Shown: piece by piece, positions 1-64,000 of the stretch
Position numbering within the stretch: position 1 is the first letter of the stretch
How the letters are laid out: every line of letters begins with the position of its first letter
Source of the DNA: Propioniciclava sinopodophylli
GTDB taxonomy: Bacteria; Actinomycetota; Actinomycetes; Propionibacteriales; Propionibacteriaceae
Length of the DNA: 64,000 nt
Assembly (NCBI RefSeq): GCF_004324755.1
Contig: NZ_SDMQ01000004.1
Coordinates: 62,001-126,000, forward strand
Reading direction: 5' to 3'
Made by a program: the position numbers and the translations under genes
The notes under the pieces: generated by a model
What the model was told of the DNA's origin: nothing
The model's database searches: none
What the model saw: only the letters and a program-made list of their open reading frames with translations

Positions 1-532
1 CCACGTGCTTGTACCAGATGGAGTTCCACGACTCCGTTATGTCTGCACTCTTCTCGTAGATCGACGCAACGACGTCAAGTGCGAGCGTCAACGAAGCAGC
101 AGAGGTTTGCCAGCTGCCTTGTTCAATCACCGTCGACAACTCGGCCTGGATCAGGTTCAGGAGGGCCTCGCCTAGTCGAGCCAACGGGAGGAGTTGGGAC
201 TGCTGACGAGGGAACCCCGGCCCCACGGCCTGCCTGTAGGAACCATCAAACGAAGCGAGATCGACCCCGTTCCCGCCAACACAAGCGAGGCGGTCACCCT
301 TCCGGTACTGAATCGCATTCGTTCGGGAAACCCGCGGCAGGCGGTTATCGGAGAGGTCCTCCTCTTCCGAGATGAGGATCGCGTAAGGCGGCGACGCGGG
401 CCGCTCTTGATTGGCGGCGCACACGATGGACTCGGCGAACGAGCGCTCCAGATCACTGGGCAGTTGCACCACCAAGAGTCCGCTCTGACCAGCGCATACT
501 TGCGCGATTGCCTGTGCGACGTAGGAGGCCAT
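1..532 (-). CDS. Third gene of putative defence operon, N-terminal part only
   Basis: An open frame begins at ATG 532 and continues without a stop to base 1, so the gene runs off the window; 177 residues are visible. The start lies 2 nt after the upstream stop (TAG 537-535) with a GGGGAG ribosome site, so translation is coupled. The visible part (MASYVAQAIAQVC...) has no recognised motif and reads like the N-terminus of a much larger protein. By position it corresponds to DptH, a very large ATPase, in dptFGH-type operons, but the diagnostic domains would lie outside this window. That assignment is inference; only the coding potential is firm. Confidence 0.75.
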   Translation of the reverse strand, partial: MASYVAQAIAQVCAGQSGLLVVQLPSDLERSFAESIVCAANQERPASPPYAILISEEEDLSDNRLPRVSRTNAIQYRKGDRLACVGGNGVDLASFDGSYRQAVGPGFPRQQSQLLPLARLGEALLNLIQAELSTVIEQGSWQTSAASLTLALDVVASIYEKSADITESWNSIWYKHV

Positions 533-534
533 GA

Positions 535-1911
535 CTACTCCCCTTCCCCAAATGGGCTAGCCACTCGGACCCCATGGTCCGCATCGGCACTTCCTCGTGC
601 GAGACCCGCCGACTCAAGCAGCCGGACCAGTTCCGAGACAGGCGGCCGCAGCCCCAGCCGGGCCAACTCCTCAACGATCCTGCCCACATGGTTGGACGCG
701 CCCGGCGCGGGCGCGGCAAGGCCCGCCACCATGGCAACCCATTCAGTCCCCGGGTCTAGCAGGGTGACATTGGTGCCACGCGGAACCAAGAGCCCATAGT
801 GGTCAGACTGGTCGCGTCGAACGAGGGCGTAGAACACAGTTTCGTAGACGTTCTTCAAGGCGCTCGGGCGCGAGCTCTCGGACAGCGCGGCCTTGGCCTC
901 ATTGAGGAATGCCGGGTTCGAGGCCCAGCCCCGGCCGGAGGGGTCGCCTTCAACCACGGCCCAGCGGGCCATGACGTTTCGAAGCCGCCCTCCCTCATCG
1001 ATTCTGCGCCTCATAGCTGGCCTGACGCTGCGCGAGCTCGGTGGGAGATAGGCGGCCGGCCAAGGGAGCAACTCCGGTTGACCCATATCCAAGGCATCCG
1101 CCAGTGTCCTGCTGCTGAGGATGCCCTGGAGGACGGACCGGTACCTCTCCGCCTCCCACAGGAATCCAAACGCCAAACCCATACGCAGGGTGGTGGTTGC
1201 CCAGTCGATCCAGACGCGCGGCGGGAGAGCGTCAACCCATTCGTTGCTGGTCAGCTTCACCCACGAGTCATGCAACCAGCCGAAGGGCGAATTGGGATAG
1301 GCCCCACGAAGGGAGTCAACCTCAGCTCTGGCGACCTGAGGGCGTTCACGATACTCCCCATAGAGTTCCACGAAAGCCGCATCCACGCGCGCGAGGACGG
1401 AGTCGGTGTCTACTCTCCGGCTTGCGGCGGATAGCCAGCGGGAAGCCATCGTGGGGCCGTCGCTTTCAGAGGACGGGGAGCCCATTGCGAACATCGCTTC
1501 CAAGATGGCTGCGTAGTTCACCGGATTGGCAAGCCCCGTCATACCCGTCGTGTCTTGGAGGAGCGCCAGGGCTGGGGTCATGGGACTTGCCGCCTGAACC
1601 TTGGCCCGAGTGGGCCGAACACCGGCGATGCTGTTGAGGAATGCCTTCGGTACGACGTTGCCTTCGAGTTCGTGGCTGATACCAGCTTCGGTGAGGGCGT
1701 CGCCGAACTTGACCAAGGCGTCACCAGTCGGCCGAGTTTCCTCACCCTTTGTCTTGGTGGAGGTCCGGTCAACCACTTGGTACTTGCGCCCTGCCGAAGT
1801 GCGAACGTCGGCGTACTCGAGGACTTCCCATGCGAGCGCCGAGATCAGTGTCTCTGCAGAAGGGACGTACTGAGGTCGGTTGAGGGGGAGAACCAGCGGG
1901 ACAGCGTTCAA
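535..1911 (-). CDS. Unknown 458-aa protein, middle gene of putative defence operon
   Basis: The TTG start at 1911 follows GAGGAG by 6 nt, and this ribosome site overlaps the stop of the upstream ATPase gene (1924-1922); longer open frames upstream would overlap that gene. The protein begins MNAVPLVLPLNRPQY and has no signal peptide or membrane segment. The last 60 residues (HVGRIVEELARLGL...) could form a winged-helix-like unit. No catalytic motif is recognised. Its place between a P-loop ATPase and a coupled third gene, and its size, match DptG in dptFGH operons, but residue-level similarity is not obvious by eye, so function is unassigned. Confidence 0.8.
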   Translation of the reverse strand: MNAVPLVLPLNRPQYVPSAETLISALAWEVLEYADVRTSAGRKYQVVDRTSTKTKGEETRPTGDALVKFGDALTEAGISHELEGNVVPKAFLNSIAGVRPTRAKVQAASPMTPALALLQDTTGMTGLANPVNYAAILEAMFAMGSPSSESDGPTMASRWLSAASRRVDTDSVLARVDAAFVELYGEYRERPQVARAEVDSLRGAYPNSPFGWLHDSWVKLTSNEWVDALPPRVWIDWATTTLRMGLAFGFLWEAERYRSVLQGILSSRTLADALDMGQPELLPWPAAYLPPSSRSVRPAMRRRIDEGGRLRNVMARWAVVEGDPSGRGWASNPAFLNEAKAALSESSRPSALKNVYETVFYALVRRDQSDHYGLLVPRGTNVTLLDPGTEWVAMVAGLAAPAPGASNHVGRIVEELARLGLRPPVSELVRLLESAGLARGSADADHGVRVASPFGEGE

Positions 1912-1921
1912 CGTCGGCTCC

Positions 1922-3841
1922 TCAGTCGGTTTCGACAGAAATCTGGTCGTCACGCATCCCGTGCTCGACCGCCAGCGGGGGGTTCTGCGCCAGCCTGCTA
2001 GACACAAGCCGTCGAGCCCGGAACCGCTCAACACGCGGTTCAGTCTGCTCCCGAGCCTCGGTCATCCCGAGCCAATCGTCCGAGCAGGTCATCGCCTCCC
2101 TCAGGAGGTCGAAGTCGAGCAATACCGAACCAATGGGCCCGCCGTCCTCCTTGACGGTGAGGTGCAGCGCTTCGCCCTCCCTTCGAGTCCCAAACTGGAA
2201 CGCGCTTGCTCGAAGTGCAAGCGTGGGTTGCGCCACATATCCCAAGATCGGCTCGGTTCTGCTGGCGTAAAGGGGGACGACCGGATTGGAGTCCAGCGAG
2301 GACGGGTCGCGCCGAGGGCTCAACAGGGTCCGCAGGGGGCCACCGAGAACGTCAGGAAGCGTCGGGCTGAGTGCCCACGCCCCCGTCCAGGCCGTCACGA
2401 CCTCGCGGAACGCAGGCACGCCCATGGCGGCGGCATACATGCGGGTGAGGTACCTTCCGTACCAGGCCGTTGCCGACGCCCGCTGCTCGGGCTTCGCGGT
2501 GGTGCAGTAGTTCCGGAAGGCGAGGTCCACACTTCGGTCGAAGGGCTGAATGACGCCGTGTCGCTCCCGAGGCATCTCCTGCTCGAGGCTGTCGAGCGGC
2601 GAACCCCCAAGTGCTGTGCTGCTGAACGCATCGAGAACGGGCGAAGCCCAACCACCATCCGGTCGGGCTATGTTGCCGGGGCGTGCGTCCAGAAGCGGGT
2701 CGATGCGACGCGTAAAGCGGAGAACCGGGTCCTGGGCCATGCCCGGGTCGCCCGTCTCCATTCCACCGAAGAGGCCGACGAAGCTCCGCAACTGTGCGAG
2801 CTCCTGAAGCCGGGCGAAGGTGTCCTGCTCATTGGCGTCCTCAGGGGGCATCCGATCGGCGATGTAGGTAGTGGCTGGAACCGGGCCCATGCGTAAGGGC
2901 AAGTCGCCGAAGATTGCCCTGCAGATGGATCCCCAGAGCTCGCGGTAGGTGAAGCGCTCTCCAAGTGCGATCTCCGCTCCGCGCATGAGCTGAAGATGAC
3001 CGCATAGGACTGCAGGGTCTTGCAGTGCTTGGATGTTGGCGCGAACAGGATCCCATTCGGGCGCCACCACGGACGGCCACGTCAACGAGTGCGCCACCTT
3101 GCTGAAGAGGATGCCCGCCGGGGTCTTGGCACGGTCGACCTTGCTGAACTGACCAAGCCTGTACTTCTTCGGCGCCAGGTCCCCACCAGAGAAGTGCACT
3201 TGCGGCTTCTCTTCGAACAGTGAACAGGTGTCGATCAGGACGGCGGCCAGAAGTGCGGAAGCAACTCCGTCCTCACCCACCAGCGCCCCCACCCGCAGGT
3301 AGTCCTGAGCCTGGATCGCCTCGACAACATGCGCTCCGTCCCCTGCCGTGAGCCAATCAGCTATCTGGTGTGCACGCGAACCGCCGCGGCTGGTCGCCGC
3401 ATCTGCCAAGATCCCCCGGTTGATGCACGCGATGAGGTGATCCCCACGGTCGATGGCCTCCTGGATGTCCCCCAGGATGCCGTCACCCTCCGTAGCGATG
3501 GTCGCATCATTGATCAAGGTCAACGGCCCCGCGGGCGTGCGGTAGCGGTAGGTCCTGTGGGCCAGGTCGCTGTTCTGGGGGTCTATCTCCTCGAGACCAG
3601 CAACCAAGCTAGAGGCAGCCTGCGACTTGCCGCCCCCGGGCCCCCCGACGAAGAAGAGGAACCGGCGGGGACCATCAGCCCGCAGCCCGTCGACGAACCA
3701 CTGGCACGCCTCTTCCACACCAGCAGCAGGCGGACCCATGGCCGCCGGCGGGGCCTTCAAGTTTGGATCTGCAGCCACCTTGCTGCCGCCGGTAGCCAAT
3801 GACCAGACGACCTCGACATCGAGACCGGGGGTAGGTTCCAC
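1922..3841 (-). CDS. P-loop ATPase, DptF-like, first gene of putative defence operon
   Basis: This 639-aa cytoplasmic protein starts at GTG 3841, 8 nt after GAGGAG. A Walker A motif GGPGGGKS sits at residues 66-73, preceded by a hydrophobic strand (FLFFV). About 60 residues later comes a strand resembling ACINRGILADAA, the layout I associate with DptF-type ATPases, where an 'I.IN.G.L' strand follows the P-loop. The remaining ~450 residues are unfamiliar. It heads a three-gene operon with 1-12 nt gaps and is divergent from a C5 methyltransferase, so it probably powers a restriction or defence complex. No DNA-sulfur-modification genes are visible. ATPase identity is firm; family assignment is inference. 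Confidence 0.85.
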   Translation of the reverse strand: MEPTPGLDVEVVWSLATGGSKVAADPNLKAPPAAMGPPAAGVEEACQWFVDGLRADGPRRFLFFVGGPGGGKSQAASSLVAGLEEIDPQNSDLAHRTYRYRTPAGPLTLINDATIATEGDGILGDIQEAIDRGDHLIACINRGILADAATSRGGSRAHQIADWLTAGDGAHVVEAIQAQDYLRVGALVGEDGVASALLAAVLIDTCSLFEEKPQVHFSGGDLAPKKYRLGQFSKVDRAKTPAGILFSKVAHSLTWPSVVAPEWDPVRANIQALQDPAVLCGHLQLMRGAEIALGERFTYRELWGSICRAIFGDLPLRMGPVPATTYIADRMPPEDANEQDTFARLQELAQLRSFVGLFGGMETGDPGMAQDPVLRFTRRIDPLLDARPGNIARPDGGWASPVLDAFSSTALGGSPLDSLEQEMPRERHGVIQPFDRSVDLAFRNYCTTAKPEQRASATAWYGRYLTRMYAAAMGVPAFREVVTAWTGAWALSPTLPDVLGGPLRTLLSPRRDPSSLDSNPVVPLYASRTEPILGYVAQPTLALRASAFQFGTRREGEALHLTVKEDGGPIGSVLLDFDLLREAMTCSDDWLGMTEAREQTEPRVERFRARRLVSSRLAQNPPLAVEHGMRDDQISVETD

Positions 3842-3971
3842 GCTCTTTGCTCCTCTGGGGTGACTTCGCCCAGGCTACCTGGCTAGGGCTGGCGGTGCGG
3901 GGCAAGCCTGCCCCGAACCTCTGAACGACCCGGCGGCAAGACCCTAACGGGTTGCTCCCCAAGCGGCTGGC
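3842..3971. promoter_or_regulatory. Divergent promoter region between ATPase operon and methyltransferase
   Basis: This 130-bp gap separates the oppositely oriented ATPase operon and methyltransferase genes and must contain both promoters. No good -35/-10 pair or clear operator palindrome was recognised by eye. Shared control would fit a modification/restriction pair in which methylation must precede restriction. Confidence 0.5.
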
Positions 3972-5273
3972 ATGTACCCGCAGGCGTTGTCAGAGTTTGC
4001 CGCTATCCTGGCCCGGACGATCGTTAGGACGGGTGGCGTGGGCAGTTTGGTAGACCTCTTCGCGGGCTGTGGAGGGATGTCGTACGGCATGGAGTTGGCT
4101 GGGTTCCACTCCATCTACGTGAACGAGCTGAGCCCGGATGCCATGTCCACGTACCGGAGGAACCAACCGCAAGGATCCCTGGCGCTGGATGAGGACCACC
4201 AGTCCCATGACATCCACGAGCTCAGCGGAGACCCGGGGCGGCTACGCGAATTGTCGGAGCACCTACGCCAAGTAGCAGGCGGCGACGTTGACTTCGTGAC
4301 CGGTGGCCCACCATGCCAAGGCTTCTCTCGGATCGGGCACCGTCGCACGTTCAAGCTCGACAAAGAATCGATCCCAAGCAACCACCTCTACAAGGAGATG
4401 GCGACTGCAATCGAGGCCATCCGGCCTAAGGCCTTCATCTTCGAGAACGTGCAGGGCCTGATGTCAGCCCGCTGGACACCCAGCGGCAGGAAGGGCGAAA
4501 TCTGGGAGGACGTGCAGGACACGTTCGGCTCTGTGACCGCCGACGGAGAACCCTATGTCGTGGGACCTGAACTAGTTCATGCAAGGCAGTTCGGAGTCCC
4601 TCAAAACCGCCCACGAGTCCTCATCGTGGGTGTGCGAGCGGACGTTGCACGGGCCGCGGGCTTCGAAGGCAAATGGCTTCCGGAAGATATGGAGACAATC
4701 ACCCCTCCCCACCCTGAGGAACTGCTCGGAGACCTATGCGCAAGCGAGTGGACATCTGGAGGTTCGACCGACTTCTACGCCACGAACCCCCTGAACGAGA
4801 CCCAGACCGCTCTTCGGACCCGCCGTGACGGGACGGTAATGGGGAAGGGAACCCCTCTCACAGAACAGCAGTTTTCGAACCATTCCCTGAGGGTTCAGGA
4901 GCGCTTCCACTTGATCCGGTCGAACAAGGCCATCCCGAAGGAGTATCAGACTAGGAAGTTCAACCAGCGCATGATCCCGCGCCGATGGCCTGAGAGCGGG
5001 CCGACGATGACCGTTGCCTCGTTGCCTGACGACTTCGTCCACTACGCCGAGAACCGCGCACCTACCGTCCGTGAGTGGGCGCGCTTCCAGGGGTTCCCGG
5101 ACTGGTACGAATTCTCGGGGCCGCGCACCACGGGCGGGCGACGGCGGGCCGGCGACCCCTCTCTGGGCGTGTGGACTCGAGACCTCCCCAAGTTCACCCA
5201 GATCGGCAATGCTGTGCCGGTCAACCTAGCTGAATGGCTCGGGAAGCATCTGGGGCAGACGCTCAACCTCTAG
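3972..5273 (+). CDS. C5-cytosine DNA methyltransferase
   Basis: This 433-aa Dcm/HhaI-type enzyme transfers a methyl group from S-adenosylmethionine to carbon 5 of cytosine in DNA. Motif I is DLFAGCGGMSYGM (residues 28-40); motif IV GGPPCQGFS carries the catalytic Cys115; motif VI ENV, motif VIII QNRPRV, the late RFQGFPDWY region and motif X QIGNAVPV are all present in order. The target-recognition region lies around residues 240-360. Length is normal and no key residue is missing. Local GC (about 60 %) is lower than in the flanking chromosome, suggesting transfer. Divergent placement from the ATPase operon suggests it is the modification arm of that system; a solitary methyltransferase is the alternative. 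Confidence 0.95.
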   Translation: MYPQALSEFAAILARTIVRTGGVGSLVDLFAGCGGMSYGMELAGFHSIYVNELSPDAMSTYRRNQPQGSLALDEDHQSHDIHELSGDPGRLRELSEHLRQVAGGDVDFVTGGPPCQGFSRIGHRRTFKLDKESIPSNHLYKEMATAIEAIRPKAFIFENVQGLMSARWTPSGRKGEIWEDVQDTFGSVTADGEPYVVGPELVHARQFGVPQNRPRVLIVGVRADVARAAGFEGKWLPEDMETITPPHPEELLGDLCASEWTSGGSTDFYATNPLNETQTALRTRRDGTVMGKGTPLTEQQFSNHSLRVQERFHLIRSNKAIPKEYQTRKFNQRMIPRRWPESGPTMTVASLPDDFVHYAENRAPTVREWARFQGFPDWYEFSGPRTTGGRRRAGDPSLGVWTRDLPKFTQIGNAVPVNLAEWLGKHLGQTLNL

Positions 5274-5297
5274 TCAGCACGCCTCTTGCCGGGCCTG

Positions 5298-6590
5298 TCA
5301 GCATCTAGTAATCGCGGTGGGCAGATCGGACAACCGCGCCATGCTGCCGGTGTCACCACTCGGCCCGTTGGCTCGGCGCACCACGAGATCCCCCATCAGC
5401 TCGGGCGTGAGCTGCATCCCCTCGCCGGTGCCGTTGTCGTCCATGATCTCGAGCTGGTTCCCGGAGTTCAGATCCACCAAGGTGACCGTGCGGCCTCTCA
5501 GGACCAGTGCCGTGTCGCCTTCGACGGTGACAATGTCGGTGAGCGGGGCCCTTCCAGATCGGGCGCGACTCTCCGGTCACCACGTCGGTCAGGACCAGTT
5601 CCTCGGTGCCGTCGACCCTGTCGAGGTCGTGGATCACCTCGTTGCCTCCCTGGAACCGCCAGTAGTCGCCGGGGGAATGAAGGACAGGACGGTCACTTCC
5701 TCGAGGGTGTGGCGGTCGTACGCGACCCACGTGCCCTCCGGCTTGAACAGGATGAGGTCCCCCAACAGGATCGGACGACCCGATGCCTCGACCGCCAGGA
5801 CGACCTCCGGCGTGGCGTCCGGGTCGTCCACCCGGATCTGGGTCAGGCGGTAGCGCTCCGGTAGGGCACCGTCCTCACGGACGAAGTCGACCCAGCGCAG
5901 AACATCGCCGTCGACCCAGAAGGCCTCGGGTCCGATGACGTCCCGTTCCTCGACCAGCAGCCGAGGTTCGGCGCCAGCGCCCTCCTGCACGAAGAAGCGC
6001 CACCACCGCGGACTGCTGGACGACCACCGCTCCCCGAAGACGATGCGCTCCTCGGTGAGCTCGGCGAGCAGGGGCATCGCTCCTTCGGAAACAGGGGGCA
6101 GGGCAAACGAATCGCCCCTCCAACCCGTGGGGGAAGACGCGCTGCACGAGGCGTCCATTCACTTGTCCACCGAGGATGACCGACTCACCGCGGACACCCA
6201 CCAGCCGGGGGTTGGTACCCAACTCCGACGGCAGCTCCAGGGGTGCCGTGAGCGCCTCGCGCCACGCGTCCCGGATCTCCGGGCAGGACAGCGTCGGCGT
6301 CACCACGGGCGACGGGGTGGCGGACGGGGTGGGCGTCGGCGTCCAGCTCGCTGTTGGTGGGGGCGCTGTCGGGGACGCCAGCCGTCGGTGAGCAGGTTGC
6401 GGGCGACGGTCCGGATCCAGGCGTCGGGGTGGGGGTGGCGTCCGAACTCGCGGCGCTTGGTCCGCGCCCGGACGCAGGCCTCCTGGACGGCGGCGGCGGC
6501 GGCGTCCGGGTCGCCCCACATGGCCGTCACGTGCCCGACGAGCACGGGGTATCGCGCGGTGAAGTACCGGTCGAATGCCTCCGCGTCCAT
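5298..6590 (-). pseudogene. ECF sigma-factor N-terminus joined to remnants of its membrane/extracellular partner
   Basis: From ATG 6590, about 80 residues match the start of a sigma-E-family ECF factor (FDRYFTARYPVLVGHVTAMWGD..., then WIRTVARNLLTDGWRP). Near 6370 the coding signal jumps frame into a Pro/Thr-rich linker and an extracellular-type domain (SCPEIRDAWREALTAPLEL...). It then shifts near 6130, 5680 and 5550, ending at TGA 5300-5298 (...DLPTAITRC). Sigma region 4 and the partner's N-terminus are absent, so a deletion has fused two formerly adjacent genes and further frameshifts followed. The intact layout can be inferred from the similar locus at 11.9-13.0 kb. It is not expected to give a functional protein. 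Confidence 0.8.
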
Positions 6591-6671
6591 GCCGCCCCAT
6601 CGGACTCTCCCCCACCCAACGTTCGAGGGGCCCGAAAGGCAACACGCGGCGTCCCGCCCGCGCGGGATTCG

Positions 6672-7202
6672 TCAGTAACCGGCGAGGCGCGCGAGGTTCG
6701 CGGCGATGACCTCCGCGGTCGGCACCGCGTTCGGCCGGACCGTGGTGCCGTGGAGGATGACCCCGTCGAGGTAGTCGAGGAACGCGGGCGCCACGACGTC
6801 GCTGCCCTCGACCCCGAGGAGCTGCAGGGCCCCCGCCACGCTGCCCAGGAACCGGTCGTGGCCCGGGGCGTACCGGTCGGGGTCGGCCATGAAGAGCGAG
6901 AACCGCACCCGGGACAGCTCGCCGTGGTCGACGACCATCGCCCGCGCGAACGCACCCAGCCAGTGGGTGAAGGCCTCGAAGGTCTCGGGCGGCGCGCTCA
7001 GGGCGGCCCACACCTCGAGGTCGCGCTGCTCGATGCGGTCGGCGACGGCGTCCACGAGGGCCTGTCGGGTGCGGAAGTAGTTGGACGTCGTGCCCGCCGG
7101 CACCTCGGCCATGGTGTCGACCGCGCGGTGCGTCAGCCCCTTGAGCCCCGCGGCGGACACCACGGCGATCGCCGCGTCCCCCAACTCCTCGCGCCGGCCC
7201 AT
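6672..7202 (-). CDS. TetR-family transcriptional regulator
   Basis: This 176-aa protein has an N-terminal helix-turn-helix (residues ~5-50: EELGDAAIAVVSAAGLKGLTHRAVD, then AGTTSNYFRTRQALV) typical of TetR repressors, followed by an all-helical ligand-binding domain. It is divergent from a FAD-dependent monooxygenase with 46 bp between the start codons. That gap contains a perfect inverted repeat (7219-7240) that is the likely operator for both genes. It probably represses the monooxygenase and itself until a small-molecule ligand binds. The ligand is unknown. Confidence 0.93.
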   Translation of the reverse strand: MGRREELGDAAIAVVSAAGLKGLTHRAVDTMAEVPAGTTSNYFRTRQALVDAVADRIEQRDLEVWAALSAPPETFEAFTHWLGAFARAMVVDHGELSRVRFSLFMADPDRYAPGHDRFLGSVAGALQLLGVEGSDVVAPAFLDYLDGVILHGTTVRPNAVPTAEVIAANLARLAGY

Positions 7203-7218
7203 CCACTCCCCCTTGTCG

Positions 7219-7240
7219 AGTTACTACATTCATAGTAACT
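7219..7240. promoter_or_regulatory. Probable TetR operator, perfect 8-bp inverted repeat
   Basis: The arms AGTTACTA and TAGTAACT are perfect reverse complements separated by 6 nt (CATTCA), in an AT-rich patch between the divergent TetR and monooxygenase genes. The site ends 8 nt before the monooxygenase ATG and begins 17 nt from the TetR ATG, so it likely covers both promoters. Size and symmetry fit TetR-family operators. Confidence 0.75.
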
Positions 7241-7248
7241 TCCCTGAC

Positions 7249-8268
7249 ATGGGCACTATTTCTGTAGTAGGCGGCGGCATCGCCGGCCTCGCCCTCGCGG
7301 CGACGCTGGACCCCGAGCGCTGGTCCGTGACGCTGCACGAACAGGCGCCCGATCGCCCGCCGGCCGGAGCCGGGCTCGTCCTGTGGCCCGACGTGATGGC
7401 CGCGCTCGACAGCATCGGCGTCGGCGATACCGTGCGCGCGAACGCGAGGCTGATCGACCGGTTCGAGCTCGCCGACGGCGCGCGGCGCACCCTGCACGTG
7501 ATCGAGAACCGGAGCGCGCACCTGGTCACGCGCCCCCACCTCCTCAAGGCCTTGGACGCCGCGGTCCCGGCCTCGGTGATCCGCAGCACCGGGCGGGTCG
7601 AGTCGCCTGACGCGTTGGCGGGCGACCTCGTGGTCGGGGCGGACGGCGTCCACAGTGTCGTGCGGCGGACGATGCTCGGCGGCGGCCCCGCCCGGAAGGT
7701 CGGCGTCGCCGCGCTGCGCGGGCTGTCGCCGGTCGCCACCGACGGCATGGTCGAGCTGTGGCAGGACGGCGCGCTCTGTGGACTCTCGCCCACGGCGTCC
7801 GGGGAGTCGAACTGGTACCTCGCGCACCGCGCCAACGGGGAGTTCGCGAACATCTCGGCCTGGGACGACGCCACCGCCCACCGGGTCGCCCTCGCCCTCG
7901 CCGCGCGGTTCGGGGCCGAGGCAGAGGCGCTGATCGGCGCCACTACCCCGGCGGCCATCCTGCGGCAGGACCTCTGGGTCGCGCCGGCGCGCTGGCGGCT
8001 GAGCTCGGGCCGGGCGGTCCTGATCGGGGACGCCGCCCACGCCATGGCACCCAATCTCGGGCGGGGTGCCTGCGCGTCCATCTTGGACGCCGTGGCCCTG
8101 GGTCAGGCGCTCAACACGATGGACATCCCCCGAGCCCTCCGGCAGTACCAGCGCACCCGGGCCGCACGGACGCAGGGACTGCGGGCGGCGTCCAGCCTGG
8201 CCATGAAGGTGTCGATGCTGGAGCGCGGCGCCGGACTGCGCGACCGCCTGGTGCGCCTGGGAGGGTGA
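7249..8268 (+). CDS. FAD-dependent monooxygenase (PHBH/UbiH-like fold)
   Basis: This 339-aa flavoprotein has an N-terminal Rossmann dinucleotide motif (SVVGGGIAGLALAATL, residues 5-20) for FAD. A mid-protein segment GADGVHSVVRRTM resembles the DG motif, and GDAAHAMAPNLGRGACASILDA is the second FAD-binding GD motif. This set marks class A aromatic-ring or polyketide hydroxylase-like monooxygenases using NAD(P)H and oxygen. ATG 7249 is chosen because it lies just after the TetR operator and is followed at once by the Rossmann motif; an in-frame ATG at 7081 would run through the regulator. Regulation by the divergent TetR gene suggests a role in detoxifying or modifying a small molecule. The substrate is unknown. 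Confidence 0.92.
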   Translation: MGTISVVGGGIAGLALAATLDPERWSVTLHEQAPDRPPAGAGLVLWPDVMAALDSIGVGDTVRANARLIDRFELADGARRTLHVIENRSAHLVTRPHLLKALDAAVPASVIRSTGRVESPDALAGDLVVGADGVHSVVRRTMLGGGPARKVGVAALRGLSPVATDGMVELWQDGALCGLSPTASGESNWYLAHRANGEFANISAWDDATAHRVALALAARFGAEAEALIGATTPAAILRQDLWVAPARWRLSSGRAVLIGDAAHAMAPNLGRGACASILDAVALGQALNTMDIPRALRQYQRTRAARTQGLRAASSLAMKVSMLERGAGLRDRLVRLGG

Positions 8269-8285
8269 CCGGGCAGGACTGGCGA

Positions 8286-8652
8286 TCAGGAGCGGCGGCG
8301 CAGAGCCTCGCTGACGGACGCGACCTCGTCGGCGACAGTGCCGCAGCCTCCCATCCTTGGGATTCCAGATGCGCGAGGAAGTCGTGGCCGGGCGACAGGT
8401 GGTACGTGCGCACGTAGTACGCGACGGCCTCGCTCCACACGTAGGTGCCGTCGCTCCGTGTCGAGATGGGCACCACAGGCGTGGAATCCTGCGGTCGCGC
8501 GGCATCAGGCACCAACTGGTGGTGCGCAGGATGATCGAGCCAGCCTCGAGGTACGAGGCGACCCGCTCGGCGAGCGCCGGGTCGAGTGCAGCCAAGTCCC
8601 CTCGCAAGCGGGGGGTCCGCGACTCCGGGTCGAAAATGCTCAGGAACTTCAT
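8286..8652 (-). pseudogene. Degraded small protein, possible immunity gene
   Basis: From ATG 8652 the reading MKFLSIFDPESRTPRL... shifts frame near 8515 into ...DGTYVWSEAVAYYVRTYHL... and again near 8320 into VADEVASVSEALRRRS before TGA 8288-8286. The pieces combine into a cytosolic protein of about 120 residues. The 'DGT(Y/W)VWSEAVAYY' patch recalls small immunity proteins encoded after polymorphic toxins, and the gene starts 39 nt after the end of a toxin-like module. Two frameshifts make it non-functional unless they are sequence errors. Family assignment is tentative. Confidence 0.6.
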
Positions 8653-8690
8653 GCCGTGTCTCCGCTCGTTCACCGTGGTTTGAAGGTCTT

Positions 8691-9350
8691 TCACTCGCCG
8701 GTCGGCGGGTCCACCGGGTAGTACAGGCCGGTCACGGGGTCGAACTCGGCCGCCGAGACCACCGGTTAACTGCCATGGGACATCGACCATACCGGGGCTG
8801 TGGGGGCGGTCACGTCCACGCCGACCTCGTCGGCCAGCTGCTGGGCGAAGCCGTTCTCGGTCGCACCCGTGTCGCAGGAGAACAGTCGGATGTGATCGGT
8901 CCCGTTCCAGCTGGTGTTGTCCTTGACGAACGCTGCGAACTCGGAGGCGTTCATGTCGGCTCCGTTCACGCCAACGGACTCGGGCGAGCCGTGCACGTCC
9001 AGGACGTACTCCCCGTCGTAGGCGGGGACGTCGAAGGCCGCGGGCTGATCCTTCTCGGGGAGGAACGACGCCCCCACCGGTGTCTCCTGCATCGAGTCTG
9101 CGAACACAGAGGCCGCGTCGTGGGGCGCATCGACCGTGTCGACGACCTCGGGCACCACTCCTGCCGCCGCAGGCTCGGCGAGCCACTCCTCGGGGTCGGC
9201 AGTGTCGGGCTGCGGCGCCTCGGGGACGTCGACCACCTCGGCCGGCGCACCCCAGTCGATCGCGTCCGCCTCGTCCAGGACCGGCGCGGAATCGACGGAC
9301 GCGTCGGCCGTGGCTTCGAACGACGACTGGTCCCAAGCGTCCACGCTCAC
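8691..9350 (-). pseudogene. Toxin-like module with possible caspase-type dyad, probably interrupted
   Basis: Coding from GTG 9350 (VSVDAWDQSSFEATAD...) gives an acidic, Pro-rich linker. A compact domain follows with VLDVHGSPESVGV and HIRLFSCDTGATENGFAQQLADEVGVDV. The HG and SC pairs resemble the His/Cys dyad of caspase-like (C80-type) domains seen at C-termini of secreted polymorphic toxins. A TAA at 8768-8766 ends the frame, yet the same frame stays protein-like for another 24 codons (AAEFDPVTGLYYPVDPPTGE) to TGA 8693-8691, suggesting an in-frame nonsense mutation. The N-terminal secretion part is missing. Toxin family and nonsense call are inferences. Confidence 0.5.
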
Positions 9351-9383
9351 GGCGCCGTCCTCAGGCTGGCGGCCCGGTCCTGC

Positions 9384-9549
9384 ACGCGACCTGGTCGCGC
9401 AGGGGGTGGCCTTGGGGCGCGATGCGGTCCAGGCCGCCACCGCGCTGACCGCCGGCTTCGACGCCATCGTCAGCTGCGACCGCGACTTCTACGGCATCCC
9501 CGGGCTGGCGCGGATCAACCCCGCCCATCTCGCCGGCCCGCTCCCCTGA
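9384..9549 (+). pseudogene. C-terminal fragment of a PIN-domain (VapC-like) toxin
   Basis: This frame reads DLVAQGVALGRDAVQAATALTAGFDAIVSCDRDFYGI..., then ...RINPAHLAGPLP and TGA. The 'AGFDAIVSCDRDF' strand with late Asp residues and the ending are typical of the last third of PIN-domain ribonucleases, the toxin half of VapBC pairs. No start, first catalytic Asp or antitoxin gene is present. The 5' part is replaced by unrelated DNA next to the toxin-like remnant at 9350, so this is a truncated leftover. Confidence 0.6.
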
Positions 9550-9579
9550 GCTCGCCCGCTGAGGACTAGCCTCAGGCCC

Positions 9580-10827
9580 ATGCGCACCAGCACGGACCGG
9601 CTGCCCGGACTGACCCTCACCAACCTGTTCCTCGACGTCCCCCTCGACCACGCCAACGACGGCGCGGGGACCATCGAGGTGTTCGCGCGCGTCGTCACCG
9701 GCGAGGACGGCGAGGGCAAGCCGTACATGGTCTTCCTGCAGGGAGGGCCCGGCAGCGAAGCCCAGCGCCCGTCACTCAACCCCGACAACCCGGGCTGGCT
9801 GCGCCGTGCGCTGGAGGACTACCGGGTCGTCATGCTCGACCAGCGCGGCACGGGGCGGTCCACGCCGTTCGGGCCGGCGTCCGCTCCCGGCACCAGCGCC
9901 GAAACCGCCGAGTACCTCACCCACTTCCGCGCCGACGAGATCGTCAACGACTGCGAGGCGGTCCGCGAAGCCCTCGGCGTCCGGCAGTGGACCGTCCTGG
10001 GCCAGTCCTTCGGCGGGTTCACCGCGCTGCACTACCTGTCGCTCCACCCCGGCAGCCTCGCGGGCGTCCTCATCACCGGCGGACTCAGCGCCGTTCAGCA
10101 CCCGATCGAGGACATCTACGCAGCGACCTGGCTCACCATGGTGGAGAAGTCCGAGCAGTATTACCGGCGCTTCCCCGGCGACCGCGACCGCATGCGCAAC
10201 CTCTCCCGCCTGGCCGCCGCAAGCGAGGTCGTCCTGCCGAACGGTGACGCCGTCTCCCCCGCCCGCCTGCGCACGCTGGGACACAAGCTCGGCGCCCAGG
10301 GAGGCGCGGAACAGCTCCATTTCCTCCTCGAACGCGACCCCACCTCGCTGGCGTTCCGCCACGACCTCGCCGACGCCCTCCTGTTCGGTGGACGCAACCC
10401 GCTGTACGCGGTGTTCCACGAGTCCAGCTACGCCGACGGCGTCCGGACGCGGTGGGCCGCCGACCGAACCATGCCGGACGCCGTGCGTGACGACCCGACG
10501 CTGCTGGCCGGCGAACACCTCCACCGCAGCCTGTTCGACGAGGCATCCGACCTCATCCCCTGGGCCGAGACGGCCGACCTGCTCGCCGAGCACCCGTGGC
10601 CGCAGCTCTACTTCCCCGACCGGCTCGCCCAGGCCGACGTACCCGTCGCCGCCGCGGTCTACGCCTTCGACGCCTACGCGCCGCTGGAGTTCTCCCTCGA
10701 GACCGCCGCGCTGCTGCCCGACTGCCGCACCTGGGTGACCAGCGAATACGAGCACAACGGCCTGCGCATGGGCAGCGGCGTCCTCGACCACCTGCTCGGG
10801 CTGCTGTCGGGACGCCGCTGGTTGTAG
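9580..10827 (+). CDS. pip: Proline iminopeptidase-like peptidase (family S33)
   Basis: This 415-aa alpha/beta-hydrolase cleaves N-terminal proline from peptides. FLQGGPGSEAQRP (residues 52-64) is the HGGPG-type oxyanion-hole loop; VMLDQRGTGRSTP follows; GQSFGG (141-146) holds the nucleophile Ser143; a late EYEHNGL supplies the catalytic His. Length and the large helical cap fit the ~430-aa S33 subgroup found in actinobacteria. There is no signal peptide, so it is cytoplasmic. It stands alone between decayed genes, is convergent with the secreted-protein gene that ends 5 bp away, and appears intact. Confidence 0.93.
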   Translation: MRTSTDRLPGLTLTNLFLDVPLDHANDGAGTIEVFARVVTGEDGEGKPYMVFLQGGPGSEAQRPSLNPDNPGWLRRALEDYRVVMLDQRGTGRSTPFGPASAPGTSAETAEYLTHFRADEIVNDCEAVREALGVRQWTVLGQSFGGFTALHYLSLHPGSLAGVLITGGLSAVQHPIEDIYAATWLTMVEKSEQYYRRFPGDRDRMRNLSRLAAASEVVLPNGDAVSPARLRTLGHKLGAQGGAEQLHFLLERDPTSLAFRHDLADALLFGGRNPLYAVFHESSYADGVRTRWAADRTMPDAVRDDPTLLAGEHLHRSLFDEASDLIPWAETADLLAEHPWPQLYFPDRLAQADVPVAAAVYAFDAYAPLEFSLETAALLPDCRTWVTSEYEHNGLRMGSGVLDHLLGLLSGRRWL

Positions 10828-10832
10828 GGGGT

Positions 10833-11711
10833 TCACCGGGTGACGATGGTCCGCGGGGACAGGTCCATGCCGTGCCCGGTCGCGGTGTTCGTGCACTCGA
10901 CCGTGTCCTCGCAGTTCACGCACTGGAAGTCGCCCCACCGCAGGCCGGCGCCGTAGTCCAGCGACGCGACCTGGGCGTCGCCGTAGTACGCGCTGGGCAC
11001 GTAACCGCCGATGCCGAACGCCTCGACCCAGCGGGTGAACTCGCCCTCGTACGGCAGCGACGCCGGGTCGGTCGCGCACCCGTAGCTGGCCTCGCCATCG
11101 GCGAGCCGCACGTAGGTGACCCAGTCGAGGCCGTCACCGGGGCACGCCTCGGACGCCTCGGGCAGCGTCCCCGTGTACTCCATCGGGATGTCGCAGCGCA
11201 CCTCGTCGGGCGAGATGGCGCACGCGACCGTCGAGCCCTGACCGGTGAAGTAGGCCACGTCGGTCGCCCAGCCGTCGGCCAAGTCGAGGATGGTAGGCTC
11301 GATGGGGTCGTTCGGGTCGGGCCCCTCGTTCTCGTCAGGCCCGTCGGTCGGCGGCAGCGGCTCGTCGGTCAGCACCCGCTTGGGCAGGTTGTTGCACACC
11401 CCCTCGCCGATCGGGTGCTCGACGGCGGCGGTCAGCCACACGTCCTTCTCGTCGATGACCAGCAGCCCCGGCACGTGCAGCTGGGCCGCCTTGTCGGCGG
11501 GCCATTCCTCGACGACCATGCGCTTGAAGTTCAGCGCGGTGTCGTCGACGCAGAAGCTCACGTCCGTCATCCCGGACGCCGCGGGCCGGCCGGGTGCGTC
11601 GGGCCGGGTCGCCTCGGGGGCGGCCTTCGGACCGGCGACCGCCGGGACGACGGCGACGAGGGTGACACACGCGGCGGTGGCGAGTGCGGCGGCGATGCGC
11701 TTGATGGTCAT
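10833..11711 (-). CDS. Secreted protein of unknown function
   Basis: The start MTIKRIAAALATAACVTLVAVVPAVAG (ATG 11711) gives a clear signal peptide with AVAG cleavage; the 30 extra in-frame residues upstream are not signal-like and lack a good start. The mature protein of about 265 aa is acidic and Cys-containing. Its C-terminal half (VACAISPDEVRCDIPMEYTGTLP..., then CATDPASLPY) is paralogous to the extracellular end of the truncated gene at 12366. It lies between pip and a broken sigma-factor locus. Probably exported and possibly disulfide-bonded; the function is unrecognised. Confidence 0.85.
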   Translation of the reverse strand: MTIKRIAAALATAACVTLVAVVPAVAGPKAAPEATRPDAPGRPAASGMTDVSFCVDDTALNFKRMVVEEWPADKAAQLHVPGLLVIDEKDVWLTAAVEHPIGEGVCNNLPKRVLTDEPLPPTDGPDENEGPDPNDPIEPTILDLADGWATDVAYFTGQGSTVACAISPDEVRCDIPMEYTGTLPEASEACPGDGLDWVTYVRLADGEASYGCATDPASLPYEGEFTRWVEAFGIGGYVPSAYYGDAQVASLDYGAGLRWGDFQCVNCEDTVECTNTATGHGMDLSPRTIVTR

Positions 11712-11857
11712 GTCCGTTCCTCTCTCGACGAGTCCTGCGGGCCCCTTGATGCCGTCTGTAGGCATCGGACCGGCCCGGAAGTTGCAGCGCGAACCCTGCA
11801 ACTTCTGGCTTGCGTGAGCCGTAGTGTCTGCGGCAGGAGTGACCGGGAGGCACCGAC

Positions 11858-12369
11858 ATGTGGGGCATCACGCGGGAGCGGGACGCGACCTTCGCGCAGT
11901 TCGCCGAGGACGCCACGCGCTCCCTCAGCGGCACCGCGTGGCTGCTGTGCGGCGACCGCGAGCAGGCCCACGACCTCGTGCAGACCGCGCTGCTCAAGAC
12001 CTACCTCGCGTGGCCGCGCGTGCGGCACGACGACGCCCTCGCCTACGGGCGCCGGATCCTGGTCAACGCGAGCGTCGACGCCTGGCGCAAGCGCCACGGC
12101 GATGTGGTCTCCGACGAGGCCGTGGAGGCACACGCCCCCGCGTCGGCGTCCGGTTTCGAGTAGGTCGAGGAGCATGATCCCGTCGGTCGCATGCTCGCCA
12201 CCCTGCCCCCACAACAGCGCCGGGTCGTGGTGATGCGCTACTACGCCGACCTCTCCGAGCGCGAGGTCGCCGACAGTTGGGCCTGTCGCTGGGCGCCGTG
12301 AAGTCGAGCGCCGCCCGCGGGCTGGCCTCGCTCCGCGCCCGCTACGCCGAGGAAGGACTCCTGTCATGA
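11858..12369 (+). pseudogene. Sigma-E-family ECF sigma factor, disrupted by a stop and a frameshift
   Basis: From ATG 11858 the protein MWGITRERDATFAQFAEDATRSLSG... is a classical ECF region 2 (LLCGDREQAHDLVQTALLKTYLAW). A TAG at 12161-12163 interrupts the linker, and translation resumes in frame with region 4 (MLATLPPQQRRVVVMRYYADLSEREVA). A one-base shift near 12278 then moves the end of region 4 (LGLSLGAVKSSAARGLASL) into another frame, finishing at TGA 12367-12369, which overlaps the next gene's ATG. The two lesions separate DNA-binding regions 2 and 4, so no working factor is expected. Confidence 0.88.
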
Positions 12370-13067
12370 ACTCCTTCGAGGACCTCCTCCGCCGCGACCT
12401 CCAGGCGAGCGGTGAACGCAACGCCTTCGCGGTCGATGTCGACCCCGCGGTCGCCAACGGCCACCGTACGATCCGGCGCCGGGTGTTGACGACGTCCGCC
12501 CTCGGGTTGGCCGCCGTCGTCGGCCTGGGCGGGGCCTGGTTCCTCCGACCCGGGACGCCGCAGGTGGCGGCCCCTGCCCCCACGGTCACCCCCTCCGTGG
12601 TTTCGCCGGTGCCGTCCGCACCGGCGGAGACAGCGCCGCCGTCGGTGTCGCCGACTCCCTCGGCCCCCGCCAGCTCCCCTTCGCCCGCAACCACGTCGTC
12701 CGTACCCGCCCAGCCGGTCGACGTCGCCCGGTGGGCCTCGCCGAGCGTCGACTTCGCGTCACCCACGACGCGGATCGCGTGCGCGCTGCGGCCCGGCTCG
12801 GTGACCTGCGCGATCCCCATGGAGTTCACCGGCACGGTGCCGGAGGTCGACTGCGTCGACGGCCCGGGACCTGCCACCGAGGTGTACCTCGCCGACGGCG
12901 CCCCGGTGTACTCGTGCGCGAGCGACTCGGCGGCGTTCCCGACCCGGTCGGGTGGCACCGGGTCGCGCGGGCAGATGTGGACAAGCTCGCGACGTTCTCC
13001 ACAGATTCGAACACATTGTTCTAATTGTCGGTGGTGGTGTCTAGCGTTGGGTGCATGGACGAGCTGA
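12366..13067 (+). pseudogene. Membrane-anchored sigma partner, 3' end lost
   Basis: ATG 12366 overlaps the sigma stop. The protein has a short cytoplasmic N-terminus (FEDLLRRDLQASGERNAF), one membrane helix around residues 39-60 (VLTTSALGLAAVVGLGGAWFL), a Pro/Ser/Thr linker, and an extracellular domain starting ASPSVDFASPTTRIACALRPG. That domain matches the C-terminal half of the secreted protein at 10833-11711 up to about 12950, then becomes unrelated sequence that runs into the HNH gene promoter. About 80-100 C-terminal residues are missing. It was probably the anti-sigma-like sensor of the adjacent ECF factor. Confidence 0.75.
13009..13021. promoter_or_regulatory. SOS-box-like site upstream of HNH gene, spacing one base too long
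   Basis: GAAC and GTTC half-sites flank ACATT, 34 bp before the start of the DUF222/HNH gene. Actinobacterial LexA boxes have GAAC-N4-GTTC, and some 13E12-family genes are known to be LexA-regulated. Here the gap is 5 nt, so the site may be degenerate. Confidence 0.35.
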
Positions 13068-14476
13068 CCTCCACCGGTGTTGCGGTGGCTGGTGCGCGCT
13101 CGCTGCTGAGTTCGGTCGACCACGAGGGGCGTCGCCGGTTGGACGCCGAATCCCGGCTCGCGCTCGTCACCGAGGTCGTGGCACTGGGGCGGCAGGTCGA
13201 GGCGTTACGGGCGGTGCTGATCGCGGAGGCGGATCGGGCGAAGGCGGCCGAGACCGCGCGGGGTACGAGCATCAAGACGTTGCTGGCGGTGTCCGCGAAA
13301 GTCACCGCCTCGGAGGCGGCGGCCTGGGTTTACGGCGGCCAGGAGATCACCGCCCACGCCAAGGTCGCGGAGGCGACCCTGGCCGGCGACGTGTCAGTCG
13401 CCCAAGCTAGGTCGATCGACCACGTGTTGGGCGAACTTCCCGCCACGCTGAGCCCCGACCAGCGGGCCCGCGCCGAAGAGATCTTGCTCGACAAGGCGGC
13501 CTTGGTGGACGCGAAGGACCTCGCCAAGCAGACCCGCCACGTGCTGGAGCAGGTTGCTCCCGAGGTGGATGTCGTCGAGGACGAGCTCGCCCGGCTGGAT
13601 GCGCAGCGCAAGCAGGCCTGGGCCGGACGATCGCTGGTGTTCAGCAACGACCGACGCGGGAGTGTCCTGTTCAAGGGACAGCTCCCGACCCTGGAGGGTG
13701 AAGCCTTCAAGCGGCTGGTGGAGTCGCATGCGCTGAGCAACCGCCGCGCGATGGAACAGGCAGCCGATCGCCACGACGAAGCCGGCCTGCGGAGTTTCGA
13801 ACAGCGCACCGCCGACGGCCTCATCGGCCTCATCGCAGGACGCACCCCTGAGCACCGGTTCCCTGAGCCTGTCGAAGGGTCCACCCGGACCAACCCTCCC
13901 GCGAAACCAAGCGTGGTAGTCACCCTCTCGTTCGACGACCTCCTCAACCGGATCGAGCAGGCCGGCCTGCTGGCCAGCGGCGAGCAGGTCACCGCCGGTG
14001 AACTGCGCCGGCTCGCCTGCGACGCGAACATCGTCCCGATCGTGCTCGGCTCGGCCAGCCAGCCCCTTGATGTGGGCCGTGACCAGCGCCTGGTCACCCC
14101 CGCCATCCGCAAGGCCCTCGAGGCCCGCGACAAGGGGTGTGCGTTCCCGGGCTGCCGGGTCCCAGCCTCGGGGTGTGAAGCGCACCACATCGTCCCCTGG
14201 TGGCTGGGCGGCGACACAGCCCTGAACAACATGGTGCTCCTGTGCCCCCACCACCACGGCACCGTCGAACCCTCGCGGTTCTTCGACCGGAGCTCCCCAC
14301 CCACCCGATGGACCGTCCACATCGACGACGACGGACACCCCGTCCTCACCCCACCCAGCCGCCCCGGGCAACCAGCCAGCCAGACACCCCTGCGCAACCA
14401 ACGTCTGGTCGACCAGCGAGCCCTGCCCACACCCGAACCCGAGCCGGACGCACCCCAGGGTGTCCTCCTCGAATAG
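13055..14476 (+). CDS. DUF222 / HNH endonuclease-domain protein (13E12 family)
   Basis: This 473-aa protein has an N-terminal helical DUF222 domain (residues ~15-330) and a C-terminal HNH nuclease fold around residues 360-410. The latter shows CAFPGCRVPASGCEAHHIVPW, then LGGDTALNNMVLLCPHHHGTVEP, giving paired Cys zinc ligands, the HH(I/V) motif, the Asn, and CPHHH. ATG 13055 is preferred over an upstream GTG that would overlap the SOS-like site. The family is multicopy and mobile-like in actinobacteria; its biological role is not settled. A short foreign repeat (13861-13879) adds PEPVEG in frame between the two domains. Confidence 0.92.
   Translation: MDELTSTGVAVAGARSLLSSVDHEGRRRLDAESRLALVTEVVALGRQVEALRAVLIAEADRAKAAETARGTSIKTLLAVSAKVTASEAAAWVYGGQEITAHAKVAEATLAGDVSVAQARSIDHVLGELPATLSPDQRARAEEILLDKAALVDAKDLAKQTRHVLEQVAPEVDVVEDELARLDAQRKQAWAGRSLVFSNDRRGSVLFKGQLPTLEGEAFKRLVESHALSNRRAMEQAADRHDEAGLRSFEQRTADGLIGLIAGRTPEHRFPEPVEGSTRTNPPAKPSVVVTLSFDDLLNRIEQAGLLASGEQVTAGELRRLACDANIVPIVLGSASQPLDVGRDQRLVTPAIRKALEARDKGCAFPGCRVPASGCEAHHIVPWWLGGDTALNNMVLLCPHHHGTVEPSRFFDRSSPPTRWTVHIDDDGHPVLTPPSRPGQPASQTPLRNQRLVDQRALPTPEPEPDAPQGVLLE
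13861..13879. repeat. REP-like 19-bp palindromic element inside a gene
   Basis: The sequence starts CCCTGAGCCT and ends TCGAAGGG. On the other strand it reads CCCTTCGACAGGCTCAGGG, a motif I recognise as dispersed in many bacterial genomes. It adds PEPVEG in frame to the HNH protein's interdomain linker. Only one copy was seen in this window. Confidence 0.5.
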
Positions 14477-14480
14477 CCCC

Positions 14481-15659
14481 TCAGGCGGCCGGGCGGCTCC
14501 CGGTCGCCAGCGCGAGGGCAGCCGGGTCGTCGGGGATGTCGTCGACGGTGCGGATGTCGACGATCTCGCAGCCCGTCAGCACACCGCTGAGAGAACGGAA
14601 CGTCCGCGTGAACGGCACCAACACGAAGGCCACCCCCACGACCACCACCCAAGGGATGTTCGCCCACGAGTCAAGGTTCAGCCACTGGTCCAGCACCAGC
14701 GTGAGCATCATCGGCCCCGGCACCACGTGCGCGCGCAGGAGGCGCTGGGCGAGCGTCCCGTGCGTGCGCTGACCCTCGGCGTCCCGCCACAGGGGCGTGA
14801 GCCACACCGCGAACTGGCCGCCGGACGCCGCGTACCCGCCCCACGGCGGCACCACGAAGCAGACGATCCACGGGATGACCACCGTGATCGCGAAGCCGGT
14901 CCAGCCGAGCGACGCGATGCCGCCGGCGGTGTCGACACCCAGCACCAGCGCCCCCACCAGGGTCAGCACCGACAGGATCATGGACAACACCGTGAACGCG
15001 AAGGCGTCCGCGAGCATCCCGAGCCAGCGGCGCACCATGGTCACCGGACGCGGCACGTGCCGCTGCACCGACAGCTCGCGGGCGCGCGGCATCCACGCAA
15101 GCAGCAGCGGGGCGACGAGGCCGCCCACCAAGGCGCCGAGGGTGTTGGTGAGCACGTCGTCCACGTCGAAGGTCCGGTAGGCGCACGGGTAGATGCCGTA
15201 CAAACCGGTCAGCTGTGCCGTCTCGATCACGACGGACGCCGCCAGCCCGCTCAGCGTCGTCACCAGCAGCCCCCGGTGCAGGAACTGCCGCACCACCACG
15301 CCCCAGGGCACGAACAGCACCACGTTGAGCACGACCTGCAGCACCGTGAACGACCACAGCCCCTCCGGCAGACCGACCCTCTCGAGCGCCCGAGCGATGT
15401 CGCCCACGAAAGCGAACGGCTCCACCTGGGCGGCGGGCGCGACCGAGCAGTCGAGGGTGTCCCGGTCGGGGAGCGGCAGCCACGTGTAGGTGAGCAGCGC
15501 CGTCGTGTACGAGGCGAGCCCGAACGCGCCCAGCAGGCGGGCGGGGTGGGGGCGTCCGTACCGCCGGTACTGCCAGACGACAATCGGCACGAACGTCAGG
15601 ACGAAGACGATCAGCGCGTTGACCAGCGCGAGCTGGCCCTGTGCGATCCAGGTGGACAT
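14481..15659 (-). CDS. VanZ-family / RDD-domain membrane protein
   Basis: This 392-aa integral membrane protein has two modules. Residues ~1-215 form a VanZ-like domain with helices at VNALIVFVLTFVPIVVW, VVLNVVLFVPWGVV and SVVIETAQL...GIYPCAYRTFDVDDVLTNTLGALVG; the DVDD..(T)NT.G signature is characteristic. Residues ~230-370 form an RDD-like domain (WLGMLADAFAFTVLSMILSV). VanZ proteins are linked to glycopeptide tolerance and cell-envelope stress, but no van genes occur here. It is convergent with the HNH gene, 4 bp apart. Confidence 0.9.
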   Translation of the reverse strand: MSTWIAQGQLALVNALIVFVLTFVPIVVWQYRRYGRPHPARLLGAFGLASYTTALLTYTWLPLPDRDTLDCSVAPAAQVEPFAFVGDIARALERVGLPEGLWSFTVLQVVLNVVLFVPWGVVVRQFLHRGLLVTTLSGLAASVVIETAQLTGLYGIYPCAYRTFDVDDVLTNTLGALVGGLVAPLLLAWMPRARELSVQRHVPRPVTMVRRWLGMLADAFAFTVLSMILSVLTLVGALVLGVDTAGGIASLGWTGFAITVVIPWIVCFVVPPWGGYAASGGQFAVWLTPLWRDAEGQRTHGTLAQRLLRAHVVPGPMMLTLVLDQWLNLDSWANIPWVVVVGVAFVLVPFTRTFRSLSGVLTGCEIVDIRTVDDIPDDPAALALATGSRPAA

Positions 15660-15726
15660 GCGTGAACCTCAGGGGTGGGGAACGGCCCCGAGCCTACGCC
15701 CGCCCACAACTGCCGGTGCACCCGGT

Positions 15727-16338
15727 TCAGATCAGCCCGCGCTCGTACGCCACCCGCACGGCCGCCGCCCGGTCGGAGACGCCGAGCTTCTCGTAGACCC
15801 GCGACAGGTGCGTCTTGAACGTCGTCTCGCTCACGTGCAGGCGTGCGGCCGCCTCGCGGTTGGTGCCGCCCGCCGCGAGCTCGCGCACCACGTCCGCCTC
15901 GCGCGCGGTGAGCGCGACCGCCGGCCCACCGCGTCCGGCCAGGGCGGCGAGGGCGGACGCCGACAGCACGGGGCGTCCGGCCGCCAGGTCGCGTACGGCG
16001 CGGATGAGGTCGGTGCGCGGGGTGTCCTTGAGCAGGTAGCCGTCGGCGCCCGCGGCCAGCGCCGCGCGGATGTCGTGGTCGGTGTCGTACGTCGTCAGCA
16101 CGAGGATGCGCTGGCGTGCGCCCGAGGCCCGCAGCGTCCGGATCGCGTCGACGCCGTCGCCGCCGGGCATGCGCAGGTCCATCAGGACGACGTCGGGGTC
16201 GTGGTGGGCGACCATCGCGACCGCTTCGGGCCCGGACGCCGCCTGCGCGACGACGTCGAGGTCGTCCTCGCGGGTGAGAATCGCGACGATGCCGTCGCGC
16301 ACCAGCGGGTGGTCGTCGGCGATGACGACGGTGATCAT
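15727..16338 (-). CDS. NarL/LuxR-family response regulator
   Basis: This 203-aa regulator has a receiver domain with IADDHPLVRDGI (acidic pocket), phospho-acceptor Asp54 in VLMDLRMPG, the conserved Thr in LVLTTYD and Lys in LLKDTP. A C-terminal LuxR helix-turn-helix follows (LTAREADVVRELAAGGTNREAAARLHVSETTFKTHLSRVYEKL). Its ATG overlaps the stop of the histidine kinase (ATGA at 16335-16338). It probably activates the upstream ABC exporter genes, as in LiaSR/DesKR-like modules linked to drug or envelope-stress transporters. Confidence 0.95.
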   Translation of the reverse strand: MITVVIADDHPLVRDGIVAILTREDDLDVVAQAASGPEAVAMVAHHDPDVVLMDLRMPGGDGVDAIRTLRASGARQRILVLTTYDTDHDIRAALAAGADGYLLKDTPRTDLIRAVRDLAAGRPVLSASALAALAGRGGPAVALTAREADVVRELAAGGTNREAAARLHVSETTFKTHLSRVYEKLGVSDRAAAVRVAYERGLI

Positions 16339-17537
16339 GGGGCCTCCTTCGTGAGGGGGTCGCTGAGGGGCACGGACGCGACGAGCCGGGCGCCCTCCCC
16401 CGGCGCCGAGGTGAGGTCGAGGCGTCCGCCGACCGCCGCCAGCCGCTCGCGCATGCCGCGCAGGCCGAAGCCCGTGACGGACGCGGTGGGGTCGAATCCG
16501 ACGCCGTCGTCCTCGATGGTCAGCGATGCCGAGGCCGGGCCGTACTCCAGCACCACGTCGGCGCGGCGGGCCCGGGCGTGCTTGGCGACGTTGGCCAGCC
16601 CCTCCTGGGCGACCCGGATCAGCACGTCGTCGTGACCGGACGCCGCCGCCCGGCCGAGCACGCGCAATTCGCCGCCCAGCCCGGTGCCCGCGCGCCACTC
16701 GCCGAGCAGGTCGTCGAGGGCCAGCGGCAGGTCGGCGTCGTCCAGGCGAGGCGACGCGAGCGCCTTCACCGCGCGGCGGGCCTCGGCCAGCGCCTCGCGG
16801 GCGGCGGCGTCCACCACACCGAGCCGGCGGTCACGCTCGGCGGCGTCCGGGGCGGCGGAGGCGGCGTCCAGCTGGGCGATGATGGCGACGAGGTCCTGGG
16901 CGACGGTGTCGTGGATCTCCCGGGAGAGGCGGGCGCGCTCCTCGGCGATGCCGGCCTCGCGGGCCTGCGCGACGAGCTGGTCGCGCAGGGACGCCGACCG
17001 CTGCTGCTCGGCGCGCAGCTCGTCGTTGGCGCGTCCCAGCTCGACGAAGAGGGCCTCGCGGCGCCGGTCGAGCATGAGCATCAGGCCCGTCACGGCGAGG
17101 TTCACCGCGACGAACGCCGCGTACACCGCCGGGATGAACAGCACCGACCGCGGCCCGCCGACCTGCGCGATGGCGATGACCAGCGCGACGCCGACCATCC
17201 CCACCACCCTCTGCACCGGCTGCGGGAACCGCGCCGACTCGTAGTAGCCGATGAACAGGTAGAGCCCGAACGCGGGCGACAGCCACACGGCCACGGCGGC
17301 GAGCGCCAGGTTGAGCCAGAACAGGACGACCGCCCGCACAGGCGACCCGGGGCGTCCGCCCACGACGCGCACGGCCGCCATCGCCACGGTCAGCACGACC
17401 AGCCACGGCAGGTCGGCCACCCGCACCACCGGGACGCCGGCGTACGCCATCACCACGGCCGCGACCAGGCTCGCCGCGAGCAGGCCGAGCGGGACGGCGA
17501 ACGGGAGGGGATCCCGGCGGGTGGTCATGGTGGTCAT
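16335..17537 (-). CDS. Sensor histidine kinase (HisKA_3 family)
   Basis: This 400-aa membrane kinase has about five N-terminal membrane helices (residues ~12-150), a coiled-coil-like linker, a HisKA_3 dimerisation domain with phospho-acceptor His209 in SREIHDTVAQDL, and a C-terminal HATPase with N-box (RVAQEGLANVAKHA), DDGVGF and GLRGMRERL. The start ATG 17537 (MTTMTT) has GGCAGG just upstream; an ATG three codons later is possible. It is transcribed with the ABC transporter upstream and the response regulator downstream. Lack of an extracellular domain suggests it senses through the membrane or the transporter. Confidence 0.94.
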   Translation of the reverse strand: MTTMTTRRDPLPFAVPLGLLAASLVAAVVMAYAGVPVVRVADLPWLVVLTVAMAAVRVVGGRPGSPVRAVVLFWLNLALAAVAVWLSPAFGLYLFIGYYESARFPQPVQRVVGMVGVALVIAIAQVGGPRSVLFIPAVYAAFVAVNLAVTGLMLMLDRRREALFVELGRANDELRAEQQRSASLRDQLVAQAREAGIAEERARLSREIHDTVAQDLVAIIAQLDAASAAPDAAERDRRLGVVDAAAREALAEARRAVKALASPRLDDADLPLALDDLLGEWRAGTGLGGELRVLGRAAASGHDDVLIRVAQEGLANVAKHARARRADVVLEYGPASASLTIEDDGVGFDPTASVTGFGLRGMRERLAAVGGRLDLTSAPGEGARLVASVPLSDPLTKEAP

Positions 17538-17548
17538 CCTGCCGGAGT

Positions 17549-18343
17549 TCACTCCCACCGGAACGTGCGTACCGCGACGAGGGCGCCGGCCACGGTCCAG
17601 GCGGCGAGCACCACGAACGGCTGCCACGACGGCTGGACGCCGACGGTCGCGTCCAGCATCGCCTGCGCGGCGGCGCCGCCGGGCACCAGATCGGTGAGCG
17701 TGACGAGCCAGTCGGGGAAGAGCTGGCGGGGCAGCCAGAGTCCGGCGGAGAACCACATGAGGGCGGCGACGACGTTGCCCAGGCCGGCCGCGACCTGCGG
17801 CGAACCGACGACGGCCGCCAGCACCGTGCCGAGCGCGAGGAAGGCGAGCAGGCTCAGGAGCCCCGCGAGGGCGAACCAGCCGAGGTGCGTGGGCAGCCCC
17901 GCACCCGCGAGCGCCGGGATCGCCACGATCAGCGCCCCCACCAGCAGCCCGACGGCGGCGACCACGGTGAACAGCGCCGCCAGCAGCGTGGCCGGGGACG
18001 CCGGCGTGGTCCGCAGCCGGCGCAGGATGCCCGCCTGCCGGTAGCCGCCGAGGATCGCCGGCATGACGGTGAGGCCGAGTACTGAGGTCGCGAACAGCAG
18101 GATCGTGGGCTGGTACGTGCGCACCACCGGCAGCCCGCCGAAGTCGGCCAGCGGCTCGCGCGCCGCCGGGATCGCGGACATCACGACGATCGCCGCCAGA
18201 GGCAGCACGGCGCCGAACACCAGGGCGGCGCCCTCGCGCGACAGCAGGCGGGACTCGCTGCGCAGGTGCGCGGCGTAGGCCTTGGCGAACCGCGCCCGGG
18301 GCGGCGCGACGGTTGCAGTCGTGGGGGCGGTGGGCGTGGTCAT
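17549..18343 (-). CDS. ABC-2 type exporter permease
   Basis: This 264-aa membrane protein has six predicted helices, including ALVFGAVLPLAAIVVMSAI and ILLFATSVLGLTVMPAILGG, and the ABC-2 family segment GYRQAGILRRLRTTPASPATLL after helix 2. Its ATG overlaps the stop of the ATPase gene (ATGA 18340-18343), and it is followed 11 bp on by the sensor kinase. With that ATPase it should form a drug or lipid exporter of the DrrAB type. Confidence 0.93.
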   Translation of the reverse strand: MTTPTAPTTATVAPPRARFAKAYAAHLRSESRLLSREGAALVFGAVLPLAAIVVMSAIPAAREPLADFGGLPVVRTYQPTILLFATSVLGLTVMPAILGGYRQAGILRRLRTTPASPATLLAALFTVVAAVGLLVGALIVAIPALAGAGLPTHLGWFALAGLLSLLAFLALGTVLAAVVGSPQVAAGLGNVVAALMWFSAGLWLPRQLFPDWLVTLTDLVPGGAAAQAMLDATVGVQPSWQPFVVLAAWTVAGALVAVRTFRWE

Positions 18344-19269
18344 CGGAGGGACCCTTCCTGGGTGGTGCTGGTGGGGGCGGACGCCGTGAGGCTGAGGTAG
18401 GCGTCGTCGAGCGAGGGCGCGGTGACGCGGAGCTGTCGGGCCGTGACGCCGTTGGACGCCAGCGCGGCGAGGACGGCCTGGGGCGAGTCGGCGTCCCCAC
18501 GCACGACGACGCGTCCGCGGTCGAGGTCGACGGACGCGACGCCGGGGAGGCGACGGAGGGTGTCCGGGTCGATGGCGTCGTCGGCGGCGAAGGAGGTCTC
18601 CTGCCCGCCGGTGGCCGTGGCGATGGCGTCCGGGGTGCCGGAGGCGACGATGCGTCCGCCCTCGAGGATGGCGACGCGGTCGCAGAGGTAGGCGGCCTCC
18701 TCCATGAAGTGGGTGACGAGCAGCATCGTGACGCCGTCGTCGCGGAGCAGGCGCAGGTACTCCCAGATCTCGCGGCGGGCGGCCGGGTCGAGCCCGGTGG
18801 TGAGCTCGTCGAGGAAGGCGATGCGGGGGCGTCCGATCAGGGCGAGCGCGATGGAGAGGCGCTGCTGCTGTCCGCCCGAGAGCTTGCCGAAGGGCTGGTG
18901 GGCGTGGGCCGAGAGCCCGAACCGCTCCAGCAGCTCGCCGGCGGGGCGCGGGTCGGCGTAGAAGGCCGAGTAGAGGTCGAGCGCCTCGGCGACGCGCATC
19001 TTGTTCGGCAGGCGGCACTGCTGCAGCTGCATGCCGAGCATCTCGCGGAGGGCGAGGGGGTCGGTGGCCGGGTCCATGCCGGCGACGCTGACGGAGCCGC
19101 CGTCGCGGTCGCGCAGGCCGCCGATGCACTCGACGGCGGTGGTCTTGCCCGACCCGTTCGGCCCCAGCACGCCGAGGATCTCCCCCTCGTCGACGTTCAG
19201 GTCGATGCCGTGCAGCACCTGCCGGGAGCCGTAGGACTTGGTGAGGCCTGAGACCGTGATGAGTGCCAT
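18340..19269 (-). CDS. ABC exporter ATP-binding protein (DrrA-like)
   Basis: This 309-aa nucleotide-binding subunit has Walker A GPNGSGKT (residues 36-43), signature LSGGQQQRL, Walker B RIAFLDE followed by LTTGLDP, and the switch His in LVTHFMEEA. The C-terminal ~80 residues match the accessory domain of DrrA/CcmA-type exporters. The first Walker B acidic pair reads DE followed by L rather than the usual P, which is tolerated. It is the first gene of a four-gene operon (ATPase, permease, kinase, regulator) with overlapping ends. The upstream DNA holds the 22-bp repeat array. Confidence 0.94.
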   Translation of the reverse strand: MALITVSGLTKSYGSRQVLHGIDLNVDEGEILGVLGPNGSGKTTAVECIGGLRDRDGGSVSVAGMDPATDPLALREMLGMQLQQCRLPNKMRVAEALDLYSAFYADPRPAGELLERFGLSAHAHQPFGKLSGGQQQRLSIALALIGRPRIAFLDELTTGLDPAARREIWEYLRLLRDDGVTMLLVTHFMEEAAYLCDRVAILEGGRIVASGTPDAIATATGGQETSFAADDAIDPDTLRRLPGVASVDLDRGRVVVRGDADSPQAVLAALASNGVTARQLRVTAPSLDDAYLSLTASAPTSTTQEGSLR

Positions 19270-19353
19270 GCATCAAGCGTCCCGTCCGGGCGGCCCGGAA
19301 ACCTCCCCCACCCGCCCCGACCTGGGGTCATCCGATCGGAGGACCCCCGATGC

Positions 19354-19475
19354 GCCGAGAGCCCCGGTGTTGTCCGCCGAGAGCCCCGGCCTTCTCCGCC
19401 GAGAGCCCCGGTGTTGTGCGTCGAGAGCCCCGGTTCCTTCCGCCGACAGCCCCGGTTCCTTCCGCCGACAGCCCC
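19354..19475. repeat. Tandem 22-bp repeat array (five full units plus a partial)
   Basis: Units start at 19354, 19376, 19398, 19420, 19442 and 19464, each exactly 22 bp, with core GCCGAGAGCCCCGG followed by a variable six-base tail ending CC or GC. The array begins directly at the stop codon of the MFS gene and lies in the divergent space upstream of the ABC operon. Related units occur at 50843, 58101 and 59886. Confidence 0.9.
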
Positions 19476-20687
19476 TCACCCCACCGGACGCGCTGCGCGA
19501 TGGGTGAGCACCGCCGCCACGAGCGCGACCAGGCAGAGGAGCGCCACCGGGACGACGACACCGATCCAGCCGGAGCCCATCCACGAGAAGCCGACCGCCC
19601 AACCCACCACCGCAGAGCCGGAGTAGTAGAAGACGTTGTACAACGCCGTCGCCTGCGCCCGGATGTTCGACGCCGCCCGCGCCCCGACCCACGACGACGC
19701 CACGGCGTGCGCGCCGAAGAACCCCGCCGTCATGACGAGCAGGCCCACGATGATGACAACCACGTGGTCGACGAGCATCACGAACAGCCCGACGGCCATC
19801 ACGAGGATCGACCCGACGAGCGTCTGGAACCGGCCGAACCGAGGGACGAGGCGTCCGGCCCAGCCGGCGCTCACAGTGCCGGCCAAGTAGGACGCGAACA
19901 GCCACGACACGAGCGCGGCGGGCAGGCCGAAGCCCGGCCCCTCCAGCCGGAACGCGAGGTAGTTGTAGACGGCCACGAACCCGCCGAACAGGGCGAACGC
20001 CGTCAGGTAGAGCGTCACCAGGCCTCGGTCGCGCAGGCAGCCGAGCACGCTGCGGGACAGGTCCCCGAGCGACACGCGGCGAACGACGTGTCCACGGGCT
20101 GCTGGCATGAGCGCGAAGAAGACCGCGGCCGCACCGACGCACAGCAGCGCCACCACGGCCAGCCCGGCGCGCCATCCCCAGAACCCCGCGACGAACCCGG
20201 CGACGAGGCGTCCGCTCATGCCACCCACGCTGGTGCCGGCGATGTACACCGCCGCCGCGGACGCCGTGAACCGTGCGTCGATCTCGTCGTGGAGATACGT
20301 CATCGCGAGCGCGGGGAGCCCGCCCAGAGCGAGCCCTTCGAGGAACCGTACCGCCAGCAGCACGTGCAGGAACGGGCTGAACGCCGCCAACACCCCCAGG
20401 ATGGCGGACGCCGCAATGGCGGCCCGCATGGCGTTGAGCCGTCCGAAGCGATCGGCCGCCCACGACCACGGGACGACCGCGAGCGCCACGCCCAGCATCG
20501 CGAAAGAGACAGTGAGCGCGACGTCGCTCGGCGGCGCTCCCAGGTCGGCCCTCAGCACGGTGAGCAGCGCCTGCGGCGAGTGGAGTTGGGCGAAGGTCGC
20601 CACACCCGCTGCGCCGAGCCCGACCAGGATACGCCGGTACTCTCGCGACTCGCGGTGGTGTCCCGCCCAGTCCGACTCGGCCTTCAC
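19476..20687 (-). CDS. MFS transporter (YnfM-like)
   Basis: This 403-aa protein has 12 membrane helices. The loop between helices 2 and 3 carries the MFS motif (WAADRFGRLNAMR), and RFLEGLALGGLPALAMTYLHDE is typical of the YnfM/AraJ-like subgroup. A second loop motif (WAGRLVPRFGRFQTLVG) marks the C-terminal half. The substrate is unknown; such proteins export small molecules. No signal of decay is seen. The stop codon abuts the 22-bp repeat array. Confidence 0.92.
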   Translation of the reverse strand: MKAESDWAGHHRESREYRRILVGLGAAGVATFAQLHSPQALLTVLRADLGAPPSDVALTVSFAMLGVALAVVPWSWAADRFGRLNAMRAAIAASAILGVLAAFSPFLHVLLAVRFLEGLALGGLPALAMTYLHDEIDARFTASAAAVYIAGTSVGGMSGRLVAGFVAGFWGWRAGLAVVALLCVGAAAVFFALMPAARGHVVRRVSLGDLSRSVLGCLRDRGLVTLYLTAFALFGGFVAVYNYLAFRLEGPGFGLPAALVSWLFASYLAGTVSAGWAGRLVPRFGRFQTLVGSILVMAVGLFVMLVDHVVVIIVGLLVMTAGFFGAHAVASSWVGARAASNIRAQATALYNVFYYSGSAVVGWAVGFSWMGSGWIGVVVPVALLCLVALVAAVLTHRAARPVG

Positions 20688-20739
20688 GTGCGCAGTCTAC
20701 GAGCGGGACGCCTCGGGTCGCGTCGGGCGGTCGGCCGGG

Positions 20740-21621
20740 TCAGCGGTCCCGGACGACGACGGCCTGCAGTTCGCCCACGGGGAGTTCGCGAGAGTCCGCG
20801 ATGTTCAGCGGGATGGTGCCCGTGTAGCCGATCGCGGACCAGTCGATGCCCCAGTGCGCGGTGGCTGTGACCGTGTAGGAACCCTTCGGCAGGGACGCCT
20901 TGGAGTACGTGTACCCGCAGGTCGGAGACGGTGCGCCCGCCTCGACGGACTCGGTGTACGGGGTCATCGTCGTGCAGCGAACGGCGGAGCCATCCCCCAT
21001 CGCGAAAGTCACCCCGGACCGCTTGGCATCCATGCGGATCGTGATCCCGTAGCCGGACACGCTGGTCGCCATCCGGTCAGGAGTGTCGACCCAGAGCCAC
21101 AGGGGATGCCCTACGACGGCCATGTTCCACTCGTTCACGGACGGGTCGGGCCCGAAGGTGGGGACCGAGTCCGGCAACCTGAGGCGGGCCACCAGCGTGC
21201 GCACGACCGACTCGACCTGGTCGCGCGTCGGGGGCGCCGCCTCGACGGCCTCGTCAGCTCGCTCGCCGGGGAGGCAATCGTCGACCTCGCGACCGGCATC
21301 CCAGCACTCGGGTGCGAACACCCTGCTGAACGACGCCGGCATCCTGTTCTTGCCATAGTCGTACTCGGGGACGGCGGGCCGCGACGACGTTGCCCGCTTT
21401 AGCGTGTGGTCGCGGCCGGCATCCCAGGCGTCCTCGGTCTGGTATTGCGGGTTCCGCGTCTGGGTGGCCGGGGTCTTGACACTCACGTCCACCCCTCTTT
21501 CGCTCACTTGGGTGGTGGGCGTATCGGCTTGAGGCTCGTCAGAAGCTTCGGCCACCGGAGCCGCTGGAACACATAGCAGGACGACTGCGGCGACGCAGGC
21601 GGGCAGACATCGCTTCAGCAT
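20740..21621 (-). CDS. Secreted protein of unknown function
   Basis: This 293-aa protein has signal peptide MLKRCLPACVAAVVLLCVPAAPVAEA. The mature part has a low-complexity stretch, then a Trp-rich domain (NEWNMAVVGHPLWLWVDTPD) ending in a beta-rich segment (SYTVTATAHWGIDWSAIGYTGTIPLNI). This ending resembles actinobacterial extracellular proteins often annotated loosely as 'ATP/GTP-binding', though no P-loop is present. It overlaps the upstream lipoprotein gene by 7 bp, so the two are co-translated and may act together at the cell surface. Confidence 0.85.
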   Translation of the reverse strand: MLKRCLPACVAAVVLLCVPAAPVAEASDEPQADTPTTQVSERGVDVSVKTPATQTRNPQYQTEDAWDAGRDHTLKRATSSRPAVPEYDYGKNRMPASFSRVFAPECWDAGREVDDCLPGERADEAVEAAPPTRDQVESVVRTLVARLRLPDSVPTFGPDPSVNEWNMAVVGHPLWLWVDTPDRMATSVSGYGITIRMDAKRSGVTFAMGDGSAVRCTTMTPYTESVEAGAPSPTCGYTYSKASLPKGSYTVTATAHWGIDWSAIGYTGTIPLNIADSRELPVGELQAVVVRDR

Positions 21622-22211
21622 GATGGCACCCGCTCCGCATCAGAGGTGGCGATCTTCAACTGGCCGTCTGTCCGCGTGAAGAAGTACTTGCGCATCACGG
21701 CCACGCCTGCCGAGCCATCAGGGGAGTCCTTGGTTACGTAGCGCTCTCGAGTCCCGTCAACGCAGTATTGGATGGTCGCGACAGAACCTCCCCGCGCCTC
21801 GGCTGGAGTCCACTTCACCCACGCGATCGGGACGGCATCCCCGATGCGCCTAGCTTGGTCATGCCGATCTTGGTCAATCAATTGCTGGGTAGCCTGGCGG
21901 AAGGCACCAGTTGTGGTGTCTAGGAGTTCCGGCGTCATCTCCCGCAGGCTCCAGTCAGCCTCCTGACGGTCGACCTCGGCTTGGTAGCGCCGCAGCACAG
22001 CCTCAGCCTCCTCATACAAGGCCCGCTGCTCGGCCAACGCGTCGAAGTCGGCCTGGGTGCACGGGAACGGCGACGCACCGTCCAACGGCACGCAGGTGGG
22101 CACGCTCGGGGTGGGGATCGGACTCGGCGCGGCGGTCGGAGTGCAGCCGACGAGAACCGCCAGCCCCAGCCCGACCAACGCCGCGGAGATTCCGCGGAAG
22201 GTTCGTTGCAT
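21615..22211 (-). CDS. Lipoprotein of unknown function
   Basis: This 198-aa protein starts MQRTFRGISAALVGLGLAVL and has a lipobox VLVGC with lipidated Cys23, followed by a Pro/Thr spacer. A charged helical segment (residues ~55-90: LAEQRALYEEAEAVLRRYQAE) precedes a C-terminal domain with IQYCVDGTRERYVTKDS, like surface proteins with a SnoaL/NTF2-like or adhesin role. It is translationally coupled to the secreted protein at 20740-21621. Function unknown. Confidence 0.87.
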   Translation of the reverse strand: MQRTFRGISAALVGLGLAVLVGCTPTAAPSPIPTPSVPTCVPLDGASPFPCTQADFDALAEQRALYEEAEAVLRRYQAEVDRQEADWSLREMTPELLDTTTGAFRQATQQLIDQDRHDQARRIGDAVPIAWVKWTPAEARGGSVATIQYCVDGTRERYVTKDSPDGSAGVAVMRKYFFTRTDGQLKIATSDAERVPSC

Positions 22212-22364
22212 GGTGATGCTCCTAGTGGGGGTGTCCCCCAGTCTGGCACCCCGAAAGGAACACCCGAGAGTTGTCCACAGGGCAAATGGGACGCCCCCGC
22301 ACCCACGAACCGATCCAGCACACAGAAGGCCGCACCAACGGCGTCCATTGCTTATGGTTTGCTT

Positions 22365-23264
22365 ATGAAACCCGCCCTCGACCTGCGCAAGCTACGAGCG
22401 TTCGTCGCCGTCGCCGAGGAACGCCACTTCGGCCGCGCGGCGGAGCGGCTCTTCGTCGCCCAGCCGGCCCTGTCGCAGACGATCAAGGCACTCGAGGCGA
22501 GCATCGGCGTCCAACTGCTCGATCGCTCGACGCGACGGGTCGACCTGACTCTTGCCGGCGCGCGGCTCCTGGACCGCGCCCGCGACATCCTCGGCTCGGT
22601 CGACGATGCCGTCGCCGAGGCCCGCCGCATCGACGCCGGCGAGGAGGGGTCCCTGCGCCTCGGCTTCATCGGCTCGGCCAGCTTCGGCCTCATGCCATCC
22701 CTCGCGCGCGCTCTCGGCGATGAACTCCCCCGCCTCAGGCTCGACCTCACTGGTGACCTCCTCAGCCCCGAGGTCGCCGCCCGCCTGGCCGACGGATCAC
22801 TCGACGTGGGCATCCTCCGCCCGTTCGCCCTCTCCCCCGGCGTCCACAGTCGCGTGCTGCACTCGGAGCCGCTCGTCGCCGCCCTGCCCAGCGGCCATCC
22901 CGCCACCGACGGCCCCATCGTGCTCGCCGACCTCGCCGAGGAGCCCTTCGTCAGCTACCTCTCGCGGGCCAGTGCCATGGCGTCCGCCCTCACTGACGCC
23001 TGCCGTGCGGCCGGATTCACCCCGACGATCCGCACCGAGGTGCGAGAGACCGCGACGCTGGTCGCCTTCGTCGCGTCCGGACTCGGCGTGGCGCTGGTGC
23101 CGCAAGGCGTGGCGCACCTCCAAATCCCGGGCGTGGAGTACGTCGGGCTCGCAGACGAGGTCACGATCGACCTCGTCGCCGGCTGGCGGTCGGACGCCCC
23201 GGCCACGGTCGAGCGGGTGGTCGACCGCCTTGAGACGCTCGCCACCGGCACCAGCACGGCCTGA
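22365..23264 (+). CDS. LysR-family transcriptional regulator
   Basis: This 299-aa regulator has an N-terminal winged helix-turn-helix (LRKLRAFVAVAEERHFGRAAERLF, then QPALSQTIKALEASIGVQLLDRSTR) and a periplasmic-binding-protein-like effector domain from residue ~90 (GSLRLGFIGSASFGLMPSLAR). The ATG at 22365 is chosen because the HTH follows at once. The 153-bp upstream gap separates it from the divergent lipoprotein gene, which may be its target. Effector unknown; closest in style to regulators of aromatic or drug-related genes. Confidence 0.93.
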   Translation: MKPALDLRKLRAFVAVAEERHFGRAAERLFVAQPALSQTIKALEASIGVQLLDRSTRRVDLTLAGARLLDRARDILGSVDDAVAEARRIDAGEEGSLRLGFIGSASFGLMPSLARALGDELPRLRLDLTGDLLSPEVAARLADGSLDVGILRPFALSPGVHSRVLHSEPLVAALPSGHPATDGPIVLADLAEEPFVSYLSRASAMASALTDACRAAGFTPTIRTEVRETATLVAFVASGLGVALVPQGVAHLQIPGVEYVGLADEVTIDLVAGWRSDAPATVERVVDRLETLATGTSTA

Positions 23265-23367
23265 CCGGCGCCCGTCAATCCCCTCACCCGAGGGATCGAG
23301 GACTCAGGAATCGACGCCCGGCCCGGTCAATGTCACCTCGCTACCGCCGCGGTCCACGCAAGAGCAA

Positions 23368-23397
23368 AGTCCCGCATCAGCGAACTGATGCGGGACT
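23368..23397 (-). terminator. Terminator of tRNA-Arg
   Basis: A perfect 13-bp hairpin (AGTCCCGCATCAG, loop CGAA) lies just 3' of tRNA-Arg on the minus strand, inside a further outer pairing of CAAGAG with CTCTTG. Confidence 0.8.
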
Positions 23398-23401
23398 CTT
23401 G

Positions 23402-23474
23402 CGCGCTCGGAGGGACTCGAACCCCCAACCTGCTGATCCGTAGTCAGCTGCTCTATCCATTGAGCCACGAGCGC
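23402..23474 (-). tRNA. tRNA-Arg (anticodon ACG)
   Basis: The 73-nt cloverleaf has acceptor arms GCGCTCG and CGAGCGC, D-loop GGCTCAATGGATAGAGC, anticodon loop CTACGGA (ACG) and T-arm GGGGGTTCGAGTCCCTC, with discriminator G. CCA is not encoded. It reads CGN arginine codons. A copy of its 3' half lies inverted at 29057-29105. Confidence 0.97.
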
Positions 23475-23611
23475 ATCGGTCAACGACCGAGTAGACACTC
23501 TACTAGCCAACCGCGATGACGTCCAAACCAGCGACAACCGGACTCTGCCGCGCGCGTCCAGACATCTGCGGGTGACAGCCCTCATCCGTTCACCCATGGT
23601 GGAGGGTGGCA

Positions 23612-24631
23612 TCACCGTTGTCGGTCGGCGACCGACTCGCGCTTGCGAAGCGGCATGGGCACCTGGAGATGTCCCGCAGGCTTCCCTGTCAGGAGCATGT
23701 CCATGGCTGCCCTGCCCATTTCCTCGTAGGGGATGCGGACGGTCGTCAGCCCTGGGTGCACGTAGGTTGCGATGACATCGTCGTCGAAGGATGCGATCGA
23801 GATGTCTGCGGGGATCCGTAGTCCGCGCTCCCAGATGGCTTGGTAGGCCCCGAATGCGAGGCGGTCGTTCATTGCGATGATGGCAGTGAAGTCGAGACCC
23901 TGGTCCAGGAGCGCGCGCGTGCCGCGGTAGCCCTTCTCGGGTTCCCAGTCCTCCTCGAAGTGGCGCGCCGTGAAGGCGAGGCCCGCTTCGGCCATAGCCG
24001 ACTCGATGCCCAGGAAGCGGTCGCCGATGGAGACCGACAGGCGTCGGTCGCGGCGCAGGGCGTCAACATCGCCGAGGAGGGCGATCCTCTCGTGTCCTCG
24101 TTCGATCAGGTGGTTCGCCACGTCCCGGCCCGCCGTGATCTCGTCTCGCAGGACCGAGGCGTGCCCACCGGTCGAGGTGCCGTTGAGCACTACCACGGGC
24201 AGGTCACCAATTTCGGCGGGGATGTCGATCTCCTTCGATCCCATCAGCGCGAAGATGAGCCCGTCCGGCCTGCGGTCGAGCATGGCGCGCACGGCCCGGT
24301 TGATGCGCTTTCGATCGTTGCCCGCCTCCGCCATCAGGACGGTGTGGTCGCGGGCCTCCGCGCCGTCCAGGGCGCCACGAATCATGGCCGACGCGTAACG
24401 GGTGACCGTCACATCGTCGGAGACGAACCCCACGGTGCGGGTCTTGCCCACACGAAGGCTTCGGGCTGCGGGGTTGGGCCGGTAGTCGAGTTCGCGGGCG
24501 GCCGCCCTGATGCGCTCCTGGGCGTCTGCAGAGAGTCGGGAGCCCTCGCGGTTGTTCAGCACGAGGCTGACGGCCGTGACGGACATTCCGGCCCGCTCGG
24601 CCACGTCGGCCAACGTTGCACGCTTTCCCAT
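23612..24631 (-). CDS. LacI-family repressor of the sugar cluster
   Basis: This 339-aa repressor starts MGKRATLADVAERAGMSVTAVSLVLNN at ATG 24631, with the LacI helix-turn-helix at residues 5-25 and the hinge helix (AARELDYRPNPAARSLR). The effector domain is periplasmic-binding-protein-like (TVGFVSDDVTVTRYASAMIRGA...). The extra 16 residues available upstream are not part of the conserved fold. It is divergent from the sugar ABC operon, and two matching palindromic operators flank the operon promoter in the gap. It likely releases DNA when the transported sugar binds. Confidence 0.95.
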   Translation of the reverse strand: MGKRATLADVAERAGMSVTAVSLVLNNREGSRLSADAQERIRAAARELDYRPNPAARSLRVGKTRTVGFVSDDVTVTRYASAMIRGALDGAEARDHTVLMAEAGNDRKRINRAVRAMLDRRPDGLIFALMGSKEIDIPAEIGDLPVVVLNGTSTGGHASVLRDEITAGRDVANHLIERGHERIALLGDVDALRRDRRLSVSIGDRFLGIESAMAEAGLAFTARHFEEDWEPEKGYRGTRALLDQGLDFTAIIAMNDRLAFGAYQAIWERGLRIPADISIASFDDDVIATYVHPGLTTVRIPYEEMGRAAMDMLLTGKPAGHLQVPMPLRKRESVADRQR

Positions 24632-24685
24632 CCCGGCCCTCTCGTCCCGGCAGGCGCTCACCCCGCCGATGCCCATCATGCCCTG

Positions 24686-24701
24686 TCAAAAGGATTTAGC
24701 A
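24686..24701. promoter_or_regulatory. LacI-family operator 1
   Basis: GTCAAAAGGATTTAGC is a near-copy, in reverse orientation, of operator 2; 14 bp of the two sites (AAAAGGATTTAGCA) are perfect reverse complements. It lies just upstream of the -35 region of the sugar operon and 54 bp from the repressor start. Confidence 0.7.
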
Positions 24702-24707
24702 AACCCG

Positions 24708-24736
24708 TTGACGACCGGTTTGAGGACGTGTTAGCT
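24708..24736 (+). promoter_or_regulatory. Probable sugar-operon promoter
   Basis: TTGACG (24708-24713) is separated by 17 nt from TTAGCT (24731-24736), a fair -35 and a weak -10. It is bracketed by the two operators, so repressor binding at both would occlude it. Confidence 0.5.
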
Positions 24737-24743
24737 TCTGCGT

Positions 24744-24759
24744 GCTAAATCCTTTTAGC
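24744..24759. promoter_or_regulatory. LacI-family operator 2
   Basis: GCTAAATCCTTTTAGC is a palindrome with 6-bp arms (GCTAAA/TTTAGC), typical in size for LacI-family proteins. It sits just after the -10 box and 45 bp before the binding-protein start. Confidence 0.75.
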
Positions 24760-24804
24760 GCCGGCGCAAAGGCTGCGCCGGCCGAGAAATTTCGGAGGAT
24801 CATC

Positions 24805-26112
24805 GTGACCACAGGCATCATCAGGAAGGTGGCCGCTGCGGGCGTCGTGGCCGCGCTCTCGGTCTCCCTAGGCGCCTGCACCAAGGGCGGTTCCAGCACC
24901 ACCAACCAGGGCACGTCGGCCAATGGCACCACGGAGCTGGCGATGTGGACCCACAACGCTGGCAATGAGGAGGAGCTCGGGGCCATCACCGCCGTCGTGG
25001 ACGACTTCAACGCCAGCCAGACGAAGTACAAGGTCAACATCCAGGCGTTCCCGCAGGACTCCTACAACCAGTCGGTGGTGGCTGCCGCAGCTTCCAAGAA
25101 GCTCCCCTGCATCCTCGACACCGACGGCCCCAACGTCCCCAACTGGGCGTGGGCCGGCTACCTCGCACCGCTCGAGGGGCTGGACGAGACCCTTGGCAAG
25201 TTCCTGCCCTCCACGGTCGGCCAGTACAAGGACAAGAACTACTCCTACGGCTACTACGACGTGGCCCTGGCCATGTTCTCCCGCAAGTCCGTGCTGGAGA
25301 AGCACGACATCCGGATCCCGACCGTCGACCAGCCCTGGACCCAGGCCGAGTTCGACGGCGCCCTGAAGAAGCTGAAGGACTCCGGCGAGTACGCCTACCC
25401 CGCCGACCTCTCCACCGGCTTCACGGGCGAGTGGTGGCCCTACGCCTACTCCCCCATGCTGCAGAGCTTCGGCGGTGACCTGATCGACCGCACCGACTTC
25501 AAGTCCGCCGACGGCGTCCTCAACGGGCCCGAGGCGGTGGCCTGGGCAACGTGGTTCCGCAGCCTCGTCGCCAACGAGTGGGTCGCGGCCAAGGGCGGAG
25601 CAGACTCGACCAAGGACTTCGTCAACGGCAAGTCGGCCATCCTCTACAACGGCTCGTGGTCAGCCAAGGACGCCCGCGAGGCCTTCGGCGACGACCTGGT
25701 CGTCCTTCCCCCGCCGGACCTGGGCCACGGCCCCAAGATCGGCGGCGGTTCGTGGCAGTGGGCCGTGTCCTCCAGTTGCTCGGCACCGGAGGGAGCGATG
25801 GAGTACATGAAGTTCGCTGCCCAGGACAAGTACGTCGCATCGGTGGCCGAGGCCACGCGCAACATCCCGGCCACTGACGCGGCTGCCGACCAGGTGGAGG
25901 CCTTCAAGCCGGGCGGCGAGAACGACATCTTCCGCCAGTTCGCCAAGGAGTTCGCAGTCGTGAGGCCGGAGACCCCCGGCTACCCCTTCATCGCGACCGA
26001 GTTCACCAAGACCGCCCAGGACATCATCAACGGCGCTGACCCCCAGCAGGCGTTGGACCAGGCGGTCCTGAACATCGACGCCAACCAGCAGTCCAACAAC
26101 TACTTCGAGTGA
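24805..26112 (+). CDS. Sugar ABC transporter substrate-binding lipoprotein
   Basis: This 435-aa family-1 binding protein starts at GTG 24805, 6 nt after GGAGGAT; the in-frame ATG at 24742 lies inside the operator and is rejected. The signal peptide ends in lipobox LGAC with lipidated Cys25. The mature protein shows the cluster B sugar-binding pattern (ELAMWTHNAGNEEELGAITAVVDDFNAS; SAILYNGSWSAKDAREAFGDDLVVLPPP). It captures a sugar or oligosaccharide outside the membrane and delivers it to the two permeases downstream. No dedicated ATPase gene lies in the cluster, so a shared MsiK-like ATPase is probably used. Confidence 0.95.
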   Translation: MTTGIIRKVAAAGVVAALSVSLGACTKGGSSTTNQGTSANGTTELAMWTHNAGNEEELGAITAVVDDFNASQTKYKVNIQAFPQDSYNQSVVAAAASKKLPCILDTDGPNVPNWAWAGYLAPLEGLDETLGKFLPSTVGQYKDKNYSYGYYDVALAMFSRKSVLEKHDIRIPTVDQPWTQAEFDGALKKLKDSGEYAYPADLSTGFTGEWWPYAYSPMLQSFGGDLIDRTDFKSADGVLNGPEAVAWATWFRSLVANEWVAAKGGADSTKDFVNGKSAILYNGSWSAKDAREAFGDDLVVLPPPDLGHGPKIGGGSWQWAVSSSCSAPEGAMEYMKFAAQDKYVASVAEATRNIPATDAAADQVEAFKPGGENDIFRQFAKEFAVVRPETPGYPFIATEFTKTAQDIINGADPQQALDQAVLNIDANQQSNNYFE

Positions 26113-26169
26113 CGAACGGTGGGTGGCGGCGCACATGCGGCGCCACCCGCCCTCGAGGAGGAACTCGCC

Positions 26170-27102
26170 ATGCCACCTGCAGTGACGCCCGACCTGGCCC
26201 CCGCCGGGAACCCGAGGTCTCGAACCACGCTCGGCCACCAACCCGTGACCGTCGCCTGGCTGATGCTCGTTCCGGCCATCGTCCTCATGGTCACCTTCCT
26301 GATCATCCCCATCATCCTGACCTTCGGGCTGGCCTTCACCAACGCCCGACTGATCTCTCCCGAGCCGGCGCGCTTCATCGGCCTGGACAACTTCACCCGC
26401 CTGTTCTCCAGCCCCACCTTCTGGCGCTCCTTGCAGAACACGGTGGTATTCGCGCTGGTCATCGTTCCCGTGCAGTCCGCCATCGCACTCGGGCTCGCAC
26501 TGCTGATCAACGCCAAGGTGCGCGGGGTCAACTTCTTCCGCACCGTGTACTTCCTGCCCGTGGTCACCTCGATGGTGGTCGTGTCTATGCTCTGGATGTT
26601 CATGTATCAGCCGAACGGCCTCATCAACGTGCTGCTCGCCAAGATCGGCATCGACGGACCGGACTGGCTCGGGGACCCCAGGACCGCCCTGTTCGCGATC
26701 ATCGTGCTGTCCATCTGGCAAGCCGTCGGAATGCACATGGTCATCTGGCTGTCGGGGCTGCAGACCATCCCCGGGGAACTCTACGAAGCAGCCGCCCTCG
26801 ACGGTGCCGGACCATGGCGGCAGTTCCTCCACGTCACCTGGCCCGGGTTGCGCCAAACCGCCACATTCATCCTGATCACCATCACGATCGCCGCGTTCTC
26901 GCTGTTCACCCAGGTCAACATCATGACCCAGGGCGGACCACTGGACGCCACGTCCACCGTCGTATTCCAAGCCGTCAGGACCGGATTCCAGCAGCAGCAG
27001 ACCGGGTACGCCTCGGCGATCTCGCTGGTCTTCTTCGCCATCGTGCTGGTCGTCTCCCTCATCCAGCGCTATTTCACCCGTGACAAGGAGGCCCGGCGAT
27101 GA
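26170..27102 (+). CDS. Sugar ABC transporter permease 1 (MalF-like)
   Basis: This 310-aa permease starts at ATG 26170 after GAGGAGGA; an earlier in-frame ATG at 26119 would add a non-conserved leader. Six helices are visible, beginning VAWLMLVPAIVLMVTFLIIPII, and the cytoplasmic EAA motif for ATPase contact is LYEAAALDGAGPWRQFLHVTWPGL. It is paired with the second permease by an ATGA overlap. Confidence 0.95.
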   Translation: MPPAVTPDLAPAGNPRSRTTLGHQPVTVAWLMLVPAIVLMVTFLIIPIILTFGLAFTNARLISPEPARFIGLDNFTRLFSSPTFWRSLQNTVVFALVIVPVQSAIALGLALLINAKVRGVNFFRTVYFLPVVTSMVVVSMLWMFMYQPNGLINVLLAKIGIDGPDWLGDPRTALFAIIVLSIWQAVGMHMVIWLSGLQTIPGELYEAAALDGAGPWRQFLHVTWPGLRQTATFILITITIAAFSLFTQVNIMTQGGPLDATSTVVFQAVRTGFQQQQTGYASAISLVFFAIVLVVSLIQRYFTRDKEARR

Positions 27103-28016
27103 GCACCGCCACTCACACTCCCAAGGCCAAAGTGCCCCCCGCAGCGGCCGGCGCCCACAACCACCCCGTCGTGCGAGCCGCCGTGGCACTCGGACGCGTC
27201 CTCCTCGCACTCATCTTCGGGCTGCCGCTGGTCTTCATGATCGTCTCCAGCTTCAAGCCCGACAACCAGATCTTCGCTGACCTGGCCTCGATCAACGCAT
27301 TCCTACCGCTGGGTGACCTCACCCTGGAGAACTACCTGGGCGTGTTCGACCGAGTTCCTTTCGCACGGTTCATGCTCAACTCCATCATCGTGTCGGTACT
27401 CACCGTCGGACTGGGCCTCCTGGTCAACTCAATGGCCGCCTTCGCCCTGTCGCGCATCCAGTTCCGCGGCCAGAAGATCATCCTCACCGTCATCTTGGCC
27501 ACGCTCATCGTCCCCTTCGAGACCATGGCGCTCCCCCTGCTGTGGTGGAGCAACCAACTCCCTTGGATCGACGCCAACGGACTGTCGCAAGGCTGGCTCG
27601 ACACCTACCAGATCCAGATCGTGCCCTTCATCGCCAACGCCTTCTCGATCTACCTCTTCTACCAGTACTTCGACTCGATCCCACGTGAACTAGACGAGGC
27701 CGCCCGCGTCGACGGCGCCAACTGGTTCCGCATCTACCGGAGCGTAGTCATGCCTCTGGCCGGCCCCGCCGTCGCCACCGTCGCCATCCTCACGTTCCTG
27801 CCCGCGTGGAACTCCTATCTGTGGCCCCTCATGGTGGTGCAGAGCGAGGAACTCCGTCCCGCCATGGTCGGCATCGACTACTTCAAGCAACTCAACGTGT
27901 CATGGGGTCAGATCATGGCCTACGCCACCATCATCACCGCGCCCGTGCTCGCCCTGTTCATCTCGTTCCAGCGCGCGTTCATCAGCTCCATCGCGAGCTC
28001 CGGAGTTAAAGGCTGA
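27099..28016 (+). CDS. Sugar ABC transporter permease 2 (MalG-like)
   Basis: This 305-aa permease starts at ATG 27099, overlapping the stop of permease 1. It has six helices, beginning VLLALIFGLPLVFMIVSSF, and an EAA motif ELDEAARVDGANWFRIYRSVVMPLA. With permease 1 it forms the membrane channel of a carbohydrate importer of the CUT1 type. The hydrolase gene starts 1 nt after its stop. Confidence 0.95.
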   Translation: MSTATHTPKAKVPPAAAGAHNHPVVRAAVALGRVLLALIFGLPLVFMIVSSFKPDNQIFADLASINAFLPLGDLTLENYLGVFDRVPFARFMLNSIIVSVLTVGLGLLVNSMAAFALSRIQFRGQKIILTVILATLIVPFETMALPLLWWSNQLPWIDANGLSQGWLDTYQIQIVPFIANAFSIYLFYQYFDSIPRELDEAARVDGANWFRIYRSVVMPLAGPAVATVAILTFLPAWNSYLWPLMVVQSEELRPAMVGIDYFKQLNVSWGQIMAYATIITAPVLALFISFQRAFISSIASSGVKG

Positions 28017-28017
28017 C

Positions 28018-29001
28018 ATGCTGCGACTCGACGACTCCTGGGTGTGGGACTTCTGGACCGCCGACGACGGCGAGCGCTACCACCTCTTCTTCCTCCATGC
28101 GCCCCGGTCCCTGGGCAACCCCGACGACCGGCACTACAACGCCTCCATCGGGCACGCCGTGTCCACCGACCTCATCAACTGGCGCCGGCTCGACGACGCC
28201 GTGACCCGAAGTGATGCCCCCGCCTTCGACGACCTCGCCACCTGGACCGGCAGCATCGTGCAGCACCCCGATGGAACCTGGTACCTCTACTACACCGGCA
28301 CCACCCTCCGCGACGGCGCCAACGTCCAATCGATCGGCTACGCCACATCACCAGACCTGACCACGTGGACCAAGGCGCCCGGACCTGTCCTCGAGGCCGA
28401 CCCCCGCTGGTACGAGAAACTCGCCGACGGCCAATGGCACGACGAGGCGTTCCGCGATCCATGGGTCCTGCCCGACCCCACCGGCAACGGCTGGCACCTA
28501 CTCGCCACCGCCCGGGCCAACCACGGACCCGCGGACGATCGTGGGGTGGTCGCCCACGCCTGGTCACCCGACCTGCACACCTGGGAACTCCGCCCACCCC
28601 TTTCCGATCCAGGGCAGGGCTTCGGACAACTCGAGGTCGTCCAACCCGTCAACCTCGACGGACAGTGGTACCTCATCTTCAACTGCCTGGCGTCCGACGT
28701 CTCCCACAGCAGAAGGGCTACCGGCACCAGCGGCGGCGTCTGGGCCGCCCGCGCTGAGGGGCCCCTCGGCCCCTATGACATCGCCGACGCCCAGCAACTC
28801 ACCGACAGCCGGCTCTACGTCGGCAAGGTCGTGACCGAACGAGCCACCGGGAGCCCCATGTTCCTGGCCTTCCGCAACGATGGCCCCGACGGCTTCGTCG
28901 GCGACATAACCGACCCCATGCGCTTGACGACCCGCGACGAGGCCGTCATGGCTGCCTCAGAACCAGCGCAAGGCTGGATCGCAGCAAAACAGCCCATCTG
29001 A
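28018..29001 (+). CDS. Clan GH-J glycoside hydrolase (GH32/GH68-like), probable fructosidase
   Basis: This 327-aa cytoplasmic enzyme has the five-bladed propeller markers of clan GH-J. DDSWVWDFW at residues 4-12 holds the candidate nucleophile Asp; EAFRDPWVLPDP holds the transition-state RDP motif; GQLEVVQPV holds a candidate acid/base Glu. There is no signal peptide, so it acts on sugar brought in by the ABC transporter whose genes it follows by 1 nt. Likely substrates are fructosides such as sucrose, raffinose or fructo-oligosaccharides; specificity is inferred from the clan and context. It lacks the C-terminal beta-sandwich of many GH32 enzymes. Confidence 0.85.
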   Translation: MLRLDDSWVWDFWTADDGERYHLFFLHAPRSLGNPDDRHYNASIGHAVSTDLINWRRLDDAVTRSDAPAFDDLATWTGSIVQHPDGTWYLYYTGTTLRDGANVQSIGYATSPDLTTWTKAPGPVLEADPRWYEKLADGQWHDEAFRDPWVLPDPTGNGWHLLATARANHGPADDRGVVAHAWSPDLHTWELRPPLSDPGQGFGQLEVVQPVNLDGQWYLIFNCLASDVSHSRRATGTSGGVWAARAEGPLGPYDIADAQQLTDSRLYVGKVVTERATGSPMFLAFRNDGPDGFVGDITDPMRLTTRDEAVMAASEPAQGWIAAKQPI

Positions 29002-29056
29002 CTCCCGCGTGTCGCCGCCGGCCCCCTGCGGATCCGCAACAGGAGACTTGTCGACC

Positions 29057-29105
29057 CTGACCACGGATCAGCAGGTTGGGGGTTCGAGTCCCTCCGCGCG
29101 CAAGA
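29057..29105 (+). other. 3' half of tRNA-Arg (att-like remnant)
   Basis: From the anticodon stem to eight bases past the acceptor (CTGACCACGGATCAGCAGG..., then TTCGAGTCCCTCC), the sequence repeats the tRNA-Arg at 23402-23474 with few changes, in the opposite orientation. The 5' half is absent. Breaks at the anticodon loop are typical of tRNA attachment sites used by tyrosine integrases. It is followed by its own terminator hairpin. Confidence 0.85.
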
Positions 29106-29106
29106 C

Positions 29107-29135
29107 ATGCCCGCCCGGGGATCCCGTGCGGGCAT
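29107..29135 (+). terminator. Terminator hairpin after tRNA-Arg remnant
   Basis: ATGCCCGC and GCGGGCAT pair around a GC-rich loop. It sits at the same distance as the terminator of the intact tRNA but with different sequence, as expected if it is the original chromosomal terminator left behind. Confidence 0.6.
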
Positions 29136-29334
29136 CGTCATCCTTCCGTCTCGCCGAGGCGGCCCGGGAGCAGCTCGTGGCGGGTGGCGGACGACTCGTT
29201 CAGGCCCACGATCTCCACGGACTCGCCGAGGTCGCGGCATCCGTTTCGCGGGCGCTGTGGCATGCGCTGCCCGCACGACTTCGTTGTGGCCGAGGGAGCC
29301 TCTGAGCCCGGGGCGTCGCGGGAGGAGGGGCGCG

Positions 29335-29847
29335 ATGCTGGAGGCACGTGATCTCGGGTTCCGGCACGCAGGGGCGAGCCGGCCGCTGTTCGAAGGGCTC
29401 AGCCTGAGCGTGTCGCCGGGGGAGCGGCTGGCGCTGCGCGCGCCGTCCGGGTTCGGGAAGACGCTGCTGTGCCGGCTCCTGGCGGGCTACGAGCGGCCCC
29501 GGGCCGGGCAGGTGCTGATCGACGGGGTGCCGCTGCCCGAGCGGGGTGTCTGCATGGTGCAGCTGATCAACCAGCACCCCGAGCGCGTGCTCGACCCGCC
29601 GTTGCGGATGGCGAGCAGCCTCGCCGAGGCCGGCGAGCCTGAGGGGCGGGTGCTCGACGGGCTGGGGATCCAGGCCGGCGCGCACGGCAAGCCCCGGGCG
29701 TCCCCTCGCGGGCCGGACGCACAGGCGAACTGCGCGGGCGTGCAGTATAGGGACGGCCACCTCGGTTGGGTGAGAACCACGCCAACGGTGCAGGATGTTC
29801 AGCAGAACTGGTCAAGGAGCTCGCTCGCGACCGCGGGGGAGCAGTAA
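29335..29847 (+). pseudogene. Truncated ABC-transporter ATPase (peptide/nickel type)
   Basis: ATG 29335 opens MLEARDLGFRHAGASRPLFEGLSLSVSPGERLALRAPSGFGKTLLCRLLAGYERPRAGQVLIDG, a normal ABC N-terminus with Walker A (PSGFGKT). Similarity continues to about 29690 (QLINQHPERVLDPPLRMASSLAEAG, an OppF/DppF-like Q-loop region). The signature, Walker B and switch His are missing, and the frame drifts into unrelated sequence before PEPCK. About two thirds of an ATPase are lost. The 230 bp upstream are open but unrecognised. Confidence 0.8.
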
Positions 29848-29861
29848 CGCAAAGGAGCACA

Positions 29862-31709
29862 ATGACCGTCGAAGCCATCCCCAACAACGCGCCCGCCAAC
29901 GCCCCTGCCAACCTCGTGTCGTGGGTCGAAGAGGTTGCCGCCCTGACCAAGCCGGACGCGATCTACTGGGTCGACGGCTCCGAGGCCGAGCGCGACCGCC
30001 TCAGCCAGCAGCTCGTGGATGCCGGCGTGTTCATCAAGCTCAACGAGGAGAAGCGTCCCAACTCCTTCCTCGCCCGCTCGGCCCCCTCCGACGTCGCGCG
30101 CGTCGAGTCCCGCACCTACATCTGCTCCGAGTCCGAGGAGGACGCCGGCCCCACGAACAACTGGGCCGACCCGAACGAGATGCGTGAGACCCTCAACGGT
30201 CTCTTCGACGGCGCCATGCGCGGCCGCACCATGTTCGTCATCCCCTTCTCGATGGGCCCCCTCGGCGGCGAGATCTCGCAGCTGGGCGTGGAGATCACCG
30301 ACTCCGAGTACGTCGTCCTCCACATGCGCATCATGACCCGCATGGGCGCCGAGGCCATGGACCTGATCGCCAAGGGCGCCCCCTGGGTCAAGGCCCTGCA
30401 CTCGGTCGGATACCCCCTGGTCGACGCCGAGGGCAACAAGCGCGACGACGTCGCCTGGCCGTGCAACGACGAGAAGTACATCACGCACTTCCCGGAGGCC
30501 AACGAGATCATCTCCTACGGCTCCGGCTACGGCGGCAACGCCCTGCTGGGCAAGAAGTGCTTCGCGCTGCGCATCGCCTCGACGATGGCCCGCCGCGACG
30601 GCTGGATGGCCGAACACATGCTGATCCTGAAGCTCACCCGTGAGGCCGACAACAAGGAGCTGTACCTCACGGCGGCCTTCCCGAGCGCCTGCGGCAAGAC
30701 CAACCTGGCCATGCTCCAGCCCACGATCCCCGGCCTCAAGGTCGAGACCGTCGGCGACGACATCGCCTGGATGCGTCCCGGTAAGGACGGCAAGCTCTAC
30801 GCCATCAACCCCGAGGCCGGCTTCTTCGGCGTCGCCCCCGGCACCTCCGAGAAGACCAACCCGATCGCGCTCAAGTCGCTCGACCACGACGTCATCTTCA
30901 CCAACGTCGCGCTGACCGACGACGGCGACGTGTGGTGGGAGGGCCTGACCGACGAGAAGCCCGCGCACCTCATCGACTGGAAGGGCAACGACTGGACGCC
31001 CGAGTCCACCGAGCCCGCCGCGCACCCGAACTCCCGCTTCACCGTGCGCGCCGACCAGGCCGAAACCATCGCCCCGAACTGGGAGGATCCGGCCGGCGTG
31101 CCGATCGACATCATCCTGTTCGGTGGCCGCCGCGCGTCCAACGTGCCGCTGATCGCCGAGGCCTACGACTGGGAGCACGGCGTCTTCATCGGCGCCACCG
31201 TCTCCTCGGAGCAGACCGCTGCGGCTGAGGGTTCGGTCGGCGCGCTGCGCCGCGACCCGTTCGCCATGCTGCCCTTCTGCGGCTACAACATGGCCGACTA
31301 CTGGCAGCACTGGCTGGACATGGGCAAGATCCTCGGCGACAAGGCGCCGAAGATCTTCCAGGTCAACTGGTTCCGCAAGGACGAGAACGGCAAGTTCCTG
31401 TGGCCGGGCTTCGGCGACAACAGCCGTCCGATCGAGTGGGCCATCAAGCGCGTGCTCGGCGAGGTCGACGCGAAGGATGGCATCTCCGGCCGCCTGCCGC
31501 TGGCCGGCGACCTGAACACCGAGGGCCTCGACCTCGACCAGGAGACGCTCGACAAGATCTTCGCCCTCGACCCCGCGGCGTGGGGCACGGAAGCCGACCT
31601 CACCGAGGACTACTTCAAGCAGTTCGGCAAGAAGCTCCCGCAGGCTCTCAAGGACCAGCTCGACGACCTCCGTGACCGGATCGACCCGGCCTCGGACGCC
31701 GCCCGCTGA
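29862..31709 (+). CDS. pckG: Phosphoenolpyruvate carboxykinase (GTP)
   Basis: This 615-aa cytoplasmic enzyme interconverts oxaloacetate plus GTP with phosphoenolpyruvate, CO2 and GDP. ATG 29862 follows AAGGAG by 5 nt, and codon use is highly biased, suggesting strong expression. [12 protein letters not shown] (residues 274-285, reactive Cys277) is the nucleotide P-loop; GDDIAWMRP and [14 protein letters not shown] are the metal and GTP motifs; [10 protein letters not shown] lies in the substrate region. Length is normal. A strong terminator follows. In propionibacteria-like metabolism it links C4 acids to gluconeogenesis or anaplerosis. Confidence 0.98.
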
Positions 31710-31731
31710 GTTCACCGCTGAAGGCACCACG

Positions 31732-31763
31732 GAAGGCCCGGCCCCCTCTGGGGCCGGGCCTTC
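31732..31763 (+). terminator. Rho-independent terminator after pckG
   Basis: GAAGGCCCGGCCCC and GGGGCCGGGCCTTC form a perfect long stem with a short loop, 22 bp after the pckG stop; no T-tract is seen, as is usual in such GC-rich genomes. Confidence 0.85.
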
Positions 31764-31870
31764 GGCATGGGGTCGGGTCCGGGCAGGGAATTTCCCGAGT
31801 GTTTCCTCCAAGCTCGGCGTGCCCTAGCGTGGGTGACGACCTCACTGTCGATGTCCAGAAAGGCCCACCC

Positions 31871-33088
31871 ATGAAGCTCTCCCCCGCTTCCGAGGCGATC
31901 GTCAAGGCCACGGCCGGCGTCGTCGCCGCCAACGCCGAGACGATCACCGAGACCTTCTACCCCGACATGTTCGCCGCCCACCCCGAGCTCATGCGGGTCT
32001 TCAACAAGGCCAACCAGGCCGTCGGCGAACAGCCCAAGGCACTCGCGGCGTCCGTGGTGGCGTACGCGGTGAACCTCATCGACCCGGACGCCCCGGACTT
32101 CACGCCCGTCATGCAGCGCATCGCGCACAAGCACGTGAGCCTCGGCATCCGCGCCCAGGAGTACACGATCGTCGGCCACCACCTGATGAAGGCCGTCGGG
32201 CAGGTGCTCGGCGACGCGGTCACCCCCGAGGTCGCCGCCGCCTGGGACGAGGTCTACTGGTTGTTCGGCTGCGCCCTGATCGCCGAGGAGGCGAAGCTGT
32301 ACGCGCTGGGCGGAACCGACCCCGAGAACCCGTGGCGCAAGTACCGCGTCGTGGAGCGACTGGAGGAGAGCGACGACATCTTCAGCCTCGTGCTCGCCCC
32401 CGTCGAGGGCGCCACCCCCGACCACAAGACGGGCCAATACGTCGCGATCGCGGTCGACCTTCCGGACGGTTCGCGCCAGCCCCGTCAGTACACGATCTCC
32501 TCCAGCCCCTCGGGCAGCGCCCTGCGGGTGACGATCAAGCGCGTCCGGGGCATCGACGGCGCCCCGGACGGCCAGGTCTCGAACTGGCTCGGTGACCATG
32601 CCCAGCCCGGCACCGTCCTCGACGTCTCACAGCCCTCGGGCGACCTGGTGCTCGACGAGTCGGACGCCCCGCTCGTGCTCGTGTCGGCCGGCATCGGCAT
32701 CACCCCTGTCGCGGCGATCCTGGAGGACCTGTCGCGTCGCCAGCCGAACCGCACGGTGCGCCTGTTCCACGCCGACCACCGCCACGACACGCACACGTTC
32801 TACCCGTCGCTGCGCCGTCAGGTCCTGTCGATGGCGGACGCCCGCGCGCAGAACTGGTACGAGGAGGACGCCGACACCGCGCCAACCCTGCACCCGGCCA
32901 GAGCGGGCTTCATGGATCTGGCCGACGCCGACCTGCCGGCCGACCCGATCGTGTTCATGTGCGGCCCCCTGCCGTTCATGTACGCCGCACGCAAGGCCCT
33001 GATCGCCCAGGGTGTCGACCCCGAGAAGATCCGCTACGAGGTATTCGGCCCCGACCTGTGGGCGCAGAATCCCGACAGCGCCGACTGA
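31871..33088 (+). CDS. hmp: Flavohemoglobin, nitric-oxide dioxygenase
   Basis: This 405-aa protein combines a globin domain (residues 1-~145) with proximal heme His88 in RIAHKHVSLG, an FAD-binding domain (~150-255) with RQYTISSSP, and an NAD domain (~260-400) with VSAGIGITPVAAIL and FMCGPLPFMY. It oxidises NO to nitrate with oxygen and NAD(P)H, protecting against nitrosative stress. ATG 31871 follows an AAAGG site. No NsrR-like operator was identified in the 100 bp upstream. Confidence 0.96.
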   Translation: MKLSPASEAIVKATAGVVAANAETITETFYPDMFAAHPELMRVFNKANQAVGEQPKALAASVVAYAVNLIDPDAPDFTPVMQRIAHKHVSLGIRAQEYTIVGHHLMKAVGQVLGDAVTPEVAAAWDEVYWLFGCALIAEEAKLYALGGTDPENPWRKYRVVERLEESDDIFSLVLAPVEGATPDHKTGQYVAIAVDLPDGSRQPRQYTISSSPSGSALRVTIKRVRGIDGAPDGQVSNWLGDHAQPGTVLDVSQPSGDLVLDESDAPLVLVSAGIGITPVAAILEDLSRRQPNRTVRLFHADHRHDTHTFYPSLRRQVLSMADARAQNWYEEDADTAPTLHPARAGFMDLADADLPADPIVFMCGPLPFMYAARKALIAQGVDPEKIRYEVFGPDLWAQNPDSAD

Positions 33089-33187
33089 AACCCGATCCGG
33101 CAGGGGGTGGCGTCCGGGCCCTCTCTTTGGCCACGGCGGCCGACGCGATCACGTCGCCCAGTGAAGTCGGCGGTCGCGATGACGCGC

Positions 33188-35278
33188 TCACTCCAAGACT
33201 GGGCCCCCGAACTCCGACAGGCCGAGCCGGTGCTCCATGAGCACCACCTGATAGGGGTTCCACGTCGACAGCGTGTAGCGCAGCACGAGGTCGTCCCCGT
33301 CGCGGCGGGCGTCGTAGAAGAAGGGCGCGTAGGCCGCACCCGTGGCGTCCGCCTGCCCGCGGAAGATACGGTCACCCACCGGGTCCGTGCCGTCGCCGTG
33401 GGCCTTGATGAACCGCGAGAAGGGGTCGTCGAACCACATGCCGCGTGCCACCCAGTCGAGCAGGCGGCGGCGCGGCGACCAGGGCCCCCACGGGTTCTCG
33501 GCGGTGCGGAGGGTGACGGCCAGCCCGATCGGGTCCTCCGGGCCGGACGTCCCGAGCAGCAAAAACCGGCCCAACTCCGGCACCCAGCGCACCGACACCT
33601 CGCCGAACGCCCCGGGGTGCAACAGCGGGCGGGCGTCCGCCTCGCGATCGCTCCAGCGCGGTTCACCGGACGCCGAGAGCCCGGCCCAGTAGCGCACGCC
33701 GAGTCGCGCCCGCGTCACGGACTCGGGGTCGAGCACTGCCAGCCGCAGGTCGCCGGCCCGGTAGGACCCCGAACCCCAAACGGCCACGACCTCGCCCTCC
33801 CCCGGCAGGCCGAGCGCCGCCGCCGGGAGCCGCTGCACCGACACGTTGATGAAGTACCGCTCCGAGAACGTACGTGCGCCGGTGAACGTGACCGGACGCC
33901 ACGAGCGCGGGTCCACGCGCACCGGCCCGCGGTGCACGGCCAGAACCGACCGGCCCATGACCTGTTCGCGCCGGAAGTGGTTCGACGTGAAGAAGCCGTA
34001 GAGGTCGTCGCCGACCGAGAACGCGTCCAGCGGCACGTCGTACTCGCGCATCGTCACGCCCCACCCGCGCACGCGCAGCGGCGCCCCGTGGAACGTGAAC
34101 CCCGGCAGCCCGTCGATCGGACCCGTGGGCTCGATGCGCGCGATCGCGTCGCGGGTGGTCAGCCACGGTCGGCGGTGCCAGTGCGTGTCGCCGAAGACCA
34201 TCAGGTCCTCGCCGAGGTGCTCGACCCGGACGCCGAGGTCGGTCCCCAGAACCCCCGACGTCGTCGCCGACCGGCTCAACGTCACGCGCCGCCCGCCCGC
34301 GCGGACCGGCTGGGTGTCGGTCTCCCCCGACACCTGCGCGAGCTTGGTCGACTCGCGCTCCTCGACCGTGAACGCGCTGGTGTCGTGTAGCCGCAGGCAG
34401 TTGACGCGCATCCACGCGGCGCCGGCCGTGTGCCGCCGGTGCTGCACCACCGAGCCCTCCTCGTCGGTCAGCGCGTGGACCGCCCCGCGTCCGGCCGGCG
34501 CCAGCGCAACACCGTCGATCGCCCCGGCACCCCACGTGAGGGTGGCGTGGCGGGCGGCCGACCCGTCGCGGTCGATCCGCCAGGTCTCCAGCACGTCCCC
34601 GCGCGGGACGGCCAGCAGCCAGCCCCCCGCGTCCGCGACGAGCGACCCGGACGCCGTCCCGGCCCCCAGCCCCAGCCGGCGCCAGGCGCCCCGCAGGCGC
34701 AGGCTCAGCTCGCCCCCGACATCGGCGACGACAGCCCCGGTCGCGACCAGCGCGTCGCGCGCACCCGCCAGGTGTTCAACCCGTCGCCAGCCGCCCTCGA
34801 AGCGCCACAGAGTGGTGCCGTCGTCGTCCCCGACGGCGGCGAGCACGCCCCGGGCGTCCCGGGTGGCGGTGACGGTGGTGCCGGGCAGGGGCTCACCCCG
34901 GCGTCCCCAGGTAGTGGGGTCGAGGGTGTGCTCCCCCGACGCGACGATGCGCGGCAGGGCCGCCTTCACGTGGTGGGCGATGCCGCCGGCCTCCGGCACG
35001 AGCGCGTGCAGCACCCCCGCGGCGACCACGAGCGCACCGGGGCCCACGGCGTCCGGGCTGACGAGGTTGAGCCGCGCCCACCCTTGGTCGGGGCGCTCCT
35101 GGGCCCGCTCGTAGTGGCGCAGGCCCGGGCCCGCGGCGTCCAGCACCAGCGCGTGCAGCAGGCCTGGCGCGAGCCAGCCGCGCAGGCCCGCGCGGCCGGG
35201 CCGGGGGGCGGCGGCGAGCGACGAGGGACCCAGCACCGGCGGGCGCGCGGGACCCGGGTCAGCAGCGGCACTCAGCAC
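33188..35278 (-). CDS. Large DUF4185-domain protein
   Basis: This is about 696 aa, with a proposed start at GTG 35278 (MLSAAADPGPARPPVLG); GTG 35287 is equally possible, and the frame stays open to 35452 through a non-protein-like leader. Residues ~90-330 hold repeated short beta segments (GGWRRVEHLAGARDALVATGAVVADVGGELSLRLRG) that look like a propeller. Residues ~370-690 match DUF4185, a glycosidase-like five-bladed propeller family (LGEDLMVFGDTHWHRRPW, then TRDAIARIEPTGPIDGL). There is no signal peptide. Enzymatic activity is unproven; polysaccharide binding or hydrolysis is plausible. It is divergent from the betaine operon. Confidence 0.85.
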   Translation of the reverse strand: MLSAAADPGPARPPVLGPSSLAAAPRPGRAGLRGWLAPGLLHALVLDAAGPGLRHYERAQERPDQGWARLNLVSPDAVGPGALVVAAGVLHALVPEAGGIAHHVKAALPRIVASGEHTLDPTTWGRRGEPLPGTTVTATRDARGVLAAVGDDDGTTLWRFEGGWRRVEHLAGARDALVATGAVVADVGGELSLRLRGAWRRLGLGAGTASGSLVADAGGWLLAVPRGDVLETWRIDRDGSAARHATLTWGAGAIDGVALAPAGRGAVHALTDEEGSVVQHRRHTAGAAWMRVNCLRLHDTSAFTVEERESTKLAQVSGETDTQPVRAGGRRVTLSRSATTSGVLGTDLGVRVEHLGEDLMVFGDTHWHRRPWLTTRDAIARIEPTGPIDGLPGFTFHGAPLRVRGWGVTMREYDVPLDAFSVGDDLYGFFTSNHFRREQVMGRSVLAVHRGPVRVDPRSWRPVTFTGARTFSERYFINVSVQRLPAAALGLPGEGEVVAVWGSGSYRAGDLRLAVLDPESVTRARLGVRYWAGLSASGEPRWSDREADARPLLHPGAFGEVSVRWVPELGRFLLLGTSGPEDPIGLAVTLRTAENPWGPWSPRRRLLDWVARGMWFDDPFSRFIKAHGDGTDPVGDRIFRGQADATGAAYAPFFYDARRDGDDLVLRYTLSTWNPYQVVLMEHRLGLSEFGGPVLE

Positions 35279-35473
35279 GCCCCGCACTGTACTGAGCAGA
35301 CGGCGGGAAAGTAACAAAACGATAAGAAAGTACGGTGCCGATTTGGCCTCCGGGTACCCGGTGTGGTTACGGTGGAACCGAACCATGGTTGGGGATGAGT
35401 CGCGGCGCACGGTCGCTGGGCACATTCCTGCGAGCTGTGCCCGAACGATCAACCCACCAAGGAGTCAAAGAGC

Positions 35474-36691
35474 GTGTCCGCCATTCAAGCGAATGGCCTC
35501 TACAAGATTTTCGGACGCCGCGCCACGCGCGGCGTCGCGATGCTGGAGGCCGGGGCGAGCAGGGACGACCTGCGCAAGGACGGCCTGACTGCGGCTGTCA
35601 TCGATGCCTCCTTCGAGGTGGACCCCGGCGAGATCTTCGTCGTCATGGGGCTGTCGGGTTCGGGCAAGTCGACCCTGATTCGCATGGTGAATGGCCTGTG
35701 GGAGTCGACGGCCGGCGAACTCGAAATCTACGGCGAGAAGCTGACAAAATCGTCCGACGCTACTCTCCGTCGGATTCGCCGAGAAAAGGTGTCGATGGTG
35801 TTCCAGCACTTCGCCCTGCTCCCCCACCGTACCGTCGGCGAGAACGCCGCCTACGGGCTGGAGATCAAGGGCCTGAACCGCACCGAGCGCGAGGCCCGTG
35901 CGAACGAGGCTCTCGCGATGGTCGGCCTGGAGGGCTGGGGCGGCATGCTGCCGGGGGAGCTCTCCGGGGGCATGCGCCAGCGCGTGGGGCTCGCCCGCGC
36001 CCTCGCCGCCGGCACCGACATCCTGCTCATGGACGAGGCGTTCAGCGCCCTCGACCCCCTCATCAAGCGCGACATGCAGGACCAACTCGTGGACCTGCAG
36101 CGCCGCCTGGAGAAGACCATCCTGTTCATCACCCACGACCTCAACGAGGCCATGCGCCTGGGCGATCGCATCGCCATGATGCGCGACGGGCGGATCGAGC
36201 AGATCGGCACCGCCGAGGAGATCCTGAACAACCCGGCCAACGACTACGTCGCCCAGTTCACCCAGGATGTCGACCGCACCCGCGTCCTGACCGCGGCCCA
36301 GATCGCCGAGCAGCCGGCGAGCGTGCTTGGTGCCGAGCAGGGACCGCGTGCGGCCCACCGCCTGCTCCGCGAGTCGCACAACTCCTGGCTGGTCGTGCTG
36401 CACCACGACCGGACGCCCGCAGGCGTCCTCTGGGAGGACGACGTGGCCCAGGCCGTCCGGGACGGCAGCAATGCGCTCCCTTGGTCCGACACGCACGAGA
36501 TGCCCGTCGTGGCCCACGACACCCCGATCGCCGACCTGTTCACCCAGGCCGCGCAGCACCTGTCCCCGCTGATCGTCGTCGACGACGCCGGCCGGTTCCA
36601 GGGCGTGATCCCGCGTGTGACGCTGCTCACGGCCGTGGGCCGCCCCCGAGCGGACGCCCCGGCCCCGGCACCGGCAGGAGCGGGCGGATGA
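35474..36691 (+). CDS. proV: Glycine betaine/proline ABC transporter ATPase (ProV/OpuAA)
   Basis: This 405-aa protein starts at GTG 35474 after AAGGAG. Walker A GLSGSGKS (residues 59-66), signature ELSGGMRQRVGLARAL, Walker B ILLMDEAFSALDP and FITHDLNEA are in order. The C-terminal ~120 residues form a CBS pair used by OpuA-type transporters to sense ionic strength. The insert KDGLTAAVIDASFEVDPGEI before Walker A is typical of ProV. It energises uptake of compatible solutes under osmotic stress and is followed by permease and binding-protein genes. Confidence 0.96.
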   Translation: MSAIQANGLYKIFGRRATRGVAMLEAGASRDDLRKDGLTAAVIDASFEVDPGEIFVVMGLSGSGKSTLIRMVNGLWESTAGELEIYGEKLTKSSDATLRRIRREKVSMVFQHFALLPHRTVGENAAYGLEIKGLNRTEREARANEALAMVGLEGWGGMLPGELSGGMRQRVGLARALAAGTDILLMDEAFSALDPLIKRDMQDQLVDLQRRLEKTILFITHDLNEAMRLGDRIAMMRDGRIEQIGTAEEILNNPANDYVAQFTQDVDRTRVLTAAQIAEQPASVLGAEQGPRAAHRLLRESHNSWLVVLHHDRTPAGVLWEDDVAQAVRDGSNALPWSDTHEMPVVAHDTPIADLFTQAAQHLSPLIVVDDAGRFQGVIPRVTLLTAVGRPRADAPAPAPAGAGG

Positions 36692-37584
36692 ACCCGACCA
36701 TTCCCCACATCCCCATCGGTGACGTCGTCGACGCCGGGATCGGCTGGCTCCGCGCGAACGCGGGTGCCTTCTTCGACGGGCTCAGCGCGCTGCTCGCGAT
36801 CCTGACCGACGCGCTCACCGACCTGCTGCTCGCCGTGCCGGAACCCGTGGCCATCGTGCTGTTCGCCCTGCTCGGCTGGCTCCTGCGCAGCTGGAAGATG
36901 GCGCTGGCGACCCTCGTCACCTTCCTGCTGATCTGGTCGATGAACCAGTGGACAACCTCGATGCAGACGCTGGCGCTGGTGCTGATCGCGACGGTGATCG
37001 CCGTGGTGCTCGCCATCCCGCTCGGCATCTGGGCCGCCCGCAACGACGCCGTGAGCGCAGCGCTGAAGCCGATCCTCGACTTCATGCAGACCATGCCGGC
37101 GTTCGTCTACCTGATCCCCGCGATCCTCTTCTTCGGGATCGGCGCCGCCCCCGGGCTCATCGCCACCCTGATCTTCGCGCTGCCCCCGGGCGTCCGGATG
37201 ACCGAATTGGGCATCCGCGGCGTCGACCACGAGACGGTCGAGGCCGGCCACGCGTTCGGCGCCAGCGACGGCCAGATCCTGCGGGGCATCCAGCTGCCGC
37301 TCGCCGTGCCCACCATCATGGCCGGCGTCAACCAGGTCATCATGCTCGCGCTGTCGATGGCGGTCATCGCGGGCATGGTCGGGGCCGACGGCCTCGGCAA
37401 GGAGGTCGTCTCCGCCATCTCCACCCTCAACACCGCCAAGGGCGTGGAGGCCGGCCTGTCGGTCGTGTTCCTCGCCATCTACCTGGATCGCCTCACGGGC
37501 TCACTCGCACGCCCGGGCGACCAAAGGACGTCCCTGCTCGCCTGGCTGCGCTCGCGGCGACAGGCCGCGGCCCGGGCGTCCTGA
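36688..37584 (+). CDS. proW: Glycine betaine/proline ABC transporter permease (ProW/OpuAB)
   Basis: This 298-aa permease starts at ATG 36688, overlapping the proV stop. It has seven or eight helices, including AIVLFALLGWLLRSWKMALATLVTFLLIWSMNQW, and the permease segment GVDHETVEAGHAFGASDGQILRGIQLPLAVPTIMAGVNQ that contacts the ATPase. The QTMPAFVYLIPAILFFGIGAAPG motif is highly characteristic of ProW. Confidence 0.96.
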   Translation: MNPTIPHIPIGDVVDAGIGWLRANAGAFFDGLSALLAILTDALTDLLLAVPEPVAIVLFALLGWLLRSWKMALATLVTFLLIWSMNQWTTSMQTLALVLIATVIAVVLAIPLGIWAARNDAVSAALKPILDFMQTMPAFVYLIPAILFFGIGAAPGLIATLIFALPPGVRMTELGIRGVDHETVEAGHAFGASDGQILRGIQLPLAVPTIMAGVNQVIMLALSMAVIAGMVGADGLGKEVVSAISTLNTAKGVEAGLSVVFLAIYLDRLTGSLARPGDQRTSLLAWLRSRRQAAARAS

Positions 37585-37621
37585 ACAGCCAATGCACAAC
37601 ACCGTCGGAAAGGAAACACCC

Positions 37622-38551
37622 ATGAAGACCCTGCGCACCCTGAGCACGATGATCGGCGCCGGAGCGCTCGCGTTCACCCTCGCCGCCTGCGGCGGCAACG
37701 CCACCCCGGCCAACACGGCTGCCCCTGGCGGCGACGGCTCGGCACCCGCCGGCGGGGCGTCCGGCACCATCACGATGGGCTACCTGCCCGCGTGGACCGA
37801 CGGCCTGAGCACCGCGTACCTCCTGGAGAACCAGCTCGAGCAGATGGGTTACACCGTCGAGCACGAGGAGCTGAGCGAGGCCGCCCCGCTGTACGTGGCG
37901 CTGAGCCGCGGTGATGTCGACATCTACCCGTCGGCGTGGCCCGAGGTGACCCACGCGTCCTACATGGAGCAGTACTCCGCCGACATCGAGGACCTCGGCG
38001 CCTACTACGACAACGCGAAGCTGACGATCGCCGTCCCGGAGTACACCGACATCGACTCGATCGAGGACCTGGCCGCCAACGCCGACCGCTTCGGCGGGCG
38101 CATCGTCGGCATCGAGCCCGGCGCCGGCCTCACGAAGGCCACCCAGGAACAGGTCATCCCGCAGTACGGCCTCGACGGCAGCTACGAGCTGGTCACCTCC
38201 TCCACCACGGCGATGCTGGCCGAGCTGAAGAAGGCCACCGACGCCCAGCAGGACATCGTCGTGACCCTGTGGCGCCCGTTCTGGGCCAACAGCTCCTTTC
38301 CCGTGAAGGACCTGGCCGACCCGAAGGGCGCGCTGGGGGAGGCCGAGGCGCTCCACTTCCTCGCCACGAAGGGCTTCGCCGCGGAGTTCCCGGAGGCGGC
38401 CGCCTACATCAGCAAGATCAAGCTGACCGACGACCAGTACGGCCAGCTCGAGGACATGGTCGTCAACGAGTACGGCGAGGGCCGCGAGGCCGAGGCCGTC
38501 CAGGCCTGGATCGACGCCAACCCGGACGTCCTCCCCGCCATCGAGGGCTGA
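37622..38551 (+). CDS. proX: Glycine betaine-binding lipoprotein (ProX/OpuAC)
   Basis: This 309-aa lipoprotein starts at ATG 37622 after GGAAAGGA. The signal peptide ends in lipobox LAAC (Cys23). The mature protein matches the OpuAC family (TITMGYLPAWTDGLSTAYLLENQLEQMGY; DVDIYPSAWPEVTHASYM; VTLWRPFWANSSFPVKDL). Trp residues in these segments are candidates for the aromatic cage that holds quaternary amines. It is the last gene of the operon. Confidence 0.95.
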   Translation: MKTLRTLSTMIGAGALAFTLAACGGNATPANTAAPGGDGSAPAGGASGTITMGYLPAWTDGLSTAYLLENQLEQMGYTVEHEELSEAAPLYVALSRGDVDIYPSAWPEVTHASYMEQYSADIEDLGAYYDNAKLTIAVPEYTDIDSIEDLAANADRFGGRIVGIEPGAGLTKATQEQVIPQYGLDGSYELVTSSTTAMLAELKKATDAQQDIVVTLWRPFWANSSFPVKDLADPKGALGEAEALHFLATKGFAAEFPEAAAYISKIKLTDDQYGQLEDMVVNEYGEGREAEAVQAWIDANPDVLPAIEG

Positions 38552-38555
38552 CCGC

Positions 38556-39158
38556 CTAGGGGCAGTACTCGTCGGCGACGCGGGCGGGGATGTCGTCCTT
38601 CGGGGTCGGCCGCGCCTCGCAGTCGAGGATGCCGGTCTCGGAGAGGGTCCACGTGGCGCCGGTGCCGTGGGCGGTGGTGCCGTCGGCGCAGGTCACCGCG
38701 ATCGCGACCGGTTGTTCGTGGACGCCGTGGTAGGCCAGCACGATGCCCGGCATGGGGTTCTGGCCGAGCAGGTCGGACACGATCCGCACGCCGTCCGCCA
38801 GGTCAGACGGGACCTGTTCCTCGACCGCCGCACGGACAGCAGGGTCGGCCAGCCACGGCTCGTCATCGGCCCACGTGACGCCGCGGGTCACCTCGTCCCC
38901 GGGCATGTCGACGAGCGACATCGACCCGTCGGACGCCATGTCGCGCACTTGGACGGCCCTGACCTTCCAGGTCGTCTCGCCCTGGGGTTCGACGGTGACC
39001 TCGGGGGACACGCACACGAACGCGCGCGTGGGAGTGGGCGAGGCGACGGGCGACGTGGCGGGGGTGCTGACCACCGGCGACGGGGTCGGCTGACCGGCCG
39101 TGCAGGCGCTGAGCATGGTGACGAGGAGCAGTCCGGCCAGGGCCGACAGGGGGCGCAT
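38556..39158 (-). CDS. Lipoprotein of unknown function
   Basis: This is about 200 aa from ATG 39158 (MRPLSALAGLLLVTMLSAC), with lipidated Cys19 and a Pro/Thr spacer. The globular part contains two or more Cys (FVCVSPEVTVEP; AVTCADGTTAHG) and no recognised domain. It converges on the betaine operon and sits at the left edge of the tRNA-Ser island. The in-frame ATG five codons upstream is less favourable. Confidence 0.85.
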   Translation of the reverse strand: MRPLSALAGLLLVTMLSACTAGQPTPSPVVSTPATSPVASPTPTRAFVCVSPEVTVEPQGETTWKVRAVQVRDMASDGSMSLVDMPGDEVTRGVTWADDEPWLADPAVRAAVEEQVPSDLADGVRIVSDLLGQNPMPGIVLAYHGVHEQPVAIAVTCADGTTAHGTGATWTLSETGILDCEARPTPKDDIPARVADEYCP

Positions 39159-39205
39159 GGCTGCAGTATCCACCGCTCAGGGAACCCCGCGGGCCGGAAC
39201 AGATA

Positions 39206-39236
39206 AACGCCCGAACCCCTGGTGGGCTCGGGCGTT
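39206..39236 (-). terminator. Original tRNA-Ser terminator left of the island
   Basis: AACGCCCGA and TCGGGCGTT form a stem just 3' of the tRNA-Ser remnant on the minus strand. The intact tRNA at 46862 has a different hairpin in the same place. Confidence 0.65.
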
Positions 39237-39239
39237 CGT

Positions 39240-39297
39240 GGCGGAGGTGGCGGGATTTGAACCCGCGATGGGGTTAACCCCGAAACCCGCTTAGCAG
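39240..39297 (-). repeat. Left attachment repeat, tRNA-Ser 3' remnant
   Basis: These 58 bp match 46860-46917 with a single mismatch (39282 versus 46902). The copy ends at the anticodon loop (TTAGCAG), after which the tRNA 5' half is missing, so it is not a tRNA gene. Confidence 0.93.
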
Positions 39298-39390
39298 TTC
39301 GTCGCAGGGGTGTCCGGCAGGGCCGTCCTGAGGTTCATCAGCCCGGACCGAGGGTGCTTGGGACTGTGGCGGACGCCGGCGTGCGTGGGC

Positions 39391-39412
39391 AACCGAGACC
39401 AGAACTGAGACC
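39391..39412. promoter_or_regulatory. Left integrase arm-type sites
   Basis: AACCGAGACC (39391-39400) and AACTGAGACC (39403-39412) form a 12-nt-period direct repeat. The same pair occurs at 46771-46792 near the other island end, in the same orientation, as expected for integrase arm-binding sites. Confidence 0.6.
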
Positions 39413-39829
39413 GCTGTGCCCATGGTCCACTCATAAGGGGGGTGAAGACTGACCGTCTCATTGAGAATGGCATCTGGCCTTGTCAACTGGGCGATTCGGG
39501 GGAGTCTTGAGCGGCGCTAGGGGTTTTGAACGTGCATGCGTTGCACCCCGGGGGCAATGAGGAGGCAACGGGTCAAGCCGGGCTCGCGGAGAGCCGGTGT
39601 GTCCAGCCCGAGAGTTGGCTTGACCCCCCAGAGGACAGGTGAGGGGCGCCGACCCCCGGCATCACTGCCCTGACGAGGAGCGCCCTCAAGAGCTGGGCGC
39701 CACCCACTGGCGACCCTCGAGCACCCGCTCTAGCTTGCACCGGCGCATGATGATGATCGTGATCATGATCATCGCGCCGATGATGATGATCATCGACTAT
39801 GATCCTGCCAACTGGGAGGAGAATGCTTC
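39413..39829. other. Intergenic stretch at island left end
   Basis: No convincing gene was seen. It contains two ATGATC-rich palindromes, GATGATC-N8-GATCATC at 39753-39774 and CGATGAT-N4-ATCATCG at 39779-39796. A TATGAT -10-like box (39799-39804) and GGGAGGAG ribosome site precede the AlbA_2 gene. The palindromes are good operator candidates for that wHTH-bearing protein. Confidence 0.55.
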
Positions 39830-41602
39830 ATGGATGACGCAGACTTAGCCGAAGTTGTTGAGAACTTGCGGCTGTTCGGTAGTGACGTATTTGACGTCGA
39901 AGCGAAGCGAGCCAGCAAGACGCTTCCTAGGTCTGTCAGAGACACCCTCTCGGCCTTCGCCAATACAGCCGGAGGCGTGCTGATCCTCGGTCTTGACGAG
40001 ACGCAAGGGTTCAAAGCTACCGGCGTCGACGACCCGTCGAAGTTGGCGGCGGACTTGGCCAGCACTTCCGGCGATGAGATGACTCCCCCGCTTCGGCCAC
40101 TGATCCGGCAACACCTGTTTGAGGGTGTCCAACTCGTCGTGGCTGAGGTGCCGGAACTTCCAGACGCCGACAAACCCTGCTTCTACCAAGGGGCGGGCAT
40201 GACGCGGGGTAGCTTTGTACGGGTCAGTGACGGCGACCGGCGGCTGACGTCATACGAAGTGCAAATGATGCTCGCGAACCGAGGGCAGCCCCGGGAGGAT
40301 GAGCGCCCCGTCGATGGGCTCACAGAAGCCGATTTGGACACCGCGATGGTAGACCAATTTGTGGAGCGACTGAGGACCAACCGCCCTTACGCCTTCCGCG
40401 ATCTCGGTCGCGGTGAAATCCTTCAGAGGACGAAGGTCATGGTGCGGGATGACGAAGGTATCGATCGCCCAAGCATGGCCGGACTTCTCGCCCTCGGCAA
40501 GTACCCACAAAGCAGCTTTCCACAGTTGATGCTCACGTTTATCCACTATCCCACCATCGCAGGCGAGGATACTGCCAGCGGTGAGCGCTTCATTGATAAT
40601 GTTGCAATCGAAGGGCCCATCCCGGTTATGGTCAGGGAGGCCATGGCTGCCCTGAGGCGCAATATGGCGCGAAGGTCAATAGTTGCTGGCTACGGCCGAA
40701 CGGATGTTTGGGAGTACCCAGAGACTGCGCTCCGAGAGGCAATCGTCAACTCACTTGCACACAGAGACCTCTCAGCCGCGTCATTGGGAGCGCAAGTTCA
40801 AGTTGAAATGTATCCGGATCGCTTGGTGGTCAGAAACCCCGGCGGCCTATTCGGGCCAGTGAGCGTCGACAATATCGCAGTGGAAGGGATCTCGTCGGCC
40901 CGCAACGCTACGCTGCTCAAGATCCTTGAAGACGTCGCACGGGTGGGCGATAATCGTACTGTTTGCGAGAATCGCGGGTCGGGCATTCGCGCAATGATTA
41001 ATGCCCTTCGGGACGCTCGCATGAGTCTACCCAAGTTCGACGATCGGATCTCCAGTTTCTCTGTCACCTTCCCTAATCACACTCTGATGAGTGATGACGT
41101 TGTCGCCTGGCTGAGCTCCCTTGATGAGGATGGGCTATCAGATAAGCAAATGGTTGGCCTGGCTATGTTGCGACAGGGTGACGAATTGGACAATCTCACT
41201 TATCGGAGCGTGACCGGCGTAGACTCACGACAGGCAACGAGCGAGCTTCAGAATCTCGTTGCACGAGAACTGGTGGTGCAGGCCGGGACCAGGCGCTGGG
41301 CTAAGTACCGGCTCCACCCACGACTGCTGACAAGCGAAGGCACGACCCAAAGCCAACGAAGAAGGTCGCCGGCCGATCGTCGTCAGGAGATTCTGGACGC
41401 ACTGGGTGATAGCGTCCTGTCTCGCTCAGACATCGTGGCAAAAACGGGACTGAGCGATCAAATCGTGATTCGCTGGCTGCGTACGCTGCGGGACGAGGGC
41501 CGCGTAGAGATTCCAGACGGGGGACGACCACAGAGCAAGAACACTCGTTATCGTCGGATCCCGGAAGCCGCTGCCCCATCGGACATGGAGTCACTATTTT
41601 AG
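39830..41602 (+). CDS. AlbA_2 (Schlafen-like) domain / ATPase regulator with winged helix
   Basis: This 590-aa protein has an N-terminal AlbA_2 domain (residues ~15-140: EAKRASKTLPRSVRDTLSAFANTAGGVLILGLDE). A GHKL-type ATP-binding half follows around residues 270-400, with N-box ETALREAIVNSLAHRDLS, then PGGLFG and NRGSGIRAMINAL. Two winged helices end the protein (SDKQMVGLAMLRQGDELDNLTYRSVTGVDSRQATSELQNLV; EILDALGDSVLSRSDIVAKTGL). A strong GGGAGGAG site precedes ATG 39830. Family members are annotated as transcriptional regulators, and some act in phage defence. Palindromes upstream suggest autoregulation. Confidence 0.88.
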   Translation: MDDADLAEVVENLRLFGSDVFDVEAKRASKTLPRSVRDTLSAFANTAGGVLILGLDETQGFKATGVDDPSKLAADLASTSGDEMTPPLRPLIRQHLFEGVQLVVAEVPELPDADKPCFYQGAGMTRGSFVRVSDGDRRLTSYEVQMMLANRGQPREDERPVDGLTEADLDTAMVDQFVERLRTNRPYAFRDLGRGEILQRTKVMVRDDEGIDRPSMAGLLALGKYPQSSFPQLMLTFIHYPTIAGEDTASGERFIDNVAIEGPIPVMVREAMAALRRNMARRSIVAGYGRTDVWEYPETALREAIVNSLAHRDLSAASLGAQVQVEMYPDRLVVRNPGGLFGPVSVDNIAVEGISSARNATLLKILEDVARVGDNRTVCENRGSGIRAMINALRDARMSLPKFDDRISSFSVTFPNHTLMSDDVVAWLSSLDEDGLSDKQMVGLAMLRQGDELDNLTYRSVTGVDSRQATSELQNLVARELVVQAGTRRWAKYRLHPRLLTSEGTTQSQRRRSPADRRQEILDALGDSVLSRSDIVAKTGLSDQIVIRWLRTLRDEGRVEIPDGGRPQSKNTRYRRIPEAAAPSDMESLF

Positions 41603-41683
41603 TCCAAGTAGATCTCCATCAGACTGCAGCGAGGTCCGGAGCGGCCCTGACCCAACAGTCCCGAGAGCCACCAAGGCGGCGGC

Positions 41684-43153
41684 TCAGCTCCTGCGATAGC
41701 TGTCCGCCACTCGCCGCTCTGGAAGGTTCGTAGGGTGTGTCAGTTGCCCCTCGGATGCCTCGGCGAACCAGCCCAGCCACCGATCGATGAAGTCGCTCAA
41801 ATCATCACGCTCCAGGCGCTCGGGGGACCAAGCCAATTGCTGGGCCCCAATCACTCCGGAGAAGGCATGCCCTACATCCTGTGGGTCATCTGAATGGGGA
41901 ACCAGACTCGACGAACCCGCCCCGAGGGCGAACTCCATAAAGGCGAGCTCATACCACGCATAAGCCCCCTCAACTTGCGCATCGCAATACCATAACGAAT
42001 GTGCTCGACCAGCGTATCCATGGTTGTTCATCGGCTGAGTTACCGCGATGCTCGCCACCGCAATCACGTCAAACGGCCCATGCCACTTCTTATCAACCTG
42101 CCGTGGCTTATAAATTTCGATCCTTCCTACGCCGAGCGTGCCAACGAAACACATTATTCCACGGCCCGCTTGATCGTCGATCTGCACCATCGGCGCATCC
42201 GCCATAATCGCGTCTAGCAATCCGGCCGGAATCACCTCAAAGGTGTATCGCGCGGCATCAAATAGGCTGTCTCGACGCCCTTGCTCAGTCAGCTGCTGCT
42301 GAGCTAGCGCGTTTTCGGCTGCCCGAGACGCTGCCGCACGCTCCGAGACGGCCGCCAGCTTGTTGGCTCCTGCGCCCACGGGAAGGCTCAGCGCATTCGC
42401 CAACCTTGCCACAAGTTGGTCTGGATTCGGTCGTGCACCCGCGGGCTTGTACAAGCACTCCTCCACGAGGATTCGGAGTCTCTGAGGGCCCGCGTTTAGC
42501 ATGGGCGGCTTTTCGTGCAAGTGCTGGTGCCGGAAATCCTCACCACCAAAGGGCCACTTGCCGGTAAGCAGCTCATAGGCGATCACTCCGAAAGCATAGA
42601 CATCGGTTGCGGACGAAGCCCGCTCTTCCAGCCACTGCTCCGGCGCGGCGTACGGTCGCGTCATCGAAAACTTCCGAGTAGCAGGATCGGTAGAGGCGTC
42701 TCGATAGCGAGCGATCCCGAAGTCGCACAACACCCAGGAATCATTCCAATACAGGATATTCTCCGGCTTCAGGTCGCGGTGGATTATTCCCGCTTCCGAG
42801 ATCTGATGGATCCCTTCAGCCACCTGCCGAAGGATATCTATTACCTGCTCCTGGGGAAGAGGCTCGCCGCGATTGACCATTAGATCGCGCAGCGAGTACT
42901 CCGCGCGAGGCATAATCAGCACCCAATTGCCGCCAACCTCGCCAGAATCAAGGGTTGGAATAACGCGAGGTAGGCCACGCGCCTGAAGAGAATCCCCAAC
43001 AAGGACTTCGCGTTGGGCACCCGGCACGGCTGGTACAAACTTCGCCACTGCGTCTTGGGCCAGCGGTCCGCTAGCTAGTCTGACGGCACCGAAGCCGCCC
43101 CCGCCGATGACGTCGCCGACTTGCCATTTTCCACCCTGGAGCTCAATTTCCAC
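41684..43153 (-). CDS. Serine/threonine protein kinase with unknown C-terminal domain
   Basis: Proposed start GTG 43153 gives 489 aa. The Gly-rich loop GGGGFGAV, catalytic loop HRDLKPENIL, DFGIARY, APEQW and the later kinase lobe (VYAFGVIAYELLTGKWPFGG) are intact, so activity is expected. An Ala/Glu-rich linker leads to a ~200-aa domain (TFEVIPAGLLDAIMADAPMVQIDD...) I do not recognise. The open frame continues upstream to 43411 through a response-regulator receiver fragment, so the true start is uncertain. There are no membrane helices. GC is lower than the chromosome. Island kinases of this form may serve phage defence; that is speculation. Confidence 0.85.
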   Translation of the reverse strand: MEIELQGGKWQVGDVIGGGGFGAVRLASGPLAQDAVAKFVPAVPGAQREVLVGDSLQARGLPRVIPTLDSGEVGGNWVLIMPRAEYSLRDLMVNRGEPLPQEQVIDILRQVAEGIHQISEAGIIHRDLKPENILYWNDSWVLCDFGIARYRDASTDPATRKFSMTRPYAAPEQWLEERASSATDVYAFGVIAYELLTGKWPFGGEDFRHQHLHEKPPMLNAGPQRLRILVEECLYKPAGARPNPDQLVARLANALSLPVGAGANKLAAVSERAAASRAAENALAQQQLTEQGRRDSLFDAARYTFEVIPAGLLDAIMADAPMVQIDDQAGRGIMCFVGTLGVGRIEIYKPRQVDKKWHGPFDVIAVASIAVTQPMNNHGYAGRAHSLWYCDAQVEGAYAWYELAFMEFALGAGSSSLVPHSDDPQDVGHAFSGVIGAQQLAWSPERLERDDLSDFIDRWLGWFAEASEGQLTHPTNLPERRVADSYRRS

Positions 43154-43336
43154 GCTTCGAAGGATAGCGGCGGTTACCCGGGCCAGGAGTTCCTGGGTCT
43201 TGAACGGCTTGGCCACGTAGTCGTCGGCGCCGGCCTCCAGGCCCTCCACCACGTCGGAGGTGTCGGACTTCGCCGTCAGCATGACGATGGGGACGTCGGA
43301 CTCCGCGCGGAGGTCGCGGCACACGTCCACGCCCGA
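43154..43336 (-). pseudogene. MtrA-like receiver-domain fragment fused in frame to the kinase
   Basis: GVDVCRDLRAESDVPIVMLTAKSDTSDVVEGLEAGADDYVAKPFKTQELLARV is the second half of an OmpR-type receiver closest in style to MtrA, with the conserved Thr and Lys. The first half, including the phospho-acceptor Asp, and the DNA-binding domain are missing. It is in frame with the kinase, so a chimera could be made from an upstream GTG (43411). The 350 bp between here and the repeat protein hold GC-rich direct repeats near 43420-43465 and no clear gene. Confidence 0.75.
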
Positions 43337-43684
43337 CTGACGCGGTCTCTCGGCGAGTGGCCTCCCACATTGCCCGTTGAGTTGCGCTAGCCAACGGACC
43401 CCGCACAACACCGGAGCGAGGACCGCGCCGCAGCGGAGCGAGGAGCGGACCGCAGCGTGCGCCGGCGGAGCCGGCGCCTTGATCTTGTAGAGCCAGATTC
43501 ATCAACGCCGCGCTCAGCGCTACTACGGAAAGCGTCTGCGGGCTGTGGCGGAGCCCCCGAAGTGCGACACGATTCCTGACGCAAGACATCGGCGAGCCGA
43601 GTGGCACATCATGGACGAAGGCGTAGGAGATGCACGAACGCCAGGTCGACAGCGGAGAGGGGCGATGCCGGATGACGAGAAGAG

Positions 43685-45424
43685 TTGTGGGATCGCGGCG
43701 AGGTGGCGCGGCTGGTCGACAGCCCGCCCTGGGAGCGGTCGCCCCGATGGGGTCGGCACACCGTGGGTGACCAGCGTCAGACGGCTCCCAAGGCTGCGCG
43801 GCGCCGGCGGGATCCTATGTCGCTGCGGACAGCCACCATCCTCAGCCTGGCCACCTTCGTGCTGGTCGCCTTCGGCGCTGTCTACATCCTGGGGCGGCCT
43901 TGGCAGCACGGATGGGGGCTGGAGATCGGCTACCTGTCGTGGAAGGATCGACTGCTCTACGCCGGCGGGCTGGTAACCCTCAGCGGTGCCCTCGTTGCCC
44001 TGGTCGTCAACTACCGCAAGCAGCTCGCCGCCGAAGCCGGCCAGTTCACGGCGGGCTTCGCCGACGCCGCCCGCCAACTCGGTGACCAGGCGCCCGCGGT
44101 CCGGATCGCCGGCGTGTACGCGCTTGCCACGCTCGCCGACCGGCACCCCGGCCGCCGACAGCAATGCATCGACGCGCTGTGCGGCTACCTTCGCCTGCCC
44201 TACCACCCCGAGGCCGGGGCTGGTCACCTGGCCGAACGCAGCACTGAAACCACCGACACAGAGACGCACGTCAAGACCATCGACAGGCGCAGTTACAGAG
44301 CCGACGACCGCGAGGTACGTCTCACCATCATCCGCACCATCCGCGATCACCTCCGGCCCCACGCCGCCGTCAGCTGGCAGGGCCACGATTTCGACTTCAC
44401 CGGCGCCACTTTCGATGGTGGCGACTTCACCAAGGCCGTCTTCTCCGGCGGCACGGTCCACTTCGCGGGCGCGGAGTTTTCCGGCGGCACGGTCGACTTC
44501 AGGTGGGCGATGTTCTCCGGCGGCACGGTCGACTTCAGGTCGGCGGAGTTCTCCGGCGGCACGGTCAACTTCGAGGAGGCGGAGTTTTCCGGCGGCACGG
44601 TCGACTTCAGGTCGGCGGAGTTCTCCGGCGGCACGGTCAACTTCGCGGAGGCGGAGTTCTCCGGCGGCACGGTCGACTTCAGGTCGGCGGAGTTCTCCGG
44701 CGGCACGGTCAACTTCGCGGAGGCGGAGTTTTCCGGCGGCAGGGTCGACTTCTGGCGGGCGATGTTCTCCGGCGGCACGGTCAACTTCGAGGAGGCGGAG
44801 TTCTCCGGGAGCAAGGTCAACTTCTGGTGGGCGGAGTTCTCCGGCGGCACGGTCAACTTCGAGGAGGCGAAGTTCTCCGGGAGCACGGTCGACTTCTCGG
44901 AGGCGAAGTTCTCCGGGAGCAAGGTCGACTTCAGGTGGGCGAAGTTCTCCGGCGGCCCGGTCGACTTCAGGTGGGCGGAGTTCTCCGGCGGCACGGTCAA
45001 CTTCGCGGGGGCGCAGTTCTCCGGGAGCAAGGTCGACTTCAGGTCGGCGAAGTTCTCCGGGAGCACGGTCGACTTCTGGCGGGCGGAGTTCTCCGGCGGC
45101 ACGGTCAACTTCGAGGAGGCGAAGTTCTCCGGGAGCACGGTCAACTTCTGGCGGGCGGAGTTCTCCGGCGGCACGGTCAACTTCGAGGGGGTGAGGTTCT
45201 CCGGGAGCACGGTCGACTTCGAGGACGCGAAGTTCTCCGGCGGCACGGTCCACTTCGCGGGTGCAGTGCTCGCGGGCGGGGAGGTGCGAGCTGAGCGCGA
45301 GCAGCTTGCTGTGCTTGCGCCCGACCTTGCGAACGTCACTTGGGGGGGCGGGCGTCTGAATGTTGGAGCGGCAGTCGTGAAGTCCGAAGAGGAGTTGAGG
45401 CGGTTGCTGGCTTCGACTCAGTGA
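43685..45424 (+). CDS. Membrane protein with pentapeptide-type beta-helix repeats
   Basis: The frame opens at TTG 43685 (MWDRGEVARLVD); ATG 43817 is an alternative start. Two membrane helices (TILSLATFVLVAFGAVYIL; LLYAGGLVTLSGALVALVV) are followed by a cytoplasmic domain (FTAGFADAARQLGDQAPAVRIAGVYALATLADRHP, then CGYLRLPY). Similar N-termini occur on actinobacterial pentapeptide-repeat proteins. Residues ~251-526 are 23 tandem copies of a 12-residue unit, consensus AEFSGGTVDFRS, expected to form a long right-handed beta-helix. Role unknown. Near-identical 36-bp DNA units make its length prone to change. Confidence 0.85.
   Translation: MWDRGEVARLVDSPPWERSPRWGRHTVGDQRQTAPKAARRRRDPMSLRTATILSLATFVLVAFGAVYILGRPWQHGWGLEIGYLSWKDRLLYAGGLVTLSGALVALVVNYRKQLAAEAGQFTAGFADAARQLGDQAPAVRIAGVYALATLADRHPGRRQQCIDALCGYLRLPYHPEAGAGHLAERSTETTDTETHVKTIDRRSYRADDREVRLTIIRTIRDHLRPHAAVSWQGHDFDFTGATFDGGDFTKAVFSGGTVHFAGAEFSGGTVDFRWAMFSGGTVDFRSAEFSGGTVNFEEAEFSGGTVDFRSAEFSGGTVNFAEAEFSGGTVDFRSAEFSGGTVNFAEAEFSGGRVDFWRAMFSGGTVNFEEAEFSGSKVNFWWAEFSGGTVNFEEAKFSGSTVDFSEAKFSGSKVDFRWAKFSGGPVDFRWAEFSGGTVNFAGAQFSGSKVDFRSAKFSGSTVDFWRAEFSGGTVNFEEAKFSGSTVNFWRAEFSGGTVNFEGVRFSGSTVDFEDAKFSGGTVHFAGAVLAGGEVRAEREQLAVLAPDLANVTWGGGRLNVGAAVVKSEEELRRLLASTQ
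44435..45262 (+). repeat. 36-bp minisatellite, 23 in-frame copies
   Basis: Exactly 23 units of 36 bp (828 bp) encode FSGG/FSGS repeats. Positions 7-12 of the unit alternate mainly between VDFRSA and VNFEEA, and a GGT versus GST/GSK alternation appears in the second half, so a higher-order pattern overlies the basic unit. A degenerate copy (AVLAGG) follows. Confidence 0.95.
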
Positions 45425-45531
45425 TGTTCGGTTCCGAGTCACGTGTCCGGCGGACTCTTGCCCCGGTGTCGGCCGCGGCGCCCGACGACTCGAAACGCCG
45501 ACTGGATACGGTTGTCGAAAGTCAGCCGTCC

Positions 45532-45640
45532 CACCTCGTGATTGCCGCGGTGGCCCAGTTCGAGCGGGAGCTGATCGTGGCACGCACGCGCGCCGCGCTG
45601 GCAGCCGTGAAGGCGCAAAACCGCCAGCTCGGTCGGCTCA
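45532..45640 (+). pseudogene. Serine recombinase (resolvase) fragment
   Basis: LVIAAVAQFERELIVARTRAALAAVKAQNRQLG matches the helix E region at the end of the catalytic domain of resolvase/invertase proteins. The catalytic Ser region and the C-terminal HTH are absent. It is a small relic within the island. Confidence 0.7.
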
Positions 45641-45730
45641 ACAACTTGAACGAACACCAGTTCCGCCTGATTCACCAGATGTCGGATCGGACCTCGGCAA
45701 CACCATCGACGACCCCTGATGTCCACAGCG

Positions 45731-45928
45731 CTACCCGCCCTTGGACTTCCGATAGAACCTGCCTTCGCGAAGATCCGCAGCCGTCAGGCGCGCGAGCGCG
45801 CTGGGACTCACGAGCGACCCTGAGCCCGACAACGGCTTCTCGGGCGCCGCGCGGAAGGTCTCTTCGTTCTCGGCAGCCACCAGCAGGAGTGCCACCACTG
45901 CGGGATCCAGATGTTCGGGGTTTGACAT
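45731..45928 (-). CDS. Possible small protein, 65 aa
   Basis: ATG 45928 starts MSNPEHLDPAVVALLLVAAENEETFR; GAGGAG lies about 12 nt upstream. An overlapping ATG in another frame is closer to that site and makes the choice uncertain. Composition is protein-like with one short hydrophobic stretch. No family is recognised. The surrounding 45425-46122 otherwise holds only the resolvase fragment. Confidence 0.4.
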   Translation of the reverse strand: MSNPEHLDPAVVALLLVAAENEETFRAAPEKPLSGSGSLVSPSALARLTAADLREGRFYRKSKGG

Positions 45929-46122
45929 CGGTCATCAACTCCTCACCCTTCAGACGTACGGCGGGCGCGTCTCCACGGACACCTCACGCTGAATTGGGGA
46001 GTCTGTGGACGACGAATGCCAAGTCTTCCCATCCGGAAGACGCCTGAGGCCGCCTACCCAAGGCCCTCGGAGGCGTCGCGCAGGAGCTGCTTGGCAGCCT
46101 GTCGATCGCGTGCGAGTGCCAG

Positions 46123-46776
46123 GTGTCCAATGTTGTTGGGGCGCGCTGGGCCGTGGCCTTGGCCCTGGGCCTTCGACAGGGTGAGGCGCTGGGGCTCCAC
46201 TGGACAGACGTCGACCTCGAACGCGGCGTGGTGTCGATTCGCCGGACCCGTTCCCGACCCCGTTACGACCACGGCTGCTCGCCCGACTGTGGGAAGAGTC
46301 CGGGCCATTGCACGCAGCGCGTCCAGTCGAACCCGGATCTGGGTGAGACGAAGTCGGACGCCGGACGCCGGACCATCGGTCTGCCTGAGGAACTGGTGAG
46401 CATGCTTAGGGCGCACCGCGAGCAACAGGCCGCCGACCGCGTCGCCGCCCGCCAGCTGTGGGTGGAGGGCGACTGGGTCTTCACCGAGGTGACCGGGACC
46501 CCGGTGAACCCGGTAACGGACTACCACCGATGGAAGGCACTGCTGAAGCGCGCCGGCGTCCGCCAGGCCCGGCTGCACGACGCCAGGCACACGGCCGCCA
46601 CCGTGCTGCTTGTCCTGGGCGTTCCCGAGCGCACCGCGATGGGGATCATGGGGTGGTCGACCACGGCGATGGCCGCGCGGTACCAGCACATCACCGATCC
46701 AATCCGGGCCACCGTGGCCAGCCAGGTCGGGGGGCTGCTTTGGGAGCAGGAAACGGGCCTCCGGAATGCCAACTGA
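46123..46776 (+). pseudogene. Tyrosine integrase, catalytic domain only (5' truncated)
   Basis: The frame carries the catalytic set of tyrosine recombinases: Arg in ALGLRQGEALGL, HDARHTAATVLL (HxxR), the Trp/His box MGIMGWSTT, and nucleophile Tyr in MAARYQHIT. Phage-type integrases of this group are ~380-400 aa, but here the arm-binding and core-binding domains are missing. The ~70 bp before the catalytic part look shuffled. It lies 84 bp from the attachment repeat, the normal place for an island integrase. Confidence 0.88.
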
Positions 46777-46792
46777 GACCACAACTGAGACC
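46771..46792. promoter_or_regulatory. Right integrase arm-type sites
   Basis: AACTGAGACC occurs at 46771-46780 and 46783-46792 (12-nt period), overlapping the integrase stop codon. It mirrors the left pair at 39391-39412. Confidence 0.6.
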
Positions 46793-46813
46793 GGAGGGCC
46801 CGTGGAGCGCGGG

Positions 46814-46847
46814 AACGCCGCCCGGATCATCAGACCCGGACGGCGTT
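46814..46847 (-). terminator. Terminator of tRNA-Ser(GCT), supplied by the island
   Basis: AACGCCG(C)CCGG and CCGG(A)CGGCGTT form a stem followed on the minus strand by a short purine run. It lies between integrase and tRNA. Confidence 0.65.
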
Positions 46848-46859
46848 TCCGCTTGTGTT

Positions 46860-46917
46860 GGCGGAGGTGGCGGGATTTGAACCCGCGATGGGGTTAACCC
46901 CCAAACCCGCTTAGCAG
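46860..46917 (-). repeat. Right attachment repeat, within tRNA-Ser(GCT)
   Basis: These 58 bp match 39240-39297 with one mismatch and cover the tRNA from its anticodon loop to one base past the acceptor. The integrated element thus restored the tRNA 3' part. Confidence 0.93.
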
Positions 46918-46951
46918 GCGGGCGCCATAGACCGGACTAGGCGACACCTCC
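46862..46951 (-). tRNA. tRNA-Ser (anticodon GCT)
   Basis: This 90-nt class II tRNA has acceptor GGAGGTG/CACCTCC, anticodon loop CTGCTAA (GCT), a long variable arm and T-arm GCGGGTTCAAATCCCGC, with discriminator G and no encoded CCA. It is the integration target of the adjacent island. Confidence 0.97.
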
Positions 46952-47047
46952 TCGGCCAAGGCGTAAGCCTACCGGCCGGTCCCCGGCTCGGCAAAAGGGG
47001 GCTCAGGGACCCGAGTATGCTCAGAAGGTATTCCTGATGGAGGCACG

Positions 47048-48658
47048 ATGGCCGGGCCGGAACCACACGCGCATGCCTACGAGGCAGCGCACGCTGGCGC
47101 GCCCGCGTCGCCCGCCTCGCCCGGGGGACGCCACCGACCCCAGCGCGCCCTGGCCAACAAGTCATTCGGCTCCTCGCTCGGCTGGACCGCCGCGGGCATG
47201 CTCCTCCCGGGCCTCGGGCTAACCCGCACGCGGGCGCGCGTGCTCGGCCTCATCCTGCTCGTCCTGTTCGTCCTGGCCGTCGCGTTCGCCGCGGTGGGTG
47301 CCCTGCTCGCCCGCGACCTCGCGCTGTCGTTCCTCGTCCTGCCCGGCGTCCTGACCGGCGCCTGGGTCGTGACGATCGTGTTCGGCGTCCTGTGGGCGGG
47401 CAGCATCGCCGCCACCCACCTGATGCTGCGTCCGGCCAACCCGCCCCTGTGGCAGCGGCTGCTCGGCTCGCTGGTGGTGGGGGTGCTGGCGCTGGGCATC
47501 ACCACGGCGTCCTTCCTGACCGCCCGCTCGATCCGCGACACGGCCCTGCTGGTCGACAGCGTCTTCGGCCAGGACGGGGCCGAGCCGGTCACCGACAACG
47601 ACGAGCCGTTCGGCAACGCGACCGACCCGTGGGCGAACAAGCCGCGGCTCAACGTCCTCATCCTCGGCGGCGACGCCGGCGCCGGCCGCGAGGGCAGCCG
47701 CACCGACACGGTGATCCTGGCCTCGATCGACACGAAGACCGGCAAGACGGTCCTGTTCTCGCTGCCCCGCCAGACGGCGCGCATGCCGTTCCCCACGTGG
47801 TCGCCGCTGCACACGCTCTTCCCCGACGGCTTCACCAACGGCAACGGGCTCGACCAGAACTACGCCCTCAACGCCATCTACGACACGGTGCCGCGGGTGG
47901 CACCTGACGCGCTCACCGGCGTGGAGGATCCCGGCGCCGAGGCACTCAAGCAGGCCGTCGGCGAGGCCCTCGGCCTGCGCGTCGACTACTACGCCATGGT
48001 CAACATGGACGGCTTCGTCGAGTTCGTGAACGCCCTGGGCGGCATCACGGTCAACATCAACTCCCCCGTGCCGGTCGGCGGCAAGAACCCGACCCGGGTG
48101 GGCGGCAGCGACGGTTTCCCGCCCGACCGCTGGCTCGTGCCCGGCCCCAACCAGAAGCTCAACGGCACGGACGCCCTCTGGTTCGCCCGCGGCCGCTACC
48201 ACACCACCGACTACGCGCGGATGAGTCGGCAGCGCTGCGTCATCCAGGCCGTCGTCCAGCAGGCTCAGCCCGCCACCGTTCTGGCCAACTATGAGGCCCT
48301 CACCAAGGCGAGCAGCCGCATCGTCGCGACCGACGTGCCGAACCGGCAGCTGCCCCGCATGGTCTCGCTCGGCCTGCGCGTGAAAGACGCCGCGATGACC
48401 TCGGTCTCGTTCGAGAACGACAAGGACGGGTTCTCGACGGTGAACCCCGACTGGCAGTTGGTCCGCGAGCGCGTCCAGCTGGCCATCAACCCGCCGCCCG
48501 CCCCGACGGCGACGCCTTCGCCCACGCCCAGCCCGTTGCCCACGGCGTCCGCCGTGCCGACTGCCCCACCCACGGCGTCCACCACGCCGGCGCCGCCGTC
48601 ATCGGTGGTCGACGAGTGCGCCTACAACCCCGCGCCCTGGCCGCCGACGGAGGAGTGA
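47048..48658 (+). CDS. LytR-CpsA-Psr (LCP) family cell-wall glycopolymer ligase
   Basis: This 536-aa membrane protein has three N-terminal helices (VLGLILLVLFVLAVAFAAVGALL; SFLVLPGVLTGAWVVTIVFGVLW; LLGSLVVGVLALGITTASFL). An extracellular LCP domain starts near residue 200 (NVLILGGDAGAGREGSRTDTVILASIDTKTGKTVLFSLPRQ). Conserved Arg/Asp residues in the SRTDT and SLPR segments bind polyprenyl pyrophosphate. LCP enzymes attach teichoic acid or arabinogalactan-like polymers to peptidoglycan. The Pro/Thr-rich tail (PTATPSPTPSPLPTA) is unstructured. It is intact and lies just outside the island. Confidence 0.93.
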   Translation: MAGPEPHAHAYEAAHAGAPASPASPGGRHRPQRALANKSFGSSLGWTAAGMLLPGLGLTRTRARVLGLILLVLFVLAVAFAAVGALLARDLALSFLVLPGVLTGAWVVTIVFGVLWAGSIAATHLMLRPANPPLWQRLLGSLVVGVLALGITTASFLTARSIRDTALLVDSVFGQDGAEPVTDNDEPFGNATDPWANKPRLNVLILGGDAGAGREGSRTDTVILASIDTKTGKTVLFSLPRQTARMPFPTWSPLHTLFPDGFTNGNGLDQNYALNAIYDTVPRVAPDALTGVEDPGAEALKQAVGEALGLRVDYYAMVNMDGFVEFVNALGGITVNINSPVPVGGKNPTRVGGSDGFPPDRWLVPGPNQKLNGTDALWFARGRYHTTDYARMSRQRCVIQAVVQQAQPATVLANYEALTKASSRIVATDVPNRQLPRMVSLGLRVKDAAMTSVSFENDKDGFSTVNPDWQLVRERVQLAINPPPAPTATPSPTPSPLPTASAVPTAPPTASTTPAPPSSVVDECAYNPAPWPPTEE

Positions 48659-48662
48659 GGGC

Positions 48663-49121
48663 TCAGCCCTCCCAGACCTGGTAGCCGCGATCGTCGTCGA
48701 GCCGCTTGCTGATCCCCGCGGCGATCGCCTCGAGCTGTGGCGTCTGCCCACCCGGCGCAACGAGGTGGACGCGCTCGTCGTCGCCCTGGTGCAGCGTGAT
48801 GCGACCCGGCGCCGCGGTGACGCGCTTGACGTCGGCCCACTTGCCGGTCCGGACGCCGTCGGGTGCGTCCACGCGGTACCCCTGCTCGCCGAGTTCGACG
48901 AGGACGCGCTGGCGTCGGGTGGCTGACAAGGCGGCCACCACGAGCACGATCCCGCCGACGATGAGCACCAGGCCGCAGATGATCAGCAGCGCCTGCCACA
49001 TTCCGGAGGCCGGGACGACGGCCACGCCGGCGCCGACGAGCGCGAGGACGGCCGCCACCGCGAAGGCCCGCACCGGGGGGCGCGCTTCGATGACGAACTG
49101 GTCTGCTGCCTGGACTGCCAC
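48663..49121 (-). CDS. Small membrane protein, PH-like domain
   Basis: This 152-aa protein starts at GTG 49121, one base after the tRNA-Ser(TGA) 3' end, with no room for a ribosome site unless it is co-transcribed with the tRNA; a later start is possible. Two helices (residues ~18-65: AFAVAAVLALVGAGVAVV; LLIICGLVLIVGGIVLVVAAL) precede a beta-rich cytoplasmic domain (VELGEQGYRVDAPDGVRTGKWADVKRVTAAPGRITLH) like bacterial PH domains. Function unknown. Confidence 0.85.
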   Translation of the reverse strand: MAVQAADQFVIEARPPVRAFAVAAVLALVGAGVAVVPASGMWQALLIICGLVLIVGGIVLVVAALSATRRQRVLVELGEQGYRVDAPDGVRTGKWADVKRVTAAPGRITLHQGDDERVHLVAPGGQTPQLEAIAAGISKRLDDDRGYQVWEG

Positions 49122-49122
49122 G

Positions 49123-49207
49123 CGGCGAGAGTGGGATTCGAACCCACGGAGGGTTGCCCCTCGGCCGCTTTCAAGGCGGCTGCACTAGTCCACTATGCGA
49201 TCTCGCC
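49123..49207 (-). tRNA. tRNA-Ser (anticodon TGA)
   Basis: This 85-nt class II tRNA has acceptor GGCGAGA/TCTCGCC, anticodon loop CTTGAAA (TGA), a long variable arm and T-arm GTGGGTTCGAATCCCAC. CCA is not encoded. Its 3' end nearly touches the coding frame of the downstream membrane protein. Confidence 0.97.
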
Positions 49208-49260
49208 AGATCGGCAACATCCTAGCGGCGTGGCCTCTCGTGCCCGACTAGGGTTGACCC

Positions 49261-50232
49261 ATGCGTGCCGTCGTTGTCACAGAGCCGGGTGGGCCCGAAG
49301 TCCTGCAGATCGCCGACGTCGAGGATCCCACCGCGGGCCCCGGCGAGCTGCTGATCCGTACCGTCGCCGCGGGCGTTAACCGCGCCGACATCCTGCAACG
49401 GCAGGGCCACTACCCTCCGCCCAAAGGCACCACCGACACGATCGGGCTGGAGGTCTCGGGCCACGTCGAGGTCGTCGGCGACGACGTCGAGGGCTGGTCG
49501 GTCGGCGACCCGTGCGTCGCCCTGCTGGCCGGCGGCGGCTACGCCGAGCTGGTCGCCGTGCCCGCCGGGCAGGTCATCGCGCCGCCCGAGGGCGTCGACC
49601 TGGTCACCGCCGCCGGGCTGGTCGAGGTGGCCGCCACGGTCGTCTCCAACATGGACCACGTGGGCCTACGCCCCGGCGAGACCTTCCTCGTGCACGGCGG
49701 CGCGGGCGGCATCGGGTCGTTCGCCATCCAGTACGCCAAGGGCCAGGGCTGCCGGGTCGCCACGACCGCGGGCTCGGCCGAGAAGCTCGAGGTCTGCCGG
49801 CGCCTGGGCGCGGACATCGCGCTGGACTACCACGACGACTGGGTCACCCAGCTCAAGGAGGCCACCGACGGCAAGGGCGTCGACGTGATCCTCGACATCA
49901 TGGGCGCCAAGTACCTCGACCCGAACGTGAAGTCGCTGGCCCGCCGCGGGCGCATGGTCGTCATAGGTCTGCAGGGCGGTGTCAAGGGCGAGCTCAACCT
50001 CGGCCTGCTGCTCAACAAGGGCGCCACCGTCACGGCGACGTCGCTGCGCTACCGGCCCGTCAACGAGAAGGCCGCGATCGTGGCCCGCGTCGCCGCCGAG
50101 GTGTGGCCGCTGATCAGCTCGGGCGAGATCAAGGTCGCGCACGAGACCCGCTTCAGCATCGACGAGGTGCAGCAGGCCCACGAGCAGCTCACCGGTGGCA
50201 ACAATGTGGGAAAGATCGTCCTCACCTTCTAG
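49261..50232 (+). CDS. NADPH:quinone oxidoreductase (zinc-free MDR family)
   Basis: This 323-aa enzyme is a medium-chain reductase without the zinc ligands. The N-terminal GroES-like domain begins MRAVVVTEPGGPEVLQIADVEDP with AGVNRADILQRQGHYPPP. The Rossmann domain has VHGGAGGIGSFAIQYAKGQGCRV (residues ~140-162), and a late IGLQGG...LNLGLLL pattern matches PIG3-type quinone reductases. It reduces quinones with NADPH and is cytoplasmic. It is followed 9 bp on by an MFS transporter. Confidence 0.95.
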   Translation: MRAVVVTEPGGPEVLQIADVEDPTAGPGELLIRTVAAGVNRADILQRQGHYPPPKGTTDTIGLEVSGHVEVVGDDVEGWSVGDPCVALLAGGGYAELVAVPAGQVIAPPEGVDLVTAAGLVEVAATVVSNMDHVGLRPGETFLVHGGAGGIGSFAIQYAKGQGCRVATTAGSAEKLEVCRRLGADIALDYHDDWVTQLKEATDGKGVDVILDIMGAKYLDPNVKSLARRGRMVVIGLQGGVKGELNLGLLLNKGATVTATSLRYRPVNEKAAIVARVAAEVWPLISSGEIKVAHETRFSIDEVQQAHEQLTGGNNVGKIVLTF

Positions 50233-50241
50233 CCTTGGGCG

Positions 50242-51516
50242 GTGAACTTTGCCGCCTACGCCGACATCTGGCGCCTGCCCGCCGTCCGGCAGGCGGTGCT
50301 GCTCGGCGCGCTGGGCAAGGCGCCCTGGTTCGGTGCGGGCATCGTCCTGACCCTGCACGTGGTCGGCTCGCTCGGAGCCAGCTACGCCAGCGCCGGCCTC
50401 GTGACGGCCGTGTTCACCCTCGCGATCGCGCTCGCCTCACCCATCCGTGGGCGGCTCCTCGACACCATCGGCCTGCGCCGCACCCTGCTGCCCTCGCTGG
50501 TGCTGCTGCCGGTCGCGTTCCTGGCCGCGCCGTTCCTGGACTACTGGCCGCTGATGTTCGTCATGGGCGGCGTCGGGCTGTTGGCGATCCCCTGGTTCGT
50601 CCTGACGCGGCAGCTCATGCTCGCCGCCGTCCCCGAGTCGCAGCGCCGCGCCGCTCTCGCCCTGGACTCGGTCGTCACCGAGATGGCCTTCATGGGCGGC
50701 CCCACGGTGGGCATCCTGCTCGCCACCTCATGGGACACCGGCTGGACGCTCGCCCTGCTCGCCTGCCTCTCGGTTGCCGCCGCCGCGCTGCTGGCGGTGC
50801 TCAACCCGCCGCTGGTCTCCGAGAAGAGGGACGCCGCGGGTGCGGAACCCAAGCCCTCGGCGGAGGGGACCCAAGCCTTCGACGGAACCCAAGCCCTCGG
50901 CGGACGCGTGGGGATGCGGTCGTGGCTCAACGGCCCCGTGGTGGCGACGTTCGTGGCCACGATGGCGGCGTCCTTCACGCTCGCGGGCACCGACCTGGCC
51001 ATGGTCGCCGCCGCGCGGTCGCTGGAGTCGTCTTCGGCGCTGGCGATCCTCATCGTCGTGTGGGGCTTCGGGTCGCTCATCGGCGGCCTGCTGTTCGGCG
51101 GACTCCCCCGCGGCACCCTCGGCATCACCCACCTGCTCGTCGGGCTCGGCGTCACCACCATGCTCGCCGCCCTCGGCACCAACCTCTGGGTGCTCGCCGC
51201 CCTGCTCGGTGTGGCGGGGCTCTTCTGCGCGCCCACCCTGGCCGCCACGAGCGAGCGCCTCGGCGACCTCGTGCCCGCCACCTCGCGCGGGGAGGCGTTC
51301 GGCTGGTCCGGCACGATGGCGACCGCAGGCAACGCGCTGGCGCCCCCCGTCGTCGGCTACGTGCTGGACGCCGGGGGCTGGCAGCTCGGCTTCGTCATCA
51401 CCGGCCTGTGCGGGCTGGCGCTGGCCGGCGTGGGGTGGGTCTCGCTCCAAGCCGGACGCCGCGGGCTCGCCCGGGCCCGGCGGCGGGGCTTCGAAAAGCT
51501 CAGGCAACCCGGGTAG
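50242..51516 (+). CDS. MFS transporter
   Basis: This 424-aa protein starts at GTG 50242 and has 12 helices in two halves. The intracellular motif (SPIRGRLLDTIGLRRTL) and second-half loop (FGSLIGGLLFGGL) are MFS features, and the second half reads as a normal ...LGVAGLFCAPTLAATSERLGDL. The central loop (AGAEPKPSAEGTQAFDGTQALGG) is encoded by three copies of the dispersed 22-bp repeat. Substrate unknown, probably export. It is likely co-transcribed with the quinone reductase. Confidence 0.9.
   Translation: MNFAAYADIWRLPAVRQAVLLGALGKAPWFGAGIVLTLHVVGSLGASYASAGLVTAVFTLAIALASPIRGRLLDTIGLRRTLLPSLVLLPVAFLAAPFLDYWPLMFVMGGVGLLAIPWFVLTRQLMLAAVPESQRRAALALDSVVTEMAFMGGPTVGILLATSWDTGWTLALLACLSVAAAALLAVLNPPLVSEKRDAAGAEPKPSAEGTQAFDGTQALGGRVGMRSWLNGPVVATFVATMAASFTLAGTDLAMVAAARSLESSSALAILIVVWGFGSLIGGLLFGGLPRGTLGITHLLVGLGVTTMLAALGTNLWVLAALLGVAGLFCAPTLAATSERLGDLVPATSRGEAFGWSGTMATAGNALAPPVVGYVLDAGGWQLGFVITGLCGLALAGVGWVSLQAGRRGLARARRRGFEKLRQPG
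50843..50904. repeat. 22-bp-family repeat inside the MFS gene
   Basis: Three copies of the core ACCCAAGCCCTCGGCGG (reverse complement CCGCCGAGGGCTTGGGT) occur, spaced 22 then 18 bp. They encode part of the central cytoplasmic loop, where insertion is tolerated. Related arrays are at 19354, 58101 and 59886. Confidence 0.8.
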
Positions 51517-51564
51517 CCCGGCGAACTGCCTGGCCGGGGGCTGCCCCTCCGCTTCCGCGCCCTT

Positions 51565-51653
51565 CCGTGTGCATTTCTATGGGGCAATTCTTCTCTGATT
51601 CGGGGACACGGCACTTCTGTGCGACGGTTTCCGCCCCATGGAAATGCACACGG
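51565..51653. other. Large hairpin with 21-bp arms; possible RNA element or miniature mobile element
   Basis: The arms 51565-51585 and 51633-51653 are reverse complements with one T/C difference, which becomes a G-U pair in RNA. The ~47-nt interior contains a smaller GCAC-TTCT-GTGC hairpin. It lies in the 240-bp gap between the MFS gene and a decayed secreted-protein gene. It is too long for a normal terminator and has no coding potential. The rest of 51517-51755 shows nothing else. Confidence 0.75.
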
Positions 51654-51755
51654 GGGCTGGGCACCTGAGGACGCCCTGAGCGAAGCCCCGGGAACTATCA
51701 ACAACCTCTCAGGAGATCGGGACAACCGTGGGGGCGCTTCGATCGTCTTGTGGGT

Positions 51756-52269
51756 GTGAGCACCTCCAAGAAGAAGATCGCCCTCGTGGCCTCCGCCGTT
51801 GCCATGACGCTCGCCGCGTCCCTTGCCGCTGCCACCCCCGCCACGCGGGTGTGACCGCCCCGTTCTCGGGCCTGTACTGCGACACGACCGACAACGGTGC
51901 CACCGGTGCCGAGCAGGCTCCGCTGCTGGGCCGCTGGTGGTCGTGTTCAGCACGACCAACGACCTCGACGTCTCGGTCGAGCACATCGTCACCACGTGGG
52001 GTTACGCGGACGCCGCCATGGTCGACCTGCAGAACGACACCGGTCTCTGCCGGGCCGCCCTCCTGCCGGGCTGCACCGTGCTGGTCGCCGAGCCCGGCAG
52101 CCTGGTCGCCACGTGGGGTGACGGCACCGTCGCCGGTGACGGCCACGATCGCGTTGTCGACCACGCGCGCGGCCTCGGCGCGGTCGTCGATGCGGTCGAA
52201 CCAGTCGTTGACGAGCGCCTGCTGGACATCGCCGTCTCCAGGGCCGCCCGCTCCAAGGAAGTGTCTTGA
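51756..52269 (+). pseudogene. Frameshifted secreted protein
   Basis: GTG 51756 opens a signal peptide (VSTSKKKIALVASAVAMTLAASLAAATPA). The frame ends at TGA 51852, but another frame continues AGVTAPFSGLYCDTTDNGATGAEQAPLLG. From about 51945 a third frame carries VVVFSTTNDLDVSVEHIVTTWGYADAAMVDL... to TGA 52269. The pieces add up to a ~170-aa exported protein broken by at least two shifts. No family recognised. Confidence 0.65.
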
Positions 52270-52366
52270 CCCCGCCCCCGAGCGCGCCCGCCCCACCACC
52301 CCGCGGGCCGGCGCACCTGCGCGCGGACGCACCGGCGCGCGGGCGTACGGCCCACCCCGGCGGGGC

Positions 52367-53200
52367 TCAGCGCAGGAAGAGCTTCCGCAGCCGGAAGGTG
52401 ACCAGCGTGATGCCCAGCACGGTCATGCCCGCGAAGTAGGACAGGTGCACCAGCGTCATCGGCGAGAAGAACCCGATCGACAGCTGCCGCATCAGCTCGA
52501 CGCCGTGCCACAGCGGCAGCGCCTGGATGACCCCCTGGACCCAGCCCGGGTAGACGCTGATCGGGAACAACGTCGAGCTGAACAGGAACATCGGAAGCAG
52601 CACCATTGGCACGAGGTCGAGCTGCTGGAAGCTCTTCATGAAGCTCGTCACCGCCATGCCCAACGAGGCGAAGCCGAGCGCGATCAGCAGGGCGACCGGG
52701 ATCATCGCCAGCGCCCACCAGGACGTCACCAGCCCCATCACGCCGAGAACCCCAAGGAAGCCCACCGCGTACAGCAGGCCGCGAAACAGGGCCATGAAGA
52801 TCTCGCCGAGCGCCACGTCCATCGGGCCGAGCGACGTCTGCAGCATGCCCTCGTAGACCTTGCTGTAGCGCAGCTTGAAGAACACGTTGTTGACCGAGTC
52901 GTAGATCGCGCCGTTCATGGCCGAGGTTGCCAGCAGCGCGGGTGCGATGAACATCGCGTAGCTGATCTCGCGTCCGTCCGGCCCGGGCACCCCGCCCACC
53001 AGCGCGCCCATGCCGACGCCCATCGCCAGCAGGTACAGCACCGGCTCGAAGAAGCCCGTGGCGATCACGCCCCAGTTGGCGTTGCGGATCACCCGGAAGC
53101 CGCGCTCGATCACCGCGCTGGCGTTGCCCGCGTACAGCGGCGCCAGCCACGACGGGCGGTTGGCCAGGCGCTCCTTGACCGGGGCCATCACGTCACTCAT
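52367..53200 (-). CDS. ABC-2 type exporter permease 2
   Basis: This 277-aa permease starts at ATG 53200, overlapping the stop of permease 1. It has six helices and the ABC-2 core RYSKVYEGMLQTSLGPMDVALGEIFMALFRGL with FLFSSTLFPISVYPGWVQGVIQALPLWHGVELMRQL, typical of Nod/DrrB-like lipo-oligosaccharide or drug exporters. It is the last gene of an ATPase-permease-permease operon. Confidence 0.93.
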   Translation of the reverse strand: MSDVMAPVKERLANRPSWLAPLYAGNASAVIERGFRVIRNANWGVIATGFFEPVLYLLAMGVGMGALVGGVPGPDGREISYAMFIAPALLATSAMNGAIYDSVNNVFFKLRYSKVYEGMLQTSLGPMDVALGEIFMALFRGLLYAVGFLGVLGVMGLVTSWWALAMIPVALLIALGFASLGMAVTSFMKSFQQLDLVPMVLLPMFLFSSTLFPISVYPGWVQGVIQALPLWHGVELMRQLSIGFFSPMTLVHLSYFAGMTVLGITLVTFRLRKLFLR

Positions 53201-54039
53201 CGCACCAACCTCCGGGTGAATGTGCGGTGGGCCCAGACCTGGCCGCCGACGATGCACGCCAGCAGGAACACCACGTGGACGCCCACCAACCACGGCGGCA
53301 CTGCCAGCCCGAATGACGCCATGCGAGCGAGCTGGGTGCCGTGCCACATGGGCGAGACCCAGCCGACCCACTGCAGGTAGATGGGCATCGACTCCAGCGG
53401 GAAGAAGGTTCCGGCGAACAGGAACATCGGCATGATGATGAGGCGCTGTACGAAGTTGAAGTGCAGGCCCTCCTCCTCCAACGTCGCCGAGTAGGCCATC
53501 AGCGGGGTGAACATCGCCAGCGCCGCCACCGTCGCGATCGGGATCGCCAGCAGCGACCACCCCCCGGGCCACGCGCCGAAGGCCAGCCCGATCACCCAGA
53601 AGATCGCCGCCTGCACGAACAGCCGGACGCCGATGGCGAGCGTCTCGCCCTGCGCCATCTGGCCAGGCTCCAGCGGGGTGGCCTGCGCGGCGAGGTAGTT
53701 CCGGATCCACTTGAAGCCGCCGAAGATCGGCCAGGTGCCGAACTGGGCGCCCGTCGTCGCGACGGTGGCCACGAGCAGGCCGGGCGCGACGAAGTGCAGG
53801 TAAGAGACGCCGGAGACGTCAGCCTGGACGATCGAGCCCAGGCCCAGGCCCATGGCCGCGAGGTAGAGGATCGGGTTGCCGATCGCCAGCATCAGCGCCG
53901 TGACCAGGAACGGCCCCTCGGACGCCTGCCGGTAGCGGGCGTAGTGCAGCCACCCCCACCGGCGGGTGCGCGCGGCGAGGGCGGCGTGGTCGAGCCCCGT
54001 GAACGTGACGACGGGTTGCTCATGCCGGACGTCAGTCAA
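53197..54039 (-). CDS. ABC-2 type exporter permease 1
   Basis: This 280-aa permease has six helices and is a homologue of the permease downstream (FKWIRNYLAAQATPLEPGQMAQGETLAIGVRLFVQAA; FLFAGTFFPLESMPIYLQWVGWVSPMWHGTQLARM). Its start overlaps the ATPase stop by 8 bp, and its stop overlaps the next ATG. Two unequal permeases suggest a heterodimeric membrane channel. Confidence 0.93.
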   Translation of the reverse strand: MTDVRHEQPVVTFTGLDHAALAARTRRWGWLHYARYRQASEGPFLVTALMLAIGNPILYLAAMGLGLGSIVQADVSGVSYLHFVAPGLLVATVATTGAQFGTWPIFGGFKWIRNYLAAQATPLEPGQMAQGETLAIGVRLFVQAAIFWVIGLAFGAWPGGWSLLAIPIATVAALAMFTPLMAYSATLEEEGLHFNFVQRLIIMPMFLFAGTFFPLESMPIYLQWVGWVSPMWHGTQLARMASFGLAVPPWLVGVHVVFLLACIVGGQVWAHRTFTRRLVR

Positions 54040-54952
54040 TGAGGGACCTCCCGGTCAGCCGGAGGAACACGTCCTCCAGCGATGAACGCCGCACGAGCGA
54101 GGTGAGCGGGTTGAGCCCGCGCCGGGAGATCTGCTCGAGCAGGCCCTCGCCGTCGCGGGCGTAGAGCAGGATGCGGTCGGGCAGCACCTCGATGCGCTCG
54201 GCCATGCCGCGCAGCTCCGCCTCCATCGCGGCGTTGCGGGCCGACCCGAACCGCACCTCGACGACCTCGCGGGTCGAGTACTCGCGGATCAGCGCCTGTG
54301 GCGAACCCTCGGCGACGATCTTGCCGTGGTCGATGACGACCAGCCGGTCGCACAGCTGCTCCGCCTCGTCCATGAAGTGCGTGGTGATGACCAGGGTGAC
54401 GCCCTGCTCCTTGAGGCGGAACAGCCGATCCCACAGGATGTGCCGGGCCTGCGGGTCCAGCCCCGTGGTCGGTTCGTCCAGCAGCAGGATGCGCGGCTCG
54501 TTGACCAAGCCGCGCGCGATCGTGAGGCGGCGCTTCATGCCGCCGGACAGCGCGTTGACCTTCGCCTTGGCCTTCTCTGTCAGCTGGGCGAACTCGAGCA
54601 GCTCGTCGGCCTTGGTCTCCAGGTACGCCCGGGGCAGGCCAAAGTAGCGGCCGTAGACGATGAGGTTGTCGCGGGCGCGCAGCTCCTCGTCCAGCGAGTC
54701 CTGCTGTGGCACCACGCCGAGGGAGGCCCGCACCTCGGGGCCCCGCTCCTCGGGGTCGAGGCCCAGCACGGTCAGCGAGCCGGACGTTCGCAACGACGTG
54801 CCGCCGATCATCCGCATGGTGGTCGACTTGCCCGCGCCGTTGGGCCCGAGCAGGCCGAAGGACTCACCGGGGGCGACCTCGAACGAGATTCCGTCGACGG
54901 CGGTGAAGTCGCCGAACTTCTTGGTGAGGTTCTGGGCTTGGATCACGGGCAC
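54032..54952 (-). CDS. ABC exporter ATP-binding protein
   Basis: This 306-aa protein has proposed start GTG 54952 (MPVIQAQNLTKKFGDFTAVDGISFEV). Walker A GPNGAGKS (36-43), Q-loop VVPQQD, signature ALSGGMKRRLTIARGL, Walker B ILLLDEPTTGLDP and switch His VITTHFMDEAEQLC are all present. The C-terminal domain resembles NodI/DrrA proteins. The frame extends to 55015 but the extra residues are not conserved-looking. It drives the two permeases encoded downstream, probably to export lipids or drugs. Confidence 0.94.
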   Translation of the reverse strand: MPVIQAQNLTKKFGDFTAVDGISFEVAPGESFGLLGPNGAGKSTTMRMIGGTSLRTSGSLTVLGLDPEERGPEVRASLGVVPQQDSLDEELRARDNLIVYGRYFGLPRAYLETKADELLEFAQLTEKAKAKVNALSGGMKRRLTIARGLVNEPRILLLDEPTTGLDPQARHILWDRLFRLKEQGVTLVITTHFMDEAEQLCDRLVVIDHGKIVAEGSPQALIREYSTREVVEVRFGSARNAAMEAELRGMAERIEVLPDRILLYARDGEGLLEQISRRGLNPLTSLVRRSSLEDVFLRLTGRSLID

Positions 54953-55207
54953 GGCGTGAACACTACAAGCCGCCACCCACAGGAAAAAGCACGGCTCCGT
55001 ACGTCGCAGGGCCACGAACTGCGTGTGCGGATCGCGCTATTCGACCGCATCCTGGTGGTCAGGGAGACGATCTCCAAACGCGTCGGCGCGGTTCCCGCCG
55101 CAGCGGCGGTCGAGGACAAGACCCCCCGCCGCCACCGCGCGAGGAGCGTGCGGTCCCGATCCGGCGGGCGGATGCGCATGTGACGGCGTCCGCCCGGCGG
55201 ATCGGCG

Positions 55208-55675
55208 TCACTTCACCCGGGCCTGCTCGAGCGCGACGTCATATACGGCGTGCAGCGCGTCGGCACCGCCGCTCTCGGCCCAGAACGGCAACGATGCCTC
55301 GAGAGCCGTCGCGAGTCCGAGGGCGTACCCGACGCGTCGCTCGTCGTCCTCGAAGAACTTCTCGTCGATGCGCGGCGGGAAGGGCAGCGGGAAGGGCCAG
55401 GGCCACCGCGGCGGACAGATCTCGTCGGGGTTCGGGCGGTACGCCGTTCCGAGCGCGTCGGCCAGGCGCGCTGTGCGGATCAGCTCGACGCCCGTCGCGG
55501 CTCCGAGCTTGAAGCCCGGGTCGACCCATGGGATGGGATGGGTGCCGGCGACGCGTTCACCGCGGCCGCCCTGGATGATGATGCCGCGCTCTTCGAGGCC
55601 GCCCTGGTTGATGATGTCCCAGATGATCGGGTGGCGCTGGGCCAAAAGGGTGAGCAGTGACGTGTTCGCAGGCAT
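55208..55675 (-). CDS. Hypothetical protein, 155 aa
   Basis: From ATG 55675 (MPANTSLLTLLAQRHPIIWDIINQGGLEERGIIIQGG) the protein is soluble, with a Pro/Trp-rich centre (PPRWPWPFPLPFPPRIDEKFFEDDE) and an Ala-rich helical end. The 47 residues upstream in frame are Arg/Ser-rich and rejected. No family recognised. The 250 bp to the right-hand ABC operon contain no convincing gene. Confidence 0.7.
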   Translation of the reverse strand: MPANTSLLTLLAQRHPIIWDIINQGGLEERGIIIQGGRGERVAGTHPIPWVDPGFKLGAATGVELIRTARLADALGTAYRPNPDEICPPRWPWPFPLPFPPRIDEKFFEDDERRVGYALGLATALEASLPFWAESGGADALHAVYDVALEQARVK

Positions 55676-55881
55676 GGAGAGCCCCTCTCGGTCCGCAGGG
55701 CCGGCTGCCCCGCACACCCTAGAAGACCTCGCAGACGTGCCGGTGATACACCTGATCGGGTGACGACGGGACCGGTTGCAGGACTGCGGGGCTTCCGGTC
55801 GCCTCATTCGCCTCACCCGGACACAACAGCCCCAGTCAGCCCGACGACTGGCCCGGCGCCGGCGAGGGCGGCTTCCTTTCG

Positions 55882-56174
55882 ATGCTGGCGAGCTTCAACA
55901 ACGGCTTCTTCTTCCCCGGCGCCCCACCGGAGGAGGCCAGACCTGCCAGCGCTACGCCGAGGAGATGGTCGCCGGGTTCGTGCCGAACCCCGTCGCGAAC
56001 CTCGACTCGGAGACCTCCTACAGCAAGGGCGACGCGCTCTCGACCATGGTCACCGACTACACCCCGGGCATCGTCACCGGGCGGCGCCCGCTGTCGGAGC
56101 TGGCCGACCTGCGCAAGCGGTGGGCGTCCGGGGGCGGCGACGCGATGCGGGCGGAGTACGCCGAGCAGCTGTGA
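55882..56174 (+). pseudogene. C-terminal remnant of a sugar-binding lipoprotein
   Basis: One frame reads MLASFNNGFFFPGAPPEEA. After a shift near 55940 a second reads CQRYAEEMVAGFVPNPVANLDSETSYSKGDALSTMVTDYTPGIVTGRRPLSELADLRKRWASGGGDAMRAEYAEQL. The ending (GR.PLSE....W...GGD.MR.EYAE) is the typical C-terminus of extracellular solute-binding proteins of family 1. No other transporter genes of that system remain. Confidence 0.7.
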
Positions 56175-56177
56175 GGG

Positions 56178-56696
56178 TCAGCGGCCCCGGTCGAGGCGAC
56201 GCCGGTCGCGGTCGTCGGGGCGGGAACGGTTCGCCATCGACCCGCCGGACACCCACAGCACGAGGGCGGGGACGGCTGTGCCGATCATCGGCCAGATCGG
56301 CCAGTAGTAGTACGGGGCCTGCCCCGCGAACAGCCACGTCGCGACCCAGATGACGTTGAACAGCAGGGCCAGGCCGAGCCAGCTGCGCAGCGCCCCGTCC
56401 TGCAGCAGCCGGCCGGTGCGCGCGGGCGTCCGCGGACGCTGGCCGCGCCGGGACGACACCACGATGTCGGCCAGGATCGGCACCAGCTCCCCCAGCCGCT
56501 TCGACCCCAGCGCCGTGGTCATCCGCTCGGCGTGCTCGGCCGAGTCGAGGCGTCCGTCGCCGAAGGCGGCGTTCAGCACCTCGGCCGCCACGTCACGGTC
56601 GGCGTCGCTGGCACGCACGTCGCCCTGCGTGCGGGGATCGGCGCTGAACCGCGCCCACACGTTGTCGGGGACGGGGAGCTGGGGGGTGTCGCTCAT
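56178..56696 (-). CDS. DUF1707 membrane protein
   Basis: This 172-aa protein carries a DUF1707 domain at residues ~25-75 (DVRASDADRDVAAEVLNAAFGDGRLDSAEHAERMTTALGSKRLGELVPILADI) with the usual 'R.SDADR...L..A...GRL...E...R' pattern. Two membrane helices follow near residues 105-150 (LGLALLFNVIWVATWLF; WPMIGTAVPALVLWV). DUF1707 proteins are common in actinobacteria; their role is unknown. A second DUF1707 gene lies at 59212. Confidence 0.93.
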   Translation of the reverse strand: MSDTPQLPVPDNVWARFSADPRTQGDVRASDADRDVAAEVLNAAFGDGRLDSAEHAERMTTALGSKRLGELVPILADIVVSSRRGQRPRTPARTGRLLQDGALRSWLGLALLFNVIWVATWLFAGQAPYYYWPIWPMIGTAVPALVLWVSGGSMANRSRPDDRDRRRLDRGR

Positions 56697-56735
56697 CGGG
56701 GGTGGTGCCTCTCGGGACGTCGGGGTGGCGCCAGC

Positions 56736-58076
56736 CTAGCCGCGCAGAGGACGCGCGTACCGCAGCGAGTTGGGGCGGCAGGGCGCCTCGAACGCGATCT
56801 GGAGCGAGTCGGCGATCCGGTGCTCGTTGCGCAGCGCGAACAGGCGGTCGACGACCCGGTCGCGCAGCATCGCCGGCTCAATCGTGTTGAGGTAGATCTT
56901 CGTGGCCCCCTCGAAACCCGCCAGCGTGGAGACGCGCCACTTCAGCATCACCCGCCACGGCATGGCCAGGTCGACGTCGATGGGCCGGTAGTGCCACTCC
57001 TCGTTGCACGGCACCGCGGTGCCCGTCGCCGCGTGCATGGCCTGGATCATGTCGCTCATGCCCCGGACCTCCTCGGGCGACTGTTCCCACGGGTCCGGCT
57101 GCTCGGACTTGCTGTAGATCTCGATGGTCGGGAACCGGTGCCCGAACCCGGCGAACGCCATCGCGTGCTCGTTCTCGGCGATGACGAGGTTCTTGTACGA
57201 GGCGTAGTTCGTGGCGACGTCGTTGAACAGGTTCGTGTTCGAGCGCAGCTTCGCCAGCGTCGCCTCGTGCTGGACGCCCCGCTCATCGATCGCGACGAGC
57301 TGCTTGTGCAGGTGGTCGAAGGACGCCCCCGCCGGCTTGAGCCAGTTCTGGAAGACCGTCACGTAGCGGGCGTACCGGTTCAGGTCGTACAGGCCCCGCA
57401 CCGACTCGATGGTGAACGCGATGAACTGGCCGTGCTCGTCGGGCGTGAGCGTGCCCGCGCCGGCCAGCTGGTCGTCGTGGGTGGCGCCGTCGACGTAGTG
57501 GCGGCGCGCGATGATCAGGTCGTGGCCGCCCCCGAAGAAGCCGGACGCCGCGGCGATCCGCTCGTCCTCGCCCATCGCGGCGACCTCGGCGGCGGTGCGC
57601 CCGGACGCCCGCAGCTTCATGTCGATGACCGACAGCAGGTGTTCGCGCCCCTGGGGGGAGGCCAGGTACGCCTCGCGTCGCGTGGCGACGTGGGTGGGCA
57701 GGGTATAGCCGTAGTTGAGGTTCCAGTACTCGTAGCTGAGGATCTCGAACAGGTTCGGCACCCGCCGGAAGTCGGCGACGGTGGTGAACATCTCCTCGGC
57801 GGTCGTCCGGTAGTGGGTCTCCCAGGTCGTGTTGCCGCGGTGCACCACCCGGGACTTCTCAGGCGGCGTCTCGGTGTAGCGCTTCTCGCAGAACGAGCAG
57901 TGGGCGCCGTGGGCGTCCGGGTCGAGGGGGGCCGGGTTGCCGCCACCCACGCCGAGCGGGCGATTGCCGCGTCCTGGGACCGTCCACACCTCCGTCCCCG
58001 TGAACGGGTTCAGCTGCTTGACCGTGCCGTCAGCGAGCGTGGTGAGGTACTCCGGTTCGCGGCTGTAGGGCTGCAT
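56736..58076 (-). CDS. DUF4921 family protein (GalT/HIT-like)
   Basis: This 446-aa protein starts at ATG 58076 (MQPYSREPEYLTTLADGTVKQLNPFTGTEVWTVPGRGNRPLG), matching the DUF4921 family. A zinc-type CSFCEKRY lies at residues ~67-74, and ASFDHLHKQLVAID carries an H.H.Q motif as in galactose-1-phosphate uridylyltransferases, whose His forms a nucleotidyl intermediate. No Leloir genes are adjacent. The activity is probably nucleotidyl transfer or hydrolysis on an unknown substrate. The six residues before this Met are rejected. Confidence 0.9.
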   Translation of the reverse strand: MQPYSREPEYLTTLADGTVKQLNPFTGTEVWTVPGRGNRPLGVGGGNPAPLDPDAHGAHCSFCEKRYTETPPEKSRVVHRGNTTWETHYRTTAEEMFTTVADFRRVPNLFEILSYEYWNLNYGYTLPTHVATRREAYLASPQGREHLLSVIDMKLRASGRTAAEVAAMGEDERIAAASGFFGGGHDLIIARRHYVDGATHDDQLAGAGTLTPDEHGQFIAFTIESVRGLYDLNRYARYVTVFQNWLKPAGASFDHLHKQLVAIDERGVQHEATLAKLRSNTNLFNDVATNYASYKNLVIAENEHAMAFAGFGHRFPTIEIYSKSEQPDPWEQSPEEVRGMSDMIQAMHAATGTAVPCNEEWHYRPIDVDLAMPWRVMLKWRVSTLAGFEGATKIYLNTIEPAMLRDRVVDRLFALRNEHRIADSLQIAFEAPCRPNSLRYARPLRG

Positions 58077-58100
58077 GCCACCAGCGTGGCACAAGCTTCC

Positions 58101-58165
58101 GCCGAGGACTCGTGCAACTACCGGCGAGGACTCGTGGTCACCCCGACCATGAGTCCTCGGCGGAA
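58101..58165. repeat. 22-bp-family repeat, two direct units and one inverted
   Basis: Units at 58101-58122 and 58123-58144 share GCGAGGACTCGTG; an inverted copy (core GAGTCCTCGGCGG, 58151-58163) follows. The inverted copy encodes the last residues of the HAD gene (SAEDSWSG), and the array fills the gap to the DUF4921 gene, so the pair could also form a hairpin between convergent or tandem transcripts. Confidence 0.75.
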
Positions 58166-58947
58166 CCGAACCAGCGCCCCAGCTCCTCGACCAGGCCGCC
58201 TTCGGCGAGCGTGCCCGTCACGGCGTCCGCCACGGCGACGAGCTCGGCGGGAGAGCCGCCCATGGCGACGCCGCGGCCGGCCCAGGTGAGCATCTCGATG
58301 TCGTTGCGGCCGTCCCCCAGCGCGAGCACGTCGGCGGGGTCGATGCCCATCCGCCCGCACACGCGTGCCAGCCCGTGGGCCTTGTCGACACCCTCGGGCG
58401 CGATGTCGAGCCAGGCGGTGTAGCCGATCGCGTACGAGACGCCCTCCAGGCCGAGCCGGTGGGCGAGCTCGATGAAGTCGTCCTCGGATGCGTTGGGGTC
58501 GCGAACGATCACGCGCGTCACCTCCGAGCCGGCGAGTTCGTCGACGCTGACGACCTCGATCTCGCCGTGCAGCTCGCCCGTGGGGAACTCGTCCGACACC
58601 CGGTAGCCGCGGCCCACGACCTCGACGGCCAGCAGCGCAGCGGGGTGCTCGGCGAGGATCCGGTCCACCACGGGGCGAGGGTCGAAGGTCAGCACGTCCA
58701 CGACCTCGAACGGCGGGTAGCGCACGGTGACCGCCCCGTTCGAGCAGACGTGCTCGACGTGCTCCAGCGGCAGCTGCTCGATCACCGTCAGCGCCGACGC
58801 CCACGACCGCCCCGTCGACAGGATCACCGGGACGCCGGCGTCCACCACCCGCTGCACGGCGGCACGGACGCCGGGGTCGATCACGTTGGACTCGTCGACG
58901 AGCGTGCCGTCGACATCGAGGGCCACGAGGGCGGGCTGCCAGGTCAC
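58138..58947 (-). CDS. HAD-superfamily Cof-type phosphatase (subfamily IIB)
   Basis: This 269-aa phosphatase has nucleophile Asp11 in ALDVDGTLVDE, Thr in ILSTGRSW, a IIB cap domain in the middle, a Lys near VDKAHGL, and the last motif LALGDGRNDIEML. It hydrolyses sugar phosphates or similar metabolites; the substrate cannot be told from sequence. The last eight codons fall in the 22-bp repeat. Confidence 0.94.
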   Translation of the reverse strand: MTWQPALVALDVDGTLVDESNVIDPGVRAAVQRVVDAGVPVILSTGRSWASALTVIEQLPLEHVEHVCSNGAVTVRYPPFEVVDVLTFDPRPVVDRILAEHPAALLAVEVVGRGYRVSDEFPTGELHGEIEVVSVDELAGSEVTRVIVRDPNASEDDFIELAHRLGLEGVSYAIGYTAWLDIAPEGVDKAHGLARVCGRMGIDPADVLALGDGRNDIEMLTWAGRGVAMGGSPAELVAVADAVTGTLAEGGLVEELGRWFGSAEDSWSG

Positions 58948-59044
58948 GTCTGAACCCTAGGGAGATTTCTCCTGAGGAGTCTTCACCGTCCACGCAACCT
59001 TTCGGGGGTCCCGTGCGTCTTGGTAGGTAAGGAGGTACGCCCCC

Positions 59045-59176
59045 ATGCTCCGCTACGACCAGTCCACCACCCCCACCCAGCTCAAGCGACTGCGCGACCG
59101 CGCCTACTGCATCGTCCTGCTCGTGGCCGCCCTCTCGATCTCGGCGGTGTTCCTCCTGCCCGCGCTGCTGCCGTAG
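59045..59176 (+). CDS. Small single-pass membrane protein, 43 aa
   Basis: ATG 59045 follows a strong AAGGAGG by 9 nt. The product MLRYDQSTTPTQLKRLRDRAY..., then a hydrophobic helix (IVLLVAALSISAVFLLPALL), ends at TAG 59174-59176. Charged N-terminus and C-terminal helix suggest a tail-anchored or small regulatory membrane peptide. It is upstream of the DUF1707 gene in the same direction, 35 bp apart. Confidence 0.8.
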   Translation: MLRYDQSTTPTQLKRLRDRAYCIVLLVAALSISAVFLLPALLP

Positions 59177-59211
59177 CCCGGTCACTCGGGCGGGTCGGTA
59201 GCGTGGACGCC

Positions 59212-59898
59212 GTGAGCACCACTCCCCAAGGACCCGGACGCGAGTTGCACCTCCGCGTCGGCACGGCACAGCGCGAGCGCGCCCTGGAGGTCATCCGCAA
59301 CGCGGCCGCGGACGAGCGCATCACCTTCGACGAACTCGAGGGGCGCGTGCCACGCGCCCTGGGGGCCGTCACCCGCGCCGACCTCGTCTCCGTGCTGGAA
59401 GACCTCGCCCCCGCCGCCGAGGTGGACGCCATCGTCGGCCTGGACGCCCCGATCGGCGAGGGGCCCGGCTTCACCTGGGACGACCCGCTCGTCCTGGAGG
59501 GAAAGGGCTGGCGTCAGCTCACCGTCTCCGGCGACTGGGTCACACCGCCGTTCATCGAGGTGCACTCCTCGATCGGCGGCGTCCTGCTGGACTTCACCCT
59601 CGCCACTGCCCCCGCCAAGGTGATCGACCTGGTGCTCGTCGTGAACGACTGGGGCACCACCACCATCGTCGTGCCCGAGGGCTGGGGCGTCGACACCCAG
59701 GCCACCCAGGCCGAGGCCAGTTACATCGAGACCCGCGGCGTCCGGACGCGGCCGCAGCACGGCAAGCCCCGCATCATCGTCCGCGGTCGCACCTCGGGCC
59801 AGGTGAAGGTGAAGCTCTCGGACGAAAGGGACGCCCTCAAGGCGCAGCGCTTCGTCGAGAAGGGACGCCCCGGCATGCCCGAACTGCCGAGGGCTTGA
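59212..59898 (+). CDS. DUF1707 protein with beta-rich C-terminal domain
   Basis: GTG 59212 gives 228 aa. A DUF1707-type domain spans residues ~9-65 (LHLRVGTAQRERALEVIRNAAADERITFDELEGRVPRALGAVTRADLVSVLEDLAP). The rest is beta-rich (WRQLTVSGDWVTPPFIEVHSSIGGVLLDFTLATAPAKVIDLVLVVNDWGTTTIVVPEGWGV), like DUF1707-DUF4870/LiaF-type stress-response proteins. There is no membrane helix. The stop codon (TGA in GAGGGCTTGAG) lies in a 22-bp repeat unit. Confidence 0.88.
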   Translation: MSTTPQGPGRELHLRVGTAQRERALEVIRNAAADERITFDELEGRVPRALGAVTRADLVSVLEDLAPAAEVDAIVGLDAPIGEGPGFTWDDPLVLEGKGWRQLTVSGDWVTPPFIEVHSSIGGVLLDFTLATAPAKVIDLVLVVNDWGTTTIVVPEGWGVDTQATQAEASYIETRGVRTRPQHGKPRIIVRGRTSGQVKVKLSDERDALKAQRFVEKGRPGMPELPRA

Positions 59899-59951
59899 GT
59901 TTCCCGCGCCCAAGGCTTGAGTTTCCCGCGCCGAGGGCTTGGGTTTCGGCC
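59886..59951. repeat. Tandem 22-bp repeat, three units
   Basis: Units at 59886, 59908 and 59930 are each exactly 22 bp, with core GAGGGCTTGAGTTTCCCGC. The first unit contains the stop codon of the DUF1707 gene; the last ends 32 bp before the next start. Confidence 0.9.
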
Positions 59952-59983
59952 CCCGGCCCGGCGACGACTGGCAGAATCGCGTC

Positions 59984-60838
59984 ATGGAAGAGACCACGTT
60001 CACCGTTCCCAGCGACGACGGCATCGACCTCCACGTCTACCGGTGGGCCCCCGAGGGTGAGCCTCGGGCCGTCATCCAGGTGCAGCACGGGCTGGCCGAA
60101 CACGGCGCCCGCTACCGCCGCTTCGCCGAGGCGCTGACGGCGGCCGGCTACCTCGTCTACGCCCCGGACGCCCGCGGCTCGGGCCTCACCGCCGCCGGCA
60201 AGCACGGCGACTGGGGACCCGACGGCTGGCAGGGCTGGGTGGACGACCTCGGCGTCCTCAACAAGCGCATCCGCGAGGACGCCCCCGGCCTGCCGCTGGT
60301 CCTGTTCGGCCACTCGATGGGCTCGTTCGCCACCCAGCACTTCCTGCTCGACCACGCATCCGACGTCGACGCCGTCGTCCTGTCGGGAACCGGCGACGCC
60401 GCCGTCCTCGCCCCCATGCTCGGCTCGGACGCCCCCACCGACCTCAGCGCGTTCAACGCCCCGTTCGAGCACCGCACCGGGTTCGAGTGGCTCTCGCGCG
60501 ACGCGGACGAGGTCGACAAGTACGTCGCCGACCCCCTGTGCGGGTGGGCCGCGCCGTCGCCCGCGGGCATCGTGTCGCTGGCCCGCGCGGCCGACCCCGA
60601 GGCGCTGTCAGCCATCCCGAAGGACCTGCCGATCCTGCTGATCTCGGGCCGCGACGACCCTGTCGGCGGCGCCGGCGGCGAGGGCGTCGAGGCGGTGGCC
60701 CAGCGCTACCGGGACGCCGGCCTGACCGACGTCGAGGTGCACCTGTACCCCGAGGCCCGCCACGAGCTGCTCAACGAGACCAACCGCGACGAGGTCACCG
60801 CCGACGTCATCGCGTTCCTGGACCGCGCCCTGCCCTGA
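59984..60838 (+). CDS. Alpha/beta hydrolase (monoacylglycerol-lipase-like)
   Basis: This 284-aa hydrolase has HGLAEHGARY (oxyanion/HG motif), nucleophile Ser in FGHSMGSFA, an Asp in LISGRDDPVGG and catalytic His in EARHELLNE, the typical Hydrolase_4 layout. There is no signal peptide. It probably cleaves monoacylglycerols or other short esters. Its 3' end overlaps the convergent methyltransferase gene by 32 bp. Confidence 0.93.
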   Translation: MEETTFTVPSDDGIDLHVYRWAPEGEPRAVIQVQHGLAEHGARYRRFAEALTAAGYLVYAPDARGSGLTAAGKHGDWGPDGWQGWVDDLGVLNKRIREDAPGLPLVLFGHSMGSFATQHFLLDHASDVDAVVLSGTGDAAVLAPMLGSDAPTDLSAFNAPFEHRTGFEWLSRDADEVDKYVADPLCGWAAPSPAGIVSLARAADPEALSAIPKDLPILLISGRDDPVGGAGGEGVEAVAQRYRDAGLTDVEVHLYPEARHELLNETNRDEVTADVIAFLDRALP

Positions 60839-61271
60839 CCGCCCGCACCGCGAACGTGGGCGCACCCGGGTCGAAGGGGGCGCCCGCGACGTCGCCGGTG
60901 ACCTCGACCACGTCGAACCCCACCGACTCGACCTCGGCGCGCACCTCGTCGACGGTCAACCGCGCATGGGCCAGCGACCGGGCCCAGGCGTCCACACCCA
61001 GAACCCGGACGCCGCGCCGCGCCAGCCGCACGGCGTACAACCCCGGACCGCAGCCCAGGTCGAGCACGCGCGACCCCGGCCCCAACCCCAACACGGAGCG
61101 GAGCCAGTCGACCGACGCGTCGATGAACGCGTGCGGCCGCGACGCCGCCGCGGTCGCCGGGTCGAGGTGGTGGGCGAGCATCTGCGCCGAGATGTGCGGG
61201 TCGTCCCAGAACTCGGGTGTCGTGTAGGCGCTGAACGGCTCCGGCCTCACGCCCCGCGGAGGCAGGGTCAC
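60807..61271 (-). CDS. SAM-dependent methyltransferase with internal deletion
   Basis: GTG 61271 overlaps the upstream stop (GTGA). Residues 1-~105 are a normal start (FSAYTTPEFWDDPHISAQMLAHHLDP; motif I SRVLDLGCGPGLYAVRLARRG; VDAWARSLAHAR). The sequence then passes directly into what looks like the family's C-terminal tail (LTVDEVRAEVESVGFDVVEVTGDVAGAPFDPGAPTFAVRA). Relatives are ~250 aa; about 100 residues with motifs post I to III appear lost in frame. The protein may be made but is unlikely to methylate. Confidence 0.75.
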   Translation of the reverse strand: MTLPPRGVRPEPFSAYTTPEFWDDPHISAQMLAHHLDPATAAASRPHAFIDASVDWLRSVLGLGPGSRVLDLGCGPGLYAVRLARRGVRVLGVDAWARSLAHARLTVDEVRAEVESVGFDVVEVTGDVAGAPFDPGAPTFAVRAVRAGRGPGTR

Positions 61272-62137
61272 GGCTCCACCGCCTGCATCGCCTTGAGGAT
61301 CGTCACCTGCCGCGTGACCGAGCCGTGCCAGTCGTCCCGTCGGCTCTCGGCAGAGCCGTCCTGCACCGCCCAGCCGAGGTTGATGGCGCAGCGCACCACG
61401 ACCCAGTCGCGGGCACGCCGCTCGTCGAGCCCGGCTGTGTCGACCACCGCGTAGAACCGGTCCCGGATCGCCTGCCCCACGTCCCTCGACGCCTCGAGGT
61501 CGGCCCAGCGGTTCCACAGCAGCGGCGCCACCTCGTACTCGGGCGCGGCGTTGTAGCCCTTGGGGTCGATCGCGACCCACTCGTCGCCGCGGGCCATGAC
61601 GTTGAGGTAGTGCAGGTCGCCGTGCACGACGTGGGTGCCGGGCTCGGCGGCCAGCTCGCGGCCGGCGCGCAACGCCCAGTCGACGAACCGCGGCGGCGCG
61701 GGCACCGCACGCCCCAGCCCCTCCAGCTCACCCAGCCAGCGGCGCACGAACGCGTGCCCGTCGGGCAGTTGCGGGGCGGCCCGGCGGTGCAGCCGGCCGT
61801 ACAGCCCGGCCACGATCCGGGACGCCTCGTCGGCGTCCCAGTGCTCCTGCAGTTGGCCGTCCAACCACTCCAACAGCAGGACGCCGCGGCGCGGGTCGGC
61901 CCGCACCAACTCGACCGCGGGGCGTCCACCCCACAGGGTCAGGGTCGGGATCTCGCCGACGTTGTCGGCCTCGACGTGGCTGGACTTGCAGGCCCGGCGG
62001 ACGCCGTCGGCGTCCAGCACCGGGTACACCCGCGCCGTGACGCCGGACATCGGCTCTCCGTCGGGCGTCAGGTGCCAGCGCCGGAAGGTGTCCTCGACGA
62101 GGCGCGGGAGGCTGTCCTCCCACGCCTGCCGGGACAC
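61268..62137 (-). CDS. Aminoglycoside/streptomycin-kinase-like phosphotransferase
   Basis: This 289-aa protein starts at GTG 62137 (MSRQAWEDSLPRLVEDTFRRWHLTPDG). It has a protein-kinase-like fold: CKSSHVEADNVGEIPTLTLWGG near the N-lobe, catalytic loop HVVHGDLHYLNVMARG and metal site VAIDPKG. This matches streptomycin 6-kinase/APH-type enzymes that phosphorylate drugs or small metabolites. Resistance activity is unproven. It lies 11 bp after serS and is coupled to the methyltransferase-like gene. Confidence 0.9.
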   Translation of the reverse strand: MSRQAWEDSLPRLVEDTFRRWHLTPDGEPMSGVTARVYPVLDADGVRRACKSSHVEADNVGEIPTLTLWGGRPAVELVRADPRRGVLLLEWLDGQLQEHWDADEASRIVAGLYGRLHRRAAPQLPDGHAFVRRWLGELEGLGRAVPAPPRFVDWALRAGRELAAEPGTHVVHGDLHYLNVMARGDEWVAIDPKGYNAAPEYEVAPLLWNRWADLEASRDVGQAIRDRFYAVVDTAGLDERRARDWVVVRCAINLGWAVQDGSAESRRDDWHGSVTRQVTILKAMQAVEP

Positions 62138-62148
62138 CGGGCCGGAAC

Positions 62149-63429
62149 TCAAGCGGCGGCGACCGGGGTCAGGAACTCGCGCCCGCCGAGGTAGGGCCGG
62201 AGTGCCTCGGGGACGCGCACCGACCCGTCGGCCTGCTGGTGGTTCTCCAGGATCATGATGATCGTGCGGGTCATCGCGCACAGCGTGCCGTTGAGCGTGG
62301 CCAGAGGGCGGGTGCCGCCGGCGTCCCGCTGCCGGATGTTGAGGCGGCGCGCCTGGAACTCGGTGCAGTTCGAGGTCGAGGTGATCTCGCGGTAGCGCTC
62401 CTGGGTGGGCAGCCAGCCGTAGCAGTCGAACTTGCGGGCGGCCGACGACCCGAGGTCGCCCGAGGCGACGTCGAGGACCTGGTACGGGATCTCCAGCGAC
62501 TCGATGAACGCCTTCTCGTAACCCAGCAGCTTGGCGTGCTCGGCCTCGGCGTCCTCGGGCGAGCAGTAGACGAACAGCTCGGCCTTGTCGAACCAGTGCA
62601 CGCGAAAGATGCCGCGGGTGTCCTTGCCGTAGGCGCCGGCCTCGCGGCGGAAGCAGCTCGACCACCCCACGTAGTGCTTCGGCAGCGACCCGGCGGGCAG
62701 GATCTCGTCGGAGTGGTAGGCCGCCAGCGCGACCTCGGAGGTGCCGACCAGGTACAGATCGTCGCGCTCGAGGTGGTAGACGTCCTCGGCCGCCTGGCCC
62801 AGGAACCCCGTCCCGGCCATCGCCTCCGGCTTCACCAAACTCGGGACGATCATCGGCGTGAACCCCCACGAGGACGCCATCGCCATCGCGTGCTGCAGCA
62901 GCGCGAACTCGAGCTGGGCCCCTTGGCCGGTCAGCACGTAGAACCGCGAGCCGGAGATCTTGGCGCCGCGCTCCATGTCGATGGCGCCCAGCATCTCGCC
63001 CAGTTCGAGGTGGTCACGGGGGGCGAAGCCCTCGGCGGCGAAGTCGCGCGGGGTTCCCCACGTCTCGATGATCTCGCCCTCGTCCTCGCCACCCGAGGGA
63101 ACCCCGTCGATCACGATGTTGCCCAGCTGCATCATCAGCTCGTCGAAGGTGGCGTTGGCGGCCTCGGTCTCGGCCTGAGCCTCCTTGACGGACGCCGCGA
63201 GTTCCTTGGTGCGTGCCAGCAGGGCCTGCTTCTCCTCGGGCGAGGCCTTCGGGATCTGCGCCGACAGCGACTTCTGCTCCGCGCGCGCGGACTCCGACGT
63301 CGCCATCAGCGAACGACGCCGCTCGTCGGCGGCCACGAGCTGGTCGACCAGCTCGACCGACTCGCCGCGGGAGGCCTGGCTCCGGCGGACGCGGTCGGGG
63401 TCGGTGCGCAGAATCTTCGGATCGATCAC
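62149..63429 (-). CDS. serS: Seryl-tRNA synthetase
   Basis: This 426-aa class II synthetase charges tRNA-Ser. The N-terminal coiled-coil arm (residues ~25-105, [44 protein letters not shown]) grips the variable arm. The catalytic core has motif 2 ([29 protein letters not shown]) and motif 3 ([23 protein letters not shown]). Length is normal. Its substrates tRNA-Ser(GCT) and tRNA-Ser(TGA) are also in this window. Confidence 0.98.
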
Positions 63430-63504
63430 GGCAGCATCCTAGCCGTGGGGCGCCCGACCGACGGGGCCCGCCCGGGCGCCCCGACCGCGTGGGAGACTGG
63501 ACGC

Positions 63505-64000
63505 GTGAGGACACGCTGGGGGCTCGCGCACCTCGCCACGGTGGTGCTGGCGGCGGCATTCGGGCTGTGGACGTGGCTCACGCTGTCCGTGGGGGCTTTC
63601 GAACGGGTGGACGCCCTCTCCCGCGTCCCCGGCGTCACGGGCGCCTCGGCGCGCGGACAGATCCTCGCCGCGATCGCGATCCTCACGACCCCGACCGTCC
63701 TCTACACCGTGCTGGCCGGGCTCACTTTGTGGGCCGCGCGCCGCCGGCTGCACAACCTCGCGTGGGCGATGTTGCTGAGCATCCCTCTCGGGTGGGGCAG
63801 CAGCCAGCTGGTGAAGATGATCGTCCAGCGCCCCCGCCCGGACACCGCACTTCCCCTCATCACCGCCGAGGGGTATGCCTACCCCAGCTCCCACATGACG
63901 GCGGCGACGATCGTGGCGGTGCTGGTCATCGCAGCGATGGTCGTGACCCGCCGCCGCCGGACCATGGTGGTCGCCGCCACCGCGGCCCTCGTCGTGGCCT
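63505..64000 (+). CDS. PAP2-family phosphatase, N-terminal part
   Basis: GTG 63505 opens a frame that stays open to the window end, 165 codons: VRTRWGLAHLATVVLAAAFGLWTWLTL, then further helices. The PAP2 signature appears as KMIVQRPRP and, further on, YPSSHMTAATIVAVLV (PSSH replaces the usual PSGH). The third motif would lie beyond the edge. It likely dephosphorylates lipid or undecaprenyl pyrophosphates at the membrane. It is divergent from serS. Confidence 0.85.
   Translation, partial: MRTRWGLAHLATVVLAAAFGLWTWLTLSVGAFERVDALSRVPGVTGASARGQILAAIAILTTPTVLYTVLAGLTLWAARRRLHNLAWAMLLSIPLGWGSSQLVKMIVQRPRPDTALPLITAEGYAYPSSHMTAATIVAVLVIAAMVVTRRRRTMVVAATAALVVA

What the first reader, a model, noticed from the sequence alone, without database searches (positions are those of the whole stretch)
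1..5273. Candidate undescribed defence system: C5 methyltransferase divergent from a DptFGH-like operon
Three coupled genes (P-loop ATPase, 458-aa middle protein, coupled third gene running off the edge) reproduce the layout I know for dptF-dptG-dptH, the restriction arm of phosphorothioate (Dnd) systems. The usual sulfur-modification genes are not seen; a cytosine-C5 methyltransferase stands in their place. The block has lower GC than its surroundings and sits beside decayed genes, as defence islands do. If correct, the restriction arm would be gated by a base methyl mark instead of DNA sulfur. The DptFGH comparison rests on layout and a few motifs, not an alignment.
Basis: partly seen in the sequence, partly recalled or inferred. 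Interest (0 to 1): 0.85.

Follow-up and report, generated by a model that had tools for sequence, protein, structure and literature searches.

The report
Cytosine methylase paired with DndFGH-type restriction
This is very probably a bacterial defence cassette in which a DNA-cytosine methylase labels the cell's own DNA and a three-protein machine related to the sulfur-sensing DndFGH/SspFGH complexes attacks unlabelled DNA; it matters because those machines were known mainly as partners of DNA sulfur, not of a simple base methyl mark.

Summary
The third gene, cut by the window edge, is complete in the host contig: 1772 aa, its C-terminus matching DptH structure 7es4 (E 2e-48) and PADLOC DndH (8e-61), with a D..ExK nuclease motif shared with canonical DptH. 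F shows published DndF hallmarks; G is not detectably related to DptG. No DndC was found in this genome. All 18 F-family loci collected (same-class and Arthrobacter-family genomes, Rhizobiaceae and Pseudoalteromonas plasmids, IMG/VR contigs) carry a C5-cytosine methylase beside the operon, against 0 of 7 canonical dptFGH plasmid loci. The methylase occurs in four arrangements, has been exchanged between modules, and comes with Vsr in at least eight loci. A separate SspFGH-like module with methylase and Vsr was also found. In one sibling species the same chromosomal site holds an Mza system. Best reading: an m5C-gated, translocation-coupled restriction system, a new variant of the Dnd/Ssp FGH kind. 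That m5C protects, and what DNA is attacked, are inferred. My literature searches showed no C5 methylase dedicated to DndFGH/SspFGH; MADS (recalled) is the nearest idea.

The parts
3972..5273 (+). C5-cytosine DNA methyltransferase (433 aa), the presumed self-marking enzyme; motifs DLFAGCGG, GGPPCQGFS, ENV, QNRPR and GNAVP present
   Evidence: Pfam PF00145 5.7e-54; PADLOC MTase_II; TIGR00675; all five motif patterns pass; 55% identical to the methylase of the G048 module
1922..3841 (-). F-like subunit (639 aa): P-loop protein with Walker A GGPGGGKS, then NDAT and CINRG
   Evidence: No Pfam/NCBIfam/PADLOC family (one NCBIfam kinase match at 0.08 only); 40% to G048 F; profile of 12 window-type F against 7 canonical DptF 90.5%, E 1.4e-6 over 205 columns; motifs
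535..2034 (-). G-like subunit (ORF 499 aa; conserved part about 458 aa, probable start near 1911), ending in an ARGSADAD motif
   Evidence: No library family (DUF7169 at 0.025 only); 37-38% to relatives; weak profile link to proteobacterial-type G 85.1%, E 6.2e-6; none to DptG
1..532 (-). Start of the H-like subunit; the whole gene is 1772 aa and runs to 4786 bases left of the window (L002:11214-16532); D1170/E1187/K1189 of a D..ExK motif and HerA/FtsK-like ATPase (Walker A at 1439)
   Evidence: ORF; PDB 7es4 DptH 2.1e-48 over 1420-1768; PADLOC DndH 7.6e-61; motif alignment of 23 H proteins; residue numbers
3842..3971 (.). 130-bp divergent intergenic stretch between F and the methylase, presumably holding both promoters
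   Evidence: coordinates; promoters not tested
5274..5298 (.). Right border of the inserted block: similarity to sibling species G1301 resumes at window 5298
   Evidence: blastn of the own region against G1301, (own 21298 = window 5298; 90.8% identity over 1085 bases from there)

Best explanation
A restriction-modification-like defence cassette. The C5 methyltransferase puts m5C on a short motif in host DNA (inferred; possibly a CC(W/S)GG-like motif). F, G and H form a complex (inferred from DndFGH) that loads on DNA, translocates with the HerA/FtsK-like motor at the end of H and nicks or cuts with the D..ExK domain of H. Where the motif is methylated, translocation or cleavage is held back; unmethylated invading DNA is damaged. 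Thus the FGH engine, known with phosphorothioate as the self mark, here uses a base methyl mark. Shown: gene content, motif conservation, conserved pairing, exchange of methylases, no DndC match. Inferred: complex formation, m5C as the protective signal, antiphage action.
For: H matches DptH structure 7es4 and PADLOC DndH; D...E[IV]K is aligned in 23 of 23 H proteins, 5 canonical ones included, and the full PxE[IV]K form in 22 of 23 (not L060). F carries features that PMC10853773 (section 20) gives for DndF: Walker A, acidic residue after strand 2, Asn in the Walker B place; my patterns for all three fit 18 of 18 family F proteins, and F matches canonical DptF by profile (90.5%, E 1.4e-6). C5 methylase beside F-G-H in 18 of 18 F-family loci, window included (two methylases completed; L030 holds only M and F) against 0 of 7 canonical dptFGH loci, all that a DptG search of the plasmids returned. 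Four arrangements: upstream codirectional 8, downstream codirectional 7, divergent 1 (window), convergent after H 2. Methylase and H trees conflict: H of L055 groups with L056/L057 (98/97), its methylase with L058 (97/95). Vsr accompanies at least 8 of 18 loci. DndC: 0 of 9 genomes or records. Precedent: DndFGH nicks while translocating and phosphorothioates repress its ATPase (PMC11662687, passages); SspFGH damages unmodified DNA (PMC8092258, passages). In 1 sibling of 6 examined the same site, recognised by both flanks, holds Mza genes.
Against: G is not detectably related to DptG (0.4% by profile), and both structure predictions were unusable (pLDDT 38.6 and 41.2). Proteobacterial-type F against canonical DptF reaches only 41.7%. 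Three canonical F proteins tried with my motif patterns missed the strand-2 one in 3 of 3 and the Walker B one in 1 of 3. Only the HerA/FtsK part of H aligns by profile with canonical DptH. Methylase motif patterns are complete in 14 of 18 (2 were cut by the locus edge, L018 misses one, L030 two). No phage, methylome or toxicity data. The 18 loci are not independent (three Rhizobiaceae, two near-identical Arthrobacter-type), were found because they resemble this F or its relatives, and the methylase profile was built from 7 of them. The control is small (7), from plasmids only, and in one (L061) no H was detected. Canonical DptF was absent from 236 same-class genomes, in a search whose own control genomes did not ring either, so there is no same-class control. 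DndC was tested for 9 of the 18; of these four are plasmid and two virus records, not whole genomes; DndA, B, E and SspBCD were not searched. The window cassette has no Vsr match in L002 or the window.
Confidence: 0.72

Rival explanations
1. The methylase is a bystander: FGH is a stand-alone counter-invader complex, as PMC10853773 proposes for DndFGH, and C5 methylases merely travel in the same islands.
For: PMC10853773 (sections 11 and 25) argues DndFGH is mostly decoupled from modification and acts alone; defence islands are rich in methylases; Massilia L021 has dptFGH without annotated dnd genes or a C5 methylase in the stretch.
Against: Methylase beside the operon in 18 of 18 loci with four arrangements and exchange of methylase type, against 0 of 7 canonical loci; a separate SspFGH-like module also has methylase and Vsr.
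Confidence: 0.13
2. The methylase is needed, but as an antidote or component of the complex (target recognition or silencing) rather than through m5C on DNA.
For: In many R-M-like systems methylases are complex subunits (recalled); DndH is said to include an inactive methylase and target recognition domains (PMC10853773 section 21).
Against: Methylases of clearly different groups serve related FGH modules (window against Arthrobacter methylase 34%; tree conflict), hard to reconcile with a specific protein contact; catalytic motifs present in the window methylase; Vsr in several loci points to real m5C.
Confidence: 0.08
3. Type IV-like: FGH attacks DNA carrying a methyl mark, and the methylase serves another role.
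For: Modification-dependent nucleases exist (recalled), and standalone FGH has been proposed to sense several signals.
Against: The resident methylase would mark the host's own DNA for attack; canonical DndFGH and SspFGH attack unmodified DNA.
Confidence: 0.03
4. An ordinary type II R-M remnant plus an unrelated transfer ATPase operon brought together by chance.
For: The window methylase is 47-48% identical to methylases annotated next to MvaI/BcnI-family endonucleases; an IS21 pair lies next door.
Against: Conserved gene set in unrelated bacteria.
Confidence: 0.02

Closest known systems
DndFGH / DptFGH (restriction arm of phosphorothioate systems)
   Same: Three-gene order F-G-H, similar subunit sizes, DndF hallmarks, D..ExK motif and HerA/FtsK-like motor in H
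   Different: C5 methylase beside it instead of DndABCDE; G unrecognisable; H aligns by profile only over the last ~355 columns; the 17 methylase-linked H proteins form one group apart from canonical H (98/100, with the tool's warning on long branches)
SspFGH (single-strand phosphorothioate partner)
   Same: Three genes, Walker A in F and FtsK-like end of H without sequence homology to DndFGH (PMC8092258, passages)
   Different: Window proteins hit no PADLOC SspF/G/H model; but L060 is an SspFGH-like module with C5 methylase and Vsr
MADS (methylation-associated defence system, mad1-8)
   Same: As recalled from its abstract, methylation-based self-recognition with nuclease and ATPase genes; PADLOC mad7 matches canonical DptG (2.7e-61) and mad8 the H ATPase (4.4e-17)
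   Different: Eight genes including kinases (recalled; paper not held); window F and G match no mad model; here one C5 methylase plus three genes
CxC ABC-ATPase/DndE systems with cytosine methylases
   Same: Cytosine methylation proposed to replace phosphorothioate (PMC10853773 section 24)
   Different: That concerns the modification-side DndDE core, not the FGH restriction arm
Mza
   Same: Cytosine methylase plus multi-gene restriction-like cassette; occupies the same chromosomal site in sibling G1301
   Different: Its genes match MzaB, MzaC and MzaD models; none of the window proteins does

Membership tests
DndFGH | DptH with HerA/FtsK C-terminal ATPase | tested here: met
   7es4 match 2.1e-48 and PADLOC DndH 7.6e-61 over ~1420-1768
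DndFGH | DptH passes the family model TIGR03237 (1256 positions, N-terminal part) | tested here: not met
   no TIGR03237 match for window H at E 1, while canonical L020 H scores 1386.6 bits
DndFGH | REase catalytic motif in H | tested here: met
   D...E[IV]K aligned in 23 of 23 H proteins, window included
DndFGH | DndF hallmarks (Walker A, acidic residue after strand 2, Asn in Walker B place) | tested here: met
   placement by sequence only, and TIGR03238 itself is not matched
DndFGH | DndG with three winged helices | tested here: inconclusive
   no profile match to DptG; model pLDDT 38.6
DndFGH | Coupling to phosphorothioate modification genes | tested here: not met
   DndC 0 of 9 genomes/records; DndD weak matches in 4 of 9, none over the cut-off and none in the own genome. 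Many DndFGH are themselves decoupled, so this feature is not strictly defining
SspFGH | SspF/G/H sequence models | tested here: not met
   no PADLOC SspF/G/H hit for window F, G or H at E 1
MADS | mad1-mad8 gene set | tested here: not met
   of F, G and H only H matches a mad model, mad8, over its ATPase; none is among the 25 of 59 methylase matches shown
Methylation-gated restriction (functional class) | C5 methylase gene tied to the restriction genes | tested here: met
   18 of 18 F-family loci; enzyme activity not tested
Methylation-gated restriction (functional class) | Methylation protects from FGH | not testable with these tools
   needs bench work

The most novel reading that the evidence does not exclude
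FGH is a general, mark-agnostic restriction engine (a mark-gated translocating nickase) whose self-marking partner is exchangeable: phosphorothioate in Dnd and Ssp, cytosine-C5 methylation here. At least two FGH lineages (this DndFGH-related group and the SspFGH-like L060 type) have taken up m5C methylases, and within the group methylases of different kinds have been swapped, making a class of ATP-dependent R-M system distinct from types I and III.
Probability: 0.45. Interest if true: 0.85.

Novelty: new variant of a known kind. Interest (0 to 1): 0.72.

Why it matters
How DndFGH and SspFGH tell self from non-self is unsettled, and PMC10853773 argues that DndFGH lacks any in-built modification module. 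A natural version tied to one methylase gene replaces a multi-gene sulfur pathway by a mark that can be mapped by bisulfite or nanopore sequencing and switched on or off with a single gene, so the gating question becomes directly testable. It also gives a meaning to 'hypothetical' F and G genes beside cytosine methylases and Vsr on plasmids, whose cores the libraries I scanned (PADLOC, NCBIfam, Pfam) do not name.

Tried and rejected
Structure prediction of G (A12) and F (A13) with the few sequences allowed gave pLDDT 38.6 and 41.2, so no fold search was made. The window F itself matched no plasmid; a viral-contig scan with the window-type F alignment found no relative; the phage collection had no match to the Pseudoalteromonas F, the only F tried there. 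Three weak class-level F matches (L005-L007) were opened as L009-L011 and show no FGH layout among their ORFs. Five other weak matches (L014; L047-L050) were dropped without inspection. A same-class control with canonical DptF gave 0 of 236 genomes, and its control genomes did not ring. H-only hits L022, L023 and L025 show no F, G or C5 methylase by the profiles used (L023 begins near the end of its record, so nothing can be said of its upstream side) and were kept out of the canonical control. The two weaker plasmid hits H2 (same plasmid as H3 under another accession), H13 and H14 were not opened. The idea of a CC(W/S)GG-like target rests on 39-40% identity in the presumed target-recognition stretch to methylases annotated next to MvaI/BcnI-family endonucleases; the sites of MvaI and BcnI are recalled, and counts of such sites in the window were not analysed further. 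Sibling-site comparison: both flanks were found in 1 of 6 same-genus genomes (G1301); the left border is not resolved. Literature: the MADS paper is not held. Searches showed no C5 methylase tied to DndFGH/SspFGH; most papers they listed were seen only as listings, supplementary files could not be read, and the library lacks most subscription journals.
Full report
What is there. At the left edge a C5-cytosine methyltransferase gene (3972-5273, +) stands back to back with a minus-strand operon: F-like (1922-3841), G-like (535-2034) and a third gene entering at 532. Reading the contig to the left (L002) completes the third gene: 1772 aa, ending 4786 bases outside the window. Next to its end lies an IS21 istA/istB pair with paired repeats at its ends. 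GC is 0.61-0.66 over the four genes and 0.68-0.74 outside, with 0.66-0.69 over the IS21 pair.

The third gene is DptH-like. Its last ~350 residues match the DptH structure 7es4 (E 2.1e-48) and PADLOC DndH models (best 7.6e-61), and the MADS mad8 model, which covers a similar ATPase (4.4e-17). It does not match NCBIfam TIGR03237, which describes the N-terminal part of canonical DptH (canonical L020 H does, 1386.6 bits). In an alignment of 23 H proteins (17 of this family, L060, 5 canonical) D...E[IV]K is present in 23 of 23, and with the preceding P (PxE[IV]K) in 22 of 23, L060 being the exception. Here the residues are D1170, E1187, K1189. PMC10853773 (section 21) places an active REase before the HerA/FtsK domain of DndH.

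F and G. F has no significant library match. Its sequence shows the features that PMC10853773 lists for DndF (section 20): Walker A (GGPGGGKS), an acidic residue after strand 2 (NDAT) and Asn in the Walker B place (CINRG). My patterns for the three fit 18 of 18 family F proteins; L060 F fails the first and third; three canonical F proteins all fail my strand-2 pattern (they read LDAT by eye) and one of them the Walker B pattern, so the patterns are stricter than the published hallmarks. Profile comparison: window-type F (12) against proteobacterial-type F (6) 99.0%; window-type against canonical F (7) 90.5%, E 1.4e-6 (68.2% with three sequences each); proteobacterial-type against canonical 41.7%. 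G: window-type (12) against proteobacterial-type (5) 85.1%; against canonical (6) 0.4% and 0.1%. H: 100% over 1044 columns between the two types; 100% against canonical (5), but over only ~355 C-terminal columns. So the module is a distinct branch: H and F are related to DndFGH; G cannot be joined to DptG with what I have. AlphaFold models of G and F were unusable.

The pairing is conserved. Full-length F relatives were found in 2 of 394 class genomes (own genome and G048), 2 of 396 phylum genomes (the same two), 2 of 186 genomes of G048's family (G048 and G814), 9 of 295 of the Arthrobacter genome's family, 1 of 245 of the own order (own genome; the six same-genus genomes listed have none), 1 GTDB contig, 4 of 72,556 plasmid records (with the Shinella F as query; the window F itself found none) and 2 IMG/VR contigs. 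These tallies leave out short weak matches: 3 (inspected, no FGH layout), 1 and 4 (not inspected). This makes 18 loci. A C5 methylase lies beside the operon in 18 of 18 (the methylases of L055 and L058 run over the fetched edge and were completed; L030 is cut and shows methylase and F only). The methylase profile was built from 7 of these 18; the motif patterns pass completely in 14 of 18 (two of the four exceptions were cut by the edge). As control, the 7 plasmid records found with canonical DptG have no C5 methylase by profile or motif in the fetched 24.5-27.3 kb (0 of 7); in one of them (L061) no H was detected. Three of the seven carry dnd modification genes in the printed annotation, two have no annotation, and two show none. 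The 18 are not independent events, and the control is small.

Arrangement and exchange. The methylase is upstream and codirectional in 8 (L008, L036, L053, L016, L017, L019, L029, L030), downstream and codirectional in 7 (L015, L051, L052, L054, L056, L057, L018), divergent in 1 (window) and convergent after H in 2 (L055, L058). Vsr, a mismatch endonuclease that usually travels with m5C methylases (recalled), is seen in L015, L051, L053, L016, L017, L019, L029 and, convergently, L008 (Pfam Vsr was run on L053 only); several other stretches end too close to the methylase to exclude it. In the tree of the REase-HerA part the 17 methylase-linked H proteins form one group (98/100) apart from the canonical ones; the tool warns of long branches, among them L060, L058, L036 and L018. 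The methylase tree disagrees with it: L055 H goes with L056 and L057 (98/97) but its methylase with L058 (97/95) and then L036 (100/99), while L058 H goes with the Arthrobacter group (100/98). The window methylase goes with G048's (100/99). I read this as exchange of methylases while the chemical class stayed the same, that is, a need for m5C rather than for one given protein.

A second lineage. A search with PADLOC SspF in 221 class genomes gave one weak match. Its neighbourhood (L060) is methylase-F-G-H-Vsr, and F, G and H match SspF (3.9e-29), SspG (4.1e-8) and SspH (2.8e-23) models. So an SspFGH-like module too stands beside a C5 methylase and Vsr; no search for sspBCD was made in that genome. 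It is not counted in the 18.

No sulfur genes found. DndC gave 0 matches in 9: own genome, G048, the Arthrobacter genome, four plasmid records and two virus records. DndD gave weak matches in 4 of 9, none over the cut-off and none in the own genome. DndA, DndB, DndE and SspBCD were not searched.

Setting. In sibling G1301 the flanking genes lie in the same order around a different insert: similarity resumes at window 5298, 25 bases after the methylase stop, at 91-98% identity; on the left only parts of the peptidase gene align (74-90%), so that border is not resolved. The insert there holds a C5 methylase, Vsr (1.4e-10), MzaB (1.1e-108), MzaC (5.3e-210) and MzaD (1.4e-18). This one comparison (of six siblings) suggests a defence hotspot in which methylase-centred cassettes replace one another.

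How it most likely works. From published work on the relatives: DndF, G and H form a complex that translocates and nicks, and phosphorothioates repress its ATPase (PMC11662687, passages); SspFGH damages unmodified DNA and is toxic without its mark (PMC8092258, passages). I infer the same engine here with m5C as the mark. The window methylase is 47-48% identical to two methylases annotated next to MvaI/BcnI-family endonucleases, 39-40% in the presumed recognition stretch (neighbours), so a CC(W/S)GG-like site is possible; this is a guess, those sites being recalled.

Against what is known. PMC10853773 (abstract and sections 11, 18-22, 24 and 25 read; passages elsewhere) treats DndFGH as stand-alone, 'lacking an inbuilt modification module', and reports cytosine methylases with CxC-DndE systems; in what I read it does not report them with DndFGH, but its supplements could not be seen. 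MADS is the nearest concept known to me; the paper is not held and I cite it from recall and from papers that mention it. PADLOC's mad7 model matches canonical DptG, which suggests that MADS too contains a Dnd-like G. I therefore file this as a new variant of a known kind, not as categorically new.

Noticed in passing
L060:7414-17598 (G066:C51): SspFGH-like module beside a C5 methylase and Vsr; a second FGH lineage with an m5C partner.
   Followed up: partly
L068 (G1301:C1:400501-420500): Sibling species carries an Mza system (C5 methylase, Vsr, MzaB, MzaC, MzaD) at the chromosomal site where the window has methylase-FGH.
   Followed up: yes
L051:7928-10399 and L057:7940-10513, N-terminal ~100-120 residues: Two Arthrobacter-family F proteins bear an N-terminal domain matching PADLOC candidate PDC-S36 (2.7e-31 and 3e-26); the window F has no such match.
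   Followed up: no
L016:15767-17527 and L017:15862-17610: A similar ~585-aa gene of unknown function follows vsr in two of the Rhizobiaceae cassettes (similarity seen by eye); possible accessory effector.
   Followed up: no
L022:11150-14086, L023:59-1801, L025:11363-14245: Three Vibrio plasmids encode DndH-type ATPase proteins with no F or G found in the stretch (L023 is cut by its record's end); in L022 next to mobI and conjugation genes. May be transfer proteins or captured relatives.
   Followed up: no
L018:9746-15119: Pseudoalteromonas H appears as two genes (164 and 1623 aa); it may be interrupted or truly split.
   Followed up: no
L002:8386-10436: IS21-family istA/istB pair with paired end repeats directly downstream of H.
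   Followed up: partly
L015:3066-9352: Two large genes (1067 and 1028 aa) opposite the Arthrobacter cassette; the first begins like a sacsin/GHKL-type protein (by eye, recalled), suggesting a further defence system.
   Followed up: no
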